Shown: positions 1-64,000 of the stretch, in pieces
Layout of the letters: each line of letters opens with the position of its first letter
Numbering within the stretch: position 1 is the first letter of the stretch
Origin: Emticicia aquatilis
Lineage (GTDB): Bacteria; Bacteroidota; Bacteroidia; Cytophagales; Spirosomataceae
NCBI RefSeq assembly: GCF_014644295.1
Contig: NZ_BMKK01000014.1
Location: 79,438-143,437 of the forward strand
Reading direction: 5' to 3'
DNA length: 64,000 bases
Notes under the pieces: generated by a model
The model's input: only the letters and a program-made list of their open reading frames with translations
The model's database searches: none
Told to the model about the DNA's origin: nothing
Position numbers and translations under genes: made by a program

Positions 1-258
1 TTTTACGGCAATATCAAAAAAAGCATCTGCTTCTGATTTTGGAGTTTGGTTTCGGAGTTCTCCGACGGGCCGAACCACTCCACCCGAAAATATAATGTAA
101 TTAGCCCAGCCTTCTTTATATAATTCTACTGCATAGTCAGCTACACTGGGGTCATGGCTACCCAAAACAAAAATGGCATCGGCTTTTTGTAAGGGTTGTT
201 TCAAGAAATGATAATCGTAGAGAAGCTCTGCGTAATAGTCAACAAGGTTTTCGTCCAT
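1..258 (-). CDS. YdcF/DUF218-family protein, 3' end cut by window edge
   Basis: Translating the minus strand from the ATG at 258 gives 86 uninterrupted residues that run off the window. They contain the DUF218 signature: a first strand ADAIFVLGSHDPSVADYAVEL, then WANYIIFSGG, then a SEADAFFDIA segment where the family has its conserved glutamate. DUF218 (SanA, ElyC, YdcF) proteins are usually membrane-associated or soluble proteins linked to envelope metabolism; YdcF binds SAM. This copy has no membrane segment before the domain, so it resembles the soluble YdcF type. The second half, with the ExxSxNTxEN motif, lies outside the window. Family assignment is fairly sure, the function is not. Confidence 0.8.
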   Translation of the reverse strand, partial: MDENLVDYYAELLYDYHFLKQPLQKADAIFVLGSHDPSVADYAVELYKEGWANYIIFSGGVVRPVGELRNQTPKSEADAFFDIAVK

Positions 259-378
259 TTGCGTATAAAATTTACCAATCGGCAAAATTATCAATTATTA
301 GTCAATAAAGTTTGATACTTTCGGGCATGAATTTCGTCAGAGATTCAGCATTAAACACATAAAACAACATTTACTAAA

Positions 379-684
379 ATGGTCAACGCAAAACATTTAG
401 CAACATTCGTACTCGGAGCAGCGGCGGGCGTAGCACTTAATAAATATTTACAAACCGAAGAAGGAGAAAAAGCTTTAGCAGATTTAAAAATCAAAGCTGG
501 GCAGTTTAAAGATGAAGCCGAACAAGCCATTGATAAAGCTCCAGAATATTTTGAAAAACTAAAAACCGAAGCTACAACTGCCTTGAAAGACAGTTTCCCA
601 GATGCAGAAGCATTTTTGCAGGAATTATTCGGAAAAGCAAAGGTGGCAACCGAAACACCAGCTACCGAAGAGCCAAAAGTATAA
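379..684 (+). CDS. YtxH-domain small protein
   Basis: A 101-residue protein. Residues 5-20 form a short glycine/alanine-rich hydrophobic stretch (ATFVLGAAAGVALNKYL), which is the YtxH hallmark. The rest is a highly charged amphipathic helix with periodic alanine, lysine and glutamate, ending in a proline/glutamate tail. YtxH proteins are small general-stress proteins anchored by the N-terminal segment; no enzymatic role is known. The gene stands alone and is closed by a hairpin at 691-718. A possible -7 box (TACTTTCG at 315-322) lies upstream. Confidence 0.7.
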   Translation: MVNAKHLATFVLGAAAGVALNKYLQTEEGEKALADLKIKAGQFKDEAEQAIDKAPEYFEKLKTEATTALKDSFPDAEAFLQELFGKAKVATETPATEEPKV

Positions 685-690
685 ATTTGT

Positions 691-718
691 AGGGCGAAGT
701 TCTGACTTCGCCCTTTTT
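691..718 (+). terminator. Intrinsic terminator / repeat hairpin after the YtxH gene
   Basis: A 10-bp perfect stem (691-700 with 705-714), a 4-nt loop and a T-run. The stem AGGGCGAAGT is related to the hairpin at 48676-48694, so the terminator belongs to a dispersed repeat. Confidence 0.8.
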
Positions 719-744
719 ATTTCTACGTATTCTACGCAGACAAT

Positions 745-763
745 GACAGATTACAAATCTGTC
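745..763. repeat. Dispersed palindrome, copy 1
   Basis: GACAGATT-ACA-AATCTGTC, an 8-bp perfect inverted repeat. The same palindrome with the same flanking CCTACA occurs in the opposite orientation at 48628-48651. It abuts the stop codon of the gene ending at 764. Confidence 0.8.
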
Positions 764-1171
764 CTACAGTTTTTTCACAGTTACACTCACTTTATAGTCT
801 TTCTGATTGATTTCGGTAGCACCTTTAGGATAGGGCAACACATCCGAAACTTCTACTTCGTATTTTACTCCACCCAAATCAACTGTTGTTTTGATAGGTT
901 TTGATTCAAAATCAACCGAAGAATTTTTCGAGATACCCTTATCTGTAATCGTAAAGAAAACCTTTGCCATTCCTGCCCAAATGCAAGTGGTACCTTGCGG
1001 ACAGCGGCTATCTTCTACTTTTGTAACTTTGATTTTTACACCTTCTTGGTAGGCTAATTCGGTATCGAAACTAAGTTCGACTTTTGAGGCAAGTGGCGTT
1101 TGTGCAACTTCGACTTCTTCTTTTGTACAGGCCGAAAAAACTAAAAGGAAAGCGGCTATTATATTTTTCAT
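764..1171 (-). CDS. Putative lipoprotein, unknown function
   Basis: The start at 1171 (ATG) is preferred over the longer frame because it begins exactly at a signal peptide: MKNIIAAFLLVFSACTKE, with lipobox FSAC and the lipid-bearing Cys near residue 15. The mature protein is about 120 residues, beta-rich, with a Cys pair in SRCPQGTTCIWAG that could form a disulfide. I recognise no specific family, although CPxGxxCIWAG-like segments recur in small secreted Bacteroidota proteins. The stop codon TAG lies inside the dispersed repeat that starts at 763. Confidence 0.65.
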   Translation of the reverse strand: MKNIIAAFLLVFSACTKEEVEVAQTPLASKVELSFDTELAYQEGVKIKVTKVEDSRCPQGTTCIWAGMAKVFFTITDKGISKNSSVDFESKPIKTTVDLGGVKYEVEVSDVLPYPKGATEINQKDYKVSVTVKKL

Positions 1172-1347
1172 CGTATTTTTGATTTTTATACTTAGATACA
1201 TTTCTATACCAAAAGGTTGGAGCAAAATCATTTTTTTTCAAAAATAACCTTTCTTCATTGGCTTGCCCTCATTTGTGTAGATTTTTTTGATAGATTTCGG
1301 TATAACTTCTATCTTCGTTTCATCAAATCTAAAACTCAATTAATTCC

Positions 1348-2127
1348 ATGCGTTCTCACGAAATTGACTACCAAATCTTTGGCGAAGATATTCAAATCGT
1401 CGAAATAGAACTTGACCCAAACGAAACCGTTATTGCAGAAGCAGGCTCAATGCTCTTCATGGAAGACGGAATCATGTTTGAAACCAAAATGGGCGATGGC
1501 TCGCAGCCACAACAAAGCCTTTTTGGTAAATTGATGCAAGCTGGTAGTAGAGTATTGATGGGCGAGTCAATTTTTATGACTCACTTCACTAACCGCTCAA
1601 ATATCAAGCGTAAAGTGGCTTTTGCCGCTCCGTATCCTGGTACAATCAAAGCCGTTGATTTAGCCAAAATTATGGGTAATACACTCATCGTACAAAAAGA
1701 TGCGTTTTTGTGTGCGGCAATGGGTACGAGCATCTCGATTCACTTCAACCAACGTCTCGGTGCTGGTTTCTTCGGTGGCGAAGGATTCATTCTCGAAAAA
1801 ATACAAGGCGATGGTATGGCATTTATTCACTCGGGGGGCGTTGTTATTGAGCGTCAACTTAACAACGAAACACTAAGAATTGACACTGGGTGCGTAGTTG
1901 GTTTCGAGCCGCAACTTCAATTTGATATTGAGCGTTCGGGAAGTTTAAAATCAATGGTTTTTGGTGGTGAAGGTATCTTCTTGGCGACACTTCGTGGCAC
2001 AGGAAAAGTTTGGATTCAGTCATTACCAATTTCTAAACTCATTCAACGTCTTTCTCCTTATGGTGGAAATGCTACCAAAGAAAGCGGCTCAGTTTTGGGC
2101 GGTTTGGGCAGCTTGTTTGAGGGGTAA
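1348..2127 (+). CDS. AIM24 / TIGR00266 family protein
   Basis: A 259-residue protein matching the AIM24 family: the N-terminal part has [21 protein letters not shown], followed by a glycine-rich central region ([19 protein letters not shown]) and a C-terminal repeat of the same theme ([21 protein letters not shown]). These motifs are those of double-stranded beta-helix proteins of unknown biochemical role; the yeast member affects mitochondrial membrane organisation. There is no signal peptide, so it is cytosolic. It is monocistronic and followed by two hairpins. Confidence 0.85.
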
Positions 2128-2143
2128 AAAACAAATATTCTCC

Positions 2144-2189
2144 TTTTCTCCATAGCGATGAGTTTGCAAACCCATTGCTATGGAGAAAA
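2144..2189. repeat. Long hairpin downstream of the AIM24 gene
   Basis: The arms 2144-2156 and 2177-2189 are perfectly complementary over 13 bp, and pairing continues inward with one G-U wobble. It precedes the terminator at 2193-2228 and carries no T-run itself, so it may be an RNA 3'-end stabiliser or a repeat. Confidence 0.6.
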
Positions 2190-2192
2190 GTT

Positions 2193-2228
2193 AATAGCAG
2201 CTTAGTAATAGGCTGCTATTTTTATTTT
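2193..2228 (+). terminator. Intrinsic terminator after the AIM24 gene
   Basis: Stem AATAGCAGC (2193-2201) with GCTGCTATT (2212-2220), followed by a T-rich tract. Confidence 0.75.
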
Positions 2229-2300
2229 CAGAACTAACAATTATCTATAATAAATCTACTAAATTGCTTCCTCTTTTTAACTCAACCTTAAATTACGACA

Positions 2301-3149
2301 ATGATTATCAATCGCAGAAAATTCTTGCAACAATCGGCTTCATTGGCCGCTTTAGCATTTATAACCAATGATTTGCAAGCTAAAGGAACACTTCGTGGAA
2401 CTCTAAAACAGTTTGGTTGTCAACTTTACAGCATCCGTGATGTACTTCCGAAAAACCCTAAAAACTACATGAAGCAATTGGCTGATATGGGTTATAAATA
2501 TTTTGAAAGCTACTCGAAAGACCCATTCTGGGGTATGGCACCAAAAGATGCAAAAGCATATTTAGGTGATATTGGTGTAAAAATGGTAAGTACACACTTG
2601 GGTTTACCTGATACTAATGAAGAAATGATAGCCAAATGTGCAGAAGGGGGCTTGAAATACGTGATTTGTCCAGCTATCGGAATGCAGCCATCGGCTGATG
2701 CTTGGAAACAAAAAGCCGAAGCATTTACCAAAAATGGTGAAATCTGTAAAAAATATGGTTTGCGTTATGGTTATCATAATCATGCCTACTCTTTTCAAAA
2801 TGCCAACGGTATCAAAGGACAAAGAATTTTGCTCGAAAATACCGACCCATCAATCGTATGTTTTGAGTTAGATATGTGCTGGAGCGAAGCAGCAGGCGAA
2901 AATAGTATTGAGCATTTGAAACAATACGGCAATCGCTACGAGCTTTGTCATATCAAACAGCTTGCGACGAAAGACCCAAAACCTCAGCAAACTGACCTTG
3001 CTTCTGGAATAATCGACTATAAAGGCTTACTTCGTGCGGCAAAAGATAGCGGAATCAAGTATTTCTTGGTTGAACAAGAGCAATATCCTGTTGGGCCAAT
3101 CGAAAGTATGAAAAGCGATGCTATTTACTTGAAGGACTTGAAGTTTTAG
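2301..3149 (+). CDS. Exported sugar phosphate isomerase/epimerase-like TIM-barrel protein
   Basis: A 282-residue protein that starts with a twin-arginine-type leader ([17 protein letters not shown], residues 4-20) followed by an AP_endonuc_2/xylose-isomerase-like TIM barrel. Visible elements are [10 protein letters not shown] near the first strand, [10 protein letters not shown] in the middle (metal-ligand His), [11 protein letters not shown] and [11 protein letters not shown], and a C-terminal FLVEQEQYP with the final metal-binding glutamate. Such periplasmic members are common in Bacteroidota and are thought to act on sugars or sugar-derived compounds; the substrate is unknown. Its last 29 bp overlap convergently with rnhB. 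Confidence 0.85.
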
Positions 3150-3729
3150 GATTAATTTCACTACGAAATGTAAGGCGATGAAAGGGCGTGAAACCATGCT
3201 CTTTTATCGCTTTTTTGTGAAATGGCGTTGGATAACCCGCATTTTGTTCCCAACGATAATGTGGGAATTCGGAAGCGAGTTTTACCATTAAATCATCTCG
3301 ATAGGTTTTTGCCAAAATTGAGGCCGCTGCAATAGATAAAAACTTCGCATCTCCTTTTACGATACAAGTATGCGGAATCAGTGGATAAGGAGTAAAACGA
3401 TTCCCGTCAATCAATAAATGCTCGGGGCGAAGATTTAAGTCATCAACCGCTCGGTGCATGGCCAAGAAACTGGCTTTTAAGATGTTTATTTGGTCGATTT
3501 CTTCGTTTGAAGCCTCGGCAACTGCAAAAGCAATGGCATCCCGCTCAATTTCAAGTCTTAGTTTTTCTCGTTGCTGGTGATTCAGTTGTTTAGAATCATT
3601 GAGCCACTCGTGCGTATAATCTTTAGGTAAAATTACGGCAGCAGCCACTACTGGCCCAGCCAAACAACCTCGGCCAGCTTCATCAAGCCCTGCCTCTATG
3701 GCATCAATATTATAGTACGAACGGAGCAT
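3121..3729 (-). CDS. rnhB: Ribonuclease HII
   Basis: A 202-residue protein with all type 2 RNase H motifs: [20 protein letters not shown] (catalytic DE) near residue 14, NDSKQL, then LLIDGNRF with the third acidic residue, and [15 protein letters not shown]. It removes RNA primers and single misincorporated ribonucleotides from DNA in the cytoplasm. Length is typical. The 3' end overlaps the sugar isomerase gene on the other strand by 29 bp. The neighbouring MATE gene lies upstream on the same strand with a short gap. Confidence 0.95.
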
Positions 3730-3764
3730 AAATCTAATGAGTGAATGAATGAGTAATTTTTATA

Positions 3765-5117
3765 CTACTCCAATCTCATTTTCTTAATCAAATAATAAAA
3801 ACGAACGGTAAGTAAAACTGCCGATGCCGTGAGTCCAGCCAAAAGCCCGAACCAAATACCGATGGCATCCATATCGAAATTGAAAGCCAGCAGATAACCC
3901 AAAGGCAACGATATAACCCAGTAAGCAAACATCGTAATCCAAGTCGGAATATTTACATCGGCAATACCACGCAAAATACCGAGCGAAACCACTTGAATAC
4001 CATCAGACAATTGAAAAATAGCCGCTACTATCATTAATCGCATAGCAATTACAATCACCTCATTATCAGCAATATACAATTCAACAAGAATGCGATTAAA
4101 GACTAAAATTATCAACATCATAGCTGTCATGAAAATCACTACCAAAAGCAAAGCCACATTCCCTGAAAATCTGATTTTACGTACATTTTTTAGACCTCGT
4201 CCCTCGCCTACTCTGATTCCGCCAGCAATGCCCAGACCCGATGCCATCATGTAGGTTGTCGAGGCCACATTGATAGCAATTTGGTGAGCAGCTAACTGGT
4301 TTTCGCCGAGCCAACCCATCATGATTACCGCCAACGAAAACGCTGCGATTTCGAAGAAAAATTGAAGTCCACTTGGTACACCAATTTTAAAAATCATCAA
4401 CACTAAATCGTTGGTTTGCAGTGATTTATATTTTGCATGAAGGTATTTTTTGAAGGTTTTTGTATTGAATAAATATGCCAAAAGAGCCAACATCATCAAG
4501 ATTCTGGTAATAAGCGTTGAAGCGGCCGAACCAAGCAAACCCATTTTCGGAAAACCTAAATAGCCGTTTATTAGCACAATATTAAAAATCAGATTGAGGA
4601 TTAACCCAAAAACCGTGATCATCATGGCCACATAGGTGCGTGAAAGGCCATCTGAAAGCTGTTTGGCTGCCGCAAAAACAAACATAAAGGCATTTGAAAC
4701 GATGATAATCGCCATAAAAGCGGGGGCTTGCTCATTGATTTCGGGCGATTGTTGGAAAATTCTAAAGTAATAAATACAAACAAAGCCCACAATACCCAAT
4801 ATCACACTAAACCAAAGCGAAACTTTAATTCCAGCTCTAAAAAGTCGATTAATTTCGGGAACATTACGCTCGGCTTTTGCCTTAGAAATCAGCGGAGCAA
4901 CCACCGAAAGTCCACCCATGCCAATAGAAGCAATCAGAAACGACATAGAATTGGCAATTCCAGCCGACCCAAGTCCGATTTTCCCGATGTATCGCCCTAC
5001 CATGATATTATCCGTAACCCCCATCAAGACCACGCCCAACTGAGCAATGACAATCGGCAAAGCCAACAGAAAGGTTTTCTTTATTTCATCTTGGTAATGT
5101 TGTGAAAAAATCGGCAT
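3765..5117 (-). CDS. MATE family multidrug efflux transporter
   Basis: About 450 residues, starting at the ATG at 5117 (MPIFSQHYQDEIKKT); the longer frame starts at a TTG and adds 18 residues unlike the family. Twelve hydrophobic helices are apparent, with the NorM-type signature in the first helices (PIVIAQLGVVLMGVTDNIMVGRYIG) and its repeat in the second half (GVPSGLQFFFEIAAFSLAVIMMGWLG). MATE proteins exchange cationic drugs for Na+ or H+ across the inner membrane. The substrate cannot be read from the sequence. Confidence 0.92.
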   Translation of the reverse strand: MPIFSQHYQDEIKKTFLLALPIVIAQLGVVLMGVTDNIMVGRYIGKIGLGSAGIANSMSFLIASIGMGGLSVVAPLISKAKAERNVPEINRLFRAGIKVSLWFSVILGIVGFVCIYYFRIFQQSPEINEQAPAFMAIIIVSNAFMFVFAAAKQLSDGLSRTYVAMMITVFGLILNLIFNIVLINGYLGFPKMGLLGSAASTLITRILMMLALLAYLFNTKTFKKYLHAKYKSLQTNDLVLMIFKIGVPSGLQFFFEIAAFSLAVIMMGWLGENQLAAHQIAINVASTTYMMASGLGIAGGIRVGEGRGLKNVRKIRFSGNVALLLVVIFMTAMMLIILVFNRILVELYIADNEVIVIAMRLMIVAAIFQLSDGIQVVSLGILRGIADVNIPTWITMFAYWVISLPLGYLLAFNFDMDAIGIWFGLLAGLTASAVLLTVRFYYLIKKMRLE

Positions 5118-5292
5118 AGAATTTTCTATAAAGTGTAATGTTGGCCACAAAGGTCGCAAAATTTTATTCAAGAATTAGCACAGACGGAAATATTGACTAA
5201 TTATTCGATTTACGAATTACGAATAAACAACTGACTATCAGTATTTTACAAATACACAAATTGCGAAATAATTGTTTCTATTCACTTATCAT

Positions 5293-5300
5293 TAACTTTG
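5293..5300 (+). promoter_or_regulatory. Bacteroidota-type -7 box upstream of the 5323 lipoprotein gene
   Basis: TAACTTTG fits TAnnTTTG. A TTG at 5272-5274 lies 18 bp upstream as a possible -33 element. The expected transcription start near 5307 leaves a 16-nt leader. Confidence 0.6.
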
Positions 5301-5322
5301 TCCTACATTTTATCCTTTTTCA

Positions 5323-6099
5323 ATGAAAAAACTACTCCTACCTACGTTTGTCGCTTGTGTGCTGCTAAACGCTTGCAATACTCCAAAACAAGAAACATCG
5401 GCCCCCACAAACCTTGACGGACATTGGCTCAACCAAGAATACCTCGAAGCTCTCGAAGCATCTCATTCACCCAAAAATGTGGCCGAAAACTATACTTTTT
5501 ATGCCACCGAACTCATCTATGACCATACAAAAGGCGATTCTATTATGGTCTTTAACGGTCAAGCTGAATTTGCGACTTTACCCATGAAACGCCATGGCGA
5601 TACCCTCAGTCTAAAACTCAATCAAGATGATAGAACTGACATTCTATATTCGGTAAGCACCAAAACTTTGACATTTACGGATAAAGAATTGAATCGTGTT
5701 TTCCGATTCGTACGTGCTGATAGTAGCTTGATTGATAAGAGCTTTACACCCAAAGTTGCCTTTCCTTCGGCCGTAAATAAAGCTACTTTTGAAGGAAAAT
5801 GGGATATTTATGAACACCTTTCGACCCAAAAATCGGGCGAGTTTAGTAGGTTCGGCACAATCAAAGGCTGGGATAAATACGATAATTACACAGTTTGTGT
5901 GAACGGAGATTGCGTAGCAAACGAAGACGGGGATGTGATTTTCTTAGGTAAAAAAGACAAATCAGATATGTATGGCTTCCGCTCAAAAGGAGATTCGATA
6001 ACGATTTTTGAATTAAAACAAATCAATGATGAAGACGAAAAACCTGTTTATAAACAAGGTATGCCGCTGATGTTGTTGAAAAAGGCCCCCCGCCCCTAA
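5323..6099 (+). CDS. Putative lipoprotein, unknown function
   Basis: A 258-residue protein with signal peptide MKKLLLPTFVACVLLNAC and lipobox LNAC, so probably a lipoprotein. The mature part has two similar halves, each with a lipocalin-like run of beta strands: LDGHWLNQEYLEAL near residue 31 and FEGKWDIYEHLS near residue 156. No family is recognised. The last four residues (APRP) and the stop codon are encoded by a copy of a dispersed C/G-rich repeat (6086-6106), so the original C-terminus may have been altered by repeat insertion. Confidence 0.65.
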   Translation: MKKLLLPTFVACVLLNACNTPKQETSAPTNLDGHWLNQEYLEALEASHSPKNVAENYTFYATELIYDHTKGDSIMVFNGQAEFATLPMKRHGDTLSLKLNQDDRTDILYSVSTKTLTFTDKELNRVFRFVRADSSLIDKSFTPKVAFPSAVNKATFEGKWDIYEHLSTQKSGEFSRFGTIKGWDKYDNYTVCVNGDCVANEDGDVIFLGKKDKSDMYGFRSKGDSITIFELKQINDEDEKPVYKQGMPLMLLKKAPRP

Positions 6100-6106
6100 A
6101 GGGGAG
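6086..6106 (-). repeat. CTCCCCTTTAGGGGC-type repeat, copy 1
   Basis: On the minus strand this reads CTCCCCTTTAGGGGCGGGGG. It is inverted relative to copy 2 at 6173-6193, and a third copy lies at 53749-53769. It overlaps the last codons of the upstream lipoprotein gene. Confidence 0.75.
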
Positions 6107-6127
6107 TTTCTATTTCTCATATTTCAT

Positions 6128-6164
6128 AAAAAAAGCCTTTTTCTCATGCGAAAAAGGCTTTTTT
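6128..6164. terminator. Bidirectional terminator between convergent genes
   Basis: A-run, 15-bp stem around GCCTTTTT/AAAAAGGC, 8-nt loop, T-run. It serves both the lipoprotein gene and pyk and sits between two inverted copies of the C/G-rich repeat. Confidence 0.85.
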
Positions 6165-6172
6165 AGTTTTAG

Positions 6173-6193
6173 CTCCCCTTTAGGGGCTGGGGG
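6173..6193 (+). repeat. CTCCCCTTTAGGGGC-type repeat, copy 2
   Basis: CTCCCCTTTAGGGGCTGGGG, directly adjacent to the pyk stop codon at 6195. It is nearly identical to copies 1 and 3. Confidence 0.75.
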
Positions 6194-6194
6194 C

Positions 6195-7646
6195 TTACTC
6201 AACCTTACTCAACTTCACAGTATTCGTACGGTTATTATCTTGTAATGGTAAACTCAAAGTATTGATAAACAAATCTCCTTTTTGTAATTCACCTTCTGCA
6301 ATCAAGAAATCTTTGATAGTATCAACCACTTGTTCAACGTTTTTGCCTTTCATTGTATCTACTACAAAAACCTTCACGCCTGAATAAAGACTCAATTGTG
6401 TTGATAGTTTTTCGTTGTTGGTAAAGATAAACAAACTCGCTTTCGGGCGGTGGTGTGATAAACGAACAGCCGTATAACCCGAGTTAGTAATACCAATAAT
6501 AGCTTTTACTTTCAAGTCACGAGCCAAACGACAAGCCGTCATTACCACGTTATCGTTTTCTTTCTCTTTCGACTCATAAGTATCTTCGGTTACACGTGTA
6601 TGGTGACGGAAATAGAGTTTTTTCTCATCAGCCAATTCTTCCACTTTCACAATCGTGTTTACCATTGTCTCAACTGCCAAAATCGGATATTTTCCCGATG
6701 CACTTTCGGCACTAAGCATAACTGCATCAGCTCCATCTAATACGGCATTGGCAACATCACCTACTTCCGCACGAGTTGGGCGTGGGCTATCAATCATGCT
6801 TTCGAGCATCTGAGTTGCCACGATAACTGGCTTAGCGGCCAAATTCGACATCTCAACCAAACGCTTCTGAATCATCGGCACATCTTCTGATGGAAGTTCA
6901 ACACCCAAATCGCCACGAGCAACCATAATTGCATCACTGGCGTTTACGATAGCCTCCATGTTCACAATTGCTTCTGGTTTTTCAACCTTTGCAATTACTT
7001 TCGCAGTTTTGCCTTGTTCTTTGATATATTTCTGAATCTCTTGGATTTCTTCGGCAGTACGCACAAACGAAAGAGCAACCCAGTCAACATCATTTGCCAA
7101 ACCAAATTTCAAATCTTCCCAATCTTTATCAGTTACTGATGGCTGAGAGATATTAGTATTTGGAAGGTTTACACCTTTCTTTTGTTTCAAAAGACCACCA
7201 TAAACCACTTCTGTGATTACATCGGTGCCATCTTTACCTATTACTTTTACTTCTAACTTTCCATCATCCATCAAGATTCTCTCGCCTACCTTCACGTCGT
7301 TGTACATACCTTTGTAAGGTGTACTCACTCTTTCGGCATTACCAACGATATCGTCGCTGGCGAATCTTAGTTGATTTCCTGCAAAAATTTCAACGCCATC
7401 ATTACCGCTTTCCATCAGACCAATTCTGATTTTAGGGCCTTGCAAATCTTGCAAGATGGCACATTTGAAGCCATGTTCTTTATTGATTTTACGAATACGG
7501 TCGATACGAGTTTGGTGGTCGGCGTGAGTTCCGTGAGAGAAGTTCAAGCGGAAAACATTTACACCAGCTTTTGCCAATGCCAATAACATTTCTTCGCTTT
7601 CGGAAGCAGGTCCGACAGTTGCTACTATTTTGGTTTTTCTTTGCAT
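6195..7646 (-). CDS. pyk: Pyruvate kinase
   Basis: A 483-residue protein of typical length. Visible motifs are KIVATVGPAS at the N-terminus, VFRLNFSHG with the ADP-binding Arg, LQDLQGPKIRIG, the K+ and phosphate site IAKVEKPEAIVN, the active-site signature IMVARGDLGVELP (Mg2+ ligands), and VATQMLESMI. The C-terminal allosteric domain is present from about residue 360. It converts phosphoenolpyruvate and ADP to pyruvate and ATP in glycolysis. A -7 box (TATTTTTG, minus strand, 7684-7691) lies 38 bp upstream. Confidence 0.97.
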   Translation of the reverse strand: MQRKTKIVATVGPASESEEMLLALAKAGVNVFRLNFSHGTHADHQTRIDRIRKINKEHGFKCAILQDLQGPKIRIGLMESGNDGVEIFAGNQLRFASDDIVGNAERVSTPYKGMYNDVKVGERILMDDGKLEVKVIGKDGTDVITEVVYGGLLKQKKGVNLPNTNISQPSVTDKDWEDLKFGLANDVDWVALSFVRTAEEIQEIQKYIKEQGKTAKVIAKVEKPEAIVNMEAIVNASDAIMVARGDLGVELPSEDVPMIQKRLVEMSNLAAKPVIVATQMLESMIDSPRPTRAEVGDVANAVLDGADAVMLSAESASGKYPILAVETMVNTIVKVEELADEKKLYFRHHTRVTEDTYESKEKENDNVVMTACRLARDLKVKAIIGITNSGYTAVRLSHHRPKASLFIFTNNEKLSTQLSLYSGVKVFVVDTMKGKNVEQVVDTIKDFLIAEGELQKGDLFINTLSLPLQDNNRTNTVKLSKVE

Positions 7647-7683
7647 AGGTGAAATAAAATTTTTCTTCGGCTTAGGAATTGTG

Positions 7684-7691
7684 CAAAAATA
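7684..7691 (-). promoter_or_regulatory. -7 box of the pyk promoter
   Basis: TATTTTTG on the minus strand fits TAnnTTTG and is spaced for a short leader before pyk. Confidence 0.5.
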
Positions 7692-7935
7692 CTAACTATT
7701 GACGAGATTTACAGAATATTTAAAACAGAAAGCAGGAAGGTTTTTTGAAAAAACAATTAACAAATTGATTATCAATAACTTAAATCTGATTATTGTTTAT
7801 GTTAAATCTTTATAATAAATCAAAAAAGTACCATAAAAATCAATAGAATAGCTTTTTTGGTAGTAAATCGCTTAAAGTCAAACTTAGAAAAGCCATATTC
7901 TGAGATTGACTTTTTTTGAAAAAAAAACGTTTTTT

Positions 7936-7966
7936 TTTGTGTGAAAAAAATATTTGACTAAATTTG
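7936..7966 (+). promoter_or_regulatory. Promoter of the leuA attenuator transcript
   Basis: A -33 element TTTG (7936-7939), a 19-bp spacer and a -7 box TAAATTTG (7959-7966) match the Bacteroidota sigma-ABfr consensus. The predicted start is near 7973, 16 nt before the leader peptide. Confidence 0.75.
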
Positions 7967-7988
7967 TATCAATAAAAAAACAAAACCA

Positions 7989-8045
7989 TTGAAACATTCG
8001 TCAATCGCAATTTCACTTCTCCTGCTACTCAGCCCGTCGGTGTGA
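7989..8045 (+). CDS. leuL: Leucine leader peptide of the leuA attenuator
   Basis: An 18-codon open frame from TTG: it reads MKHSSIAISLLLLLSPSV and ends at TGA (8043-8045). Five consecutive leucine codons (CTT CTC CTG CTA CTC, 8016-8030) lie 13-27 nt before the stop, and they use five different codons. No in-frame ATG exists, so TTG is the only reasonable start; it is preceded by an A-rich tract, as usual for ribosome binding in Bacteroidota. The following hairpins fit ribosome-controlled transcription attenuation. The peptide itself would have no function after synthesis. Confidence 0.75.
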   Translation: MKHSSIAISLLLLLSPSV

Positions 8046-8106
8046 GAAATGGAGATTTTGTATATACGAAAGCCCTTTCTTATCAACGTAAGAAAGGGCT
8101 TTTTTG
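8043..8106 (+). promoter_or_regulatory. leuA attenuator: antiterminator and terminator hairpins
   Basis: The terminator is a perfect 12-bp stem (8071-8082 with 8089-8100), a 6-nt loop and six T's. The segment 8043-8052, which begins with the leader stop codon, can instead pair with the terminator's 5' arm at 8073-8082 (8 Watson-Crick pairs, one wobble, one mismatch). A ribosome stalled on the leucine codons would leave 8043-8052 free, giving antitermination; a ribosome at the stop codon would cover it, so the terminator forms. The pairing was found by eye and no energies were computed. Confidence 0.75.
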
Positions 8107-8157
8107 TGAAAACAGATTGACAAGATTCTTACTTAACCAATATAAATCTCATCAGAA

Positions 8158-9300
8158 ATGAGCGATAAAATTTATGTTTTTGACACTACTTTGCGAGATG
8201 GCGAGCAAGTACCGGGTTGTCAGTTAACGACTGACGAAAAAGTAATGATTGCTAAAGAACTCGAAAAGCTGGGTGTTGATATCATCGAAGCAGGATTTCC
8301 AGTATCGAGTCCTGGCGATTTTCGTTCGGTTGTGGAGGTTTCTAAAGCCGTTACCGAGCCAACAGTTTGTGCGTTGTCACGTGCCGTAAAAGGCGATATT
8401 GATTCCGCTGGCGAAGCTCTGAAATTTGCGAAACGTCCTCGTATTCATACAGGAATCGGTGCATCTGATATTCATATCAAACATAAATTTAATAGTAGCC
8501 GTGAAGCAATTATTGAGCAAGCGATTGATGCCGTAAAACACGCCAGAAACTTGGTTGATGATGTTGAGTTTTATGCCGAAGATGCTGGCCGTGCCGATTT
8601 AGAGTTTTTGGCTCGTCTGACCGAAAGTGTTATCAAAGCAGGTGCTACGGTTGTGAATTTACCTGATACAACAGGTTATGTTTTGCCGAACGATATGTAT
8701 GACCGCATCAATTATTTGATGAATAACGTACCAAATGTTGATAAAGCCATTCTTTCGATGCACAATCATAATGATTTGGGTATGGCAACTGCCAATACAA
8801 TTGCAGGAATCAGAGCGGGAGCAAGACAAGTGGAGGTGACAATCAATGGTATTGGAGAAAGAGCTGGAAATACTTCTTTGGAAGAAGTAGCAATGATTTT
8901 GAAAGTACACAAATCGCTTGGCTACCACACCGACATCGACAGCACGAAGCTATTCCCGATGAGTAATTTGGTTTCTCAGACCATGAGAATGCAAGTTCAA
9001 GCCAATAAGGCAATCGTTGGTCGTAATGCTTTTGCACACTCGTCGGGTATCCACCAAGATGGTTTCTTGAAACACACCGATACTTACGAAATCATTAATC
9101 CACAGGAAGTTGGTGTACCAAAATCTTCAATTGTTTTGACGGCTCGTAGTGGTCGCCACGCATTGAAACACCGCCTCGAAATGTTGGGCTATAAACTCGA
9201 AAAACCTTTGTTAGATGATACATACAAGCGTTTCCTTGACTTAGCCGACCAAATCAAAGAAGTAAATGATAAGGATTTGGTGAAGTTAATGAGAGCGTAG
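8158..9300 (+). CDS. leuA: 2-isopropylmalate synthase, short form without regulatory domain
   Basis: A 380-residue protein of the HMG-CoA-lyase-like superfamily. [12 protein letters not shown] at residues 9-20 holds the catalytic Arg-Asp; [23 protein letters not shown] and the metal motif HNHNDLGMA follow, then [14 protein letters not shown] and [12 protein letters not shown]. It condenses acetyl-CoA with 2-oxoisovalerate, the first step of leucine synthesis. Full-length LeuA has about 500 residues; the C-terminal LeuA dimer/allosteric domain that senses leucine is absent. The upstream leucine leader and attenuator support the leucine assignment over citramalate or homocitrate synthase, which share the catalytic domain. 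Confidence 0.88.
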
Positions 9301-9315
9301 TTTTTTTTAATTGAC

Positions 9316-9368
9316 AATGGAGAATTGATAATGCGGGTTTTACTCAACATTATCAATTCTCCATTTTT
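9316..9368. terminator. Terminator hairpin between leuA and the FAD oxidoreductase
   Basis: 18-bp perfect arms (9316-9333 and 9348-9365) around AATGGAGAATTGATAATG, followed by T's. A related shorter hairpin with the same AATGGAGAAT outer stem lies near 46014-46049, so it is also a dispersed element. Confidence 0.8.
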
Positions 9369-9384
9369 CATTTTCAATTATCAA

Positions 9385-12270
9385 TTAAATCAACGCTTCA
9401 TACAAAATCTCGGCTGGGTGTTGGGCTATTCGGCCCGTTCCGTCTTTTATTTGGTGACGACAGCTTGTGCCTGGAGCGGCAATTATTACATCTTCAGCTT
9501 GTTTTCTGACGGTCGGAAAAAGCACCAACTCTCCTACTTTCATTGATACTTCATAATGCTCGGCTTCATAACCAAATGAACCAGCCATTCCGCAGCAACC
9601 CGATGGAATGAGATGAACCTCATAATTTGCTGGTAAAGACAAACTTTTCTTGGTAGGCGTAAGCGAAGATAAAGCTTTTTGGTGGCAATGTCCGTGTAGT
9701 TTTATCAAACGTTTTTCGCTCGAAAATGCTTCTCTTTTGATATTTCCTCGGTCGATTTCTCGGGCAAACCATTCATCAAATTGAAAAGTGTTTTTAGCGA
9801 TTTTTTCGGCAGAATCTCTTAAATCTTGCGGAACAAGTTCAAGATATTCATCTCTCAAAGTCAAAATTGCCGATGGCTCGAGTCCGATGATTGGTGTATT
9901 ATCCGATACAATATCTTTTAGCAATTCAACATTTTTTATAGCGATTTTCTGAGCTTCACGCACCATTCCTTTTGATAAATACGTGCGTCCACTTTCTACA
10001 TGGTTTGGCATAATGACCTCATAACGAAGCCTTTGTAGTAATAAAATCGCTTTTTTACCTACTTCTACATCATTATAATTCGTAAATTCATCGCAGAATA
10101 GATAAACCTTTTTATCGTTTTTGGGGGAAGGTTGCTTGCCAAACCATTCTTTCAATGTCGTGCTATGCAATAACGGCATTGTACGGTCAGGATGAAAACC
10201 TACGATTCGATTAGCGATTCGGCGAGTGGCTTCGGTTTTGAAAATGAAATTATATGCCCACGGAGCAATCGAGGCCAGCTTCATTTGTTTGGTAAAAGTC
10301 CCTATTAACTTCGAGCGGAACGGAATTCCTTTTGTATCATAAGTTTTCTGCAAAAACTCTGCTTTCATCTTGCCCACATCCACACTCGACGGACATTCTG
10401 ACTTACAGCCTTTACACGACAAACACAAATCAAGCACTTCTTTTACACTTTCTTGTGTAATTGCTTGCTCGTTGGTATAATATTGCCTTAAAACATTTGC
10501 TCTGGCACGAGTCGTGTCTTTTTCGCTGCGAGTAGCCATGTAGCTCGGACACATTGTACCGCCTGTGATTTCGGTTTTGCGGCAATCGCCTGAACCGCTA
10601 CATTTTTCGGTTAAGCGTAAAATGCTTTCTTGCTTCGAGAAATCAAAAATTGTTTGGTGTTTGGGCGTTGGTTGGTCGGCTTCGTAACGCAAAAACTCAT
10701 TCATTGGCGGCGAATCAATGATTTTCCCTTGGTTGAAAATGCCTTTTGCGTCAAATATTTGCTTTACTTCTCTGAAAAGTGCGTAGTTTTTTTCACCCAT
10801 CATATACGGAATGAATTCGCCACGCAGACGTCCATCTCCGTGTTCACCCGAGAGTGAGCCGCCGTATTTTTTCACCAAAACTGCCGTTTCGGCCAAAATT
10901 GTTCGGAAAAGTTGTCGGCCTTCGGTGGTTTTCAGATTAACCATCGGCTCTACGTGCAGCTCGCCCGCCCCTGCATGGGCATACATTGAATATTGTACAT
11001 TGAGTTTTTTTAGTAAAACCTCTAAATCTTCGATGTATGCAGGCAAATCTTGTGGGTCAACGGCACAGTCTTCAATTAAGTTTACGCACTGAGTATCTCC
11101 TTCAAGGTTGCGAAGTAAACCTAAACCCCCTTTTCGCACTTCCCATGCCTTTTTAGAGTCATCACCGAGCAAGATTGGGTGAGCATAACCCAGATTTTTT
11201 TCTTTGAGAGCTTTTATTAAATTTTCGGCTTTTTGCAGTAGTCCTTCTTTGGTTTCATCGAAAAATTCAACCATCAAAATAGCTTTAGGCTCACCTTCGA
11301 TGAAAAATCTATTTTTCGACTGCTCAATATTGGTTTTTGTAAATTCCAGAATAAAATCATCGACCAACTCGGAAGCTGAGCAATTATGTTCAAGAGCCAC
11401 AAGATTGGCCAAAAGCGACTCATTGAGCGTATGAGTATGCACGGCCACCATTCCTACTTCTTTCGGAGGTATGTCGAAAAGTTTCAGTTTTGCTTCAGTA
11501 ACAAAGCAAAGCGTACCTTCCGAACCTGCAATTAGTTTAGATAAATTCAGTAGCTCAACATTCAGTAAGGCATCTAAAGCATAACCTGTATTTCGGCGTT
11601 TTACGTTGGCTTTCGGAAAACCCTCTTTTATGGCCGTTTGATTTTCAGGATTGTTGATGAGTTTATCAAGACTTTGATAAATTTTGCCTTCAAGGGTTTC
11701 CAATTTACATTTTTCTTGAAAAGATTTTTGGTCTAAATCGCTGAAAACAACCTCGCTACCATCTGATAATAAAGCTTTTACCTCCAAAAGATTATCACGG
11801 GTTGCTCCCCAAATAATTGAGTGAAGTCCGCACGAATTATTGCCAATCATGCCTCCAATCATGGCTCGGCTCGATGTCGAGGTTTCGGGACCAAACATTA
11901 GGCCGTAGGGTTTCAGATAAGCGTTGAGGTCGTCACGAATGACACCTGGCTGCACTCTTACCCATTTTTCGGCTTGACTTACTTCGAGGATATTGATGAA
12001 GTTTTTTGAAATATCAACCACCAATCCTTTTCCAACAACCTGCCCAGCCAGTGATGTACCCGCAGCACGAGGAATAAGTGTAATTTGCTCATTATCAGCA
12101 AACTTAATGAGTTTTTTTATATCATTTACAGTCTTGGGAATGGCCACCGCCAACGGTTCTTCCTGATAAACCGAGGCATCGGTCGAATAGACTTTCTTTA
12201 GGGCTTTGTCGGTAGTGGTATTTTTGAAGTAAAGTTCGCCTTCAAATTCGCTCTGCAACGCATCAAACAT
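9385..12270 (-). CDS. FAD-linked oxidase fused to Fe-S/CCG domains (GlcD-GlcF or Dld-like)
   Basis: A 961-residue fusion. The N-terminal half is an FAD_binding_4 domain (PRAAGTSLAGQVVGKG near residue 67, PGVIRDDLNAYL) and an FAD-oxidase C-terminal domain with SGEHGDGRLRGEF. The second half has a ferredoxin-like segment (CSGSGDC, then CLSCKGCKSECP) and a C-terminal part with HGHCHQKAL and SGCCGMAGSFGYE, the CCG domain of glycolate/lactate oxidases. Such fusions oxidise 2-hydroxy acids such as D-lactate, glycolate or D-2-hydroxyglutarate and pass electrons to the quinone pool at the inner membrane. The substrate is not resolved. It stands alone on its strand. Confidence 0.88.
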   Translation of the reverse strand: MFDALQSEFEGELYFKNTTTDKALKKVYSTDASVYQEEPLAVAIPKTVNDIKKLIKFADNEQITLIPRAAGTSLAGQVVGKGLVVDISKNFINILEVSQAEKWVRVQPGVIRDDLNAYLKPYGLMFGPETSTSSRAMIGGMIGNNSCGLHSIIWGATRDNLLEVKALLSDGSEVVFSDLDQKSFQEKCKLETLEGKIYQSLDKLINNPENQTAIKEGFPKANVKRRNTGYALDALLNVELLNLSKLIAGSEGTLCFVTEAKLKLFDIPPKEVGMVAVHTHTLNESLLANLVALEHNCSASELVDDFILEFTKTNIEQSKNRFFIEGEPKAILMVEFFDETKEGLLQKAENLIKALKEKNLGYAHPILLGDDSKKAWEVRKGGLGLLRNLEGDTQCVNLIEDCAVDPQDLPAYIEDLEVLLKKLNVQYSMYAHAGAGELHVEPMVNLKTTEGRQLFRTILAETAVLVKKYGGSLSGEHGDGRLRGEFIPYMMGEKNYALFREVKQIFDAKGIFNQGKIIDSPPMNEFLRYEADQPTPKHQTIFDFSKQESILRLTEKCSGSGDCRKTEITGGTMCPSYMATRSEKDTTRARANVLRQYYTNEQAITQESVKEVLDLCLSCKGCKSECPSSVDVGKMKAEFLQKTYDTKGIPFRSKLIGTFTKQMKLASIAPWAYNFIFKTEATRRIANRIVGFHPDRTMPLLHSTTLKEWFGKQPSPKNDKKVYLFCDEFTNYNDVEVGKKAILLLQRLRYEVIMPNHVESGRTYLSKGMVREAQKIAIKNVELLKDIVSDNTPIIGLEPSAILTLRDEYLELVPQDLRDSAEKIAKNTFQFDEWFAREIDRGNIKREAFSSEKRLIKLHGHCHQKALSSLTPTKKSLSLPANYEVHLIPSGCCGMAGSFGYEAEHYEVSMKVGELVLFPTVRKQAEDVIIAAPGTSCRHQIKDGTGRIAQHPAEILYEALI

Positions 12271-12367
12271 ATAATCGGTATTTTTTACCCCAAAATTGGG
12301 GAAGAAAAAGTAGATTTGCTATGAATTTGGGGAGAAAAAGAAAGTGAGAATTTGGCTGGTTACAAAA

Positions 12368-12381
12368 TGACTAATTAGTCA
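12368..12381. promoter_or_regulatory. Perfect 14-bp palindrome at the island's left edge
   Basis: TGACTAATTAGTCA is a perfect palindrome between the FAD oxidoreductase start (12270) and the 321-residue gene (12535). It could be an operator for either; no regulator is evident nearby. The rest of 12271-12534 shows nothing I can name. Confidence 0.35.
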
Positions 12382-12534
12382 CGTATTTTACTCATATTTA
12401 CATTTTCAAAATATTGAGCAAGTGCTAAACATCAAACTAATAAGAGATAAACGTAAAACACCTGCACAAAAACAAGTTTTGGGAGGTTTGAGTGTGTGAT
12501 TTAGCAAAGTATTGTTAAGAAAACATTTGTAAGC

Positions 12535-13500
12535 ATGGCAAACATAAAAATAAGTAAAAATGAAGAGAAATTCATAAAGGCGATGGATAGCATCGCCCTA
12601 AAAACGACTAAAAATCAAGAAGAAATCAGCAAAGCAATAAATAGCAACTTCATAAAAATAACAGAAAATGAAGGAAAATTTATAAATGCGATGAATAACC
12701 ACGCAAGTTCAGTTAGTCGTTTATCCGCTAAATATTCTGATTTATTTAAAACAGTTGATGCTGTTTACAAAATTATTAATGCAGAAGCTGGAAAAATACA
12801 TACTTTTAATAGGACTATTAAGACATTGTTAGAGGAATGGAGTAAAATTGATTGGGTTGCAATAACTAATAATTGGAATAAGATTTTACAGCAATTCATA
12901 GATGATTATAATCAGTTTGTTGAATCAGTTGAGGAAGATAAGTGGCATGATTATTATCATTTAACGAAGGAACATTCTACTCATGTAGAAAAACATTTAC
13001 CTTATGTTACCGATGATTTAAAATATTTCTTAAAATTTTATGTTCCATACAATATTCGATTTTTAGGTTTAAATAAACATAATCATAGAGAAAAAAAGTA
13101 CAAACTGCATTTGTTTGACTTAAACCTTTTTCATCAATACATGAATGTACTCACTAATGAGGGAGGAAGTGAAGAGGAAGCCTTAGAAATTGTTTGGAAT
13201 AATTTTGACAAAAGAAATACAGAAAATGTAAACATAGTACAGTTTCAAATCCGAAATGATGTTTTTGAAAATAAGAAAGAAAACACAGTGTTTGGTAAAA
13301 TACCAAACGGTAAGCAAAAGAAAGTTTTAAAATTGATAGTTGATGAGATGAGAAAGGGTACTCAAAAAACAGATGCCATTAACGATTCTTATCGAAGAGC
13401 AGGCTATAAAACGGATAGACAAGTGTGGACAATTGTTAAAAAAGTTGAAAAAGGAGAATTAGTTTATAATGAATTTACTGAACTTTTGAAAAACAAATAA
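12535..13500 (+). CDS. Unknown 321-residue protein with N-terminal repeats
   Basis: I do not recognise this protein. Residues 1-60 contain three imperfect repeats of about 20 residues built on the pattern K-x-E-E/G-K-F-I-x-A-M/I-(D/N)-(S/N) (ISKNEEKFIKAMDS, KNQEEISKAINS, ITENEGKFINAMNN), predicted to form a helical or coiled-coil rod. The centre is rich in Trp, His and Tyr (KWHDYYHLTKEHSTHVEKHL). The last 60 residues (GKQKKVLKLIVDEMRKGTQ...AGYKTDRQVWTIVKKV) resemble a helix-turn-helix. It is AT-rich like the rest of the island and lies in front of the restriction system, but nothing shows that they act together. Confidence 0.6.
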   Translation: MANIKISKNEEKFIKAMDSIALKTTKNQEEISKAINSNFIKITENEGKFINAMNNHASSVSRLSAKYSDLFKTVDAVYKIINAEAGKIHTFNRTIKTLLEEWSKIDWVAITNNWNKILQQFIDDYNQFVESVEEDKWHDYYHLTKEHSTHVEKHLPYVTDDLKYFLKFYVPYNIRFLGLNKHNHREKKYKLHLFDLNLFHQYMNVLTNEGGSEEEALEIVWNNFDKRNTENVNIVQFQIRNDVFENKKENTVFGKIPNGKQKKVLKLIVDEMRKGTQKTDAINDSYRRAGYKTDRQVWTIVKKVEKGELVYNEFTELLKNK

Positions 13501-13512
13501 AATAATGCTAAT

Positions 13513-13577
13513 ACGCTTATAATAAGCACAGTATGTTGTAATATTTCAGTGAAATATTACAGTTTATTTCAGTAAAC
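13513..13577. repeat. Cluster of three small palindromes
   Basis: Three adjacent inverted repeats follow the 321-residue gene: GCTTAT/ATAAGC near 13516, an 11-bp perfect palindrome with one central base (GTAATATTTCA-G-TGAAATATTAC) near 13534-13556, and AGTTTA/TAAACT near 13559-13576. They share the core TTTCAGT. They could be a 3'-end RNA structure or a recombination site. Confidence 0.45.
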
Positions 13578-13636
13578 TCTTTAAAATTTAATGAATTTTG
13601 GTGTTTTTATTTGTGCTTCACTAAAACAAAAAAGAG

Positions 13637-13786
13637 ATGAAGCGAACAAATTCAACACAAGAAGAAACACTAAAAACTCAAGTTAAAGAATTACAAACCC
13701 AAATTGAAAGAATAAAAAAAGAAAACAGAATCAGAATTATTATCTCTTTTCTGATAAATATTGCAGATAGATTACTTGAATCATAG
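13637..13786 (+). CDS. Small predicted coiled-coil protein
   Basis: A 49-residue open frame from ATG to TAG. It begins MKRTNSTQEETLKTQVKELQ and has heptad-spaced Leu/Ile in the middle, then a short hydrophobic stretch (RIIISFLINIADRLL). No family is recognised. It is followed by a hairpin at 13804-13828. It could be an intact small gene or the residue of a mobile-element ORF. Confidence 0.4.
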   Translation: MKRTNSTQEETLKTQVKELQTQIERIKKENRIRIIISFLINIADRLLES

Positions 13787-13803
13787 AAGTACGAGCATAA
13801 AAA

Positions 13804-13828
13804 AAGGAAGACTTCATAAGTCTTCCTT
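13804..13828 (-). terminator. Hairpin terminator reading leftwards
   Basis: An 11-bp perfect stem (13804-13814 with 13818-13828) with a 3-nt loop; the T-run is on the minus strand. It is placed to end transcripts from the resolvase remnant at 13878-13978. Confidence 0.6.
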
Positions 13829-13877
13829 AGTAGAGTGTGTGATACAATTATCTAACAATTTTTTAGAAGATTTAAGT

Positions 13878-13978
13878 TCATTTTATGAAACAGTTATAGC
13901 ATTGGAGTAAATTAAATCCTTGTTTAATTGCCAATTTTTTAGCCTTAATAACTGTTTCATTCGAGCAATCAGAGGTTT
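13878..13978 (-). pseudogene. Fragment of a serine resolvase C-terminus
   Basis: The minus strand encodes SDCSNETVIKAKKLAIKQGF followed by a short tail and TGA. This matches the last helix-turn-helix of the intact resolvase at 20110-20730 (VDCSNKTVIKAKKIAIKHG). At the DNA level about 45 bp are nearly identical (13925-13972 versus 20140-20181), in the same orientation. Nothing upstream continues the homology, so this is a truncated duplicate. Confidence 0.8.
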
Positions 13979-14009
13979 TTTTGATTAATTATTAACTTTT
14001 TAATTGGAA

Positions 14010-14262
14010 TAGTATTTTTGGAATACCATACTCTATGTTTTTTATAAGAAAAATATTCAGTTAAGGCTAATACCCGAATTTACAGATATTAGGCAAGTAT
14101 CTATATCTGAATCAATAGTAAAAAAAAGAAGCTGACAGGGCGTTTTTAGAACAAAAAGAATGTGGCATAAATAGACCATACGAAACTATTTACTCAGATT
14201 GGTTTATTTCTTTAAGATTTCAATGGGACATTAATAAAGAGCAATTAAAACGTTGCTTAAAG
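14010..14262 (+). pseudogene. Possible frameshifted gene remnant upstream of the methyltransferase
   Basis: From 14013 one frame is open for about 37 codons (it includes IQLRLIPEFTDIRQVSISES) up to an eight-A run at 14120-14127. The adjacent frame is then open without interruption into the methyltransferase gene (it includes ECGINRPYETIYSDWFISLR). Removing one A would join the two into one reading frame. The composition looks like protein, but no family is recognised and there is no start codon. The joined frame would have ended upstream of, or in phase with, the methyltransferase ATG at 14329. Confidence 0.35.
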
Positions 14263-14328
14263 TTGTATTTTTTTAATGTTATATCTATTTCATATATTTG
14301 TCTAAAAGCAATAAAAGTTAAAATAATA

Positions 14329-15591
14329 ATGGAGATTAGAGAACAAATATCAATTGATGAATTTGATGGAAAAAAATTCAAGATTCGATTTGTAGAGGCA
14401 GAAGATAATAGAAAAGCAATTATAACACACTATCTACGAAATATACATAATGGCGTAAAAAAGCATTACGAACAAGAGGCAAAGGCTTATTTAAAAGATA
14501 TTATAACATATAAAAACCAAGAAGAAAATATCAATATTGCCTCTGAGGAAGCATTACAACAACTTCTTTTTGAAGTCGAAAACGTACCATTTCCAACGCC
14601 TCAAAATTACACTTTTAAATTTATTGATTTATTTGCTGGAATTGGAGGTTTTAGATTAGCTCTCCAAAACTTGGGAGGAAAATGTGTATTCACTTCTGAA
14701 TGGGATAAGTATGCACAAATCACATATAAAGCCAATTTTGGAGAAGTTCCTTTTGGAGATATAACTAAGGAAAGTACGAAAAAATATATTCCTGATAACT
14801 TTGATGTTTTATGTGGCGGGTTTCCATGCCAGCCATTCTCTCATGCAGGCCTAAAGAAAGGATTTGAAGATACCCGAGGAACATTATTCTTTGATGTGGC
14901 AGATATTCTTAATAGAAGAAAAGAAAAGGGTAATCCTGTTAAAATTGTGTTTTTAGAAAACGTCAAAGGATTAAAAAACCACGACAAAGGCAATACTTTG
15001 AAAACAATTTTATCAACCTTAAATGAATTAGGGTATGAAGTAGCAACTGAAGTATTGAACTCAAAAAACTTTGGAGTACCTCAAAATAGAGAAAGAATTT
15101 TCATAGTAGGTTGGTTAAAAGAAATCAATCGAAATTTTAAGTTTCCTTTAGGTAAAGATACGAATGGCGGCACTATTTTCGAGGTTGAACATCTAAACCA
15201 AGTAAAAGCGACTAAAGTAAAAGACATCTTAATAGAAGACCCTGAGCCTAAATATACGATTTCCGACAAATTATATGCTGGACATTTAAGAAGACGGAAA
15301 GAACATAAGGAAAAAGGTAATGGGTTCGGTTTTTCATTATTCAATGAAAATTCCGCTTATACCAGTACAATATCAGCAAGATATTACAAAGATGGTAGTG
15401 AAATTTTAATAGAACAGCCTAATGCTAATCCACGAAAATTAACGACAAGAGAGGCGGCAAATTTACAGGGATACGACCCCAAATTTATTATTCCTGTATC
15501 TGACGTTCAAGCATATAAACAATTTGGTAACAGTGTATCTGTCCCTGTAATCCAAGCAATTTTTCACGAAATTCAAAAACAACTTTTGTAA
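14329..15591 (+). CDS. DNA cytosine-5 methyltransferase of the LlaJI-type system
   Basis: A 420-residue protein when started at the ATG at 14329; the longer frame begins at TTG, and a good -7 box (TATATTTG, 14293-14300) lies inside that extension. After about 95 N-terminal residues come the C5-MTase motifs in order: I FIDLFAGIGGFRLAL (about residue 98), IV GGFPCQPFSHAG with the catalytic Cys (about 167), VI FLENVKGL (about 209), VIII QNRERIFIVGW, and X YKQFGNSVSVPV near the end, with a target-recognition region between VIII and X. It methylates cytosine at a site I cannot predict. The gene ends 4 bp before the GTPase gene, so they form an operon. It protects host DNA from the two downstream restriction genes. 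Confidence 0.93.
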   Translation: MEIREQISIDEFDGKKFKIRFVEAEDNRKAIITHYLRNIHNGVKKHYEQEAKAYLKDIITYKNQEENINIASEEALQQLLFEVENVPFPTPQNYTFKFIDLFAGIGGFRLALQNLGGKCVFTSEWDKYAQITYKANFGEVPFGDITKESTKKYIPDNFDVLCGGFPCQPFSHAGLKKGFEDTRGTLFFDVADILNRRKEKGNPVKIVFLENVKGLKNHDKGNTLKTILSTLNELGYEVATEVLNSKNFGVPQNRERIFIVGWLKEINRNFKFPLGKDTNGGTIFEVEHLNQVKATKVKDILIEDPEPKYTISDKLYAGHLRRRKEHKEKGNGFGFSLFNENSAYTSTISARYYKDGSEILIEQPNANPRKLTTREAANLQGYDPKFIIPVSDVQAYKQFGNSVSVPVIQAIFHEIQKQLL

Positions 15592-15595
15592 ACGT

Positions 15596-17632
15596 ATGTT
15601 AGAAGATTTAGGACTTTTAGCTCTTGAGGCACAAAAAAAATGTAAAGAATATGATAAAAGAGATATTGTTTTATCGGATGCCTTTAAAAAGGCATTTAAG
15701 GATAGTATGACTTCTTATGAAATCACATTCGGCCAATATACAACCATATTTACAAGCAAAAACGAATTAGTGATAATTGCACCTAATCAGTGGTTTATAA
15801 TTGCTTCTTATTTTTCAAAATTCCTCTCTCAATTATTAGTCTATAAAAAATGGGTTACTGATTTAAGCCTAAACAGTGAGATTAAAACTATTCGAGAAAC
15901 TCGTCAAATAGATGCAAGTACTCATGCAATCATCAGTAAAAAGTTTGACGTTGATGATATTGAAAAATTCAAACGGTTTTTAACCGATTATGACTGGTGG
16001 GCTGGTAGCAAAACTATTGATAGAGGAGATTTTTTTGTATCAGCAGTCCTTAGTTCAGCAGGTGTGATTAATGATAGTCAATCATATATCGCACAACTTG
16101 CTTTGCATTTATGCAATCACCAAAATCTAATCGAAATCTTACAACAAGATTTAAATATCCATTCAAAAGCCCCACTAAAAACAGATGAGGTAATTATAAG
16201 CTCTCCTATACTCAAACAAATCATTTTCGATACATTCAAGTATATCTTAATTGAGTTTGGAGAAAACGTCATTTTAGAAAATCAAACAATCAAAGACAAC
16301 AAAATAGAAGACAGAGCATTTAAAGGTATATCATTGCCTAAATTCTTTGGGACTGATTATATAATTGGGATGTTTAATAATGCACAAACCCCTGATTTAC
16401 TAAAGTCAAGCGATACAATTAGATTCTTTAGCAATAATATTACAGTTCTTAATAATGAACATTCCTACTTTACAACACAGTGGAGTGCAGAGGGTGAAGG
16501 AAGAGGGCGTACACTTGTAAACTTCAATAATTATTTAGATAATATTTCAAACTCAACCTTAGAGATTGTTAAGGAAGAAGATATATTTAGATTAATAAGA
16601 AAAACCACTCAAATTTATAGTAATCCCTCATCAAAAAGACTCCCCCCTCAGAATACTATCTATTATGGTGCTCCTGGTACTGGTAAGTCATACAAGGTAA
16701 ATGAGATTTTGAAGAATCTTGACACAAAATTTTATGAAAGAATAACATTTCATCCCGAATATGACCATGCTTTATTTGTAGGTGGATATAAACCTATTAC
16801 AGTACCAGTTAAGTATAAAGATGATAATCAAGAAGTATATACAGAAGATGAGGTAAAATACAGATTTGTCCCTCAAGCATTTACAAACATTTATGTTAGA
16901 GCTTGGAAAGACCTTGAGAACCAGTATTATTTAGCCATTGAGGAGATAAATAGAGGAAACTGTGCAGAAATATTTGGAGACATATTCCAGTTATTAGATA
17001 GACATAGTAATTACACGGTTTCTCCATCGGAAGAACTTAAAGAATATTTAATTAAAGCCCTTGGTTTAAGCCATGAAGGAATAACAAATGGACTAAAATT
17101 ACCTCCAAATCTTAGTTTGCTGGCTACAATGAATACTTCTGACCAATCACTATTTCCTATGGATAGTGCTTTTAGAAGAAGATGGGATTGGGATTATATA
17201 CCTATTTGCTATGATGAAAATGAAGAAAATAAATCATCAACATACATTGTTAAAATAGACGAAAATCGTTCTTTTAAATGGTTAGATTTTATCAAAACTG
17301 TTAATTTAAAGATTAAGCAGAATGATAATTTAGGCATGGATAAATGTATTGGAAACTACTTTATCAAACCGTCACAAGACGAAATTACATTGAAAGAATT
17401 CATTAATAAGGCTATATTTTATCTGTGGAATGATGTTTTCAAAGATGAGGAGGAAAGTGACTCTATTTTTCTAAAAGGTACATATTATGAAGATTTTTTT
17501 CCGATAGAAACCAACGGTTTAGATGAAATAATAAAGATTTTGACTAATTTATCAATAACTATAACCTCAACTCTAAATTTAGATACTCTTCCACAAATAA
17601 CTGAATCTAAAAAAGATGAGAGTTCTAATTGA
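15596..17632 (+). CDS. McrB-like AAA+ GTPase, restriction subunit R1 (LlaJI type)
   Basis: A 678-residue protein. Residues 1 to about 340 carry no family motif I can name and probably bind DNA. The C-terminal half is an McrB-type AAA+ domain: Walker A GAPGTGKSYKV (about residue 358), Walker B YYLAIEEINRGNCAEIFGD, the sensor LLATMNTSDQSLFPMD and an arginine-finger segment AFRRRWDWDYI. McrB-type motors use GTP to translocate on DNA and activate a partner nuclease. It overlaps the nuclease gene by 17 bp. A stand-alone type IV McrBC would attack methylated DNA; linkage to a C5 methyltransferase and to a LlaJI-family nuclease argues for an R-M system instead. Confidence 0.88.
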   Translation: MLEDLGLLALEAQKKCKEYDKRDIVLSDAFKKAFKDSMTSYEITFGQYTTIFTSKNELVIIAPNQWFIIASYFSKFLSQLLVYKKWVTDLSLNSEIKTIRETRQIDASTHAIISKKFDVDDIEKFKRFLTDYDWWAGSKTIDRGDFFVSAVLSSAGVINDSQSYIAQLALHLCNHQNLIEILQQDLNIHSKAPLKTDEVIISSPILKQIIFDTFKYILIEFGENVILENQTIKDNKIEDRAFKGISLPKFFGTDYIIGMFNNAQTPDLLKSSDTIRFFSNNITVLNNEHSYFTTQWSAEGEGRGRTLVNFNNYLDNISNSTLEIVKEEDIFRLIRKTTQIYSNPSSKRLPPQNTIYYGAPGTGKSYKVNEILKNLDTKFYERITFHPEYDHALFVGGYKPITVPVKYKDDNQEVYTEDEVKYRFVPQAFTNIYVRAWKDLENQYYLAIEEINRGNCAEIFGDIFQLLDRHSNYTVSPSEELKEYLIKALGLSHEGITNGLKLPPNLSLLATMNTSDQSLFPMDSAFRRRWDWDYIPICYDENEENKSSTYIVKIDENRSFKWLDFIKTVNLKIKQNDNLGMDKCIGNYFIKPSQDEITLKEFINKAIFYLWNDVFKDEEESDSIFLKGTYYEDFFPIETNGLDEIIKILTNLSITITSTLNLDTLPQITESKKDESSN

Positions 17633-19283
17633 AGGTGAAAAATATAATATTGAAGACTTAGAAGCTCTATTTGATAGCCCTAAGTTTTATATTCAAAAAG
17701 GACTTGAAGGTACTATAAATGCAGTAGGTTACTACCATTCTTTTGATAGAAACCAATTAGTTTATATGTTGCCTAAAGTTTTCATGAAAAATGAAAAAGA
17801 AACTGTTTTTGGTGTTTCCAAAGATGTTCTTTTTGATTTGGAGCTACATTTTTCTTTCAAACATAAAGAAGAATACCAGTGGATAAGACAACTTATTGTT
17901 TTTTTTTATAATAGTCTGAAAGAATATAAACGAAGAAATTCAGACAATATAATTATTGAAACAAATCAAAGTTTAGAACTCAATACCAATATAGGTCGAA
18001 ATGAATATACTTATTTAGACTTACTGTTAACATTCGTAAACTTCTACAAAAAGAATAAAAATACAATTTTATTTAAGCATATAGAGTTCAAGTCGAACCA
18101 AGCGAAAAAACCTAAATGGGAGAAGACTATCCGAAAATCCTTACCGTTTTTAGATTCATCTAATACACCTATTTACTCCCAAATTACCAATAAGAAGAAA
18201 ATTGTCAATAATGAGGAAGAATTAATTGTTTACTTTTTTTCAATTTTACATCACTTTAATAAAAATCACCAGTTACAGCTAAAGATAGACTCAAGTTATA
18301 ATATCGTTGAGGGTACAGTATTTGCAAAACTACAAAAGACTGGACTATCAAAGCTTCGCAAAATCAAACATCGTTATTTTTCGGATACTTTAAAGAAAAT
18401 GTTTCGTCTCTGTGAGATATACTTTCAACAAACAGATACAAGTAGTATAAAAAAGAAAAAAGAAGAGTTTATATCCGTAAAGAATTATAACATTGTATTT
18501 GAAGATATGGTGGATAAATTATTTTCTGATAAATTAGACTCGCCAAAGGATGGTATTTCTTTAAATGATTTAAAAAACAATAATGATGGGAAAATTATCG
18601 ACCATATTTATGAAGACCAATCTTTAATAGATACTTCAAATATCTTCTTCATTGGTGACTCTAAGTATTATAAATCCAACTCCGAGGCGGGTAAACTATC
18701 AAAATATAAGCAGTTTACTTATGCTAAAAATGTCATTCAGTTCAACATTGATTTATTAAATAAAGGAGAAGTATATAAAGAAAACATTCGGTATAGAGAC
18801 GAAATAACTGAGGGTTATAACCTGACACCTAATTTTTTTATCTACGGCTATATAGAGGATGTTAATGACTTTGATAATCCAAATTTAACTCAACATACAG
18901 AACTACCTATTAAATCTTTTCATTTTGAAGATAGATTATTTGATAGAGATACTCTATTTGTACACCAATACAAAATGAATTTTTTATTTATTTTAAAAGC
19001 GTATTCAACTTTTAATCAATATACTATTACCGAATTTAGAGATAAAGCCCAAAGAGATTTTAGGAGACAATTTATTAATTTCTTTAATGACGCAACCAAA
19101 TCAAGATTTACAATTTATGAAAAAGAATTAATCAAGGAAGAGGCTGAAAAATTTGTAAATGCTAACTTTAAAGTTCTAAATGGTAAATGCTTTTATACAA
19201 ATGATGGTAAATTGTTAATTGCTAAGTATTTTAATGATACAATTCCTTTACAAACAGGTTTTGAAATTAAAGAATTGATGTAA
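17616..19283 (+). CDS. LlaJI-family restriction endonuclease subunit R2 (McrC-like)
   Basis: A 555-residue protein. The N-terminus (IEGEKYNIEDLEALFD...GLEGTINAVGYYHS) and the body (LVYMLPKVFM, IRQLIVFFYNSLKEYKRRN) match the LlaJI restriction endonuclease family. A PD-(D/E)xK nuclease core is visible around residues 325-350: IIDHIYED followed by IFFIGDSKYYKS, with the D-S-K as catalytic residues. It would be activated by the McrB-like GTPase encoded just upstream; the start codon lies inside that gene. In LlaJI of Lactococcus two methyltransferases accompany the two R subunits because the site is asymmetric; only one is present here. Confidence 0.85.
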   Translation: MRVLIEGEKYNIEDLEALFDSPKFYIQKGLEGTINAVGYYHSFDRNQLVYMLPKVFMKNEKETVFGVSKDVLFDLELHFSFKHKEEYQWIRQLIVFFYNSLKEYKRRNSDNIIIETNQSLELNTNIGRNEYTYLDLLLTFVNFYKKNKNTILFKHIEFKSNQAKKPKWEKTIRKSLPFLDSSNTPIYSQITNKKKIVNNEEELIVYFFSILHHFNKNHQLQLKIDSSYNIVEGTVFAKLQKTGLSKLRKIKHRYFSDTLKKMFRLCEIYFQQTDTSSIKKKKEEFISVKNYNIVFEDMVDKLFSDKLDSPKDGISLNDLKNNNDGKIIDHIYEDQSLIDTSNIFFIGDSKYYKSNSEAGKLSKYKQFTYAKNVIQFNIDLLNKGEVYKENIRYRDEITEGYNLTPNFFIYGYIEDVNDFDNPNLTQHTELPIKSFHFEDRLFDRDTLFVHQYKMNFLFILKAYSTFNQYTITEFRDKAQRDFRRQFINFFNDATKSRFTIYEKELIKEEAEKFVNANFKVLNGKCFYTNDGKLLIAKYFNDTIPLQTGFEIKELM

Positions 19284-19351
19284 TAATAACTTAAAAACTT
19301 TCCACTTAGTAACCCAAAAGGCAAACAAAAACATATAACTTGTTGATAATC

Positions 19352-19447
19352 ATGTATTTACAGTTTTATTTTATATTGAAAACAGAACAAATTAGTAAAA
19401 ACAAAAAAGGCGAGATAGAAGTAACTACTTATGAAACCAAAGTTTAG
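19352..19447 (+). CDS. Tiny open frame after the restriction genes
   Basis: A 31-codon ATG frame that reads MYLQFYFILKTEQISKNKKG then a short charged tail. It may be the remnant of a larger gene. No family is recognised, and confidence that it is expressed is low. Confidence 0.2.
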   Translation: MYLQFYFILKTEQISKNKKGEIEVTTYETKV

Positions 19448-19463
19448 TTTATCATACATTAAA

Positions 19464-19718
19464 TTACAAATAGACGACTTCAAATTTTATATTTTTATTA
19501 TTTAATTGTCTTTGAGCCGTAGCTGTCCAAATCTTAGTTTTGAATTCTTCATTATCGAATCCTACAGAATATTTTATGGCTTTGTTTATATCTTCAGTGA
19601 TATTACAGCCTGTTAAAGCTTGTTCTTCAGCTATAAATAAATCAAGTCCATCCATTTTTAAAACGTATTTAGGTGCTTTATTTGCCTCTTTGCGTAGTTG
19701 CGAAATTGTCCTTGTCAT
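19464..19718 (-). CDS. Small hypothetical protein
   Basis: An 84-residue protein, MTRTISQLRKEANKAPKYVL at the N-terminus, basic at first and then acidic, with an even mix of alpha and beta propensity (DGLDLFIAEEQALTG; KTKIWTATAQRQLNN). It has no signal peptide or membrane segment. No family is recognised. It lies at the border between the restriction cassette and the resolvase region and is convergent with the nuclease gene. Confidence 0.45.
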   Translation of the reverse strand: MTRTISQLRKEANKAPKYVLKMDGLDLFIAEEQALTGCNITEDINKAIKYSVGFDNEEFKTKIWTATAQRQLNNKNIKFEVVYL

Positions 19719-20109
19719 TTTTTTCTTTTGTTATATTAACATAGTTTGATTGTTGAAATTGATTTTTTTACAGTTTAGTATCAATCAATAACTTAAATCA
19801 ATTTGTCTTTGAATTGAATAATTTATTTCTGTTTAAACTAAAAACCGTAAAAGTAAAAACGAACGTTTAAACAATTACGAAAATTAGAAGAAAATCACTA
19901 AAAAAAGGTAATACACCTTAAAAAATAATAGATTTTAATTGGTTTTCATTAAATCTGTATTTCTATATCTTCTAAAATAAATTGTTTGCGGGTATTTGTA
20001 AAATGATTTGACGTAACTTACTATAAATCAGATATTTACAAGGATTTCATGGTGCAATCGACCGAAGTGTGCAGCAAATCCCAGTATTACCCAATAATCT
20101 TGGAGAAGA
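19719..20109. other. AT-rich intergenic region with a short coding-like scrap
   Basis: 391 bp without a gene. The segment 20028-20114 is visibly less AT-rich and one plus frame reads GFHGAIDRSVQQIPVLPNN before a stop, which looks like the end of a lost gene. The rest contains only AT-rich sequence with two GTTTAAAC-like motifs near 19834 and 19865. Confidence 0.3.
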
Positions 20110-20730
20110 TTAAAGTAACAAGATGCCGTGCTTAATTGCTATTTTTTTAGCCTTAATAACTGTTTTATTTGAGCAATCAACAATTTTACATATTTCTCGA
20201 ATCGTAAACCCTTTTTTTAGATTCTTAATAATTTGTTGAATACTATCTTTTTTCAAAAAATCTATTTCCGTTTCTACTGAAAGGGTCGGTCTTCCAAGAA
20301 TACCACCCTTTTGAACATAAACTTGCCTTCCCACAGTTGTACGCTCTTTGATATTCTCCAACTCCATTTCATAAAGTGAGGACATTACAGAGCTAATCAT
20401 TTTCCAAATAGGATTCTTTATTCCATTTGGTCGTGATTGAAGACCAATATTTCTGATATTGACGTTTACCCCTTTTTCATCTAACCATTCTAAGGTTTTT
20501 ATAACATCCCCTGTATTCCTTCCCAAACGACTGAATTCCTCTACATATAGGCTGATATTCACATTGCTCTCTTCAATTAATTTAACTAATTCTTTGCCTT
20601 TTGGTCGCTCTTTAAATGGAACAGTTCCAGAAACCTTGTCAAACAGTGTAAGGTCGTATTTTTCTGTATCAATTGAAAATCTATCGCCTGTTTGTTGTGT
20701 TGTTGATACTCTATTGTATTTTACTTTCAT
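20110..20730 (-). CDS. Serine resolvase/invertase-family recombinase
   Basis: A 206-residue small serine recombinase. KVKYNRVSTTQQTGDR at residues 2-17 carries the nucleophile Ser9; VEEFSRLGRNTGDVIKTLEWL contains the conserved Arg-Leu-Gly-Arg; a long E-helix region (ELENIKERTTVGR) and a C-terminal helix-turn-helix (FTIREICKIVDCSNKTVIKA) follow. It would catalyse site-specific resolution or inversion with a 2-bp staggered cut. Its 3' end is duplicated as a fragment at 13878-13978, on the other side of the restriction cassette. A recombination site was not identified. Confidence 0.9.
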   Translation of the reverse strand: MKVKYNRVSTTQQTGDRFSIDTEKYDLTLFDKVSGTVPFKERPKGKELVKLIEESNVNISLYVEEFSRLGRNTGDVIKTLEWLDEKGVNVNIRNIGLQSRPNGIKNPIWKMISSVMSSLYEMELENIKERTTVGRQVYVQKGGILGRPTLSVETEIDFLKKDSIQQIIKNLKKGFTIREICKIVDCSNKTVIKAKKIAIKHGILLL

Positions 20731-20850
20731 CTTATTGGTGTATTTTAATTCACAGAATAAAATTACAACATTTTGATTGAAATACCTAATTTTTGGGCAA
20801 CTAAAGACAATTATTTTGTTTCCCTTTTATTCTTGATTTAAAATACATCA

Positions 20851-21004
20851 TTAAAATTGTACCTTACTCCGAAGAAAGTTGACTTCATCTTTCAGTTCTT
20901 CAATTAATCTTTCATAAAGCTCTTTTTCACTACTTGAGTCAGAATTAATAACCATTTGTGTTGCCACTTTACCACCTGTTTGATTATAATTTTGCTGAAT
21001 ATAA
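20851..21004 (-). pseudogene. Truncated repressor-like C-terminus
   Basis: The minus strand is open from 21004 to a TAA at 20851-20853 and reads TPYIQQNYNQTGGKVATQMV, then a charged helix with ELYERLIEELKDEVNFLRSK. This resembles the C-terminal tail of Bacteroidota helix-turn-helix repressors, which end in a coiled helix. There is no start codon and no HTH part; the gene is cut at about 21004, where an unrelated fragment on the other strand begins. Confidence 0.55.
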
Positions 21005-21163
21005 GGTGTTTATGGTTTTCTTGGTACAGCCACATTATTTTGGACTTCAACATCTTCTGATGGCTCGAATGCAATTATAAGAAATCTATATTTTGAAAAT
21101 AGCGAAGTAGCAAGATATAGTGACTTTAAAACAGGGGAACGTGCAATTAGATGCGTAAAGTAA
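21005..21163 (+). pseudogene. C-terminal fragment of a TIGR02145 (FISUMP) domain protein
   Basis: The plus strand reads GVYGFLGTATLFWTSTSSDG, then NLYFENSEVARYSDFKTGER and AIRCVK before TAA (21161-21163). The pattern FWTSTSS...A...NLYF...V.RY....G..IRCV is the end of the Fibrobacter succinogenes major paralogous domain found in Bacteroidota surface proteins. It begins abruptly after an in-frame stop at 21002-21004. Confidence 0.65.
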
Positions 21164-21213
21164 TCACGCTACAACAAATAGTTAAGCATTTATTTTTTTA
21201 CACAGATGCTTAA

Positions 21214-21837
21214 CTATTTGCCATATAAATCTCCTAAGAAGTAAGGTTTTTGAGTCTTATTGTTTAATATTTGCTTCATATTAATTTCACCAAGTTTATT
21301 GAGTGTTTCAGAGTTAGAATAAATGCTATTTAAGGCATTTGTATAATCGGTGATTAATAATTTATCATAATTACCTAAATAATCGAATGAGACGCTTAAT
21401 AATGGGTCTATTTTTCTAATCCTTGATGTTAAACCAGCTTTAATTAGGACATCCAAATTATCGTAATTACTATATAATAAAAATTTTAATTTAAAAGTTG
21501 GATAACTTTGTTCATTCTCTTGAATAATTGAAACTACTTTCACACCACCAATAAAATATTTGTTCCAAAAATATCTATTTGCTACCCTACCAATTGAAGC
21601 AACTCCGTTTGTTATTTTACGTGAAATTGCTTTGAAGTCTTCAAAGGAAAAAATATGATAATTAGTACGTAATGGTGTTTTTGCGATAGTTAATTTATAA
21701 AAATACTTATCATTAGACCAAGGACTTTGGGTATCTAATTTGCAATAGATTTGGTTAATCAGATTAACATTAGAAGATTGAGTTTCATCTAAAATGTTTT
21801 TTTTCGATTTACAAGGGGTTTTATTTAACATTTCCAT
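21214..21837 (-). CDS. Hypothetical protein downstream of the HUH replication gene
   Basis: A 207-residue protein without a recognised family. It is rich in Asn, Tyr and Lys (island composition), has segments such as FSFEDFKAISRKITNGVASIGRVANRYFW and DKLLITDYTNALNSIYSNSE, and no signal peptide or membrane helix. It is on the same strand as the HUH replication protein and 308 bp downstream, past two strong hairpins, so it may belong to the replicon. Start at 21837; an ATG two codons later is equally possible. Confidence 0.5.
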   Translation of the reverse strand: MEMLNKTPCKSKKNILDETQSSNVNLINQIYCKLDTQSPWSNDKYFYKLTIAKTPLRTNYHIFSFEDFKAISRKITNGVASIGRVANRYFWNKYFIGGVKVVSIIQENEQSYPTFKLKFLLYSNYDNLDVLIKAGLTSRIRKIDPLLSVSFDYLGNYDKLLITDYTNALNSIYSNSETLNKLGEINMKQILNNKTQKPYFLGDLYGK

Positions 21838-22022
21838 TCTTATAAATATTCACAAAAAGCCAAAAGTTGTGAGTGAGTATATATTTTTTTTGACCTATGG
21901 CTAATTTACTTAGGGGAATAATATTTTAATATAATAAAAGGTCTTAAAAGCCTTGAAATACCCTAAAACACCAAAAAATCCAAAATAGTAACAACCTGAT
22001 TTTGTTTTAAAAAAAGTGAGTT

Positions 22023-22053
22023 TTCTTTAAAATTTTGGTAAAATTTTAAAGAA
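22023..22053. repeat. Perfect 14-bp inverted repeat downstream of rep
   Basis: TTCTTTAAAATTTT (22023-22036), a GGT loop, and its exact complement (22040-22053). It lies 93 bp after the rep stop codon. It could be part of a replication origin or an AT-rich transcription terminator. Confidence 0.6.
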
Positions 22054-22068
22054 GGAATTGATGGGTTA

Positions 22069-22109
22069 TATCCCCCCCCTTCCCCTCCTCAGCGGAAGTA
22101 GGGGGGATA
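22069..22109. repeat. GC-rich hairpin downstream of rep, candidate replication origin
   Basis: TATCCCCCC (22069-22077) pairs with GGGGGGATA (22101-22109), and an inner CTTCC (22079-22083) pairs with GGAAG (22094-22098), leaving an exposed loop of about 10 nt (CCTCCTCAGC). Such a strong GC hairpin is exceptional in this AT-rich island and lies 37 bp after the HUH rep gene. A rolling-circle nick site would be expected in an exposed loop; this is inference. Confidence 0.5.
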
Positions 22110-22145
22110 CGTGAAAATAAGGGAGCGAGCGGATAGATACATTAT

Positions 22146-22901
22146 CTATTGTTTATCAAAATTCCCTTCAAAAAGCCAATAATCAACATTAATTAAATCT
22201 TTTTTATTGCTTGAAAATGGTTTTAAATCTTTTACACAATAGCTAATCATTCTATTTTCTTCTTTTTGCTTTATGGCTTTGGTATGTGAATTACCCAACA
22301 CCCATTTTTTTTTCAACAAGCCTCTAAAATTTTTAACATTATCTCCTTTCTTGAATAATATATGAATGTGGATATTGTTATTTTTTCCTAATTCAAAAAC
22401 GCCAAAACACCTTTTAAATAATCCATTTTTTAATAAATCATTAATGTACCTATCCGAACTTTTGATAAAAGCGTTTATCCCTAATCTTTGCGAAGGGTTT
22501 ATATCAAATACTCTTTCATGGCGTTGTGTTTGATAATTAACATCGTTTTCTACCTTTTTTTCTTTATTTTTTTCTCTCTTATTTGGGTTTAACGTTCCTG
22601 TGAATAAAGTATCATATTCAAATTTGCCAAAAAAAGAGGCTAATGATTCTCTGTACTCAATATTACCCTTTTTAGATTTTACTTGATGAATGTTTTTATT
22701 GCACTTTAATGATTCTTTATTGCTAATAACAATTCTTTCAATCTCTTTTTCAAGTTCTTTTATCCTTTTTCTTCTTCTACACTCTCGCTGATTAATTTTA
22801 TCGTGAATTCTTTTTGCTTCTTTTCTCTCCTCTTCTGTGTTATATTTTTGAGGTCTCCCTACTTTATTAGGAGTAGCTACTATTTTATTCTTTTCTCTCA
22901 C
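22146..22901 (-). CDS. HUH-endonuclease replication initiator (Rep-like)
   Basis: A 251-residue protein starting at GTG. Three motifs of single-tyrosine HUH Rep proteins appear in order: motif I DTLFTGTLNP (about residue 96), motif II NNNIHIHILFKK with the His-x-His metal site (about 174), and motif III RMISYCVKDL with Tyr and Lys spaced Y-x-x-K (about 217). Such proteins nick one strand at an origin and stay attached by the tyrosine. The N-terminal 60 residues are highly basic: GRPQKYNTEEERKEAKRIHD resembles an AT-hook-like or bZIP-like basic region, followed by a short helical segment. Iterons and a consensus sigma-70 promoter lie upstream and two hairpins downstream. It is unlike the RAYT at 42956. 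Confidence 0.75.
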   Translation of the reverse strand: MREKNKIVATPNKVGRPQKYNTEEERKEAKRIHDKINQRECRRRKRIKELEKEIERIVISNKESLKCNKNIHQVKSKKGNIEYRESLASFFGKFEYDTLFTGTLNPNKREKNKEKKVENDVNYQTQRHERVFDINPSQRLGINAFIKSSDRYINDLLKNGLFKRCFGVFELGKNNNIHIHILFKKGDNVKNFRGLLKKKWVLGNSHTKAIKQKEENRMISYCVKDLKPFSSNKKDLINVDYWLFEGNFDKQ

Positions 22902-22967
22902 TTTATTAGTATAATTTTTAATGACACTTTTTATGCGTATTGCGTTGAGTCAAGAGCCATTTGAGAA

Positions 22968-22996
22968 ATTATATTATTTCTATTTTAGATTGTCAA
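22968..22996 (-). promoter_or_regulatory. Consensus sigma-70-type promoter of the rep gene
   Basis: Read on the minus strand: TTGACA (22996-22991), a 17-bp spacer, TATAAT (22973-22968). Both hexamers are exact matches to the proteobacterial/firmicute consensus, with the ideal spacing, about 67 bp upstream of the GTG start. Other promoters in the window have the Bacteroidota TAnnTTTG box. Confidence 0.7.
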
Positions 22997-23024
22997 GTGA
23001 GAATGCGAAATTATTTGAGAAAAG

Positions 23025-23090
23025 TTTTTAAAATACACTTTTTAAAATACACTTTTTAAAATACACTTTTTAAAATACACTTTTTAAAAT
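23025..23090. repeat. Iteron array: 4.7 copies of a 14-bp unit
   Basis: TTTTTAAAATACAC is repeated exactly four times (23025-23080) and followed by a 10-bp partial copy. The unit length of 14 bp is somewhat above one helical turn. The array ends 29 bp upstream of the -35 hexamer of the rep promoter. A degenerate copy (TTTTTAATGACAC, 22915-22927) overlaps the rep leader. This arrangement is that of plasmid iterons which bind Rep for replication and autoregulation. Confidence 0.8.
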
Positions 23091-23433
23091 CAATTCTCTA
23101 TCAATAAGTATCATATTTTAGCAAAAACCATCAAAAAAGTAGTAATTTTTATTTTATTGTAGATTTTCATTTCAAAAAAATAACACGATTTTCAATGTTA
23201 AGAAATTGTTAAATTTTTTATAAATAAGGGTATATAATTGGGCTTAAAATCTCATTTTCAGTTGGTATTAAATCTATTTTAATTTAATTTATTTTTAAAT
23301 AACTTATAATCAAATACTTAACATCAAACAACTGTATTTTTCCTCTTAAAACAACGTTTTTTAAATTATAAATTTATAATTTTTATAATATTTTGTTGTA
23401 TTTTACCTATTGACTTTAGCCATTTATTCAGCT
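23091..23433. other. Very AT-rich region, possible DNA unwinding element
   Basis: Between the iterons and the promoter of the recombinase operon the DNA is almost pure A+T with long runs of A and T. No gene is seen. The composition suits an unwinding region next to iterons, but this is inference. Confidence 0.35.
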
Positions 23434-23441
23434 TACCTTTG
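23434..23441 (+). promoter_or_regulatory. -7 box of the recombinase operon
   Basis: TACCTTTG matches TAnnTTTG exactly, with TTG at 23410-23412 as a possible -33 element. The expected start leaves a leader of about 55 nt before 23504. Confidence 0.65.
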
Positions 23442-23503
23442 CACTACAATCACAGATATTCTGAAATGATTTGTATAAAAAGTAGTGAAAAAATAAAAAT
23501 AGA

Positions 23504-23704
23504 ATGATTAAAAAAGGCATTGATTTAAAAAAATCAATTCACAAAAAAAATTTAGTAACAGACTTTTCAGAAATGGAAAGATTTAAATTAACAGATGCAG
23601 AAATAAGAAATATCTACCCCAAAATAAATGATGAAGAGATAGGGTTTCTCAAAGAAATTTTAGTAGATTTTGCTAAAATGCTCTATAATAACAACAACAA
23701 TTAA
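23504..23704 (+). CDS. Small protein preceding the large serine recombinase
   Basis: A 66-residue protein, lysine-rich at the N-terminus (MIKKGIDLKKSIHKKNLVTD), then helical (FKLTDAEIRNIYPKINDEE; IGFLKEILVDFAKMLY). It is 11 bp upstream of the recombinase in the same operon. Small genes in this position often encode recombination directionality factors or regulators, but no motif here proves it. The name is left open. Confidence 0.55.
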   Translation: MIKKGIDLKKSIHKKNLVTDFSEMERFKLTDAEIRNIYPKINDEEIGFLKEILVDFAKMLYNNNNN

Positions 23705-23715
23705 ATAAATTTAGA

Positions 23716-25377
23716 ATGAATAAAAATAGTAATTTATCAGCTTTTAATAGCTTAATAAAAAGTAAGGAAAAATCTGTAAAAAAATCTAATAAGGTAGTTA
23801 TTTATACACGAATTTCAAGTGTTGGTCAAGCGGACAATTTTAGTTTATCAAACCAAGATAAAACAATCCGAGACTTTTGCAAAGAGAAAGGTTTTGTAAT
23901 TATACGAGAGTTTGGAAATATACATGAAAGTGCTAAAAATGATGAAAGTAGAAAAGAATTTAACAATATGCTTAAATTTGTTAAAAAGCAAAATGGTGAT
24001 ATTTTTGGTATTGTGGTGTTTGCAATAGATAGATTTTCTCGTAGTGGAGGAAAGGCTATTGAAATTTTAGAAGACTTAGTAACAAAAAAAATGATTCATT
24101 TAATAGAAGCAAAATCGGGTATTGACTCAACATCCGATAGAGGTTATCTTACAATTTTAGAGGCTTTGCTTCAAAGTAAAAAAGAAAATGTAACAAAACA
24201 GGAGAGGGTTATTCCAGGGATGAGAACTTTTGTATCTCAAGGCAAATGGTTAGGCAAAGTTCCACGTGGTTATACTCTTTTTGGACCAAGGGCAACAGAA
24301 GAACATCGTTATGCAAAAGTACAAAGAATTGAGGTTAATTCCGATGGAAGACTATTACAAGAAGCCTTCAAATGGAAGCTATCAGGTAATTATTCAGATA
24401 CTATGATTCTAAAAGAATTACGAATTAAAGGACTAATTATTCCGAAACAAACAATTAGTAGTATATGGAGAAATCCTTTTTATTGTGGGGTTTCAACAAA
24501 TTCATTACTTGAAAACGAAGAGGCTATTAAAGGAAATTGGGAAGCAATAATATCAATAAGCGATTTCTTTAAATTAGAAAAAATTCTTAAAAAAAATAAG
24601 AGTGGTTATAAACATAACAAAGTAGATGAATGTAAACCCTTAAATGCCTTTCTAAAATGTCATCAATGTGAAAATAAACTAACCAGCTATGAAAATAAGA
24701 AGAAAAAGCTTTTTTATTATAAATGTAATTATTGCAAAGGAGTTAGTCTTAATGCTATTACAAAACCAAAATCAAATAATATTGGTGCAAATGAACTTTT
24801 TATAGAATTATTAGATAAATACAAAATCAATCAATCCTTTTCTTTTCTAATTGAGAAACAAATGAAAAAAATCTATACAGCTATTAATACAATGGAAGCA
24901 AATAAAGAAAAGGATATTAAAAATAAAATAAAGAATCTTGAAAGCGAATTGAACAGTGTACACATTAGATTTGGAAAAAGCCAACTTACAAAAAAAGTGT
25001 ATGACTTAACAGTACAGTCAATAGAAGAGGAATTATCAGAATTGAATAAGAATTTAAAAAACACTAACCCAAAATTATCTAACCAAGAAGATTTAATAAA
25101 AAAATCTCTCGAAAGCCTTCAAAATATAGGAAATATATGGGTTTCGAGTACATTTGAAGTGAAAAAAGCATTACAAAATACACTATTTCCTTCGGGTGTA
25201 TTCTTTGATAAGAAAAATCACACATATCTAACCAAAGATGTTAACTCTTTTTTACTTGTAAGTAACTACCTATCAAGCAATTATGAATGCAAAAAAAATG
25301 AGACTTTCAATCAAATTGATGAAAAGTCTCATTTAGTAGCGGGAACAGGACTCGAACCTGTGACCTTTGGGTTATGA
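23716..25377 (+). CDS. Large serine recombinase (integrase) reading into tRNA-fMet
   Basis: A 553-residue protein. The resolvase domain has VVIYTRISSVGQADN (residues 27-41, nucleophile Ser34) and VFAIDRFSRSGGKAIEILEDL; a Recombinase domain (GKVPRGYTLFG; ILKELRIKGLIIPKQTISSIWRNPFY) and a zinc ribbon with CHQC and CNYC follow, then a coiled coil (KNKIKNLESELNSVHIRFGK). It catalyses integration and excision of the island. The last 14 residues, LVAGTGLEPVTFGL, are translated from the antisense strand of the tRNA gene and the stop codon overlaps the anticodon, so the gene's 3' end coincides with the target site. Confidence 0.92.
   Translation: MNKNSNLSAFNSLIKSKEKSVKKSNKVVIYTRISSVGQADNFSLSNQDKTIRDFCKEKGFVIIREFGNIHESAKNDESRKEFNNMLKFVKKQNGDIFGIVVFAIDRFSRSGGKAIEILEDLVTKKMIHLIEAKSGIDSTSDRGYLTILEALLQSKKENVTKQERVIPGMRTFVSQGKWLGKVPRGYTLFGPRATEEHRYAKVQRIEVNSDGRLLQEAFKWKLSGNYSDTMILKELRIKGLIIPKQTISSIWRNPFYCGVSTNSLLENEEAIKGNWEAIISISDFFKLEKILKKNKSGYKHNKVDECKPLNAFLKCHQCENKLTSYENKKKKLFYYKCNYCKGVSLNAITKPKSNNIGANELFIELLDKYKINQSFSFLIEKQMKKIYTAINTMEANKEKDIKNKIKNLESELNSVHIRFGKSQLTKKVYDLTVQSIEEELSELNKNLKNTNPKLSNQEDLIKKSLESLQNIGNIWVSSTFEVKKALQNTLFPSGVFFDKKNHTYLTKDVNSFLLVSNYLSSNYECKKNETFNQIDEKSHLVAGTGLEPVTFGL
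25291..25334 (-). terminator. Terminator of the tRNA-fMet transcript
   Basis: On the minus strand, a 12-bp perfect stem (25334-25323 with 25307-25296) around AAATGAGACTTT, a 15-nt loop, then eight T's. It lies right after the tRNA and inside the recombinase coding sequence. Confidence 0.85.
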
Positions 25378-25409
25378 GCCCAACGAGCTGCCAACTGCTC
25401 CATCCCGCG
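25337..25409 (-). tRNA. Initiator tRNA-Met (CAU)
   Basis: A 73-nt cloverleaf on the minus strand: acceptor arm CGCGGGA/TCCCGCT, D-arm GAGC/GCTC, anticodon stem TTGGG/CCCAA with loop CTCATAA (anticodon CAT, complement of 25374-25376), and T-arm ACAGG/CCTGT with TTCGAGT loop. Two initiator hallmarks are visible: no Watson-Crick pair at 1-72 (C-U) and three G-C pairs (GGG/CCC) at the base of the anticodon stem. The CCA end is not encoded. A -7 box TACCTTTG (25433-25440, minus strand) is placed to transcribe it. Confidence 0.93.
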
Positions 25410-25432
25410 ATGTTGTTCCATATATCGGACTG

Positions 25433-25440
25433 CAAAGGTA
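25433..25440 (-). promoter_or_regulatory. -7 box of the tRNA-fMet promoter
   Basis: TACCTTTG on the minus strand; predicted start about 17 nt before the tRNA 5' end. Confidence 0.6.
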
Positions 25441-25464
25441 CGAGAAAATTTCACAATAAAAAAC

Positions 25465-25472
25465 TATCTTTG
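25465..25472 (+). promoter_or_regulatory. -7 box of the era promoter
   Basis: TATCTTTG fits TAnnTTTG and lies 48 bp upstream of the era ATG. It is divergent from the tRNA promoter. Confidence 0.55.
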
Positions 25473-25519
25473 CAAAAAAATAAAAAAAACACGATTATTT
25501 TTTGTCGTGACCAATTCAA

Positions 25520-26428
25520 ATGCAAGAAGAAATCATTTCTCCCGACCACAAGGCGGGCTTTATTAGTATCGTTGGAAAACCAAACGTCGGTAAATCGACG
25601 TTGATGAATATTCTCGTAGGTGAGCGACTTTCAATCATTACCTCGAAAGCCCAAACCACTCGCCACCGTATCATGGGTATTGTGAATGGTGTGCATGAAG
25701 GCACCGACTTCCAGTTGGTGTACTCCGACACGCCCGGTATCATCAAACCGATATATGAATTGCATAAATCAATGATGCACTTTGTGCATGGCTCGCTCGA
25801 AGACGCCGACGTAATTTTGTTTGTAACGGATATTTTCGAAAAGCACGATGAAGATGATGTTATCACCAAACTTCAGCATACAGAAACGCCTATTCTGTTA
25901 ATTATCAACAAAATAGACTTGGCAACGCCTGAGCAAATCGAAGAAAAAGTAAGTTACTGGAAAGAAAACTTCAAGGCCGTTGAGGTGATTCCGATTTCGG
26001 CATTGCACCAACAAAATGTTGATGGTTTGTTTTCAAAAATTATTGGATTTTTGCCAGTTCATCACCCATATTTCCCGAAAGATGAATTGACCGATAAGCC
26101 CGAACGCTTCTTTGCGGCCGAAATTATCCGTGAAAAAATCTTTACGAATTATACGAAAGAAGTACCGTATAGCTGCGAAGTGGTGATTACGAGTTTCAAA
26201 GAAAAAGAGGATATGATTGTGGTAAGTGCCGAAATTTATGTGGAACGAACTACTCAGCGTGCGATTCTGTTGGGGCATAAAGGCGAACGTATCAAGAAAG
26301 TGGGTATTGAGGCTCGTCAAGAAATGGAAAACTTCTTCGGTAAGAAAATTTTCTTGGAGCAGTACATCAGAGTTGAGCCAGATTGGCGAAATAAACGCCA
26401 AAAATTGGAGCGATTTGGGTATGAGTGA
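25520..26428 (+). CDS. era: GTPase Era
   Basis: A 302-residue protein. G domain: GKPNVGKSTLMN (G1, about residue 18), QTTRHRIMG (G2), SDTPGI (G3), NKID (G4, about 133), SAL (G5). The C-terminal KH domain has the signature VERTTQRAILLGHKGERIKKVG. Era binds the 3' end of 16S rRNA and acts in 30S subunit assembly. Length is typical. It starts the core region right of the island. Confidence 0.97.
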   Translation: MQEEIISPDHKAGFISIVGKPNVGKSTLMNILVGERLSIITSKAQTTRHRIMGIVNGVHEGTDFQLVYSDTPGIIKPIYELHKSMMHFVHGSLEDADVILFVTDIFEKHDEDDVITKLQHTETPILLIINKIDLATPEQIEEKVSYWKENFKAVEVIPISALHQQNVDGLFSKIIGFLPVHHPYFPKDELTDKPERFFAAEIIREKIFTNYTKEVPYSCEVVITSFKEKEDMIVVSAEIYVERTTQRAILLGHKGERIKKVGIEARQEMENFFGKKIFLEQYIRVEPDWRNKRQKLERFGYE

Positions 26429-26435
26429 TATTTCT

Positions 26436-26529
26436 TTACCACGGAGACACGGACGGTTCGCCGCTGCGATTACACAGAGTTTCACGGAAAAATTCGTGTT
26501 AATCTATGCAATCCGTGTCTCCGTGGTAA
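26436..26529. repeat. Long inverted repeat between era and the EamA gene
   Basis: 18-bp perfect arms (26436-26453 and 26512-26529) around TTACCACGGAGACACGGA with a 58-bp interior containing more half-matching pieces. CACGGAGACACGGA-type repeats are widespread in Bacteroidota and other genomes. It can form a transcript hairpin but has no T-run. Confidence 0.7.
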
Positions 26530-26570
26530 CAAAAAGTTAAGTATGAAAATTATCAATATTTGAAAAAGCC

Positions 26571-27470
26571 ATGTTCTATCTTCTTCTAAGCATTATTTTT
26601 TCGGTTTTGTTGTTGACAAACTTTCGTTTGTACCCAAAATTTGGCATTAGCACTTTTCAGGCAATTGCATTTAACTACCCTATTTGTTTTTTGACTGGGC
26701 TGGCTCTAATGCCTGAAGGACAAAGTTTTGAACTCAATTTTTCGGAAAATTGGACATTCTACGCCCTTATTTTGGGTGTTGGTTTTATCATAACTTTCTT
26801 ATTATCAGGATTTTCTACCCAACGAATGGGAATGACGGCAACTTCACTGGCCAATAATATTTCGTTGGTGATTCCTGTACTTTGTAGTTTATTGATTTTC
26901 AAAACACAGGGACGCCCATTTGATGGATTAAATTATTTAGGCTTGGCTCTTGCCTTGGGAGCAGTTGCACTTAGTACGTTCAAGAAAAGCAATGAGAAAG
27001 TATCGGGCAAAGGCTTAGATTTTCTTTTGCCTGTGGCGGTTTTTTTGATGTACGGCGTTACGAATACTTCGATTAACTACTTGAATATCAACTTTATAAA
27101 ATCGGCAGACCGCACCGTACCTGTTACGCTTGTGATGGTTTTTGGGGCGATTTTGGCGGGAATGATTGTGCTGGTGATTCGAGTAATTCGTGGACAAGAA
27201 AAGATTGAATTGAAGAATATTTTGGCCAGTATTACGCTTGGTGTTCCTAATTTCTTATCGTTCTATTTCTTAATTTTGGCACTAACTGCCTACGGAAATA
27301 GCGGTGCGTTTGTTTATCCGCTTTATAATATCGGCGTTATTTTGGTTTCGGCCTTAGTAGCTTTTGTTTTCTTCAAAGAAAAACTCACTACACTCAATAA
27401 AATCGGACTTTTGTTGGCAGTTGCGGCCATAGGTCTGATTTCATGGCAAGATATTCAAGGTTTGTTTTAA
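26571..27470 (+). CDS. EamA/DMT-superfamily membrane transporter
   Basis: A 299-residue protein with about ten hydrophobic helices, arranged as two halves of five (the second begins near FLLPVAVFLMYGVTNTSINYL). Glycine-rich packing (LGLALALGAVALSTF) and the final helix (IGLLLAVAAIGLISW) resemble EamA-type drug/metabolite exporters. The substrate is unknown. It has a short N-terminus typical of the superfamily. Confidence 0.8.
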   Translation: MFYLLLSIIFSVLLLTNFRLYPKFGISTFQAIAFNYPICFLTGLALMPEGQSFELNFSENWTFYALILGVGFIITFLLSGFSTQRMGMTATSLANNISLVIPVLCSLLIFKTQGRPFDGLNYLGLALALGAVALSTFKKSNEKVSGKGLDFLLPVAVFLMYGVTNTSINYLNINFIKSADRTVPVTLVMVFGAILAGMIVLVIRVIRGQEKIELKNILASITLGVPNFLSFYFLILALTAYGNSGAFVYPLYNIGVILVSALVAFVFFKEKLTTLNKIGLLLAVAAIGLISWQDIQGLF

Positions 27471-27522
27471 GTTGTAATAATCTATCTTCCTGATAATCAA
27501 TAGTTTTCTGCATATTTTTTTG

Positions 27523-27530
27523 TACCTTTG
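27523..27530 (+). promoter_or_regulatory. -7 box of the der promoter
   Basis: TACCTTTG matches TAnnTTTG. The resulting leader is about 120 nt and contains a small hairpin TTCTC-GCAA-GAGAA at 27601-27614 with a GNRA loop. Confidence 0.6.
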
Positions 27531-27659
27531 CACCCCCGTTGTGGGATACAATCTTTTATTTACGTCGATTGTAGACAAAAACATCGACAATTTTTCACAG
27601 TTCTCGCAAGAGAATCACTGTTTATTGTTTCAAAAACGATAACCGTTTACTGATTTTTT

Positions 27660-28970
27660 ATGGCAAATATTGTTGCAATCGTAGGCCGACCGAATGTCGG
27701 CAAATCTACTCTTTTTAATCGCCTTATCGAGAGCCGTGTGGCCATCACCGATAATATGCCTGGCGTAACCCGTGACCGTCATTACGGACAAGCGGTTTGG
27801 ACTGAAAAATTTTTCACAGTTATTGATACTGGTGGCTATGTAGTTGGTTCGGAAGATACTTTCGAGGCTGCCATTCGTGAGCAAGTCGAGATAGCTATCG
27901 AAGAATCGACTGTTATTTTGTTTGTGGTTGATACCATGACTGGTTTGACCGATTTAGATAATGACTTTGCTAATGTTTTGCGTCGTTCTAAAAAACCCGT
28001 TTATGTAGTGGCCAATAAAGCCGAAACCTTCGAGCGTCATCAGACTGCCGCTGAGTTTTATGCAATGGGTTTGGGCGAAGAGATTTTTCCGATTTCGGCT
28101 GCTGATGGTAGCGGAACTGGAGAATTACTCGATGCTGTTGTAAAGAATTTTGATGATGAGGGCGTAGAAAACCCAGATGCGGGTATTCCGAGAATTGCGA
28201 TTTTGGGTCGTCCGAATGTTGGAAAATCATCTTTCTTGAATGCTTTGACAGGCAAAGATAGAAGTATCGTAAACAGCATGGCTGGCACAACCCGTGATGC
28301 GATTGATACACACTATAAGCTTTTTGGAAAAGATTTTATTTTGACTGATACGGCGGGTATTCGTAAGAAAGCCAAAGTACAGGAAAATATTGAGTTTTAT
28401 TCGACACTCCGCTCAGTAAAAGCACTCGAAAACTCAGATGTTTGTTTGGTTTTGATTGATGCTTCGGTGGGCTTAGAAATGCAGGATATTAGCATCATTG
28501 GTCACGCTCACAACGCTAAAAAAGCCATTGTTTTGATGGTAAATAAGTGGGATTTGGTGGAGAAAGACTCAAAAACGGCCGATACAATGAAGAAAGCAAT
28601 CTTAGACAGATTGGCTCCGATGAATTATATGCCCGTTATTTTTGCTTCGGTAATTGAAAAACAGCGTATTTTCCAAGTGATTGAGAAAGTTATGGAAGTG
28701 TATGAGAATAAGACTCAGAAAATTACGACTTCAAGACTCAACGAAGTGATGTTGCCGATTATCGAGCGTACGCCACCACCGATGTTGAAAGGTAAACAAA
28801 TTAAAATAAAATACTGTGTGCAAGTGCCTACGCCTTCACCAACTTTTATTTTCTTCTGTAATTTACCGCAATACGTGCAGGAATCTTATTCTCGTTTCTT
28901 GCAAAACAAACTCCGTGAAAACTTCGGTTTTGAGGGCGTGGCTATTACAGTATTCTTTAGAGCGAAGTAA
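27660..28970 (+). CDS. der: GTPase Der (EngA)
   Basis: A 436-residue protein with two tandem GTPase domains. First: GRPNVGKSTLFNRL (residue 9), DTGGY, NKAE. Second: GRPNVGKSSFLNALTG (about 182), DTAGI, NKWD (about 297). A C-terminal KH-like domain contains RTPPPMLKGKQIKIKY. Der is essential for 50S ribosome assembly. It lies close to era and the EamA gene on the same strand but has its own promoter. Confidence 0.97.
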   Translation: MANIVAIVGRPNVGKSTLFNRLIESRVAITDNMPGVTRDRHYGQAVWTEKFFTVIDTGGYVVGSEDTFEAAIREQVEIAIEESTVILFVVDTMTGLTDLDNDFANVLRRSKKPVYVVANKAETFERHQTAAEFYAMGLGEEIFPISAADGSGTGELLDAVVKNFDDEGVENPDAGIPRIAILGRPNVGKSSFLNALTGKDRSIVNSMAGTTRDAIDTHYKLFGKDFILTDTAGIRKKAKVQENIEFYSTLRSVKALENSDVCLVLIDASVGLEMQDISIIGHAHNAKKAIVLMVNKWDLVEKDSKTADTMKKAILDRLAPMNYMPVIFASVIEKQRIFQVIEKVMEVYENKTQKITTSRLNEVMLPIIERTPPPMLKGKQIKIKYCVQVPTPSPTFIFFCNLPQYVQESYSRFLQNKLRENFGFEGVAITVFFRAK

Positions 28971-29037
28971 GTCGAATGACGAATGATTGCGAATGACGAT
29001 TTACGAATAGTCTATTGACAATCAAAAACCTATAATA

Positions 29038-29068
29038 AAAAAATCCTCGCCGAAACGAGGATTTTTTT
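29038..29068. terminator. Terminator between der and the DsbD-like gene
   Basis: AATCCTCG with CGAGGATT around a 6-nt loop, flanked by A's and T's; it can work in both directions between these convergent genes. Confidence 0.85.
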
Positions 29069-29102
29069 TATGCGTTTAAAACCAATAACCAGTTTACCAA
29101 TA

Positions 29103-29564
29103 TCAAATTGTCTTAACATCAAACTTGAATTTATCTTTGTTTGGTACGCACTTGCCATCTTTGGTGGTACAAGTTTGGCACTCGATTTTTCCTTCGATGA
29201 TTGGATTGGCCTTCGTTATTTTCACTTTCTGAATAAACTTAGCTTCATGCTCGAAATACTGCACTTTTCCGCCCCAAATTTCATCGTATTTCTCTTTTGG
29301 TTTCACTGGCGTGAGTTTCCCGACAACTTGATAGCCTTCGGTTTTTGTGAAATTTACTGATGTCGGCAATGGCCCTTCCACTTTTAGTTGAGAAGAATAC
29401 ATATACCAATTATCATCAATTTTGGCTGTGAAAACTAAATCTATTGTTTCGCCAACTTTGGCTAATGTTTTTGAAGGCGTAAATGTCCATTTAGCAGGTT
29501 TTAAAATCTGAGCCGATGCCGCAAATGATGAAGCAACAAATAATAAAAAGAGTATTTTTTTCAT
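29103..29564 (-). CDS. Secreted DsbD alpha-domain-like protein
   Basis: A 153-residue protein with signal peptide MKKILFLLFVASSFAASAQ. The mature part is one immunoglobulin-like domain matching the N-terminal domain of DsbD (alpha domain): VGETIDLVFTAKIDDNWYMYSSQ, then a C-terminal segment IIEGKIECQTCTTKDGKCVP with three cysteines. In DsbD this domain hands electrons to periplasmic partners; here the membrane and thioredoxin domains are missing, so it is a stand-alone module. Its partner is not in the window. Confidence 0.75.
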   Translation of the reverse strand: MKKILFLLFVASSFAASAQILKPAKWTFTPSKTLAKVGETIDLVFTAKIDDNWYMYSSQLKVEGPLPTSVNFTKTEGYQVVGKLTPVKPKEKYDEIWGGKVQYFEHEAKFIQKVKITKANPIIEGKIECQTCTTKDGKCVPNKDKFKFDVKTI

Positions 29565-29594
29565 TTTTTGAATATAAAATTAATTGATATTTAT

Positions 29595-29626
29595 AAGGTC
29601 GGCGAGGTTCGAACCTCGCCGACCTT
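29595..29626. repeat. Perfect 32-bp palindrome
   Basis: AAGGTCGGCGAGGTTC is followed immediately by its exact complement, with no spacer (centre TTCGAA). It lies between the exonuclease and DsbD-like genes on the minus strand. It is the most GC-rich stretch of the intergenic DNA nearby and looks like a dispersed REP-like element. Confidence 0.85.
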
Positions 29627-29633
29627 GCTGAAA

Positions 29634-30377
29634 CTACAAAAGTACTTCAATATTTTCTTCTTCTATTAACGCACAATTATTCATTTTCATATATAGCTGC
29701 GTTAAAACTACAACATCAGCCGCACAATATCGTTCGATTTTTGCTCTATCTTTTTCAACATGATACACATGATTCACTTGGTCGCCACTGATTTCACTCT
29801 TACTACTCGGAATATCAAAAATCGCTGCCAGCAAATCTAAGCCCGTAAAGTGCTTATAATCACCAAATTTCCAAAGGTCGAGCGTATCCAAATGATTTAT
29901 TTCCCACGGTTTTTTACCCGATATTTGCAAAACCCTCGGCAAACCGATTCCATTGACCAACATTCGGCGACACAAATATGCAAAATCAAATTCTTTGCCG
30001 TTGTGAGCACAAAGCATCAAATTACTACCTGCTTTATGTTTTTCGACAATCTTCTTGAAGGCTTGCAAAACCTCTCGCTCGTCGTCTCCACCAATCATTT
30101 TTACTCGAAGCGATGGTTTATTTTCTTCATCAAACATTATTCCCCCAACACCTATGCAAAGCACCTTGCCAAATTCGGCATAGATTCCTGCTTTTTTCAA
30201 ATAAAACTCTCCGTCTGACAGGTTTTCTTCGTTATTTAGATAGACTGCTTTTTTAAGCCAAAGTTTTTGCAGTCGCTCGTCAAGTAGCTCAAAATCAGGC
30301 ACTTGCGAAACCGTTTCGATGTCAATGAATAAGACATTTTTTAGGTGTTTGACAAAAGCATCATCTATCATAATCAT
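29634..30377 (-). CDS. 3'-5' exonuclease (PolB-associated DnaQ-like)
   Basis: A 247-residue protein. Exo motifs: NVLFIDIETVSQVP (ExoI, Asp-x-Glu, about residue 15), LCAHNGKEFDFAYL (ExoII, about 125) and IERYCAADVVVLTQLY (ExoIII, Tyr...Asp, about 217). The arrangement is that of the predicted 3'-5' exonuclease family related to DNA polymerase B proofreading domains. It probably degrades DNA or RNA 3' ends in the cytoplasm; the physiological role is not known. MIM at the N-terminus leaves two possible starts. Confidence 0.85.
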   Translation of the reverse strand: MIMIDDAFVKHLKNVLFIDIETVSQVPDFELLDERLQKLWLKKAVYLNNEENLSDGEFYLKKAGIYAEFGKVLCIGVGGIMFDEENKPSLRVKMIGGDDEREVLQAFKKIVEKHKAGSNLMLCAHNGKEFDFAYLCRRMLVNGIGLPRVLQISGKKPWEINHLDTLDLWKFGDYKHFTGLDLLAAIFDIPSSKSEISGDQVNHVYHVEKDRAKIERYCAADVVVLTQLYMKMNNCALIEEENIEVLL

Positions 30378-30429
30378 AGGTGTTTAAGTGTTGGATTTCA
30401 GACTTCATTTTTGAGCAAAAGTTACATAA

Positions 30430-30519
30430 TGTGGTGCGAACCGAGCGACGGCCGCATCCTGTTCGCTGTAATATTCAGTCAGAAAACGTCATAATAGCGA
30501 ACAGAATGTTCGCACCACA
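30430..30519. repeat. Palindromic repeat overlapping the end of the acyltransferase gene
   Basis: Outer arms TGTGGTGCGAAC (30430-30441) and its complement (30508-30519); inner arms CTGTTCGCT (30459-30467) and its complement (30496-30504). The left half carries about 13 extra bases between the arms. The acyltransferase gene's last codons (VVRTFCSLL and stop at 30489) are encoded by the right half. Confidence 0.75.
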
Positions 30520-31331
30520 AAGAACATAATCAACCAATATAAAGGCATTAGTACAATCATTAGGCCAATCGTGATGGAATCGAAAAAGACGATTCCTCTC
30601 GTGAGTTTTTTTGAAATAAAAGTGGCCAACCAAATTGCAGGAAAATGCGTGATGTATCCGAGCGTGAAAAGCGGTGCTTGTGCAGGCGACAGTTTAGGGA
30701 AATTCCAGCTTAAAATCTGGTTGAGTTTTTCGGTCAAAACTTCATTGAATCGGCGTAAAAAAACACCATCTTCGGCAGGATTCGGCAAATCTGCCTTTTG
30801 GATTGCTTCACCAAAACTTAAGTTTATTACTTTTCCATAAGTTGTAAAAGTATTGTAAGTAATAGCTACTGGAATTACTGTCAACGAAATTTCATCTCCC
30901 CATGCCTTCTGAGCCAAACGCCCAGTTCCTTTTTTGAGTGGTAAAAGTTTTGTCTGGTTGGTGCAGAGTCCTTCCGAGAAAATCAGTACCATTTCGCCTT
31001 GTTTGAAAAGTTCGATACACTTCTTGAAAGTCTCATCATTATCTCCCAAATGCTCTTTTCCTTCCGAAAGACGATGCACAGGCATCATAAAAAGGCTCGA
31101 GAGAGCTTTTTTTGCTAAACTTTTCTTGAAAACATCACCACGAGCCAACGACCAAATGCGTCGGTCGAGCGTACAACATAATAAAACCGCATCAAAAAAC
31201 GAATTGGCGTGCGTAGAAGCCAACATAACTGCCCCCGATTTTGGTATATTTTCGAGGCCTGTATTTTTAATTCGTTTGATAAAAAATTTCAGCAGAAACG
31301 TAACAAAAGGACGTAAGATATAATAAAGCAA
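30489..31331 (-). CDS. Lysophospholipid acyltransferase (PlsC-like)
   Basis: A 280-residue protein starting at TTG (no earlier or near ATG). An acyltransferase domain is visible: STHANSFFDAVLL near residue 40 (catalytic His and Asp, here with five residues between them, as in a Bacteroidota subgroup), VFKKSLAKKALSSLFMMPVHR, then FSEGLCTNQTKLLPLKKGTGRLA (FPEG-like motif). The C-terminus has two hydrophobic helices, so it is in the inner membrane. It would acylate a lysophospholipid or glycerol-3-phosphate. The last nine residues come from a repeat element. Confidence 0.82.
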   Translation of the reverse strand: MLYYILRPFVTFLLKFFIKRIKNTGLENIPKSGAVMLASTHANSFFDAVLLCCTLDRRIWSLARGDVFKKSLAKKALSSLFMMPVHRLSEGKEHLGDNDETFKKCIELFKQGEMVLIFSEGLCTNQTKLLPLKKGTGRLAQKAWGDEISLTVIPVAITYNTFTTYGKVINLSFGEAIQKADLPNPAEDGVFLRRFNEVLTEKLNQILSWNFPKLSPAQAPLFTLGYITHFPAIWLATFISKKLTRGIVFFDSITIGLMIVLMPLYWLIMFFVVRTFCSLL

Positions 31332-31547
31332 TTGACAAGGATGTTTAGGTGAAAGTTTTTAGTAATTCAAAAATCTGAATAAAAATCTTTCCGACCAAAT
31401 AGATTTTTGATTTTGGCACTTGTTTGACATTAAATTGTAGTTTTCTGCCGAATATTTCAAAAAAACCAAATTCTCTTTGGTTTTGCTATTGATGGCTGTA
31501 ATTTCGTTTGTGTTTTACAACAAAACAGCTTGATTCTAAACAAAAAC

Positions 31548-33173
31548 ATGACAAATCTACAAAACAAAATCACGGCTATTTTCCCCGAAGCTGGTCAAAT
31601 TCCCGAACAATTTCAGATTCAACCGCTTCACCAAAAAGAGTATTTAGTTGGTGGCGAAATGCGTCAGTGGACGGGTGCTACGCAAGATGTTTATTCTCCG
31701 ATTTATGTAAAAAACGGCGATAAATTTGAAAGTTTGCTTATCGGAAGTTACCCGATTACCGACGAAGCAGAAGCAATGGATGCTCTGAATGCAGCCTTGA
31801 AAGCCTACGACAATGGCCGTGGCGAATGGCCAACGATGAGTTTGAGCGAACGCATTGCTTGCATGGAAAATTTTCTCAAAAAAATGCTTGAGAAAAAGAC
31901 CGAAATCGTGAATTTATTGATGTATGAAATTGGCAAATCATTGGCCGATTCAATCAAAGAATTCGACCGAACGATTGAATATATTTATGATACGATTGAT
32001 TGTTTGAAAGATATTGACCGTAATTCGTCTCGTTTCAAAATTGAGCAAGGTATTATTGGGCAAATCAGACGCTCGCCTTTGGGTGTGGTGCTTTGTATGG
32101 GGCCATTCAATTATCCGTTGAATGAAACTTTCTGTACGCTGATTCCTGCCATTATCATGGGAAATACGATTTTGTTTAAGCCACCAAAACACGGTACGCT
32201 TTTGCATTACCCGTTGTTGAAGGCTTTCCAAGAATGTTTCCCGAAAGGCGTTGTCAATACAATTTACGGACGTGGAGCAAACGTAGTTCCGCCATTGATG
32301 CAAACTGGCAAAATCAATGTACTTACGCTCATTGGTTCGAGCAAAGTAGCCAATGATTTGAAAAAAATGCACCCAAAACTCAATCGTTTGAGAGCTGTTT
32401 TGGGTCTTGATGCCAAAAATGCAGGAATTATCTTGAAAAATGCCGATATAGAATTGGCAGTGAAAGAATGTATTTTGGGTTCGCTTTCATTCAATGGTCA
32501 ACGTTGTACGGCCATCAAAATCATTTGGGTACACCGCTCGATTGCGAAGAAATTCTTGAATAGATTTACAGAAGAACTCGAAAAGTTGAAGTTCGGAATG
32601 CCGTGGGAAGCTGGTGTAAACTTAACGCCATTGCCAGAACCAAACAAACCAACGTATTTGGCAGAGTGCATTGCTGATGCTCAAACCAACGGAGCGGAAG
32701 TTGTGAATGAAGGCGGCGGTACGACCGTAAACTCATTTGTATATCCTGCGGTGCTTTACCCTGTGAATAGCAAAATGAAAGTTTACAGTGAAGAGCAATT
32801 CGGGCCACTCGTGCCAGTTGTGCCTTTTGATGATGTCGAAGAGCCTATTCAATATATCATTGATTCGTCGCACGGACAGCAGGTGAGTATTTTTGGTACA
32901 AATCCTGACCAAATTGCTCATTTGATTGACCCGCTCGTGAATCAAGTTAGCCGTGTAAATATCAACGCTCAGTGTCAACGTGGCCCAGATACTTTCCCAT
33001 TTACAGGAAGAAAAGACTCGGCCGAAGGTACACTCTCGGTAGAAGATGCTCTTAGGGCTTTCTCGATTCGTACGGTAGTAGCTACGAAAGATACCGATGC
33101 CAATAAGAAAATTTTCAATGAGATTGTCGAAGAGCATAGCTCACACTTCCTTTCTACGAAATACGTTTTCTAA
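31548..33173 (+). CDS. gapN: NADP-dependent glyceraldehyde-3-phosphate dehydrogenase-like aldehyde dehydrogenase
   Basis: A 541-residue protein, from the ATG at 31548 (the longer frame starts at TTG). The aldehyde dehydrogenase fold shows the cofactor region PLGVVLCMGPFNYPLNETF, KPPKHGTLLHYPL, LTLIGSSKVAN, and the catalytic segment GSLSFNGQRCTAIKIIWVH with the active Cys. C-terminal motifs are YSEEQFGPLVPVVPF and FPFTGRKDSAEGTLSVEDAL. The closest relatives I know are non-phosphorylating GapN enzymes that oxidise glyceraldehyde-3-phosphate and make NADPH. The exact substrate is inferred. A hairpin AAAACCAAA/TTTGGTTTT lies upstream at 31462-31484. Confidence 0.82.
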   Translation: MTNLQNKITAIFPEAGQIPEQFQIQPLHQKEYLVGGEMRQWTGATQDVYSPIYVKNGDKFESLLIGSYPITDEAEAMDALNAALKAYDNGRGEWPTMSLSERIACMENFLKKMLEKKTEIVNLLMYEIGKSLADSIKEFDRTIEYIYDTIDCLKDIDRNSSRFKIEQGIIGQIRRSPLGVVLCMGPFNYPLNETFCTLIPAIIMGNTILFKPPKHGTLLHYPLLKAFQECFPKGVVNTIYGRGANVVPPLMQTGKINVLTLIGSSKVANDLKKMHPKLNRLRAVLGLDAKNAGIILKNADIELAVKECILGSLSFNGQRCTAIKIIWVHRSIAKKFLNRFTEELEKLKFGMPWEAGVNLTPLPEPNKPTYLAECIADAQTNGAEVVNEGGGTTVNSFVYPAVLYPVNSKMKVYSEEQFGPLVPVVPFDDVEEPIQYIIDSSHGQQVSIFGTNPDQIAHLIDPLVNQVSRVNINAQCQRGPDTFPFTGRKDSAEGTLSVEDALRAFSIRTVVATKDTDANKKIFNEIVEEHSSHFLSTKYVF

Positions 33174-33200
33174 AATGTTATTTAGCTATCAATATATTCA

Positions 33201-33234
33201 ACCCCTCAAAAACAAAAACTTTTGAGGGGTTTTT
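33201..33234 (+). terminator. Terminator after gapN
   Basis: 11-bp stem ACCCCTCAAAA (33201-33211) with 33220-33230, 8-nt loop, T-run. Confidence 0.85.
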
Positions 33235-33255
33235 CGTTTCTATGTAGCAATACCG

Positions 33256-33263
33256 TAACTTTG
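33256..33263 (+). promoter_or_regulatory. -7 box of the metG promoter
   Basis: TAACTTTG, 30 bp upstream of the ATG at 33293. Confidence 0.6.
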
Positions 33264-33292
33264 CACAATAATTTTTGAATACTAAAGAAGAT

Positions 33293-35398
33293 ATGACCGA
33301 AACTCCGCAAAAATATACCGTTACGGCCGCTTTGATTTATGCCAATGGCCCTATTCATATTGGGCATTTGGCGGGCTGCTACATACCTGCTGATATTTAC
33401 GTGCGTTATCTCCGCTCGAAAGGAGCTGATGTGGCGTTTATCAGTGGTACTGACGAACACGGCGTGCCAATTACAGTAAAGGCCCGTAAAGAAGGAAAAA
33501 CACCTCAGGAAGTTGTTGATTTCTATTACGAACAAATCAAAAAATCTTTCGCTGATTTTGGTATTTCGTTCGATATTTATTCTCGCACGTCCAATCAATC
33601 TCACCATAAGGTTTCGCAAGAAATTTTTACGACGTTGTACGATAAAGGCTATTTCGATGAAGAAACCAGCGAACAATATTTTGATGAAGTAGCTCAACAG
33701 TTTTTGGCTGATAGATACATCGTGGGCGAATGTCCTGTTTGTGGAAACCCGAATGCGTACGGCGACCAATGCGAAAAATGTGGTTCTACGCTCTCGCCAA
33801 CTGAGTTGAAAAACCCTCGTTCGACGCTCTCAGGCTCGAAACCTATCATGAAAAGTACCAAAAACTGGTATTTGCCACTCGACCGTATGCAGCCCGACAT
33901 TGAGAAATACGTAAACAGCCACAAAGAGTGGAAAACCAACGTATTTGGTCAGTGCCAATCGTGGTTAAAAGATGGACTAAGACCTCGTGCCATGACTCGT
34001 GATTTAGACTGGGGAATCAGCGTTCCTTTGCCTGACACCGAAGGAAAAGTTTTATACGTTTGGTTCGATGCACCAATTGGCTACATCACGTTTACGCAAG
34101 AATGGGCAGCCCAAAATGGCAAAAACTGGGAAGATTATTGGAAAAATGAAAGTACCAAACTCGTGCATTTCATCGGAAAAGACAATATTGTTTTCCACTG
34201 TATTATTTTCCCTGCGATGTTGATGGCCGAAGGAAGTTATATCTTACCTGATAACGTACCTGCACAAGAGTTTATGAATTTGGAAGGTGATAAGATTTCA
34301 ACTTCAAGAAACTGGGCGGTTTGGTTACACGAATATTTGGAGGAATTCCCGAATAAGCAAGATGTATTGCGTTATGCCCTTTCGGCCAATATGCCCGAAT
34401 CGAAAGATAATGACTTTACTTGGAAAGATTTCCAAACCAAAAATAATAGCGAATTGGTTGGTATTTTTGGAAATTTTGTAAATCGAGTTTTGGTTTTAGT
34501 GAATAAATATTTTGAAGGAGAACTACCAAAACCTTCAGAATTTACAGACTATGACCATACTATAATCGAGGCAATTAAAACATTCCCTGTAAGCATAGGA
34601 AATTCTATTGATACTTTTCGTTTTAGAGAAGCACTTGCCTCGATGATTGATTTAGCTCGTTTAGGAAATAAGTACTTGGCAGATACTGAACCTTGGAAGA
34701 TTATAAAAACTGACCCTCAAAGAGTTGGTACGATTTTAAATCTTAGTTCACAAATTGTTGCTAATTTAGCAATTCTTTGCGAACCATTTTTGCCTTTTAC
34801 TAGCAAAAGAATTATTGATATTTTAGGATTTATTAAAATAGACAGTGAAGGCAAACCTAATGATTATGAAGTTTCCGCTATATATTGGAAATACAATTGG
34901 TTAGATGCAGGGAGAATAGATTTAGTTCCAAACTCACAACCACTTGCGAATGAATTAGATAATTATCTTTTCGAGAAAATCGAAGATGATGTGATTGAAA
35001 AACAAGTAAAAAAATTACAAGAATCGAAGCGAATGAATGAATTAGAAAATGCAAAAGTACCAGCTTTGAAAGAAACGATTCAGTACGATGATTTTGCTAA
35101 AATGGATATTCGTATCGGCACTATCTTGGAAGCTGAAAAATTACCAAAAAGCGATAAGTTACTCAAATTCTTGGTAGATGATGGTTTTGAGAAACGCACT
35201 ATCTTGAGCGGAATTGCCAAACATTTCTCACCTGAAGAAATGATTGGTAAACAAGTAACTTTCTTGGCAAATCTTGCTCCAAGAAAAATGATGGGAATCG
35301 AATCGAACGGAATGATTTTGATGGCTGAAAACCGTGATGGAAGTTTGGCACTTCTCCAACCACACAAAGAAGTTTGGAATGGTGGGCCAGTTAGTTAA
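33293..35398 (+). CDS. metG: Methionyl-tRNA synthetase
   Basis: A 701-residue protein, starting at the ATG at 33293 ([20 protein letters not shown]). HIGH motif in [10 protein letters not shown]; two CxxC zinc knuckles ([18 protein letters not shown]); KMSKS variant KISTS in [12 protein letters not shown]; anticodon-binding helical domain in the middle; C-terminal EMAP/tRNA-binding domain ([20 protein letters not shown]) needed for dimerisation. It charges tRNA-Met, including the initiator tRNA encoded at 25.4 kb. The stretch 34480-35060 (anticodon-binding domain) is visibly more AT-rich and uses more TTA, ATA and AGA codons than the rest of the gene. Confidence 0.97.
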
Positions 35399-35425
35399 TA
35401 TCAAAGCATTCCGACTATTTATCAT

Positions 35426-35464
35426 AAAAAATGCCCCAGAACTAAATACGTTTGGGGCATTTTT
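35426..35464. terminator. Terminator between metG and the GH43 gene
   Basis: Stem around ATGCCCCA/TGGGGCAT with A's and T's on both sides; bidirectional between convergent genes. Confidence 0.85.
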
Positions 35465-35468
35465 GTTA

Positions 35469-36488
35469 TCAATCCAAATATGGGTCAATAGTTAGAATTT
35501 TACCTTCTGAGTCGTAGCTGATTTCGGTAACTTTTACACTTCTTAAATGTGTAACGCCTTCAGATAAACTTGAATCGTGGTAGAACAAATACCATTTACC
35601 TTCAACCTCACAAATCGAGTGATGGGACGTCCACCCAACTACAGGATTAAGAATTTTGCCTTGGTATGTAAAAGGCCCATAGGGATTATCGCCCGTAGCG
35701 TAGCAAATAAAGTGCGTGTCGCCAGTTGAATACGAAAAATAATATTTGCCGTTATAGTGGTGCATCCAAGAAGCTTCAAAAAAACGGCGGTCATTATCAC
35801 CCGCTAAGAGCAATTCTCCATTTTCGTCCAAAATCTTCAATTCTCTTGGTTGTTCGGCAAATTGCAGCATATCATCACTCAACTTTGCAACAATCGGACA
35901 GAGTGCAGCTTCATTTGGCAGCGGTTCTTCGTTATTTGCATCGTATTGATTATTACGATATTTCTGTAATTGTCCGCCCCAAATTCCTCCAAAATACATA
36001 TAAAAACTGCCATCGACATCTTCAAAAACCGCAGGGTCGATACTATAACTACCTTCGATTGGTTGAGGTTCGGCCACGAAAGGCCCGGTTGGTGAATCTG
36101 AAACAGCTACCCCAATCTGAAAAACATCATCCGCCTTTTTTGCTGGAAAATAGAGATAATATTTCCCATTTTTCCGAGCAGCATCTGGGGCCCACATTTG
36201 GCGAGCAGCCCATTGCACATCTTTTACGTGCAGAGCCACTCCGTTGTCAATTGTTTCGCTATCAATCGAATCCATCGAAAGTACATGATAGTCTTCCATC
36301 GCAAAGTGGCTTCCCAAATCATCAAACGGAATACCCGCTTCAATATCGTGCGATGGATATATGTAAATTTTCCCGTCGAAAACATGAGCCGAAGGGTCGG
36401 CTGTAAAAATATGTTTTACGAGCGGCTGCGAAATTGCTTTTTGATTTAAAACCTTAAAATCAATGTGTTCGATACTATCTTCTGGCAT
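35469..36488 (-). CDS. Glycoside hydrolase family 43 protein
   Basis: A 339-residue five-bladed beta-propeller enzyme. The three catalytic acids of GH43 are in view: general base in FTADPSAHVFDGK (about residue 31), pKa modulator in SYSIDPAVFEDVDG (about 152) and general acid in RRFFEASWMHHYNG (about 240). Typical substrates are beta-xylosides or alpha-L-arabinosides. No signal peptide, so it works on imported oligosaccharides in the cytoplasm. It is 20 bp downstream of the symporter gene, in one operon, with a Nudix-like regulator divergently upstream. Confidence 0.92.
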   Translation of the reverse strand: MPEDSIEHIDFKVLNQKAISQPLVKHIFTADPSAHVFDGKIYIYPSHDIEAGIPFDDLGSHFAMEDYHVLSMDSIDSETIDNGVALHVKDVQWAARQMWAPDAARKNGKYYLYFPAKKADDVFQIGVAVSDSPTGPFVAEPQPIEGSYSIDPAVFEDVDGSFYMYFGGIWGGQLQKYRNNQYDANNEEPLPNEAALCPIVAKLSDDMLQFAEQPRELKILDENGELLLAGDNDRRFFEASWMHHYNGKYYFSYSTGDTHFICYATGDNPYGPFTYQGKILNPVVGWTSHHSICEVEGKWYLFYHDSSLSEGVTHLRSVKVTEISYDSEGKILTIDPYLD

Positions 36489-36508
36489 TTTCTTAATTTT
36501 ACTTTAAA

Positions 36509-37972
36509 TTATTTTCTTCTTTGTTTTAAGTCAGTTTCAATTTGATTTTCCATAGCCTTGTTGATTTCATAGCCAAAAAGCAAAACACAGCCTATCAAAA
36601 AAACTATCCCCGGATAAATACTGACCGATAGTTTTATACCTGATACTGTATCTTCGGTTTGAATCGCCTGCTCGGCCACGTAGCCATAATTTGAAAGCAA
36701 GGCTGCACCCACGGCACCACCTACACTTAAACCTATTTTCAGACCAAAAATCATGGCCGAAAATATAATTGCAGTTGCTCTACGGTTATTTTTCCATTCT
36801 GAGTAGTCGGCAACATCAGCAATCATTGCCCAAAGCAGCGGAATCGTTACCCCATAAGTAAACCCATGTAGGATTTGGGTTAAAAATACAATTCCGATGG
36901 CATCTTTATCATAAAAATTGAATGCAACCAAACACAAAGCTGAAAGAGCAAGGAAAATTCCGAAGATATTACGTTTTCCGAATCTGTCGGCAAGAGGTTT
37001 AGTAAACATAATACCGATAATCATAAAGATAATTCCACCAGCATTAAAAAGACTGTTGGCTGATGTTGGAGCATCTTCTGGCCATTCAAATTTACCCAAA
37101 CCCAAACCGGTTATGCTTTCGTTTAAGCCCTTAATAAAAGAATTGAAACCAATGCTTTCAAGGTAATTTGCTTGAGCAGTTGGGTCTAAGTAATATTTGA
37201 AATAATAGATATACATTCCGCCTTTAAGAGCCAAGGTTATGAAAACTAAAATCGTAACCAAAAGCATAATCACCCACGGCTTATTGCGAGATAAGTCGGT
37301 TAAGTCTTGTTTAATACTGCTTTTTTCTTCAGTAACAGGAACAATTCGCTCTCTTGTGGTCAAAAACGTAATAATTAGACAAATAACACCTACTATCGCA
37401 AAAACTAACATTACTTTCTCGAAACCTACGGCCTTATTGCCATGTCCCAACGATAAAGCCAAAGGTAAAAGAAGCGACTGGATAATAAATTGAGCAACCA
37501 TTACTGCCACAAAACGGTACGAAGAAAGACTATTGCGTTCCTTCATATCACCCGTAATCACACCACTCAATGCTGAGTATGGCAAATTGCTGGCCGAGTA
37601 AATAATAACCAATAAAAAATAAGTGATAAGGGCATAAGCGATTTTACCAGTTTCGCCAAAATTTGGGGTTGAAAAAGCCAATAATGAAATAATACCGAAA
37701 GGAATGGATGTCCACAAAACCCACGGGCGAAATTTTCCCCAACGAGTATTGGTGCGGTCGGCAATGATGCCCATTAGAATATTGAAAAATGCCCCGATAA
37801 AGCCTCCTAAGAATATGATTATACTGGCAGCCCCCGCAGGTATTTTGTAAACATCAGTATAAAAATAGGCCAAAAATGTCATTAAAGTCTGAAAAATAAG
37901 GTTCGCCGCTAAGTCGCCGAGGCTGTATCCTATTTTTTCAATAACTGATAATTTATGTGATTCTGATGTCAT
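36509..37972 (-). CDS. GPH-family sugar:cation symporter
   Basis: A 487-residue membrane protein with 12 hydrophobic helices. KIGYSLGDLAANLIFQTLMTFLAYFYTDV at the N-terminus is the typical MelB/XylP start; DRTNTRWGKFRPWVLW is the conserved loop 2-3 motif and WKNNRRATAIIFSAMIFGLKIG another family segment. It would import an oligo- or monosaccharide with Na+ or H+. The GH43 partner suggests a xylo- or arabino-oligosaccharide. Confidence 0.9.
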   Translation of the reverse strand: MTSESHKLSVIEKIGYSLGDLAANLIFQTLMTFLAYFYTDVYKIPAGAASIIIFLGGFIGAFFNILMGIIADRTNTRWGKFRPWVLWTSIPFGIISLLAFSTPNFGETGKIAYALITYFLLVIIYSASNLPYSALSGVITGDMKERNSLSSYRFVAVMVAQFIIQSLLLPLALSLGHGNKAVGFEKVMLVFAIVGVICLIITFLTTRERIVPVTEEKSSIKQDLTDLSRNKPWVIMLLVTILVFITLALKGGMYIYYFKYYLDPTAQANYLESIGFNSFIKGLNESITGLGLGKFEWPEDAPTSANSLFNAGGIIFMIIGIMFTKPLADRFGKRNIFGIFLALSALCLVAFNFYDKDAIGIVFLTQILHGFTYGVTIPLLWAMIADVADYSEWKNNRRATAIIFSAMIFGLKIGLSVGGAVGAALLSNYGYVAEQAIQTEDTVSGIKLSVSIYPGIVFLIGCVLLFGYEINKAMENQIETDLKQRRK

Positions 37973-38316
37973 AGTGTTTTTCTGCTTAGTTTTTACAAAA
38001 TATCAATTAATATGGTTTTGGGCTAAATTTTACTGCTCGCAGTATTCGTTTTAACAAAAAATTTAAAGTGCTAAAATTAACAAAAATATCCTTATAGTCA
38101 ATTTTACCACAAGTATATGTTTGATTTTTCTTATTTACAAAATTTATTAAATAAATTATAAAAAAAATGCAAAATAATATAAACTTGACTAAAGGCAATT
38201 TATTTAGATTTTGAGATAGTAGCAATGCCCAAATAGATTAAAATGTGATGAGGAAGTGTAGGTTAAAGACAGTTTTTCTGTAAATTGCAAAAATATCTTA
38301 ACTAAAATTAAAGGAA
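37973..38316. promoter_or_regulatory. Divergent control region between symporter and regulator genes
   Basis: 344 bp, very AT-rich, no gene. A perfect palindrome AATTTATT-A-AATAAATT lies at 38141-38157 and is the best candidate for an operator of the divergently encoded regulator. No clear TAnnTTTG box was found. Confidence 0.4.
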
Positions 38317-39003
38317 TTGCAGTACTCCGATGACATCATTGACGCACTCTCAATCGACTGCGTTATTTTTGGATTTAAAGAAACCCAACTCTATGTTTTG
38401 CTCGTAAAACACGGTATCGGCCCCACCCTCGGACAATGGGCTTTACCCGGTAGCTGGATTAGGTATAATGAAAGTATTGACGAAGCTGCAAACAGGATTC
38501 TTTCCTCCCAAACGGCTGTGGGCAATATTTATCTTGAACAATTTAAGACTTTCGGTGATTTGGAGCGTTTTCCTGCACGAAGGGTAATCACGATAGCCTA
38601 TTATGCACTCGTAAATATCGAAAATTTTGAGCTTCACGCAGGTCCAACCGAGGCCGATGTACAATGGTTTAAAGTTTGGGATGTGCCAAAAATGGCCTTC
38701 GACCACAAGACTATCTTTGAAAGTTGCTTGAGTTTTCTGAAACACAAGGTGCAGCACGAGCCTATTGGTTTCAATTTATTGCCACCTAAATTTACGCTTC
38801 TTCAGCTTTTAGAACTATATGAAGCGATTCTTAATCAAAAGCTTGATAAATCGAATTTCCGCAAGAAGTTTTTAAAAATGAATCTGTTGGTTGATACCAA
38901 AGAACGCCAACAAGATGTGTCGCACAGAGCAGCAACTCTCTATCGCTTTGATGAGAATATCTACAATAAACTATTGGATAAAGGGTTTATTTTTGAGGTT
39001 TGA
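38317..39003 (+). CDS. Nudix-like transcriptional regulator (NrtR/AraR type)
   Basis: A 228-residue protein starting at TTG (no ATG fits; AAGGA precedes it). The N-terminal 150 residues form a Nudix fold (LSIDCVIFGFKETQLYVLLVKH; WALPGSWIRYNESIDEAANRIL), but the Nudix box is degenerate: where enzymes have RELxEETG it has RILSSQTAV, so the catalytic glutamates are missing. The C-terminal 70 residues are a winged helix (LLPPKFTLLQLLELYEAIL; FRKKFLKMNLLVDT). This is the design of NrtR-type repressors; in Bacteroidota such proteins include the arabinose regulator AraR. Divergence from the symporter and GH43 genes suggests control of pentose use. Confidence 0.85.
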   Translation: MQYSDDIIDALSIDCVIFGFKETQLYVLLVKHGIGPTLGQWALPGSWIRYNESIDEAANRILSSQTAVGNIYLEQFKTFGDLERFPARRVITIAYYALVNIENFELHAGPTEADVQWFKVWDVPKMAFDHKTIFESCLSFLKHKVQHEPIGFNLLPPKFTLLQLLELYEAILNQKLDKSNFRKKFLKMNLLVDTKERQQDVSHRAATLYRFDENIYNKLLDKGFIFEV

Positions 39004-39076
39004 GTTTGTGAACAAGGCGAGTTTGTTCAATCAAAAAGTAGTAGATAGTTTACATTTTGATACTTCTGTTTAAGAT

Positions 39077-39134
39077 TTATAGCTCCACATCCACATACAC
39101 TTTTCATAAATGTTATGTGGAGCTATAAGTTTTT
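39077..39134. terminator. Terminator between regulator and peptidase genes
   Basis: 14-bp perfect arms (39077-39090 and 39115-39128) around TTATAGCTCCACAT, followed by a T-run; it can serve both convergent genes. Confidence 0.8.
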
Positions 39135-40602
39135 ACCTTTCTAATTTAAAATTCTTATCCGTGGCTGGTCTTTGCTTGGCGTTGGCTACTTTCCAACCAG
39201 TTCTGTACATCCAGTCGGCCATTTTCTTTAATTTAGGAAAATTAATATTCTCTACATTATCCTGCGGGGTATGATAATCTGGGTGCAAAAGAGTTGTGTA
39301 CATGAGCGAAGGAATACCCAAACGTGCATAAGGCAGGTGGTCGCTTCTGAAATACCAGCCTTCAATATGCTTTACGTCGTCCCATGTGTAATCTAATTTA
39401 AAATTTGGGCCTTCTTTATTAGCCTCTAAAGTCATATTTATTAATTCTTCTGAGTTTCTATGAGGCGGAAGTGCTCCAAGCACAGTCGCACTATCAATAT
39501 GGTTTCTTCCAATCATATCACCATTTAAAACAGCTACAATATTACCAATTGGTACGGTTGGAAGAGCAGAGTAATATCTTGAACCGAGAAGTCCTCTTTC
39601 TTCAGCTCCGTGAATAACAAATAATACAGAACGTTTGGCTGGATTTTTCACAAATGCTCTTGCGTTACTGAGCATGGCTACATTTACGCTGCCATTGTCA
39701 TCAGCACCATAGCATATCGAATCACCTTTGATTTCATTACGCACTCCATGAGCATCGGTGTGGCCGCTATAAAGCAAGTATTCAGATTTCAAATTGGCGT
39801 CCGTTCCTTCTATTTTGCCAATAATATTCACCGAAGGGTAGGGGTATTTCGACACCACAATATTGGCTTTCAGATTTGCTGAGTTTCCTTCCAAATCCTT
39901 CTTCGAGCCTTTGTGCAACCATAAAACAGGTACAGTTGTGGTTAAATTAACATTTGCCCCACCATCAATGTCATAATTACCTCTTTTAAAATTTTCATTG
40001 GCATCTTTCCATCCGTTTTCGGCGGTATCGTCAGCAATAAAAATTATGGCAATCGCTCCTCTTTTTACCAAATCAGCTCCGTATTTTGTATAAATATATC
40101 GACTATAACGCCACGTTGGTAGCGAAACATTGAGATTAATACCTTTTGGGTTGGCTTCGATGGCCACAATTTTTCCTTTTACATTAAGTGAGTTGGTGTC
40201 AATCTCGGCAGCATTTCCCAAATAAGTAATTATTCCGTTTAAAGCTGTATTGGCCATTTGTGCAATAGAAACATCCTGCCAAAGAGTCAATTTTTTATTG
40301 TTCAGTTCGATACTCGTTTGCTCAGAAATTTGATTTCGCCACAGCGTAAAAAACTGAAAATATGTACCATCATCGCCCGCAGGTTTTAGGCCAATGGCTC
40401 GGTATTTTTCGCCCAACCACATCGCAGCTTTCAGTTCATCAAGTGTGCCAGCCGAGCGACCTTTAAAATTCACTCCAGCCAATGCCTCTAAATCGCTTTT
40501 TAAATCTGATTCTTTAATTTGGTTGAGAGCAGGCGGAAGGCTCTGAGCAAAAAGTTGACTGCTTACAATGAGAAATGCCCAAAATAAAATTTTGTTTTGC
40601 AT
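39133..40602 (-). CDS. Secreted M28-family metallopeptidase
   Basis: A 489-residue protein with signal peptide (MQNKILFWAFLIVSSQLFAQ). A PA-like insertion lies in the first half (IVAIEANPKGINLNVSLPTW). The M28 zinc site is visible: YSGHTDAHGV (His, Asp), GADDNGSVNVAML (bridging Asp), VIHGAEERGLLGSRYY (Glu base and ligand), LNGDMIGRNH (Asp), and TLLHPDYHTPQDN (final His). It is probably an aminopeptidase or glutamate-carboxypeptidase-like exopeptidase acting in the periplasm. Confidence 0.9.
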   Translation of the reverse strand: MQNKILFWAFLIVSSQLFAQSLPPALNQIKESDLKSDLEALAGVNFKGRSAGTLDELKAAMWLGEKYRAIGLKPAGDDGTYFQFFTLWRNQISEQTSIELNNKKLTLWQDVSIAQMANTALNGIITYLGNAAEIDTNSLNVKGKIVAIEANPKGINLNVSLPTWRYSRYIYTKYGADLVKRGAIAIIFIADDTAENGWKDANENFKRGNYDIDGGANVNLTTTVPVLWLHKGSKKDLEGNSANLKANIVVSKYPYPSVNIIGKIEGTDANLKSEYLLYSGHTDAHGVRNEIKGDSICYGADDNGSVNVAMLSNARAFVKNPAKRSVLFVIHGAEERGLLGSRYYSALPTVPIGNIVAVLNGDMIGRNHIDSATVLGALPPHRNSEELINMTLEANKEGPNFKLDYTWDDVKHIEGWYFRSDHLPYARLGIPSLMYTTLLHPDYHTPQDNVENINFPKLKKMADWMYRTGWKVANAKQRPATDKNFKLER

Positions 40603-40759
40603 AATAAATAGATGTTGAGTTTATCGATGAAAAATGATATTTGATTGAATTTCAAACCTATAAATATACAAAACTGTTGCGGATTCGAGATAAAAAACAA
40701 TATAAACTAATTCTGTAAGAATCTGTACTCGAAAATAGCAGCGGTGGCATTGGATGCAT

Positions 40760-40779
40760 TCAGCGTGACAGAACGCTGA
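40760..40779. repeat. Small palindrome
   Basis: TCAGCGT-GACAGA-ACGCTGA in an otherwise featureless 286-bp gap (40603-40888). It resembles fragments of dispersed repeats. Confidence 0.4.
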
Positions 40780-40835
40780 GTAAGAGAAAGTTTCAGTTTG
40801 TTTATTCTTTTTTCTAAAATTTTATTCATAAAAAA

Positions 40836-40860
40836 GCCCTTCCTTGATTTTAGGAAGGGC
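40836..40860 (-). terminator. Terminator after the first Uma2 gene
   Basis: On the minus strand GCCCTTCCT pairs with AGGAAGGGC, followed by a T-run. Confidence 0.8.
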
Positions 40861-40888
40861 AGATATAAGTAGTTTTTCACCCTTATTC

Positions 40889-41506
40889 CTATGCAAAAGG
40901 TGAGCCTTTTTTACGTAGATATTCACCGATATTAAAGATTACTCCATCGAAAACTTCAATATCTTTGTTCCAGTCTTTTACTTGCCAATCTTCGTTTCTG
41001 GTAGCTACTGTTACTTTTTTTGATTTGGTTGTAATCCAAATTACTTTTTCTACGCCAAAATTCAATAGTTTTTGCGTTTTATTGAAAATATAACTATCAA
41101 TTTCTAAACCTGGTGCTTCGATGTTAATGTCCACTTCGATGGCAACTTTGGGCGGAACGATTGCATAATGTTCATCAATCGCTTCAATGGGTAAAACACT
41201 ATTTTCAAAAATAAGAATATCTCCTGCTAAATTATTATATTTATTCAGATGAATTCCTGTTTCGCTTGATAGAAGGGTGTACTTTTCTTCGTCCACTTTT
41301 CTTCCAAGTAAAATAATTAAATGTGTAATAATAAGTGATTGAAATGTACTCGACCCCATAATTTCAGCAAAAGTTTTTGTTCCATTTAATACTTCTTTAT
41401 ACCCTCTATAATAGATAGGCTTTCCATCCATTACTTCGTGTATTAAGTAATTAGGCACTTTTGGGGCTGATTTTCTAACTATCTGTGGTGATTTTGTTAC
41501 AACCAT
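40889..41506 (-). CDS. Uma2-family (DUF820) restriction endonuclease-like protein
   Basis: A 205-residue protein with the Uma2 PD-(D/E)xK fold: YLIHEVMDGKPIYYRGY, LAGDILIFENS, PPKVAIEVDINIEAPG (acidic motif), VEKVIWITTKSKKVTV (Lys side). Members are abundant in cyanobacteria and Bacteroidota, with no established function. A second, diverged copy lies at 51431-52051. It is monocistronic. Confidence 0.8.
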   Translation of the reverse strand: MVVTKSPQIVRKSAPKVPNYLIHEVMDGKPIYYRGYKEVLNGTKTFAEIMGSSTFQSLIITHLIILLGRKVDEEKYTLLSSETGIHLNKYNNLAGDILIFENSVLPIEAIDEHYAIVPPKVAIEVDINIEAPGLEIDSYIFNKTQKLLNFGVEKVIWITTKSKKVTVATRNEDWQVKDWNKDIEVFDGVIFNIGEYLRKKGSPFA

Positions 41507-41593
41507 TTTCTTCTAAATTTTATTAAATTTAAAAAGTTTTTCACAAATAACCGTCAAAAATAAGATTTCTTTAAGTCAATTTCTGCTGAATGC

Positions 41594-42694
41594 TTACACT
41601 CCTGCTTTCACAAAAGGCAATTTCGTAACTACGCCTTTAAGCAGTTTATCTCTTACTTTGATATACACTTCCGTTCCGACTTTGGCGAATGCCGTTGGCA
41701 CGTGGCCCATCGCAATTCCTTTTTGTAAAGTCGGTGATTGAGTTCCAGAAGTAACTTCCCCTAACTTATTTCCTTCAGCATCACAAATTTCGTAATGACT
41801 ACGAGGAATTCCACGGTCAATCATTTCAATACCTACTAATTTACGCTGTAAACCTGCTTCTTTTTGAGCCTTTAGGTTTTCAGAATTGATGAAGCTTTTC
41901 GTAAACTTCGTCACCCAACCCAAACCTGCTTCTAATGGAGAATCGGTATCATTTAGTTCGTGTCCGTACAAGCAATAACCCATTTCTAAACGTAAGGTAT
42001 CTCTTGCACCCAGACCAATCGGTTTAATGTCAAACTCCGCTCCTGCTTCAAAGATGGCATTCCACATTTTTTCGGCATCTTTATTCCAAACGTAAATTTC
42101 AAAACCTCCCGCACCTGTGTAACCCGTTGCCGAGATAATTACATCATCAATACCAGCTAAAGAGCCAGCCTTGAAAGTGTAATAATCCATTGATGATAAA
42201 TCAAGCTCTGTTAGTTTTTGAAGCGTTGGTAGAGCTTTGGGCCCTTGTACGGCAAACAAACAAAGTTTATCAGAAATGTTTTCAAGTTCTACACCGAAGT
42301 TATTGTTTTGATTTACCCAATTCCAGTCCTTTTCGATGTTTGAGGCATTTACTACTAAATAATATTCGTTTTCGTTCCAACGATAAACCAATAAATCATC
42401 TACTACACCACCTTCATTATTCGGGAAATATGCGTATTGTACTTTTCCATCAAAAAGTGCCGATACATCGTTTGAAACTATGTATTGCAAAAACTCAGTT
42501 GCACGCTCTCCTCTCACTACAAACTCGCCCATGTGCGACACATCAAAAACACCTACACCATTACGCACGCAATTGTGTTCTTCATTATCGGACGAGTAAC
42601 GAACGGGCATCATAAAGCCACCAAAAGGCACCATTTTTCCGCCCAGTTTTTCATGTAAATCATTGAGAGGGATTCTCTTATTCTCTGCTTCCAT
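41594..42694 (-). CDS. gcvT: Aminomethyltransferase, glycine cleavage T protein
   Basis: A 366-residue protein of typical length. Motifs: PFGGFMMPVRYSS, VFDVSHMGEFVVRG near residue 50, NDVSALFDGKVQYAYFPNNEGG, RDTLRLEMGYCLYGHEL (folate site) and a C-terminal beta-barrel with GEVTSGTQSPTLQKGIAMGHVP. It transfers the methylene group of aminomethylated GcvH to tetrahydrofolate. Other gcv genes are not in the window. Confidence 0.96.
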   Translation of the reverse strand: MEAENKRIPLNDLHEKLGGKMVPFGGFMMPVRYSSDNEEHNCVRNGVGVFDVSHMGEFVVRGERATEFLQYIVSNDVSALFDGKVQYAYFPNNEGGVVDDLLVYRWNENEYYLVVNASNIEKDWNWVNQNNNFGVELENISDKLCLFAVQGPKALPTLQKLTELDLSSMDYYTFKAGSLAGIDDVIISATGYTGAGGFEIYVWNKDAEKMWNAIFEAGAEFDIKPIGLGARDTLRLEMGYCLYGHELNDTDSPLEAGLGWVTKFTKSFINSENLKAQKEAGLQRKLVGIEMIDRGIPRSHYEICDAEGNKLGEVTSGTQSPTLQKGIAMGHVPTAFAKVGTEVYIKVRDKLLKGVVTKLPFVKAGV

Positions 42695-42877
42695 TAAAAT
42701 TTGATATTTATTGATGAAAAATTTATTGTTAAATGGTATTAGTGTTAGATTTTTTATTCTCTGTTATCCTATTGAAAATAGTTTTATTTGAAATTCATTT
42801 TGGTTATCCATAAACTCAATCAGACTATCGAAGTATCCTTGTACCAATTCATTTCTCCTGTTTTTTGAGGTAATTTA

Positions 42878-43497
42878 TTTCAATTGCCTCCTGCTTTAGC
42901 TGGAGGATAAAAGAAAACAAGTCCAAATCTGGCTTTAGCCAAAACTTTATTTCAATTAGCTTTTATCTTTCATTTTTACAAAGCCATGCCGTAAAATCAG
43001 TTCTTCATATTCATCATTCCATGTTTTTTTGGTATGATGTGTTTCCTGATTTTTAATATAATTCCTTACAGTTTCAATCTGCGACTCTGAAACCCCAACA
43101 GCAAAATATTCATCTTGCCATTCGAAGTACTGGTTTGTCAGTTTTTGTTTGTTTATCCAAAAAGCCGACTCCCCTTTTATCAACTGCATAACCTTACTAA
43201 TAGTTTGGTCACTACCAAGCGACACCAAACAATGACAATGGTCGTTGAAACCATTTACAAAGTCAATAAATATATCTTTCTTCTCGCTATTTTCTTTGAT
43301 ATGATTCCAAACCTGCTGCCTGATTTCTGGATTGTGCAAATACGGAAATCTATTTTTTGTACTCCAGACAAAATGAATATAGACTTTGATGAACGGCATT
43401 GATTAATATGGATTATCATTATTAGAAATTCTCCAGCTAAATCAGTAGACTGTTTTTCTCTACCTATCCACAGGCTAAAGCCATGTGGCAATTGAAA
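42878..43497. mobile_element. REP-associated tyrosine transposase element with mirrored hairpins
   Basis: A single transposase gene (42956-43399) is bounded by 11-bp perfect inverted ends TTTCAATTGCC (42878-42888) and GGCAATTGAAA (43487-43497). Each end overlaps a hairpin of the same design: left CCTCC-T-GCTTTAGC-T-GGAGG (42887-42906), right CCACA-GGCTAAAGCC-A-TGTGG (43468-43488). A further palindrome TGGCTTTAGCCA is at 42930-42941. The outer stems differ while the inner GGCTTTAGCC core is shared. Confidence 0.7.
42956..43399 (-). CDS. IS200-like Y1 transposase (RAYT type)
   Basis: A 147-residue protein of the Y1_Tnp family: YIHFVWSTKNRFPYL at the N-terminus, the HUH motif FNDHCHCLVSLGS near residue 52, ISKVMQLIKGESAFW, WQDEYFAVGVSES, and the catalytic-tyrosine helix QIETVRNYIKNQETHH. 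Single-strand transposases of this kind mobilise or maintain palindromic repeats. The gene appears complete. Confidence 0.9.
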   Translation of the reverse strand: MPFIKVYIHFVWSTKNRFPYLHNPEIRQQVWNHIKENSEKKDIFIDFVNGFNDHCHCLVSLGSDQTISKVMQLIKGESAFWINKQKLTNQYFEWQDEYFAVGVSESQIETVRNYIKNQETHHTKKTWNDEYEELILRHGFVKMKDKS

Positions 43498-43514
43498 GAA
43501 AATAAAAACTATTT

Positions 43515-44966
43515 CTAATCTCCAAATGCCTCTTTCAGTACTTCTTTATCATCGAAATGATGCTTTATGCCTTTTATTTCTTGGTAGGTTTCGTGGCCTT
43601 TTCCTGCTACCAAAATAATATCTTCGGGCTTTGCCATTTTTACAGCCGCTAAAATTGCTTCGTGACGGTCTTCGATAGTTTGGGTTTTCTTGAAATGAAT
43701 GGCAGGTACGCCTTTTTGCATTTCGGCCAGAATATCCAACGGCTCTTCGTTTCTTGGATTATCCGATGTCAGAATTACCTTATCGCTCATTTTACAAGCT
43801 ATTTCGGCCATAATCGGGCGTTTGGTTGCATCACGATTTCCGCCACAACCCACAACTGTAATGATTTGTTGATTTCCTTCTCGTAAATCAACGATGGTTT
43901 CCAATACATTTTTCAAGGCATCGGGTGTGTGGGCGTAATCAACGATTCCGACAATATTATTTTTAGAAACTACTTGCTCGAAACGCCCCGCAGGTGGCTG
44001 AATATCAGAGAGTTGCATCAAAACTTCATCTGAATCTTCGCCGAGTAAAACCGCCGCACCATAAACACCGAGTAAATTATAAGCATTGAATGAGCCGATG
44101 AGTTTGAACCAAACTTCTTTGTTATCAATCTCCATTTGTAGCCCAAACAAACTGCAAGCCAACACCTTTCCTTTGAAAGTACCAATGTTTTTGAGTGAAT
44201 ACGTTTCTTTTCTTGCCGCCGTATTTTGGAGCATTATTTTGCCATTCTTATCATCGGTATTTACCAACGCAAAAGCCGACGCAGGAAGTTGGTCGAAGAA
44301 GCCTTTTTTTGCTTTTAGATAATTATCGAATGTTCCGTGAAAATCAAGGTGGTCGTGCGTAATGTTGGTAAAGATACCGCCTACAAAGTGAAGTCCAGCG
44401 ATACGCTCTTGCACTACCGAGTGCGAACTCACTTCCATGAAGCAATAGGTCACGCCTTTTTGGTACATATCGGCCAATAATTCATTGATTTTTACCGAAT
44501 CAGGCGTTGTGTGCGTCGAAGGAATTATATCATCATCTATCTGATTTTGCACCGTAGAAAGCAAGCCACAACGATAACCCAATCGGCGGAAAAGTCTAAA
44601 AAGTAGCGTGGCTATCGAAGTTTTGCCGTTTGTGCCTGTAACACCTACTAATTTGAGTTTTTTAGATGGATGTTGGTAGAAATTTGCCGCTGCAAAACCC
44701 ATCGCACGAGCCGAGTTTTCAACTTGAATGTAAGTAATTGCCTCATTTAGAGTTTCGGGTAAATGTTCACACAAGATTGCCGAAGCTCCCAAATCAATGG
44801 CTTTGCCGATAAATTGATGCCCATCAACTTGCGTACCACCGATAGCCACAAAAAGGCTACCTTTTTCTACCTGACGAGAGTCGAAAACTATCTTATTTAT
44901 TTCAATATCTGTTTTTCCAGAAACTGCTTGGAGAGAAATTTTATACAGAATTTCGCTTAATATCAT
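43515..44966 (-). CDS. murE: UDP-MurNAc-tripeptide synthetase, mDAP-adding
   Basis: A 483-residue protein. The Mur-ligase P-loop is GVTGTNGKTSIATLLF (about residue 109); THTTPDSVKINELL, ITHDHLDFHGT and VDYAHTPDALKNVL follow, and TSDNPRNEEPLDILAEM carries the DNPR motif that selects meso-diaminopimelate. It adds mDAP to UDP-MurNAc-L-Ala-D-Glu in peptidoglycan synthesis. Length is typical. It is not in a dcw cluster here. Confidence 0.97.
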   Translation of the reverse strand: MILSEILYKISLQAVSGKTDIEINKIVFDSRQVEKGSLFVAIGGTQVDGHQFIGKAIDLGASAILCEHLPETLNEAITYIQVENSARAMGFAAANFYQHPSKKLKLVGVTGTNGKTSIATLLFRLFRRLGYRCGLLSTVQNQIDDDIIPSTHTTPDSVKINELLADMYQKGVTYCFMEVSSHSVVQERIAGLHFVGGIFTNITHDHLDFHGTFDNYLKAKKGFFDQLPASAFALVNTDDKNGKIMLQNTAARKETYSLKNIGTFKGKVLACSLFGLQMEIDNKEVWFKLIGSFNAYNLLGVYGAAVLLGEDSDEVLMQLSDIQPPAGRFEQVVSKNNIVGIVDYAHTPDALKNVLETIVDLREGNQQIITVVGCGGNRDATKRPIMAEIACKMSDKVILTSDNPRNEEPLDILAEMQKGVPAIHFKKTQTIEDRHEAILAAVKMAKPEDIILVAGKGHETYQEIKGIKHHFDDKEVLKEAFGD

Positions 44967-45196
44967 TGCTAATGTTTGTTTATATTAAGTAGTTTTTTGT
45001 TGATGTTGAATGTTTTTGCTGCTAAAATACCCTGTAAACGAACAAATTGTAAATTAGCTTTTTAATTGTCGGCAAGTTATTCAAAAAAACGTTTATCATC
45101 AAACGAACTATTCAGACTCGTAAATACACCACTTCTTTCATTCAAACAATTTTATCGTACTTTTGGCGAAGTTTCATTTAACTATTTTTCAAAATC

Positions 45197-45991
45197 ATGA
45201 GTCAACAGTATCAAACACGGGCAGAAATGCCACAAGGGGCTAATAAAGTCCTTGACCGCCGCAACATCGAAAACTCTTATTCGAGCCTACTCGGACTGCT
45301 GAAAGATGGGCTGTCGGTGCTTGATATTGGTTGTGGCTCAGGAGCCATTACGGCCGATATAGCACAACGTACCAGCGGGAAAGTTGTAGGCATTGATTTT
45401 AGTGAACACTTGATTGAGTTGGCTCAAAAAAATTACGCACACCTCCCAAATCTAAGCTTTGAGGTAGCCAATATCAACGATTATGTTTCGGTTGAAAAAT
45501 TTGATTTGGTGATTGCTGCTCGAACTTTACAATGGGTAAATAATCCTGCGGAAGTTGTGCAAAAAATGGCGACTTTATTGAAAAAAGGTGGAAAAATCTC
45601 TATCAATGACTATAATCATACGAAGGTGGAATGGTCGCCCGCTCCGCCAAAATCAATGTTAGATTTTTACGAAGCATTTCTTAATTGGCGAAAAGATGCT
45701 GGTTATGACAACAAAATTGCCGATAATCTAACAAAAATCTATGAAAGTATAGGTTTAACAGAAATAAACGTCGTACCACAACACGAAGTAAGTAAAAAAG
45801 GTGAAGAAGAATTTGCAGCAGCCATCAGAATTTGGAGTATCGTAGCCGAAACTCGTGGAAAACAAGTGGTAGCAGATGGCTACTGCTCAGAAGAACTACG
45901 CCTACAAGCAATTGAAGAATACGACGCTTGGATTGCCAACGAAGCCCAAAGCATGAGGCTTTATTTATTGGCGGTGGAAGGAGAAATTTAA
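45197..45991 (+). CDS. Class I SAM-dependent methyltransferase
   Basis: A 264-residue protein with the Rossmann motif LSVLDIGCGSGAITADIA (about residue 39), acidic motif VVGIDFSEHLIELA, and the post-I segment FDLVIAARTLQWVNNPAEVV. It resembles small-molecule methyltransferases of the ubiE/trans-aconitate type. The substrate is not indicated. Its last residues before the stop are followed by a repeat hairpin. Confidence 0.85.
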   Translation: MSQQYQTRAEMPQGANKVLDRRNIENSYSSLLGLLKDGLSVLDIGCGSGAITADIAQRTSGKVVGIDFSEHLIELAQKNYAHLPNLSFEVANINDYVSVEKFDLVIAARTLQWVNNPAEVVQKMATLLKKGGKISINDYNHTKVEWSPAPPKSMLDFYEAFLNWRKDAGYDNKIADNLTKIYESIGLTEINVVPQHEVSKKGEEEFAAAIRIWSIVAETRGKQVVADGYCSEELRLQAIEEYDAWIANEAQSMRLYLLAVEGEI

Positions 45992-46013
45992 TTAAGAATT
46001 GAGAATTAAAAAT

Positions 46014-46049
46014 GGAGAATGATTGCACGTTTACACAACATTCTCCATT
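46014..46049. repeat. AATGGAGAATG hairpin, related to the one at 9316
   Basis: Inverted arms AATGGAGAATG and CATTCTCCATT around a 16-nt loop, followed by T's. It lies between the convergent methyltransferase and argD genes and can terminate transcription. Confidence 0.65.
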
Positions 46050-46061
46050 TTCAATTATACA

Positions 46062-47189
46062 TTATCCATTCACCAGTACTTTCTTCAAAGCATCTAAGAA
46101 AATATCTGCTTCTTTGGTTGTAACGGCTAAACTTGGCAATAGACGCATCGTGTGATTACCCGCCACGCCCGTGAAGATTTTATGGTCGAATAATAACGAA
46201 TTTCTAATTGGCCCAACTGGTTTCTCAAATTCAATACCAATCATTAGACCTTGCCCACGCAATTCTTTTATTCCTGGAATTCCTTTGAGGTTTTCCATGA
46301 AATAATCACCAATATTGGCAGCGTTTTGAATCAACTTTTCTTTCTTGATAATATCCAGAACTGCATTGGCGGCCGTACAAGCCAAATGATTTCCGCCGAA
46401 AGTTGTACCCAACATTCCGTGTTTTGCTTGAAATTTCGGAGAAATCAAAACCCCACCAATCGGGAAGCCATTGCCCATGCCTTTGGCAGTGGTGATAATA
46501 TCGGGTTTTACTCCGCTGTGCTGAAACGTGAAGAATTTTCCCGAACGACCATAACCACATTGTACGGAATCATGGATAAAAATCGCCCCTGTTTTATCGC
46601 AAGCCTTACGAATAGCCTTCATAAATTCATCGGTAGCAACATTGATTCCTCCTACCCCTTGAATGCCCTCAACAATTACTGCACAGGTTTCGTTATCGAC
46701 TACTTTTTTTACTGCCTCAACGTCGTTATAAGGCAGAATTTGTACGTGGTCAGCAAAGTTAATCGGTGCTTGAATCGACGGATTATCAGTTACAGCAACC
46801 GCAGCCGATGTACGCCCATGAAAACCTTTCGAGAAAGCAATCACTTTCTTTCTGCCATTATAAAATGACGCCAATTTCAAGGCATTTTCGTTGGCTTCTG
46901 CTCCCGAATTTACCAAAAACAAAAAATAATCTTTCAAACCAGAGAGTTTACCCAATTTATCGGCCAATTCTTCTTGCGAAGGAATTTTTACAGAATTTGA
47001 GTAAAAACCTATGTTCTTTAATTGCTGAGTAATTTTTCGTACATAATATGGGTGCGTGTGCCCCACCGAAATAACGGCATGGCCACCATAAAGGTCGAGA
47101 TATTCTTGTCCGTTCTTGTCCCAAAGATAAGAACCTTGAGCTTTCACTGGCTCGATGTCGTAAAGAGGATATACGTTAAAAAGAGTCAT
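46062..47189 (-). CDS. argD: Acetylornithine (or succinylornithine) aminotransferase
   Basis: A 375-residue class III aminotransferase. SYLWDKNGQEYLDLYGGHAV at the N-terminus, FLVNSGAEANENALKLA, VIAFSKGFHGRTSAAVA, the PLP region IFIHDSVQCGYGRSGKFF and the Schiff-base Lys in ITTAKGMGNGFPIGG (about residue 236). It transfers an amino group in arginine synthesis. Bacteroidota often use N-succinyl rather than N-acetyl intermediates, so the acyl group is uncertain. The usual neighbours in argGCDB clusters are absent. Confidence 0.88.
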   Translation of the reverse strand: MTLFNVYPLYDIEPVKAQGSYLWDKNGQEYLDLYGGHAVISVGHTHPYYVRKITQQLKNIGFYSNSVKIPSQEELADKLGKLSGLKDYFLFLVNSGAEANENALKLASFYNGRKKVIAFSKGFHGRTSAAVAVTDNPSIQAPINFADHVQILPYNDVEAVKKVVDNETCAVIVEGIQGVGGINVATDEFMKAIRKACDKTGAIFIHDSVQCGYGRSGKFFTFQHSGVKPDIITTAKGMGNGFPIGGVLISPKFQAKHGMLGTTFGGNHLACTAANAVLDIIKKEKLIQNAANIGDYFMENLKGIPGIKELRGQGLMIGIEFEKPVGPIRNSLLFDHKIFTGVAGNHTMRLLPSLAVTTKEADIFLDALKKVLVNG

Positions 47190-47299
47190 TATTTTATAGT
47201 CGAAAGTAAATTATGGACGATAGTGTTATGCCCATAATCAAAATTTAAAATATGATGATTTTATATCAATTTGGACTGTCTTCCGTTGACAGTGGGGTT

Positions 47300-48532
47300 T
47301 TATTTCAATTCCCCAGCCAATTTATTGATACTTGTTTCGATAGAAGCTACCACTTTCTTGAAATTCGGGTCAGTTACCTTTGCTTTAGCGGCCGAAATGC
47401 TGATTTTTGCAGCAGCAATTTCCTTTTTAGCATTGGCTAAATCACCCGATTTCTGATACAAGCGAGCAGATTCGTAGTTAAGATTAGCTATCTCTTGCTC
47501 TGTTTTGAGTTGTGGTCGAGCAGAAGATAGCCATCGTCGGACTTCAGCTGCGAACTTCCCGTCGGGGAATGTATTATTGTAGAATGTAACGTAATAAACC
47601 AATAATTGAGGTTGGGTTTGGGCATTTATTAAACCTTTCAAAAAGTTAAAGGCTACATCTTGTCCTTTTTCACGTAGTAAAGCTGGGCACTCAATTTGCC
47701 AAGTATTGGCCGTAACATATTGTCCAGCACCCAATAATTCCATGTAACGCTTTAGCTGATTTACTTTACCTAAAGAGTAATTAATCGCTTTAGGAGAAAA
47801 AATCTCTAATTGCAGCAATCGTCCGAGGGCATTCCCTTCTTGCCCTGCATGACCTTCAGCGGCTTCGTATTTTCCACCAATAGCCAAATTATTCAACCAA
47901 AATTGCGAAAAACCATTATCCAAATCCATGATACACTTCTTCATGATAGCCCAACTAAATTTATCGCCCAGCTGGTCTTTTGGATAAGCAGCATAAAGTG
48001 CATCGGCTACTTGCTTATTTTTTAGTGTATCTTGCGTAATACGTAGATAGTACGCCAAACCAACCATTGTATTGATATCTCTATCGCCTGCTTGAAATTT
48101 CTTCCAAAAACCACCAGTTTGTTGATTTGGGTCGAGGGCTGTTTGGGCGTGTTTGATAAAATCTTTTGGGGTATTGGTTGGGTCAGTGTTATGAATGAGA
48201 TTTTGGTCTTTATCGAAATAGAAGAATAATGGAAATCCGGGTAAAAAGATATTCTTTTTGTTCAAAAAAGCTACTTGTTTGGCATCTTCAACGTTGAGTT
48301 TGAAACTTACAAAATTTTGGTTGTAGAATTTACCCACTTCAGCATTTTTGAGCGTTGGCTCTAAGCTCATACAAATCGGGCAATGTGGCGAATAACATTC
48401 CACAAAAACGTTCTTTCCTGAAGCCTTTGCTTTCTGAAAAGCGGCTTCAATAGTAGGTTCGAACGCTATGCCTTGTGCAAACGCAAAATTGATGATAAGA
48501 AGAAAACTGCCAAGCAAAAATGTCTTTTTCAT
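47300..48532 (-). CDS. Secreted thioredoxin-fold protein with TPR-like tail
   Basis: A 410-residue protein with signal peptide MKKTFLLGSFLLIINFAFAQ. Residues 25-145 are a thioredoxin domain: AFQKAKASGKNVFVECYSPHCPICMSLEP with active-site CPIC, then FLPGFPLFFYF with the cis-proline (FPLF). The remaining 260 residues are helical (YLRITQDTLKNKQVADALYAAY; LAGELK end), probably a TPR-like scaffold. It likely acts on disulfides in the periplasm; the partner is unknown. Confidence 0.78.
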   Translation of the reverse strand: MKKTFLLGSFLLIINFAFAQGIAFEPTIEAAFQKAKASGKNVFVECYSPHCPICMSLEPTLKNAEVGKFYNQNFVSFKLNVEDAKQVAFLNKKNIFLPGFPLFFYFDKDQNLIHNTDPTNTPKDFIKHAQTALDPNQQTGGFWKKFQAGDRDINTMVGLAYYLRITQDTLKNKQVADALYAAYPKDQLGDKFSWAIMKKCIMDLDNGFSQFWLNNLAIGGKYEAAEGHAGQEGNALGRLLQLEIFSPKAINYSLGKVNQLKRYMELLGAGQYVTANTWQIECPALLREKGQDVAFNFLKGLINAQTQPQLLVYYVTFYNNTFPDGKFAAEVRRWLSSARPQLKTEQEIANLNYESARLYQKSGDLANAKKEIAAAKISISAAKAKVTDPNFKKVVASIETSINKLAGELK

Positions 48533-48627
48533 GTATTTTTTGATGTTTTGAATAGCAAATTAGTCGATTTTTGTGAGAATACACTTAAAAATTGCCACTC
48601 TTTAACAAGTTATTAACAGCAATCAAT

Positions 48628-48694
48628 GTAGGACAGATTTGTAATCTGTCACTTTTACGAATATTTATTTTATACGGCGAACTGGAAGTTCGCC
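48628..48694. repeat. Dispersed repeat, copy 2 (two palindromes)
   Basis: TGTAGGACAGATTTGTAATC... (48628-48651) is the reverse complement of the palindrome at 745-763 with its flank. The second palindrome GGCGAACT-GGA-AGTTCGCC (48676-48694) corresponds to the hairpin at 691-714. Order and orientation are inverted as a unit compared with 691-764. Confidence 0.75.
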
Positions 48695-48701
48695 CCACGA
48701 T

Positions 48702-49472
48702 TTAATTATTCAATTTCACAAAACCACCATCAATTAGATAATCGCAACCTGTGATAAATCCTGCTTCGTCGGAACAAAGATAAACCGCCAATGAGCCGAT
48801 TTCATCGGGCTTTGCCATTCGTCCGATTGGCTGAGTTTTTGAAAGTTTATCAAACATTTCTTTCTCCTTACCTGGGTAGGTTTTTTTCAAGAAACCATCC
48901 ACAAATGGCGTATGTACACGAGCGGGCGAAAGGCTATTACAACGAATATTATATTTCAAATAATCTTTTGCCACTTGCAAAGTCATGGTATAAACTGCCC
49001 CTTTCGACATCGAATAGGCAAATCGGTCTGGAATCCCAACAGTTGCTGCAATCGAAGCCACATTTAGAATTACGCCACCACGGTCTTTCATGTAAGGAAT
49101 AACCGAATGCAGACAATTATAAGTTCCTTTCACGTTTACATTATAAATGCGGTCTAAATCTTCTTCGGTTGTCGATTCTACGGTTCCTACGTGGGCTATT
49201 CCTGCATTATTCACCAAAATATCAATGGCATTTTCCTTCGCTATTTTATCAATAACCTTCTTAACTTCTTTCTGTTTCGATACATCTACTTTATGAAAAT
49301 ACGCTTCGCCACCATTGGCATTAATGAGGTCGGCTTCTCGCTCGGCTTGGTCGATATTGAGTTCCAAAATATGTACAACCGCCCCTTGCTGAGCAAAGAG
49401 TCGAGAGATAGAAAGTCCGATACCACTGGCTCCACCCGTAACGATGGCTACTTTATTGTCAAGACGAAACAT
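48702..49472 (-). CDS. SDR-family oxidoreductase
   Basis: A 256-residue classical short-chain dehydrogenase: VAIVTGGASGIGLSISRLF (Rossmann TGxxxGIG, residue 12), NNAGI near 90, catalytic Ser in NVASIAATVG and YSMSKGAVYTM (Tyr-x-x-x-Lys), and C-terminal YLCSDEAGFITGCDYLIDGG. Specificity is not visible, but it is divergent from a UxaA-family dehydratase gene, and this pair fits sugar-acid catabolism (for example oxidation of a deoxy-sugar or keto-deoxy acid). Confidence 0.85.
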   Translation of the reverse strand: MFRLDNKVAIVTGGASGIGLSISRLFAQQGAVVHILELNIDQAEREADLINANGGEAYFHKVDVSKQKEVKKVIDKIAKENAIDILVNNAGIAHVGTVESTTEEDLDRIYNVNVKGTYNCLHSVIPYMKDRGGVILNVASIAATVGIPDRFAYSMSKGAVYTMTLQVAKDYLKYNIRCNSLSPARVHTPFVDGFLKKTYPGKEKEMFDKLSKTQPIGRMAKPDEIGSLAVYLCSDEAGFITGCDYLIDGGFVKLNN

Positions 49473-49693
49473 TTTAGACGATGATTAAAAAGATTAATAT
49501 GATTTTTATACGGAATGCTATTTATTACAAAATCGGTTTTTGTGAAAAATAACTTAATTCTAATATTTTTTTGATATTTGGCCAAAAAACACCACTTTTC
49601 CCCTTCAAAATTACTTGTCAATTCTGGAACAAAAAATAAATTGCAACTACATTTGCTAAAATAATTATTCAACCTATAATATTTTTGGGGTAC

Positions 49694-51361
49694 ATGGCTA
49701 TGCACACTGTTCTGAAACTACATAAAAACGACAACGTAATTGTTGCTTTACAAAACCTAAAAGGTGGAGAAACTGTAAATTACGACAACGAAAGTTACGA
49801 AATCCAACACGATATTGAAGCAAAACATAAATTTGTTACTGAAGATTTATCGGTAGGCGACCACGTGACTATGTACGGCGTTTTGGTAGGAAAAGCTACG
49901 CAGCCCATCAAACGTGGAGCTCAAATAACCACTTTCAATCTCAAACACGAGTCAGACCCTTATTCGGTTGAAAAACGCCAACCCGCACCAGCGTGGACTC
50001 CGCTCGATGTAGAATCATGGAAAAGTAAAACTTTCAATGGTTATCATAGAGCCAATGGCAGCGTAGGTACTCGTAATTATTGGTTGGTTGTGCCTTTGGT
50101 TTTTTGCGAAAACCGCAATATCATGATTATGAAAGATGCGTTTGAGCGTGAACTTGGCTATGCTCAACCCGAAATCTACCGTAATCAAGTGAGAGATTTA
50201 TTGGCGGCATTTCATTCGGGAAATACCGAAGCCCTCGAAACCATTACTTTGGCCGACCCAAGCAGCGAAAAAATCAAAATTTCGCCTACGCATATTTTCC
50301 AAAATGTTGACGGTATCAAATTCTTGACGCACGAAACGGGTTGTGGTGGCACCAATCAAGATACTGATGCTCTTTGCGATTTGTTTGCAGGAATGATTGT
50401 CAACCCCAACGTAGCGGGCGTAACGGTGTTGAGTCTGGGTTGCCAAAAATCACAGATTGATTATCTGAAAGAGCAAATTCTGAAACGTGACCCTCTGTTC
50501 GAGCGTCCGATTTTATATTTCGACCAACAAACCTACGGAACCGAACACACAATGATGTCAGATGCCATTCGTGAGACATTCAAAGGCATTATAGAAATCA
50601 ATAAACAAACTCGTCAGCCAGCTCCCATCAGCAAATTAACCATTGGTTTAAAATGTGGTGGCTCGGATGGTTTTTCGGGGATTTCGGCCAACCCAGCTAT
50701 CGGACATTTATCTGATATTATGGTAAGTTTGGGCGGAACGACGCTTTTGGCAGAATTTCCAGAGCTTTGTGGCGTTGAGCAAGAATTAATTAACCGTTGT
50801 GTTGATGAAGCCAAAGCACAAAAATTTGCCGATTTAATGAAAGAATACTCCGACCAAGCCGCCGCCGTAGGAGCAACTTTCGATATGAATCCGTCGGTCG
50901 GAAATATCAAAGATGGTTTGATTACCGACGCTATCAAGTCGGCAGGTGCAGCAAAAAAAGGAGGCAATGCTCCAGTAGCCGATGTACTGAATTATACCGA
51001 ACAACCTACACAAGGTGGCTTGCATTTACTTTGTACGCCAGGAAATGATGTTTTGGCAACAACAGGAATGGCCGCTTCGAGTGCGACAATCATATTATTT
51101 ACAACTGGACTTGGCACACCAACGGGGAATCCTGTAACGCCAACCGTTAAGATTTCGACTAACAATAAATTGGCCGAAAAAATGCCTGATATTATTGATT
51201 TTAGTTGCGGAAAAATCATCACGGGCGAAGAAACCATTGAGCAAAATGCTGAATCTTTATTGAATTGGTTGATTGGACTCGCCAACGGAGATTACCTAAC
51301 AAAAGCCGAACTTTTAGGTCAAGACGACTTCATTCCGTGGAAACGTGGGGTGAATTTGTAA
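49694..51361 (+). CDS. UxaA-family altronate dehydratase
   Basis: A 555-residue protein from the ATG at 49694. The N-terminal 95 residues are an SAF domain (MAMHTVLKLHKNDNVIVALQ; VTMYGVLVGKATQPIKRGAQ). The C-terminal part is the galactarate/altronate dehydratase domain: FNGYHRANGSVGTRNYWLV, HETGCGGTNQDTDALC with cysteine/histidine ligands, TIGLKCGGSDGFSGISANPA and LLCTPGNDVLATTGMAAS. Such Fe-dependent enzymes dehydrate D-altronate or related sugar acids to 2-keto-3-deoxy acids. A TACATTTG box lies at 49648-49655. Confidence 0.9.
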   Translation: MAMHTVLKLHKNDNVIVALQNLKGGETVNYDNESYEIQHDIEAKHKFVTEDLSVGDHVTMYGVLVGKATQPIKRGAQITTFNLKHESDPYSVEKRQPAPAWTPLDVESWKSKTFNGYHRANGSVGTRNYWLVVPLVFCENRNIMIMKDAFERELGYAQPEIYRNQVRDLLAAFHSGNTEALETITLADPSSEKIKISPTHIFQNVDGIKFLTHETGCGGTNQDTDALCDLFAGMIVNPNVAGVTVLSLGCQKSQIDYLKEQILKRDPLFERPILYFDQQTYGTEHTMMSDAIRETFKGIIEINKQTRQPAPISKLTIGLKCGGSDGFSGISANPAIGHLSDIMVSLGGTTLLAEFPELCGVEQELINRCVDEAKAQKFADLMKEYSDQAAAVGATFDMNPSVGNIKDGLITDAIKSAGAAKKGGNAPVADVLNYTEQPTQGGLHLLCTPGNDVLATTGMAASSATIILFTTGLGTPTGNPVTPTVKISTNNKLAEKMPDIIDFSCGKIITGEETIEQNAESLLNWLIGLANGDYLTKAELLGQDDFIPWKRGVNL

Positions 51362-51371
51362 GAAGGTATGT

Positions 51372-51420
51372 AAAAAAGAAGGGTTTAGTTACAAAATTCG
51401 TAGCTAAACCCTTCTTTTTT
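51372..51420. terminator. Bidirectional terminator between uxaA-like and second Uma2 gene
   Basis: A-run, stem AAGAAGGGTTTAG with CTAAACCCTTCTT, T-run. Confidence 0.85.
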
Positions 51421-51430
51421 ATAACTCAAT

Positions 51431-52051
51431 TTACTTTTTCAATAAACTTAAATCAAATTCAAAACCTGCCAAAACTTGCTCGCCCGAAAGAGTTTGAGAA
51501 AAACCCTCTACTTTAGAAATTGTGCCATCGGCACGATAGATGTAAACAGTTTCTATTTTGGGGTTAATCAGCCAACCCAGCAAAACACCATTTTCAATAT
51601 AAGAAAGCATTTTATTTTGAGCTTCTTTCAAGCTATCGGTTTCGGACATGAGCTCAACGATGAATTCGGGAGCAACTGGTAAATGTTTTCTGCGGTCTTC
51701 TTCCGAAATTTGAGCATATTTTTCTTCGCTTAACCAAGCAGCATCAGGCGAACGCACCGACCCGTCGGGTAGTCTAAAGCCAGTTGAGGAATCGTAGATA
51801 TGTCCTCCATTGCGACGTTTCCAAATACCTAAGTCAATATTTAACTCTGCATTATTTTCTCCTGAAATTCCTCCTGTGAGTGCCATAAATAGAATTGTTC
51901 CGTCGGGGTTTCTTTCGAGTTTTAGGTGGTCATTGGCTTGACAGAAAGCAAAAAAAACATCGTCTGTCATCTCAAACATACTCATATCTATTAAGCGACT
52001 TTGGTGCTCTTCGCTTATTATTTGCTGTATTTCGGCAACTGGATAAGTCAT
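51431..52051 (-). CDS. Uma2-family (DUF820) protein, second copy
   Basis: A 206-residue protein with Uma2 features: GISGENNAELNIDLGIWKRR, STGFRLPDGSVRSPDAAWLS (Asp of the nuclease core), HLPVAPEFIVELMSETDSLKEAQNKM (Glu-x-Ser) and GVLLGWLINPKIETVYIYR. Sequence similarity to the copy at 40889 is low, so these are old paralogues rather than a recent duplication. Function unknown. Confidence 0.85.
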   Translation of the reverse strand: MTYPVAEIQQIISEEHQSRLIDMSMFEMTDDVFFAFCQANDHLKLERNPDGTILFMALTGGISGENNAELNIDLGIWKRRNGGHIYDSSTGFRLPDGSVRSPDAAWLSEEKYAQISEEDRRKHLPVAPEFIVELMSETDSLKEAQNKMLSYIENGVLLGWLINPKIETVYIYRADGTISKVEGFSQTLSGEQVLAGFEFDLSLLKK

Positions 52052-52263
52052 TTTTACTGCATTTTTTTACAAATAAAACCATTTTACCGATTATTCTAAA
52101 ATTTTGAGGTAATTATCAAATCTGTTCTAAACTCCATATCATATACGCCATGATTGTTTTAAGACAGTGAAGTATTCAAGATTTCTTTTACGTGTCTTTT
52201 TTTGACAAAATATTTTTCTCTTATTTGCATAAAAACAACAAAACGCCATCTGGGCTGAGTATT

Positions 52264-53658
52264 ATGAAAATTCAATTCTACGGAGCGGCTCAACGAGTTA
52301 CGGGCAGCAAACACCTCATTACGACCAGCAAGGGAACAAAAATATTACTGGATTGTGGCCTTTTTCAAGGAATCGGTACAACTGAATTAAATCTACAATT
52401 TGGGTTTGACCCCAAAGAGGTAGATTTTCTTATTTTAAGTCACGCTCACATCGACCACACTGGTCTTGTGCCTCGTTTGGTTAGAAAAGGCTTCAAAGGA
52501 ACTATCTATGCTACACCCGCCACTAAAGATTTGTGCGAAATAATGTTGATGGATTCGGCTCATATTCAAGAAAAAGACCTCGAACGCATCAATAAACGAA
52601 GAATTGGCCGAAACGAAGAACCATACGAGCTGCTCTACAATGCCGATGACGTAGAAGCAGCCCTGAAACTCTTCAAAACAGTAGATTATGAACACCCTTT
52701 TGTGATAGAAGAAGGTGTAATTGTTAAATTCTACGATGCGGGCCATCTACTCGGAAGTGCGGGTATTTATTTGGCTTTTGAGGAAGAATACAAAACCAAA
52801 ACTTTATTCTTTACTGGTGATATTGGCCGACCTGACGATAAGATTTTGAGAAGCCCCGTGCCTTTTCCGCAAGCAGATTATATTCTTTGCGAGTCAACTT
52901 ATGGAAATCGAATTCACGAGCCAGAAACTGACATGAAGACCCATTTGCTTAGAATTGTCTATCAAACGTGTATCGAAAAAAAGGGAAAATTACTCATACC
53001 AGCCTTTGCAGTTGACCGTACTCAAGAGCTGATTTACGCCCTTGACCAACTTGCTCATGAAGGACTTTTGCCCAAAATTCCAGTTTATGTTGATAGCCCA
53101 TTGTCAGTAAAAGCAACAATGGTCATGAAGGATAATGAAGAGTGTTTCAACCCCGAAATCTTGGCTTATATCAAACATGACGGCGATGCTTTTGATTTCG
53201 AGAACTTACATTACATAAGCGATGTCATGGAATCAAAGGCTTTAAATGATAGCAAGCAACCTTGTATTATCATATCTTCTTCGGGTATGGCCGAGGCGGG
53301 GCGTATAAAACACCATATTAAAAACAATGTTGAAAAACCATCAACAACGATTTTATTAGTGGGTTACTGTTCTCCTGGTAGCTTGGGGGCTATTTTAAAA
53401 ACCCAACCAGCCGAAGTCAGAATTTTTGGAGAAACTTTCAAAGTAAGGGCTGATATAGAAGTGATGGACTCTTTCTCTGCTCATGCTGATTATAAAGAAA
53501 TGATGAAACACTTATCGTGTCAAGATGCCTCTAAAGTCAAAAAACTTTTCTTGGTTCATGGCGAAATCGATACTCAGTTAGTTTTCAAAAAACATCTTAA
53601 TTCGATGGGTTTTCATGATATTCTAATCCCAGCACAAGGAGAGGGTTTCGAGTTATAA
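52264..53658 (+). CDS. Beta-CASP metallo-beta-lactamase-fold RNA/DNA hydrolase
   Basis: A 464-residue protein from the ATG at 52264 (MKIQFYGAAQRVTGSKHLI). Zinc motif ILSHAHIDHTGLVPRL, YDAGHLLGSAGIYL, FTGDIGRPDDKIL, ESTYGNRIH; a beta-CASP insertion (GKLLIPAFAVDRTQELIYAL; IIISSSGMAEAGRIKHHI) and the C-terminal RMMBL domain (EVMDSFSAHADYKEM; LFLVHGE). This is the YSH1/CPSF-73-like bacterial family, probably a ribonuclease. The target is unknown. Confidence 0.9.
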   Translation: MKIQFYGAAQRVTGSKHLITTSKGTKILLDCGLFQGIGTTELNLQFGFDPKEVDFLILSHAHIDHTGLVPRLVRKGFKGTIYATPATKDLCEIMLMDSAHIQEKDLERINKRRIGRNEEPYELLYNADDVEAALKLFKTVDYEHPFVIEEGVIVKFYDAGHLLGSAGIYLAFEEEYKTKTLFFTGDIGRPDDKILRSPVPFPQADYILCESTYGNRIHEPETDMKTHLLRIVYQTCIEKKGKLLIPAFAVDRTQELIYALDQLAHEGLLPKIPVYVDSPLSVKATMVMKDNEECFNPEILAYIKHDGDAFDFENLHYISDVMESKALNDSKQPCIIISSSGMAEAGRIKHHIKNNVEKPSTTILLVGYCSPGSLGAILKTQPAEVRIFGETFKVRADIEVMDSFSAHADYKEMMKHLSCQDASKVKKLFLVHGEIDTQLVFKKHLNSMGFHDILIPAQGEGFEL

Positions 53659-53702
53659 TACACTTAAATCATTTTTTGTGTAGTTTTTGAGGCAATCGTT
53701 CG

Positions 53703-53710
53703 TATTTTTG
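53703..53710 (+). promoter_or_regulatory. -7 box of the nadK-porG promoter
   Basis: TATTTTTG fits TAnnTTTG, 68 bp upstream of the nadK ATG; the leader contains the C/G-rich repeat copy 3. Confidence 0.5.
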
Positions 53711-53748
53711 CCCTTAGTATTTTGCCTCAAACGAATGTAAACACAAGC

Positions 53749-53769
53749 CTCCCTTTAGGGGCGGGGGGG
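53749..53769 (+). repeat. CTCCCCTTTAGGGGC-type repeat, copy 3
   Basis: CTCCCTTTAGGGGCGGGGGG in the nadK leader, one C shorter than copy 2. It is translated in the TTG-initiated extension of nadK, which is why that extension should not be annotated. Confidence 0.7.
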
Positions 53770-53778
53770 TGGTTTCCA

Positions 53779-54663
53779 ATGAAAATAGCCATTCACGGTC
53801 GAAAATTTAGTGTAGAATCTGTTCCTTATATTCAGCAGGTTTTCGACGAATTGAAGCAACACAAAGTTGAAATACAGGTTTCTGAGCCATTTAAGCGTAT
53901 TCTTCTACAATCTGGGATTCGGTTGGATACCAAAGCCGTTTATACCACACCCGACGAAATCTTCGATGCCGACTTTGCTTTTAGTCTCGGAGGTGATGGT
54001 ACTTTCCTCGAAACCCTCGCTCACGTAGGCAAGCGTGAGATTCCGATTCTGGGCTTCAATTTTGGTCGTTTAGGTTTTTTGGCCGCTATTTCTCCCGAAA
54101 AAATCCAACGTACTGTCTATCAACTTATTAATGGTTATTACACAGTTGACGAGCGAACTATGATTTCGGCAAGTTCTCAAACCGAATTATTTGAAGAAGG
54201 CACGAATTTTGCACTTAATGAAATAGCCATTTCAAAAACAGATACCTCTTCAATGATTGTGGTTCATGCCTATATCAACGGAGAATTTCTGAATACCTAT
54301 TGGGCTGATGGTCTAATGGTTGCTACGGCAACTGGCTCTACGGGGTATTCGTTGAGTTGTGGTGGGCCATTGGTTATGCCGCATTCGGCCAATTTTATTA
54401 TTACACCAATCTGCCCACACAATTTATTTGTGCGACCAATGATTGTTTCTGATGACAGTGTTATTTCTTTCAAGGTAGAAAGTAGAAGTAATAATTTTCT
54501 GGTATCGATGGATTCGAGAGCGAAAATTATTGGCTCTGACGAAGAAACTACCATCACCGTTAAGAAAGAAGATTTCAAGGCAAAAATGGTCAGAATGGAA
54601 GGCGATGATTTCCTAAGTACATTACGAGGAAAACTAAAATGGGGTATTGATGCCCGAAATTAA
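53779..54663 (+). CDS. nadK: NAD kinase
   Basis: A 294-residue protein from the ATG at 53779 (MKIAIHGRKFSVESV). FAFSLGGDGTFLETLAHVG contains the GGDGT motif; LGFNFGRLGFLAAI, FALNEIAISK, YWADGLMVATATGSTGYSLSCGGP and ICPHNLFVRPMI are conserved segments. It phosphorylates NAD to NADP in the cytosol. It heads the conserved Bacteroidota cluster nadK, porG-like, uppS, bamA, skp. Confidence 0.96.
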   Translation: MKIAIHGRKFSVESVPYIQQVFDELKQHKVEIQVSEPFKRILLQSGIRLDTKAVYTTPDEIFDADFAFSLGGDGTFLETLAHVGKREIPILGFNFGRLGFLAAISPEKIQRTVYQLINGYYTVDERTMISASSQTELFEEGTNFALNEIAISKTDTSSMIVVHAYINGEFLNTYWADGLMVATATGSTGYSLSCGGPLVMPHSANFIITPICPHNLFVRPMIVSDDSVISFKVESRSNNFLVSMDSRAKIIGSDEETTITVKKEDFKAKMVRMEGDDFLSTLRGKLKWGIDARN

Positions 54664-54717
54664 CAATAAAACTTTCTGTGATTACGTTAAATATTTCGAC
54701 AAACCTTACTAATTCGT

Positions 54718-55773
54718 ATGAAATTGTTAAAACCTAACAAACTGGCATTTGGCCTAATACTAAGTTTTTCGATAGTGCTTTTGGCAACTCAAGAAAACTT
54801 CGCTCAATCTGGGATTTTCAGTAAAAAAAATAAACTCAATCAATACTCTACTGTGGGTATTGGTGGTGGTAGTTCGCACTATTTCGGTGATTTATCACCT
54901 TATACATATTTCTATTACGGTCTTATTACAAATGTAAGATGGAATGCTACAATCAATTACACACGTCAATTATCTCCGCAAGTAGCTGCTCGTGTTGGCT
55001 TTACTTGGGCAAGAATCGCTGGTGATGATTATACATTTTCTCAACATAATTTAAATAAGTTCTTCCAACCATTTTTAAGAAATTTACATTTTAGAAATGA
55101 TATAAAAGAATTTGCACTTACAGGATTATTCAATCTATTACCACAATACAGTAAGGGGCCACAAGGAAGAAGTGCAATCATGCCTTACAGTTTTATTGGT
55201 TTTGGTTTTTATGCACATAACCCACAAGCAAGAGATGTTGCGACCGTTAATCCCGCTAGTGGTGAGGTAACATTAGGGGGCTGGACAAACCTAAAAGATA
55301 AACAAACTTCAGGACAAGGCATTAACGATTCTTACCCAAAGGCATATTCATTAATACAACCAGTTTTTCCTGTAGGTTTAGGTGTAAAAATTAAAATCAA
55401 TGAAAAGTTTGATTTAGGACTTGAAGGTGGCTTAAGAATTACTCCGTTTGACTATTTAGATGACGTAGGTAAAAGTGATTACCCAGACCCAGCCGCTTTA
55501 GCAGCCGTTTCTCCTTTGAGTGTTGCTTTTGCAAACCGTGCTGGCGAAGATTATACTGCTCGTACAGGTGTGAGTAGAGTTGCTGATTTTGCCAATATTG
55601 CCACTAATACTTTGGGGGTAGCTGGTTCACCTACACCTTCGGCAAATGGGCTTCAGGTATTTGGATTTCCAAATAGTGCAAGAGGTACAAACAAATGGGA
55701 TTCATATTTCACGACTCAAATAACACTGAGTTATATTATTTCAAGCCAAGTAAAATGTCCGCCTATTAAATAA
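54718..55773 (+). CDS. PorG-like (DUF6089) outer-membrane beta-barrel protein
   Basis: A 351-residue protein with signal peptide ending near ENFAQ (residue 30). The mature part starts YSTVGIGGGSSHYFGDLSPY, a DUF6089 opening, and continues with alternating amphipathic strands (ATINYTRQLSPQVAARVGFTW; PVGLGVKIKINEKFDLGLEG), ending in the strand TQITLSYIISSQ. PorG is an outer-membrane part of the type IX secretion machinery; this protein is of the same family, but a T9SS role is inferred. Confidence 0.78.
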   Translation: MKLLKPNKLAFGLILSFSIVLLATQENFAQSGIFSKKNKLNQYSTVGIGGGSSHYFGDLSPYTYFYYGLITNVRWNATINYTRQLSPQVAARVGFTWARIAGDDYTFSQHNLNKFFQPFLRNLHFRNDIKEFALTGLFNLLPQYSKGPQGRSAIMPYSFIGFGFYAHNPQARDVATVNPASGEVTLGGWTNLKDKQTSGQGINDSYPKAYSLIQPVFPVGLGVKIKINEKFDLGLEGGLRITPFDYLDDVGKSDYPDPAALAAVSPLSVAFANRAGEDYTARTGVSRVADFANIATNTLGVAGSPTPSANGLQVFGFPNSARGTNKWDSYFTTQITLSYIISSQVKCPPIK

Positions 55774-55816
55774 AACACTACTACATGTTCTGTGTAAGCA
55801 TTAAAACTATTTCTTA

Positions 55817-56596
55817 ATGATTATTTATAATTCGGTAGTACGAAAGACCTTCTGCTTAATCTATTTGTTACCTATAAGCATTTTTGCCCAATTATGGGAG
55901 GTGGGTACTGGTGTAGGGGTCAATCAATACAAAGGTGATGTAATGCCAACCTTTAAACCGTTAATCCTACGGCCGGCAGCCAGTGCATTCGTTAGAATTA
56001 ATTATAGCCGTGCAGTATCATTTAAAGCCCAAGGAATGTATGGCGGGGTTGTTGGTAAAGATAAATTTATGAAGTCTGACCCGTATCACCAAGCCCGTGA
56101 ATATAGTTTTAATGCCACTCTTATTGAAGGTAGTGGACAAATCGAATATAATTTCTTAAATTTCCGAACCAGTGCGTCTCGAATAGTGGCTAATTGGACT
56201 CCTTACGTTTTTGGTGGGTACGGGGCTACATTAATAGGTTCGAAAGCTCTCCTAAAAACAGACAAAGACCCGTCGGTTTTTACTCCATATAATACCAATA
56301 AAACCGAACAAGTAATGATTTTAGGAATTGGCTTTAAAAAGCAATGGAGAGGTCAGTGGAATTGGGGAGTTGAGTTTGGAGCAAGGCATACGACCACCGA
56401 TTTCTTAGATAACCTTGGGTATTCAAATGGAAAATTTGAAGTTTTATTACCGCCAGGTGTTGTTCCAAGCGACCCCAAGTTTCAGTACTTGTTAAAATAT
56501 CAAATTCCAGGCACCAAAGCCAAGGATATGTATTATTACACAAACTTTTCTATCAGCTATGTATTCTACAAAGTACATTGCCCTACTCGTCGATAA
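55817..56596 (+). CDS. Second PorG-like (DUF6089) outer-membrane protein
   Basis: A 259-residue protein with an N-terminal hydrophobic signal segment (TFCLIYLLPISIFAQ) and the DUF6089 opening LWEVGTGVGVNQYKGDVMPT. Strands typical of a barrel follow (RINYSRAVSFKAQGMYGGVV; GVEFGARHTTTDFLDNLG) and the chain ends in FSISYVFYKVHCP, like its neighbour's end. The two genes are 43 bp apart and probably arose by duplication. This shorter form is closer in size to classical PorG. Confidence 0.78.
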   Translation: MIIYNSVVRKTFCLIYLLPISIFAQLWEVGTGVGVNQYKGDVMPTFKPLILRPAASAFVRINYSRAVSFKAQGMYGGVVGKDKFMKSDPYHQAREYSFNATLIEGSGQIEYNFLNFRTSASRIVANWTPYVFGGYGATLIGSKALLKTDKDPSVFTPYNTNKTEQVMILGIGFKKQWRGQWNWGVEFGARHTTTDFLDNLGYSNGKFEVLLPPGVVPSDPKFQYLLKYQIPGTKAKDMYYYTNFSISYVFYKVHCPTRR

Positions 56597-56714
56597 TAAG
56601 CCCACAAAACAAATTTATATAACCAATATTACGATTTCGCCTACGTATTTAATGTAAAAACGTTATAATCAGCTACAATTCATTAAAAACTTATCAAACA
56701 CCGTTCTTTTTTTC

Positions 56715-56722
56715 TACCTTTG
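56715..56722 (+). promoter_or_regulatory. -7 box of the uppS promoter
   Basis: TACCTTTG, exact TAnnTTTG, 46 bp upstream of the uppS ATG. Confidence 0.6.
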
Positions 56723-56768
56723 CAGTCCTTTTTGCACTATTAGTCAAATAGAGTGTTGATATTTGTTA

Positions 56769-57524
56769 ATGTTAATTGATTTACCAGTGAAAGAAAACAT
56801 TGATTTAGGCAATTTACCTTCTCACATAGCCGTTATTATGGATGGCAACGGACGTTGGGCGAAACAACAGGGTGCAATGCGAATATTTGGGCATCATCAT
56901 GGAGTAAAATCAGTTCGTGATACGGTTGAAGGTTGTGTTGAATTAGGCATAAAATACCTAACATTATATACTTTTTCCACCGAAAACTGGAATCGTCCTA
57001 AATTAGAGGTTGACGGAATCATGCAATTACTGGTAAAAACGATTGCAGAAGAAGTTCCCGAATTGCACAAAAATAACGTTAGAGTAAAAACCATAGGAAA
57101 TCTTGAGAGCCTCCCAGCATCGGCTCGTAAGAAAATGGTTGATGCCATTGAACTAACTAAAGATAATACTGGTCTGACGCTCATATTGGCATTGAGTTAT
57201 AGTGGAAAGTGGGAAATCGTTCAAGCTACTAAGCAAATTGCAGAAAAAGTACAAAAAGGTGAACTCGCTGTTGAACAAATTACCGAAAATACTTTCTCAC
57301 AGTTTTTGGCCACCGAAGATGCTCCCGATGTTGATTTAATGATTCGTACGGGTGGCGACCACCGCATCAGCAATTACTTACTTTGGCAATTGGCTTACGC
57401 CGAATTGTATTTCATGGACGATTTGTTTTGGCCAGAGTTTCGTAAAAAAGATTTGTTTGAAGCAATTTCGGCCTATCAACACCGTGAAAGACGCTTCGGC
57501 AAAACAAGTGAACAACTGAAGTAA
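56769..57524 (+). CDS. uppS: Undecaprenyl diphosphate synthase
   Basis: A 251-residue cis-prenyltransferase from the ATG at 56769. HIAVIMDGNGRWAKQQG holds the catalytic Asp; FGHHHGVKSVRDTVEGC, LTLYTFSTENWNRP, ALSYSGKWEIVQA and the C-terminal DLMIRTGGDHRISNYLLWQLAYAEL/FWPEF are all present. It makes the C55 lipid carrier for cell-wall and O-antigen synthesis. It has its own promoter but is followed by bamA. Confidence 0.96.
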   Translation: MLIDLPVKENIDLGNLPSHIAVIMDGNGRWAKQQGAMRIFGHHHGVKSVRDTVEGCVELGIKYLTLYTFSTENWNRPKLEVDGIMQLLVKTIAEEVPELHKNNVRVKTIGNLESLPASARKKMVDAIELTKDNTGLTLILALSYSGKWEIVQATKQIAEKVQKGELAVEQITENTFSQFLATEDAPDVDLMIRTGGDHRISNYLLWQLAYAELYFMDDLFWPEFRKKDLFEAISAYQHRERRFGKTSEQLK

Positions 57525-57605
57525 CAAAAGAAACTGACTTTTAAAATTTTAAATATAAAAATCGAAGCATTCCTCAAATAGATTTTTCTGATATCTTATT
57601 ATATT

Positions 57606-60212
57606 ATGCGTATCCAAAAGTTACTTTCTTTTTTCATTTTCCTGCTTGTTACCACCAATGTCATGGCTCAATTTCCTTTGGGTCTTGGTCGTAAGTACGA
57701 CCAGCCGAAAGACGCAACTGTGAGCTATGAGCGACCTAAAGAATACACCATTTCGAAAATTACAGTCAGTGGTGTGAAGTTTTTAGACCCAAATACGCTC
57801 ATTTCGGTATCTGGTCTTAATATCAACGACAAAATTAGTATTCCTGGCGAACGCATCAGTACAGCTATCCGTCGTTTGATGGAACAAGGAATCATCGAAG
57901 ACGTTGCTATTAATATCACTAAGGTAGAGTTAGACAAAGTTGAGCTTGATATTCACCTTCGTGAACGCCCTCGTCTAAACAAATTTGTTTTTAAAGGCAT
58001 TCGTAAAGGTGAAATTGATGCCGTTAGCGAAAAAGTAAAAGCAAATAAAGGAAAGGTTATTACCGATGCTTTGATTAAAAACATCCAACTAACCATCAAG
58101 AGAGTTTATGTTGAAAAAGGCTTCTTGAATACAAGTGTTCAGATAAAACAAATCTCCGATACCATCAGAGCCAATAATGCGGCATTGATTGTAACTATTG
58201 ATAAAAAAAATAAAGTAAAAATTGATGATATCCAGTTAGTTGGTGTAAAAGAAATGCCTGATTATAAGGTATTATCAAAACTCAAGGCTACAAAAATCAA
58301 AGCCCCACTTCGTATCTTCACTCCATCGAAGTATATACCTAAGAAATTTGAAGAAGACAAACAAAAAATTGTAGAATACTACAACAAAAAGGGCTATCGT
58401 GATGCTCAAGTGATTTCTGACTCTGTTATTTCTACAACAGGTGATAATATCAGATTAGTATTAAACATCAACGAAGGAAGCCGTTTCTATTATCGTAACA
58501 TTACTTGGACAGGAAACTACCTCCGAAAAACCAAAGATTTAGAGACAATTCTTGCCATCAAGAAAGGTGATATTTATAATCCAGAAGAACTCAACAAGAA
58601 AATTAACGGTATTCCACAAGGCGACGTGAGTTCGGCCTACATGGATGACGGTTACCTATTCTTCCAATGCGAGCCAGTAGAGGTTGCCGTTGACGGCGAT
58701 TCTATCGACATCGAAATGCGTATCAGAGAAGGTAAACAAGCCACTATCAACCGCATTATTTTAAACGGAAACACTAAAACCAGTGACCATGTAGTAATGC
58801 GTGAACTCTTGACCCGTCCAGGGCAGAAATTTAGTAAAACTGACCTTATCGAAACACAACAGACGCTTTCAAGACTTGGTTATTTCGACCCACAAAAAAT
58901 CGAACCAAAACCAATTCCACAAGCCGACGGAACGGTTGATATTGAGTATAACGTAGAAGAAAAACCAAGCGATAATATCGAGCTTTCGGGTGGTTGGGGT
59001 GGTCTTCAAGGCTTTGTTGGTACTTTCGGGGTTGTTTTCAATAACTTCTCGGCAAGAAATATCAATAATTTTAAGAAATGGAAACCACTTCCTGCGGGCG
59101 ACGGTCAACGTTTAGCTCTAAGATTACAAGCCAGTGGACGTTTCTACCAAACATACTCTTTATCATTTACAGAGCCTTGGCTCGGTGGTAAAAAACCTAA
59201 CTCATTTGCCGTAAGTATTTTCCATACATCATCTGATAACAGAGGCTACCAAAGAGCCTTAGAGCGTCAGTATGGTTCGGCTTATGCTTCTCTTTATGCA
59301 GGTAGCTCATCGGGAATTTATTCTGGTTATTTCAAAAACACTGGTGGTTCGGTTACTTATGGTAAACGTTTAAATTGGCCAGACCGTAACTTTAGCTTCA
59401 ACGCATCTCTTTCTTACCAAAGATACAACGTTGATAACAGTTACTTTATCCCAGGTTTCCAAAAAGGGGTAGCCAACGACCTCTCAATGGCGTTCGTGTT
59501 ATCAAGATATAGCTTAGATAACCCTCAGTTTACACGTTCGGGTTCTCAATTTACTATCAATGCAACCTTTAACCCTCCTTATTCATTATTCAGAAACACG
59601 CCAGTTACTGATAAATATAAATGGGTAGAAGGCCACAAATGGATGTTTGATGGCGACTGGTACGTGCCAGTTGTTGGTAAGTTGGTTTTCCACGCAAAAG
59701 CCAATATGGGTTTCTTGGGTAAATATAGTACGAGTGCCGACTTTAGTCCATTCGGACGCTTTATCTTAGGTGGTGCGGGTATGGGTATGCAAAATGCCTA
59801 TAACGTAGGTGCCGACCTCATTGGTCTAAGAGGTTATGATGAAGGTGTAGTTCACGAACTTTCATTGGCCGAAGCTGAAAAACTCCGTACCAGTGATGGA
59901 AGCGTAACGTTGAGTCGTATGGGGGGTATCATTTATAGCAAATACGCCACCGAGCTTCGTTACCCAGTATCGTTAAATCCACAAGCCACTATCTTTGTGT
60001 TGGGTTTTGCTGAAGCAGGTAATAGCTGGGGAAGTTATAAAGATTATAATCCTTTCAAACTTCGTCGTACGGCTGGTGTTGGTGCCAGAATCTTTATGCC
60101 AGCATTTGGTATGATTGGTCTTGACTTCGGAAAAGGCTTTGACCCAATCCCTGGTATTTCTAATCGTGGTTTGAAATCATTTACCTTTAGTATCGGACAG
60201 CAGATTCGTTAA
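57606..60212 (+). CDS. bamA: Outer-membrane protein assembly factor BamA
   Basis: An 868-residue protein with signal peptide (MRIQKLLSFFIFLLVTTNVMA). Five POTRA-like repeats are expected to about residue 460 (for example ISKITVSGVKFLDPNTLISVSG; QATINRIILNGNTKTSDHVVM; VDIEYNVEEKPSDNIELSGG). The C-terminal Omp85 barrel has the conserved lid segment GLRGYDEG and ends FTFSIGQQIR. It inserts beta-barrel proteins into the outer membrane. Length is typical of Bacteroidota. Confidence 0.95.
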   Translation: MRIQKLLSFFIFLLVTTNVMAQFPLGLGRKYDQPKDATVSYERPKEYTISKITVSGVKFLDPNTLISVSGLNINDKISIPGERISTAIRRLMEQGIIEDVAINITKVELDKVELDIHLRERPRLNKFVFKGIRKGEIDAVSEKVKANKGKVITDALIKNIQLTIKRVYVEKGFLNTSVQIKQISDTIRANNAALIVTIDKKNKVKIDDIQLVGVKEMPDYKVLSKLKATKIKAPLRIFTPSKYIPKKFEEDKQKIVEYYNKKGYRDAQVISDSVISTTGDNIRLVLNINEGSRFYYRNITWTGNYLRKTKDLETILAIKKGDIYNPEELNKKINGIPQGDVSSAYMDDGYLFFQCEPVEVAVDGDSIDIEMRIREGKQATINRIILNGNTKTSDHVVMRELLTRPGQKFSKTDLIETQQTLSRLGYFDPQKIEPKPIPQADGTVDIEYNVEEKPSDNIELSGGWGGLQGFVGTFGVVFNNFSARNINNFKKWKPLPAGDGQRLALRLQASGRFYQTYSLSFTEPWLGGKKPNSFAVSIFHTSSDNRGYQRALERQYGSAYASLYAGSSSGIYSGYFKNTGGSVTYGKRLNWPDRNFSFNASLSYQRYNVDNSYFIPGFQKGVANDLSMAFVLSRYSLDNPQFTRSGSQFTINATFNPPYSLFRNTPVTDKYKWVEGHKWMFDGDWYVPVVGKLVFHAKANMGFLGKYSTSADFSPFGRFILGGAGMGMQNAYNVGADLIGLRGYDEGVVHELSLAEAEKLRTSDGSVTLSRMGGIIYSKYATELRYPVSLNPQATIFVLGFAEAGNSWGSYKDYNPFKLRRTAGVGARIFMPAFGMIGLDFGKGFDPIPGISNRGLKSFTFSIGQQIR

Positions 60213-60368
60213 TCTCTTGTCTATCAGATGTTAAATATCTGTTAACGGTGTAATAATTTTGTATATTTCGTACGTTAGTTAGGTCATAATCAAAAATATT
60301 AAAAATACCCCTAACTGGCCATTAAATAAAAAACATTCAATAATTCACGCATTGAAAATTATTTTTGA

Positions 60369-60926
60369 ATGAAAAAGACAATATTTTTACTATTTTTGGC
60401 TCTTGTTTCCGCACAAAGCTTTGCTCAAAAATTCGGATACATTGATTCTGAGTTCATTACAAGCAAAATGCCCGAATACAAAAAAGCCCAAGAGGATATG
60501 GATAAGTATTCCGAAAAATGGGTTATTGATATTCAAGCTAAGTATTCGGAATTGGAAAAAATGCGTCAGCAATTCCAACAAGAAGAGATTTTGCTAACGG
60601 CCGACATGAAGCGAGAACGCCAAAAAGCAATTGATGATAAAGAGGCCGAAGTAAAAGAATTAAACAATAAAGTCTTTGGATTAAACGGCCTATTGTTTCT
60701 GAAAAAGAAAGAAATAATGAAGTCAATCCTTGACGATATTTATAAAGCTTGTGAGAAAGTAGCTCGACAAAAACAGTTGATGTTCATTTTTGATAAAGCA
60801 TCGGATATGAGTATGATTTACACCGACCCACGCCATGATTATACCGATTATGTGATGGAGGCTTTAGGGATTTCGTTGAAAGAAGATAAAAATCAAAATA
60901 ACCAAGTAACCAAACCAAAAAAATAA
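60369..60926 (+). CDS. OmpH/Skp-family periplasmic chaperone, first copy
   Basis: A 185-residue protein with signal peptide MKKTIFLLFLALVSAQSFAQ. Mature protein: KFGYIDSEFITSKMPEYKKA, a long charged helix (MRQQFQQEEILLTADMKRER), and LMFIFDKASDMSMIYTDPRH, as in Skp/OmpH. It would hold unfolded outer-membrane proteins in the periplasm. The residues at the C-terminus (KNQNNQVTKPKK) are disordered. It is followed 9 bp later by a paralogue. Confidence 0.9.
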   Translation: MKKTIFLLFLALVSAQSFAQKFGYIDSEFITSKMPEYKKAQEDMDKYSEKWVIDIQAKYSELEKMRQQFQQEEILLTADMKRERQKAIDDKEAEVKELNNKVFGLNGLLFLKKKEIMKSILDDIYKACEKVARQKQLMFIFDKASDMSMIYTDPRHDYTDYVMEALGISLKEDKNQNNQVTKPKK

Positions 60927-60935
60927 GTATAAAAA

Positions 60936-61511
60936 ATGAAGACAAAATTTTTCGCCGCAATTATCACGGCTCTAATGTTTGTTGGTATGGCAAATGCCCA
61001 AACTACAAAAATTGGATATACCAACGTTGACTATATCCTAAACAACATCCCTGATGCAAAAGACATTGAAAATAAATTGAAAACTGAAAAAGCTCAATAC
61101 GACAAGCTTTTGCAAGATAAAATTGCAGCGTTTCAAGCAAAATACGAAGACTATCAAAAAAATGGAGCAACAATGTCAGCAGTAATCAAAGCTGACCGTG
61201 AGAAAGAATTACAATCAGGCCAAACTGCTATCCAAGAGTTCCAACAAAACTCTGAAACAGCTTTGCAACAAAAACAACAACAGTTGTTGGCTCCAGTTTT
61301 AGAGAAAATCGACAAAACTGTGAAAGATGTTGCTAAAGAAAATGGCTATACTTACGTTTTCAATACTGATGCTGGCCCTGGTACAACTCCAATCCTTTTG
61401 GTTGCTCCAGACGCAGACAATATTTCTGACTTAGTATTCAAGAAATTAGGCGTTACTCCTCCTGCAAAAACAGCAGCAGCAACGACTCCTGCACCAGCTC
61501 CTAAGAAGTAA
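60936..61511 (+). CDS. OmpH/Skp-family periplasmic chaperone, second copy
   Basis: A 191-residue protein with signal peptide MKTKFFAAIITALMFVGMANA and the Skp pattern TKIGYTNVDYILNNIPDAKD, a long coiled segment (QEFQQNSETALQQKQQQLLA), VAKENGYTYVFNTDAG and a Pro/Ala-rich tail. It forms an operon with the first copy, the usual Bacteroidota arrangement downstream of bamA. A terminator at 61529-61562 closes it. Confidence 0.92.
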   Translation: MKTKFFAAIITALMFVGMANAQTTKIGYTNVDYILNNIPDAKDIENKLKTEKAQYDKLLQDKIAAFQAKYEDYQKNGATMSAVIKADREKELQSGQTAIQEFQQNSETALQQKQQQLLAPVLEKIDKTVKDVAKENGYTYVFNTDAGPGTTPILLVAPDADNISDLVFKKLGVTPPAKTAAATTPAPAPKK

Positions 61512-61528
61512 TCGAATCTTAATATATA

Positions 61529-61564
61529 AAAACCGCAAAGATGAATCCATCTTTGCGGTTTTTT
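61529..61564 (+). terminator. Terminator after the skp pair
   Basis: 14-bp arms (61529-61542 and 61549-61562) around AAAACCGCAAAGAT with a 6-nt loop and T's. The rest of the gap to 61813 is AT-rich; a small AAAATATT/AATATTTT hairpin near 61698 is the only other structure. Confidence 0.9.
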
Positions 61565-61812
61565 CGTTTAATTTAGTTTGTCTTTTTTGATAAAACTTAT
61601 TAAAGATTGGTTACTTTTGTGATAAGAATCTAAACTATTTATATACCGTATCTTCTTTTTTTCGGTTATAACGCTAAAGAGTGAGCCAATTAAACAAAAT
61701 ATTTTTTTAATATTTTGTGTTTTTTTATGATAATTGCTTATAATTTGCGAATAATTATACGAAAAAGAACATAAGTATTGCATCAAAAATATTTTGTAAA
61801 AAACCAACCACG

Positions 61813-63867
61813 ATGAAGAAAAATTACTCTATTCTGTTCTTGCTCATCAGCTTTGTTTATTGCTCTTCTGCACAAGCACAAGTGGTACAGGCCGTATCAG
61901 TATCTCCTAAAGACTCAACTGGTGGATTTGCTAATACACAACAACAATACGTTTCGGGAGCCGTAGCACGTAAATCTGTTGTTAGTTATGCCAAAAACAC
62001 AATGTCTCAATTTGAGGACAATAAGAAGAAAACGCTACCAAAAGAATTGGACAGCTTACTTGTAAAACAAGATTTTCTTACCCACGAGCAGTTTCCAAAC
62101 TATCTTTCTCAAATCGAAACTGCTTACAAAAGAGAGTTAGAGATTGTCAATAAAATTACGATTGACAATGTTTCTAAGTTGGAGCAAGCAAGCCAACTGA
62201 ATAAGACCTATTCGGTTAGCCAAAGTGGACAATGTTTTGCAGAAAAAGATAAAGGATCGTTTATCTTAACTCAAGATGATGAAGGCAAAGCTATCACCGG
62301 ATTTGCATTAGAGTCATTGAAAGGAAACCCTCGTTATGGTTTAATAGATAACTACCACCAAGGATATGCCCGTGTTAAGAAAGACATGGTATTTGGATTC
62401 TTAAATCTTTGTGGTGAAGAAGTGATTCCTGCACAATACGATTATGCTGAACCGTTCAATGATGGTAAAGCTTTGGTAAAGAAATTCTTCTGGCACTTTA
62501 TAACTGCTGAAGGTATCGAAAGCGAAGTTTTGACCGACATCGTTGATGCTAAAGCAATTCGTTACGGTATTAGTTTAGCGAAATTCAAAAGCAACAAGTT
62601 TGCTTTAATTGATAATAACTACGATGTAATCAAGAAACCAATTTCGGCAGGATTTGATGAAATCGAAGTTTTCATCGGAAATATCTTTAGAGTAAGAAAT
62701 GGTAAGCAATATGGTTTGATTAGAATTGATGGTTCGACTATCACCGATGTGATTTTCGATAAAATTAGTTTATCAGAAGCCAATCGTTGGATTTTGGTAG
62801 AACAAAACAAGAAAGTTGGTTTAATTGACTCAGAAGGTAATACTCGTATCAAACCATCTTATGATTATATCAAAACTGTAGTTATCGACCCATCGGTTTC
62901 TCCAACTGCGGCTTCGGTTGTGGCAAAAGATGCAGCGGGTTTACGCATTATCGAACTTAACGAGCGTAAATTGAGCGAAACTTATTCTTCAATTGGCGAC
63001 TTTAATAGATTTGGTTTAGCTCCAGCATGTAAAACAAGCGGCGAAAAAGCTACCACAAAATGTGGCTATATTAGCTTTGATGGTAGCGAGGTTATTCCTC
63101 CAGTGTATGACGAAGTTCAACCATTCAATTTAACTGGCTTAGCAGTTGTTTCAGAAAAAGTCACTAATTGCAGCAAACCAGTTGGGAACTGCGTAGTTGA
63201 TATGGTTTATGACCGTTTTGGCCGTATCGTAATCGACAGAGTTAATCCATCTGCTCCAGAAGGTATTCGTTATATGGTTACTGATACCATCTTAGCAAGT
63301 ACTTTAATCGTTGTAAGAACCGAAACACCTTCTGAAAAAGGTGGCGTTGACGAAGGCTATAACTTGGTAGATAAAAATACTTTGAAAAGATTTACGACTG
63401 AGGCTTACAAAAATATTCGTAAATTCGATAAGGCTAATTTAGCTATGTTGAAAGGAGATAAATGGGGTTTACTTGACTTTACAGGAAAAGAAGTTTTAGC
63501 TCCATCTTATAACGAATTGCTATTCTCATCAGAAGGACTTATCGGTGTCAAGTACGACAACAACAAGTACGGTTTTATTGATAAGAAAGGCAAGGTTCAG
63601 ATTACATTTGAATATACCGAAATCAGCCCATTCAAAAATGGTATGGCCGTGGTATCTAAAGGCAATAACAAATATGGTATTATCAATAAATTCAATGCCA
63701 AAATTGCCCCTTGTATGTTCAAGTCAGTTAAGTACGTAGAAGAAACAAGTCTCTACGAAATAACAGATACATCGAATAACCAATATAACCTTAATAGTGC
63801 TGGCGATTGTATTTCTTCAAACTCAGCAAAATTCTATGAGTTAGTAAGAAAAGCAAATCAGAAATAA
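61813..63867 (+). CDS. WG-repeat secreted protein
   Basis: A 684-residue protein with signal peptide (MKKNYSILFLLISFVYCSSAQA). From about residue 155 it contains many WG/KWG-type repeats, each with a glycine followed by a hydrophobic strand and often EVIPxxYDxxxxF: for example FGFLNLCGEEVIPAQYDYAEPF, KVGLIDSEGNTRIKPSYDYI, WGLLDFTGKEVLAPSYNELLF, YGFIDKKGKVQITFEYTEISPF. Such repeats form beta-propeller-like or solenoid surfaces for binding; no enzymatic motif is present. The first 130 residues are helical. Role unknown. Confidence 0.88.
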   Translation: MKKNYSILFLLISFVYCSSAQAQVVQAVSVSPKDSTGGFANTQQQYVSGAVARKSVVSYAKNTMSQFEDNKKKTLPKELDSLLVKQDFLTHEQFPNYLSQIETAYKRELEIVNKITIDNVSKLEQASQLNKTYSVSQSGQCFAEKDKGSFILTQDDEGKAITGFALESLKGNPRYGLIDNYHQGYARVKKDMVFGFLNLCGEEVIPAQYDYAEPFNDGKALVKKFFWHFITAEGIESEVLTDIVDAKAIRYGISLAKFKSNKFALIDNNYDVIKKPISAGFDEIEVFIGNIFRVRNGKQYGLIRIDGSTITDVIFDKISLSEANRWILVEQNKKVGLIDSEGNTRIKPSYDYIKTVVIDPSVSPTAASVVAKDAAGLRIIELNERKLSETYSSIGDFNRFGLAPACKTSGEKATTKCGYISFDGSEVIPPVYDEVQPFNLTGLAVVSEKVTNCSKPVGNCVVDMVYDRFGRIVIDRVNPSAPEGIRYMVTDTILASTLIVVRTETPSEKGGVDEGYNLVDKNTLKRFTTEAYKNIRKFDKANLAMLKGDKWGLLDFTGKEVLAPSYNELLFSSEGLIGVKYDNNKYGFIDKKGKVQITFEYTEISPFKNGMAVVSKGNNKYGIINKFNAKIAPCMFKSVKYVEETSLYEITDTSNNQYNLNSAGDCISSNSAKFYELVRKANQK

Positions 63868-63888
63868 GCCCAGCTCAATCTGATAATA

Positions 63889-63920
63889 AAAAATCCCGAA
63901 TCGAATGATTCGGGATTTTT
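63889..63920 (+). terminator. Terminator after the WG-repeat gene
   Basis: 14-bp perfect arms around AAAAATCCCGAATC with a 4-nt loop and T-run. Confidence 0.9.
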
Positions 63921-63933
63921 TATTTATGGTATA

Positions 63934-64000
63934 TGTCTTGTCCTGAAATAGCGATACACAAAAAAAACATCGTTATGGAATTAAAGACAAATTATGTCAA
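63934..64000 (+). mobile_element. Possible left end of an IS3-family element, cut by window edge
   Basis: TGTCCTGAAATAGCGATACA (from 63939) has the look of an IS3-type terminal inverted repeat, and an ATG at 63975 begins MELKTNYV, similar to the start of IS3 OrfA proteins in Cytophagales. Only 26 bases of coding sequence are present, so this remains a suggestion. Confidence 0.4.

Follow-up and report, generated by a model that had tools for sequence, protein, structure and literature searches.

A predicted leucine attenuator in front of leuA in Emticicia aquatilis and relatives of its family

Leader-peptide attenuation is a textbook mechanism, and leuL of Escherichia coli is an established attenuator. 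For the phylum of Emticicia aquatilis, the literature searched yielded only rare, short remarks on this mode of control in the passages at hand: a paper on Flavobacterium psychrophilum speaks of 'strong clues' of leader-peptide attenuation before operons for amino-acid biosynthesis (PMC9723704), and one on Bacteroides thetaiotaomicron mentions short ORFs reminiscent of leader peptides (PMC7366714). Excerpts on Staphylococcus aureus (PMC5794164), Listeria (PMC5864092) and Corynebacterium (PMC10272879) describe a leader peptide or uORF before branched-chain genes. The Bacteroid-trp RNA (RF01692) is presented in part of another paper as a candidate cis-regulatory RNA in Bacteroidetes (PMC2864571), and a general absence of Shine-Dalgarno sequences in Bacteroidetes is stated in an extract from PMC3155529. 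Titles and the beginnings of abstracts gave no leuA leader in this lineage; a 2010 survey by Lopatovskaya and colleagues, devoted to attenuation in amino-acid operons, may cover Bacteroidetes.

The leuA gene of E. aquatilis lies in a 64 kb stretch of DNA, referred to as the window. Like E. coli leuL, its upstream region combines a short leader ORF containing consecutive Leu codons (in leuL four) with a terminator and, downstream, a 2-isopropylmalate synthase gene, and the two behave qualitatively alike in the folding calculations described below. It differs from leuL in that the leader has 18 rather than 28 codons, starts with TTG without a Shine-Dalgarno-like site, and has a stop codon overlapped by segment 2 of the attenuator, and in that leuA stands alone and encodes a LeuA without the allosteric domain. 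The F. psychrophilum case shares the phylum and the leader-peptide principle, but belongs to another lineage, and its passages name neither a leuA element nor a comparative analysis. The S. aureus, Listeria and Corynebacterium cases, as far as the excerpts go, belong to other phyla, whereas in Emticicia leuA and ilvD have separate leaders of different codon content. We consider it very probable that the leuA leader, the alternative stems and the terminator together form a classic ribosome-mediated leucine transcription attenuator.

Table 1. Predicted parts of the leuA upstream region and the leuA gene, in window positions
Feature	Positions	Strand	Details
Predicted Bacteroidota-type promoter	7936..7966	+	TTTG 7936-7939, TAAATTTG 7959-7966 (-7 element)
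Leader ORF, TTG start, 18 codons, MKHSSIAISLLLLLSPSV	7989..8045	+	Stop TGA 8043-8045
Five consecutive Leu codons CTT CTC CTG CTA CTC (regulatory; also part of segment 1)	8016..8030	+	
Segment 1: TCTCC and CTCA, predicted partner of segment 2	8018..8031	+	-12.8 kcal/mol for 8016-8056
Segment 2: TGAGAAATGGAGA, overlaps leader stop, predicted partner of segment 1 or segment 3	8043..8055	+	
Segment 3: terminator 5' arm AAGCCCTTTCTTA	8070..8082	+	
Segment 4: terminator 3' arm 8089-8101, T run 8100-8105	8089..8105	+	
leuA, 2-isopropylmalate synthase, 380 aa, without C-terminal LeuA allosteric domain	8158..9300	+	NCBIfam, Pfam

The predicted parts are collected in Table 1. The Bacteroidota promoter consensus is TTTG/TAnnTTTG; here the two elements are separated by a spacer of 19 nt, TAwATTTG is aligned in 10/10 sequences of Emticicia and its neighbour, and in 74 of the 84 family regions with a leader (see below) a TAnnTTTG lies at most 75 nt 5' of the leader start. 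All nine Emticicia leaders that could be read, and the neighbour genus, share the TTG start and the TGA stop. On either strand of the window, five CTN codons in succession occur at 8016 alone, and in 20 dinucleotide shuffles they do not occur; when TTA and TTG are counted as well, the window has seven overlapping Leu runs of five against 1.35 on average in shuffles, which makes such a run of CTN codons rare and Leu runs in general less unusual. By eye, a second frame, beginning at an ATT at 7988, is also open through the leader region of the window. 

The predicted intrinsic terminator lies at 8070-8105, between the leader and leuA, and RNAfold extends its 13-bp core to 16 bp with an energy of -21.8 kcal/mol. 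A simple terminator scan of the window did not list it, probably because the rule requires five T's in eight bases and the stem here uses up T's. Nine of the ten positions of 8043-8052 pair with 8073-8082, one of them as G-U, the mismatch being 8050 with 8075; together with the covariation score given below, this pairing points to 8043-8052 with 8073-8082 as a predicted antiterminator (2:3) mutually exclusive with the terminator (3:4). The stretch that separates segments 2 and 3 (8053-8069) is T-rich with a recurring G (TTTTGTATA, GGTTTTGCAT), as it is in the family alignment; following the 1:2 hairpin, it is possibly a polymerase pause site. The preliminary description had read the promoter, the TTG-initiated 18-codon frame, the complementarity of the leader stop region to the 5' arm of the terminator and the 52 bp between terminator and leuA as we find them. 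Its five consecutive Leu codons are there, but they are of four kinds and not five, CTC being used twice; likewise the terminator has the six T's described, but a core of 13 bp rather than 12.

Attenuation at this locus would work as follows. RNA polymerase would start near 7970 and a ribosome would start at the TTG. With plentiful leucyl-tRNA, the ribosome would reach the TGA at 8043 and cover segment 2, which would leave segment 3 free for segment 4 and lead to termination at 8100-8105. With scarce leucyl-tRNA, it would wait on 8016-8030 and mask segment 1, so that 2:3 could form before segment 4 is made and transcription would read through into leuA. Without translation, 1:2 could form, favouring termination.

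We examined this scheme by folding the RNA 3' of the part masked by a ribosome (footprint, 14 nt), ending before segment 4, and took as readout how probable it is that segment 3 is engaged by the RNA upstream of it. In the window, this probability was 0.85-0.86 with the ribosome on the codons from 8007 to 8028, all five Leu codons included; it was 0.69, 0.38, 0.35 and 0.22 over the four codons that follow, and a ribosome at the stop gave 0.25. A footprint of 17 nt gave 0.69 on the last Leu codon, and with ribosomes further upstream 1:2 was possible at about one half. In the predicted fold, the regulatory codons thus lie where stalling would mask segment 1 and spare segment 2, and the 2:3 pairing with the stalled ribosome was above all 40 shuffles. 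Across the 84 family regions, the mean was 0.80 for the stalled ribosome and 0.24 at the stop, and the difference was at least 0.2 in 82/84 regions (14 nt), 70/84 (11 nt) or 84/84 (17 nt); this contrast is partly expected, since less RNA is free when the ribosome stands at the stop. With shuffled segments the stalled mean was 0.50, and in 53 of the 84 regions at most two of 40 shuffles were as high as the real sequence.

The predicted 1:2 protector has the energy given in Table 1 when taken alone, and without a ribosome segment 3 of the window was held with a probability of 0.59. The corresponding family mean was 0.63, and four of nine Emticicia regions reached 0.89-0.90; protection by 1:2 is therefore not general. 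When segment 4 was included and equilibrium assumed, the probability of 3:4 was 0.93 in the window with a stalled ribosome, and in the family 3:4 was favoured on average in both states (0.73 stalled, 0.93 at the stop). Since 3:4 wins at equilibrium even when the ribosome is stalled, the scheme requires 2:3 to be the first to form, which is also how the classic case works. For E. coli leuL, the script gave 2:3 probabilities of 0.50 on the median Leu codon, 0.08 on the last Leu codon and 0.00 at the stop, and an equilibrium probability of 3:4 of 0.96 in both states.

The preliminary description had proposed looking upstream of leuA in relatives for Leu runs and covarying alternative stems. A LeuA match was present in all 200 family genomes searched, some of which match the paralogue only, and 129 leuA upstream regions from 31 genera were read, that of the window included. 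A script picked the best hairpin resembling a terminator and, 12-70 nt 5' of it, a leader frame, preferring ATG and then the most Leu, a preference for which shuffles sent through the same selection correct. Of 88 regions that passed, four were removed because their hairpin had no C/T-rich arm, which leaves leader and terminator in 84/129 regions and 18/31 genera; the script detected no such pair among the 129 regions in 13 of the 31 genera. Nine of the ten Emticicia regions pass, the tenth ending at the contig end, and no region passes in three genera (g23, 0/10; g17, 0/9; g36, 0/3). Among the 45 failing regions, one is this contig-end case (L005) and in another (L112) the parts are visible by eye; 27 carry TAnnTTTG no more than about 70 nt away from leuA, which suggests that the leader is really absent there.

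The leader peptides vary between genera (for example MTLSCILLRLQLMLSTR, MKPIAQNLILLLLITS, MFAKTLNLSLILLGRTV and MTCTNYNIQSLLLLTLAM). The 84 leaders start with ATG in 74 cases and with TTG in ten, the latter only in Emticicia and one neighbour genus. Leu makes up 359 of 1374 codons in frame (26.1%) in the 88 leaders, compared with 137/1374 (10.0%) and 116/1374 (8.4%) in the other frames; for the 84, the in-frame value is 26.8% against 11.9% in shuffles given the same selection. There are four Leu in 15 of the 84 leaders, five in 27, six in nine and seven in three, while 23 have three and seven only two. In eight 19-codon leaders (G049 and G025 left out), variable sites fall on codon positions 1, 2 and 3 in the numbers 7, 7 and 8; without a third-position excess, the leader frame rests on the Leu enrichment and on the conserved start and stop. 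The proposed look at relatives thus turned up leader and terminator in nearly two-thirds of the regions, with Leu enrichment specific to one frame.

For the stems, 52 of the 84 sequences were used, capped per genus and with duplicates removed. The terminator covaries strongly: 93.4% of its cells are paired, and 41 cells have two-sided changes, compared with 11.6 in shuffles and 2-16 with slid partners. The antiterminator pairing is kept, with weaker covariation: 83.7% of 2:3 cells are paired against 45-66% with slid partners (at most 65.8), and the covariation score is 0.227 against 0.065-0.172. It beats all 500 shuffles in pairing, covariation score and two-sided cells (17 against 8.1), counts that, given the relatedness of the sequences, should not be read as probabilities. 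The 17 two-sided cells are hardly above those of slid partners (7-16), and two slides equal the seven two-sided pairs of 2:3, so the count of two-sided changes alone cannot single out 2:3. The outermost 2:3 pair is unpaired in 32 of the 52 sequences. The energy of the 2:3 duplex has p ≤0.05 in 62 of the 88 regions and misses this in 26; the window's own value, p = 0.23, is not significant. Of the expected covarying stems, then, the terminator is clear, while the antiterminator stands as a conserved pairing with fainter covariation.

The closest named leuA relatives are from Emticicia (86-97% identity; 78% for one Emticicia sp. record), and metagenome bins of Spirosomataceae and Cytophagaceae are also among the close relatives; 31 of 80 named leuA-relative loci were scanned as well. 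In other families of the order, 59 genomes were searched, 44 had a match and 25 loci were read. Reading found a clear Leu-rich leader with terminator in two of the 25, in genomes G213 (locus L279) and G231 (L282), and these may be independent or ancient cases. Their leaders read MQSKSLNIALLLQLLLGVV and MKYTSRLLNLNFALLLLAA, respectively. No leader was seen within 350 nt of leuA at the other 23 loci; where leuA is internal to an operon, a leader could be hidden upstream.

The LeuA protein of the window scores 590 bits against NCBIfam model NF002086 (cut-off, 532) and consists of PF00682 and PF22617 (catalytic domain and linker); PF08502 is absent. The PF08502 domain carries leucine feedback. Given a LeuA without this allosteric domain, we infer that attenuation is the main leucine control. 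The stricter rule, which would confine attenuation to cases of a LeuA without the domain, was not supported, since the leaders of G213 and G231 precede long LeuA proteins (497 and 499 aa). Upstream of leuA lies a pyruvate kinase gene (6195-7646) and downstream of leuA the gene at 9385-12270, both on the opposite strand. A second LeuA-like gene of the genome (G000:C18) was set aside; its best NCBIfam match is a citramalate synthase model, below the cut-off, and it has a LeuA_dimer domain. By eye, that locus (L002, L032) reads as leuC-leuD-x-leuB, x being citramalate-synthase-like with the LeuA allosteric domain, and no leader or terminator is seen in roughly 90 nt directly 5' of leuC.

Two further biosynthetic genes of this genome have leaders of matching codon content. 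The ilvD gene, whose query was dihydroxy-acid dehydratase (G000:C6, L260, reverse strand), is preceded by an ATG leader, MKNNTVLVIPIILLLV, before a terminator hairpin; Ile, Leu and Val make up ten of the 15 residues after the start. The leader is followed by GTGGAGAAGG, CCTTCTTCAC and GTGAAGAAGGCTTTTT, which allow alternative stems, and the masking fold gives 0.91 for the stalled ribosome and 0.48 at the stop. We regard this as a predicted ilv attenuator. By reading, a leader of this type is present together with a terminator in 18 of the 29 regions upstream of ilvD, script calls that look spurious (L237, L242, L261 and L264) being left out of the count. One ilvD region (L258, genome G095) carries a tandem pair of Ile/Leu/Val-rich leaders, each with a terminator: first MIIRIKNTAILVSIITPSTV, and after it a promoter, the palindrome and MFTITGVVVVLIISTQTV. 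The trpE-like gene (L317, reverse strand; G000:C6:11655-12092) has the leader MTQYSNIVKIWWWRPAK, in which three Trp codons follow one another, and then, by eye, a 13-bp terminator; this is a predicted trp attenuator. No leader was seen by eye upstream of hisG in this genome. The leaders of relatives, their in-frame Leu codons, the stems and these cognate ilv and trp leaders support the leucine attenuation predicted in the preliminary description.

A palindrome, AGCGAAATTTCGCT (variants AGCGAATATTCGC and AGCGTAATTTCGCT), lies between the promoter and the first frame at leuA of relatives and at ilvD (loci L260, G000:C6 near 481131, L212, L218, L221 and L215 among them). In 66 of the 84 regions, from 13 genera, its pattern GCGAAWWTTCGC lies no more than 60 nt 5' of the leader start. 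It is also found shortly 5' of leuA in four regions without a leader, and before ilvD whether or not an attenuator is present. At leuA, neither the window nor the nine Emticicia regions of sufficient length carry it. The exact 13-mer AGCGAAATTTCGC turns up at one to three sites in ten of 12 genomes and at none in the other two, with no match for the reversed control; when six genomes were scanned with the looser pattern AGCGAAWWTTCGC, the reversed control matched four times. In five ilvD regions, one half of the palindrome is changed in a way that would break an RNA hairpin (AGCGAAATTTCACT), which speaks for a DNA operator. The palindrome is thus likely, judging from sequence, to be the DNA operator of a regulator, and it hints at a second layer of control. 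Two copies in the E. aquatilis genome lie between the fructose-bisphosphatase (fbp) and fatty-acid desaturase genes (G000:C10:88259; L213 position 1501) and between malate synthase and glmS (G000:C10:235003; L309 position 1501), and may point to a wider carbon-metabolism regulon. Tentatively, and with rather less than even confidence, we suggest that the family of Emticicia and Spirosoma has a two-layer module of its own in which separate cognate attenuators before leuA (Leu) and ilvD (Ile/Val/Leu) would stand behind a shared promoter-proximal palindrome (AGCGAAWWTTCGCT) read by one regulator; attenuation would replace the feedback missing in the short LeuA, and Emticicia would have lost the palindrome at leuA while retaining the attenuator.

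The palindrome, with its 66 of 84 leader regions and its presence before ilvD, is also what favours transcription-factor control at the promoter as the main leucine switch, the leader serving only for fine-tuning. We think this unlikely, though worth keeping in mind: the palindrome is missing at leuA in the window and the nine Emticicia regions, where the leader is well conserved, and near fbp and the malate synthase gene it need not sense leucine. Quite improbable is a fixed, partial terminator beside a chance ORF, the hairpin lowering leuA expression or yielding a small RNA with no sensing of leucine. The terminator is indeed the most stable part with the clearest covariation, and the two-sided changes of 2:3 hardly exceed the slid controls, but chance would have to account for differing leader peptides in 18 genera that are enriched for Leu in one frame only, for the level at which 2:3 pairing is kept (83.7% of cells), and for ilvD and trpE leaders in the same genome with the matching amino acids.

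The leader might instead act on translation, as a uORF or through reinitiation, and a short ORF 5' of the gene in a phylum generally without Shine-Dalgarno sequences (so the extract from PMC3155529) would suit this. Against it stand the 112 nt from the leader stop to the leuA start, with the terminator and T run between them, and reinitiation has been proposed for short distances in the part of PMC4833913 at hand; we give this reading very little weight. Direct sensing of leucine or its tRNA by a riboswitch or T-box, which the long structured 5' UTR might recall, seems extremely improbable. The alignment of Emticicia leader regions has no conserved stretch beyond the promoter, the leader and the attenuator stems, and Rfam gave no match at gathering score, Bacteroid-trp RNA included, at leuA, ilvD or trpE of this genome. 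Over the whole window, the gathering score returned a tRNA only, and no T-box or riboswitch. Neither Bacteroid-trp RNA nor Leu_leader, which we take to be Rfam's enterobacterial leucine leader, was matched in the window, both being absent at gathering score and also from 32 matches with E up to 10. A weak match to RsaJ (30.5 bits against a gathering score of 100; E 1.2e-5 for 301 bases) spans only 8043-8102 and was taken as a resemblance to a terminator.

Ribosome-mediated leucine attenuation, the reading we prefer, needs coupling of transcription and translation and a well-started leader, in a phylum that, by the account in PMC3155529, is generally without Shine-Dalgarno sequences. The leu, ilv and trp set in one family offers a comparative system in which the leader sequences vary and the codon logic is kept, with start codons that are TTG or ATG depending on the genus, and with the element detected in only some genera. 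Short ORFs of this kind are likely to be leaders and not protein genes. For the organism, the leuA attenuator suggests a route by which a LeuA without an allosteric domain could be held to leucine demand.
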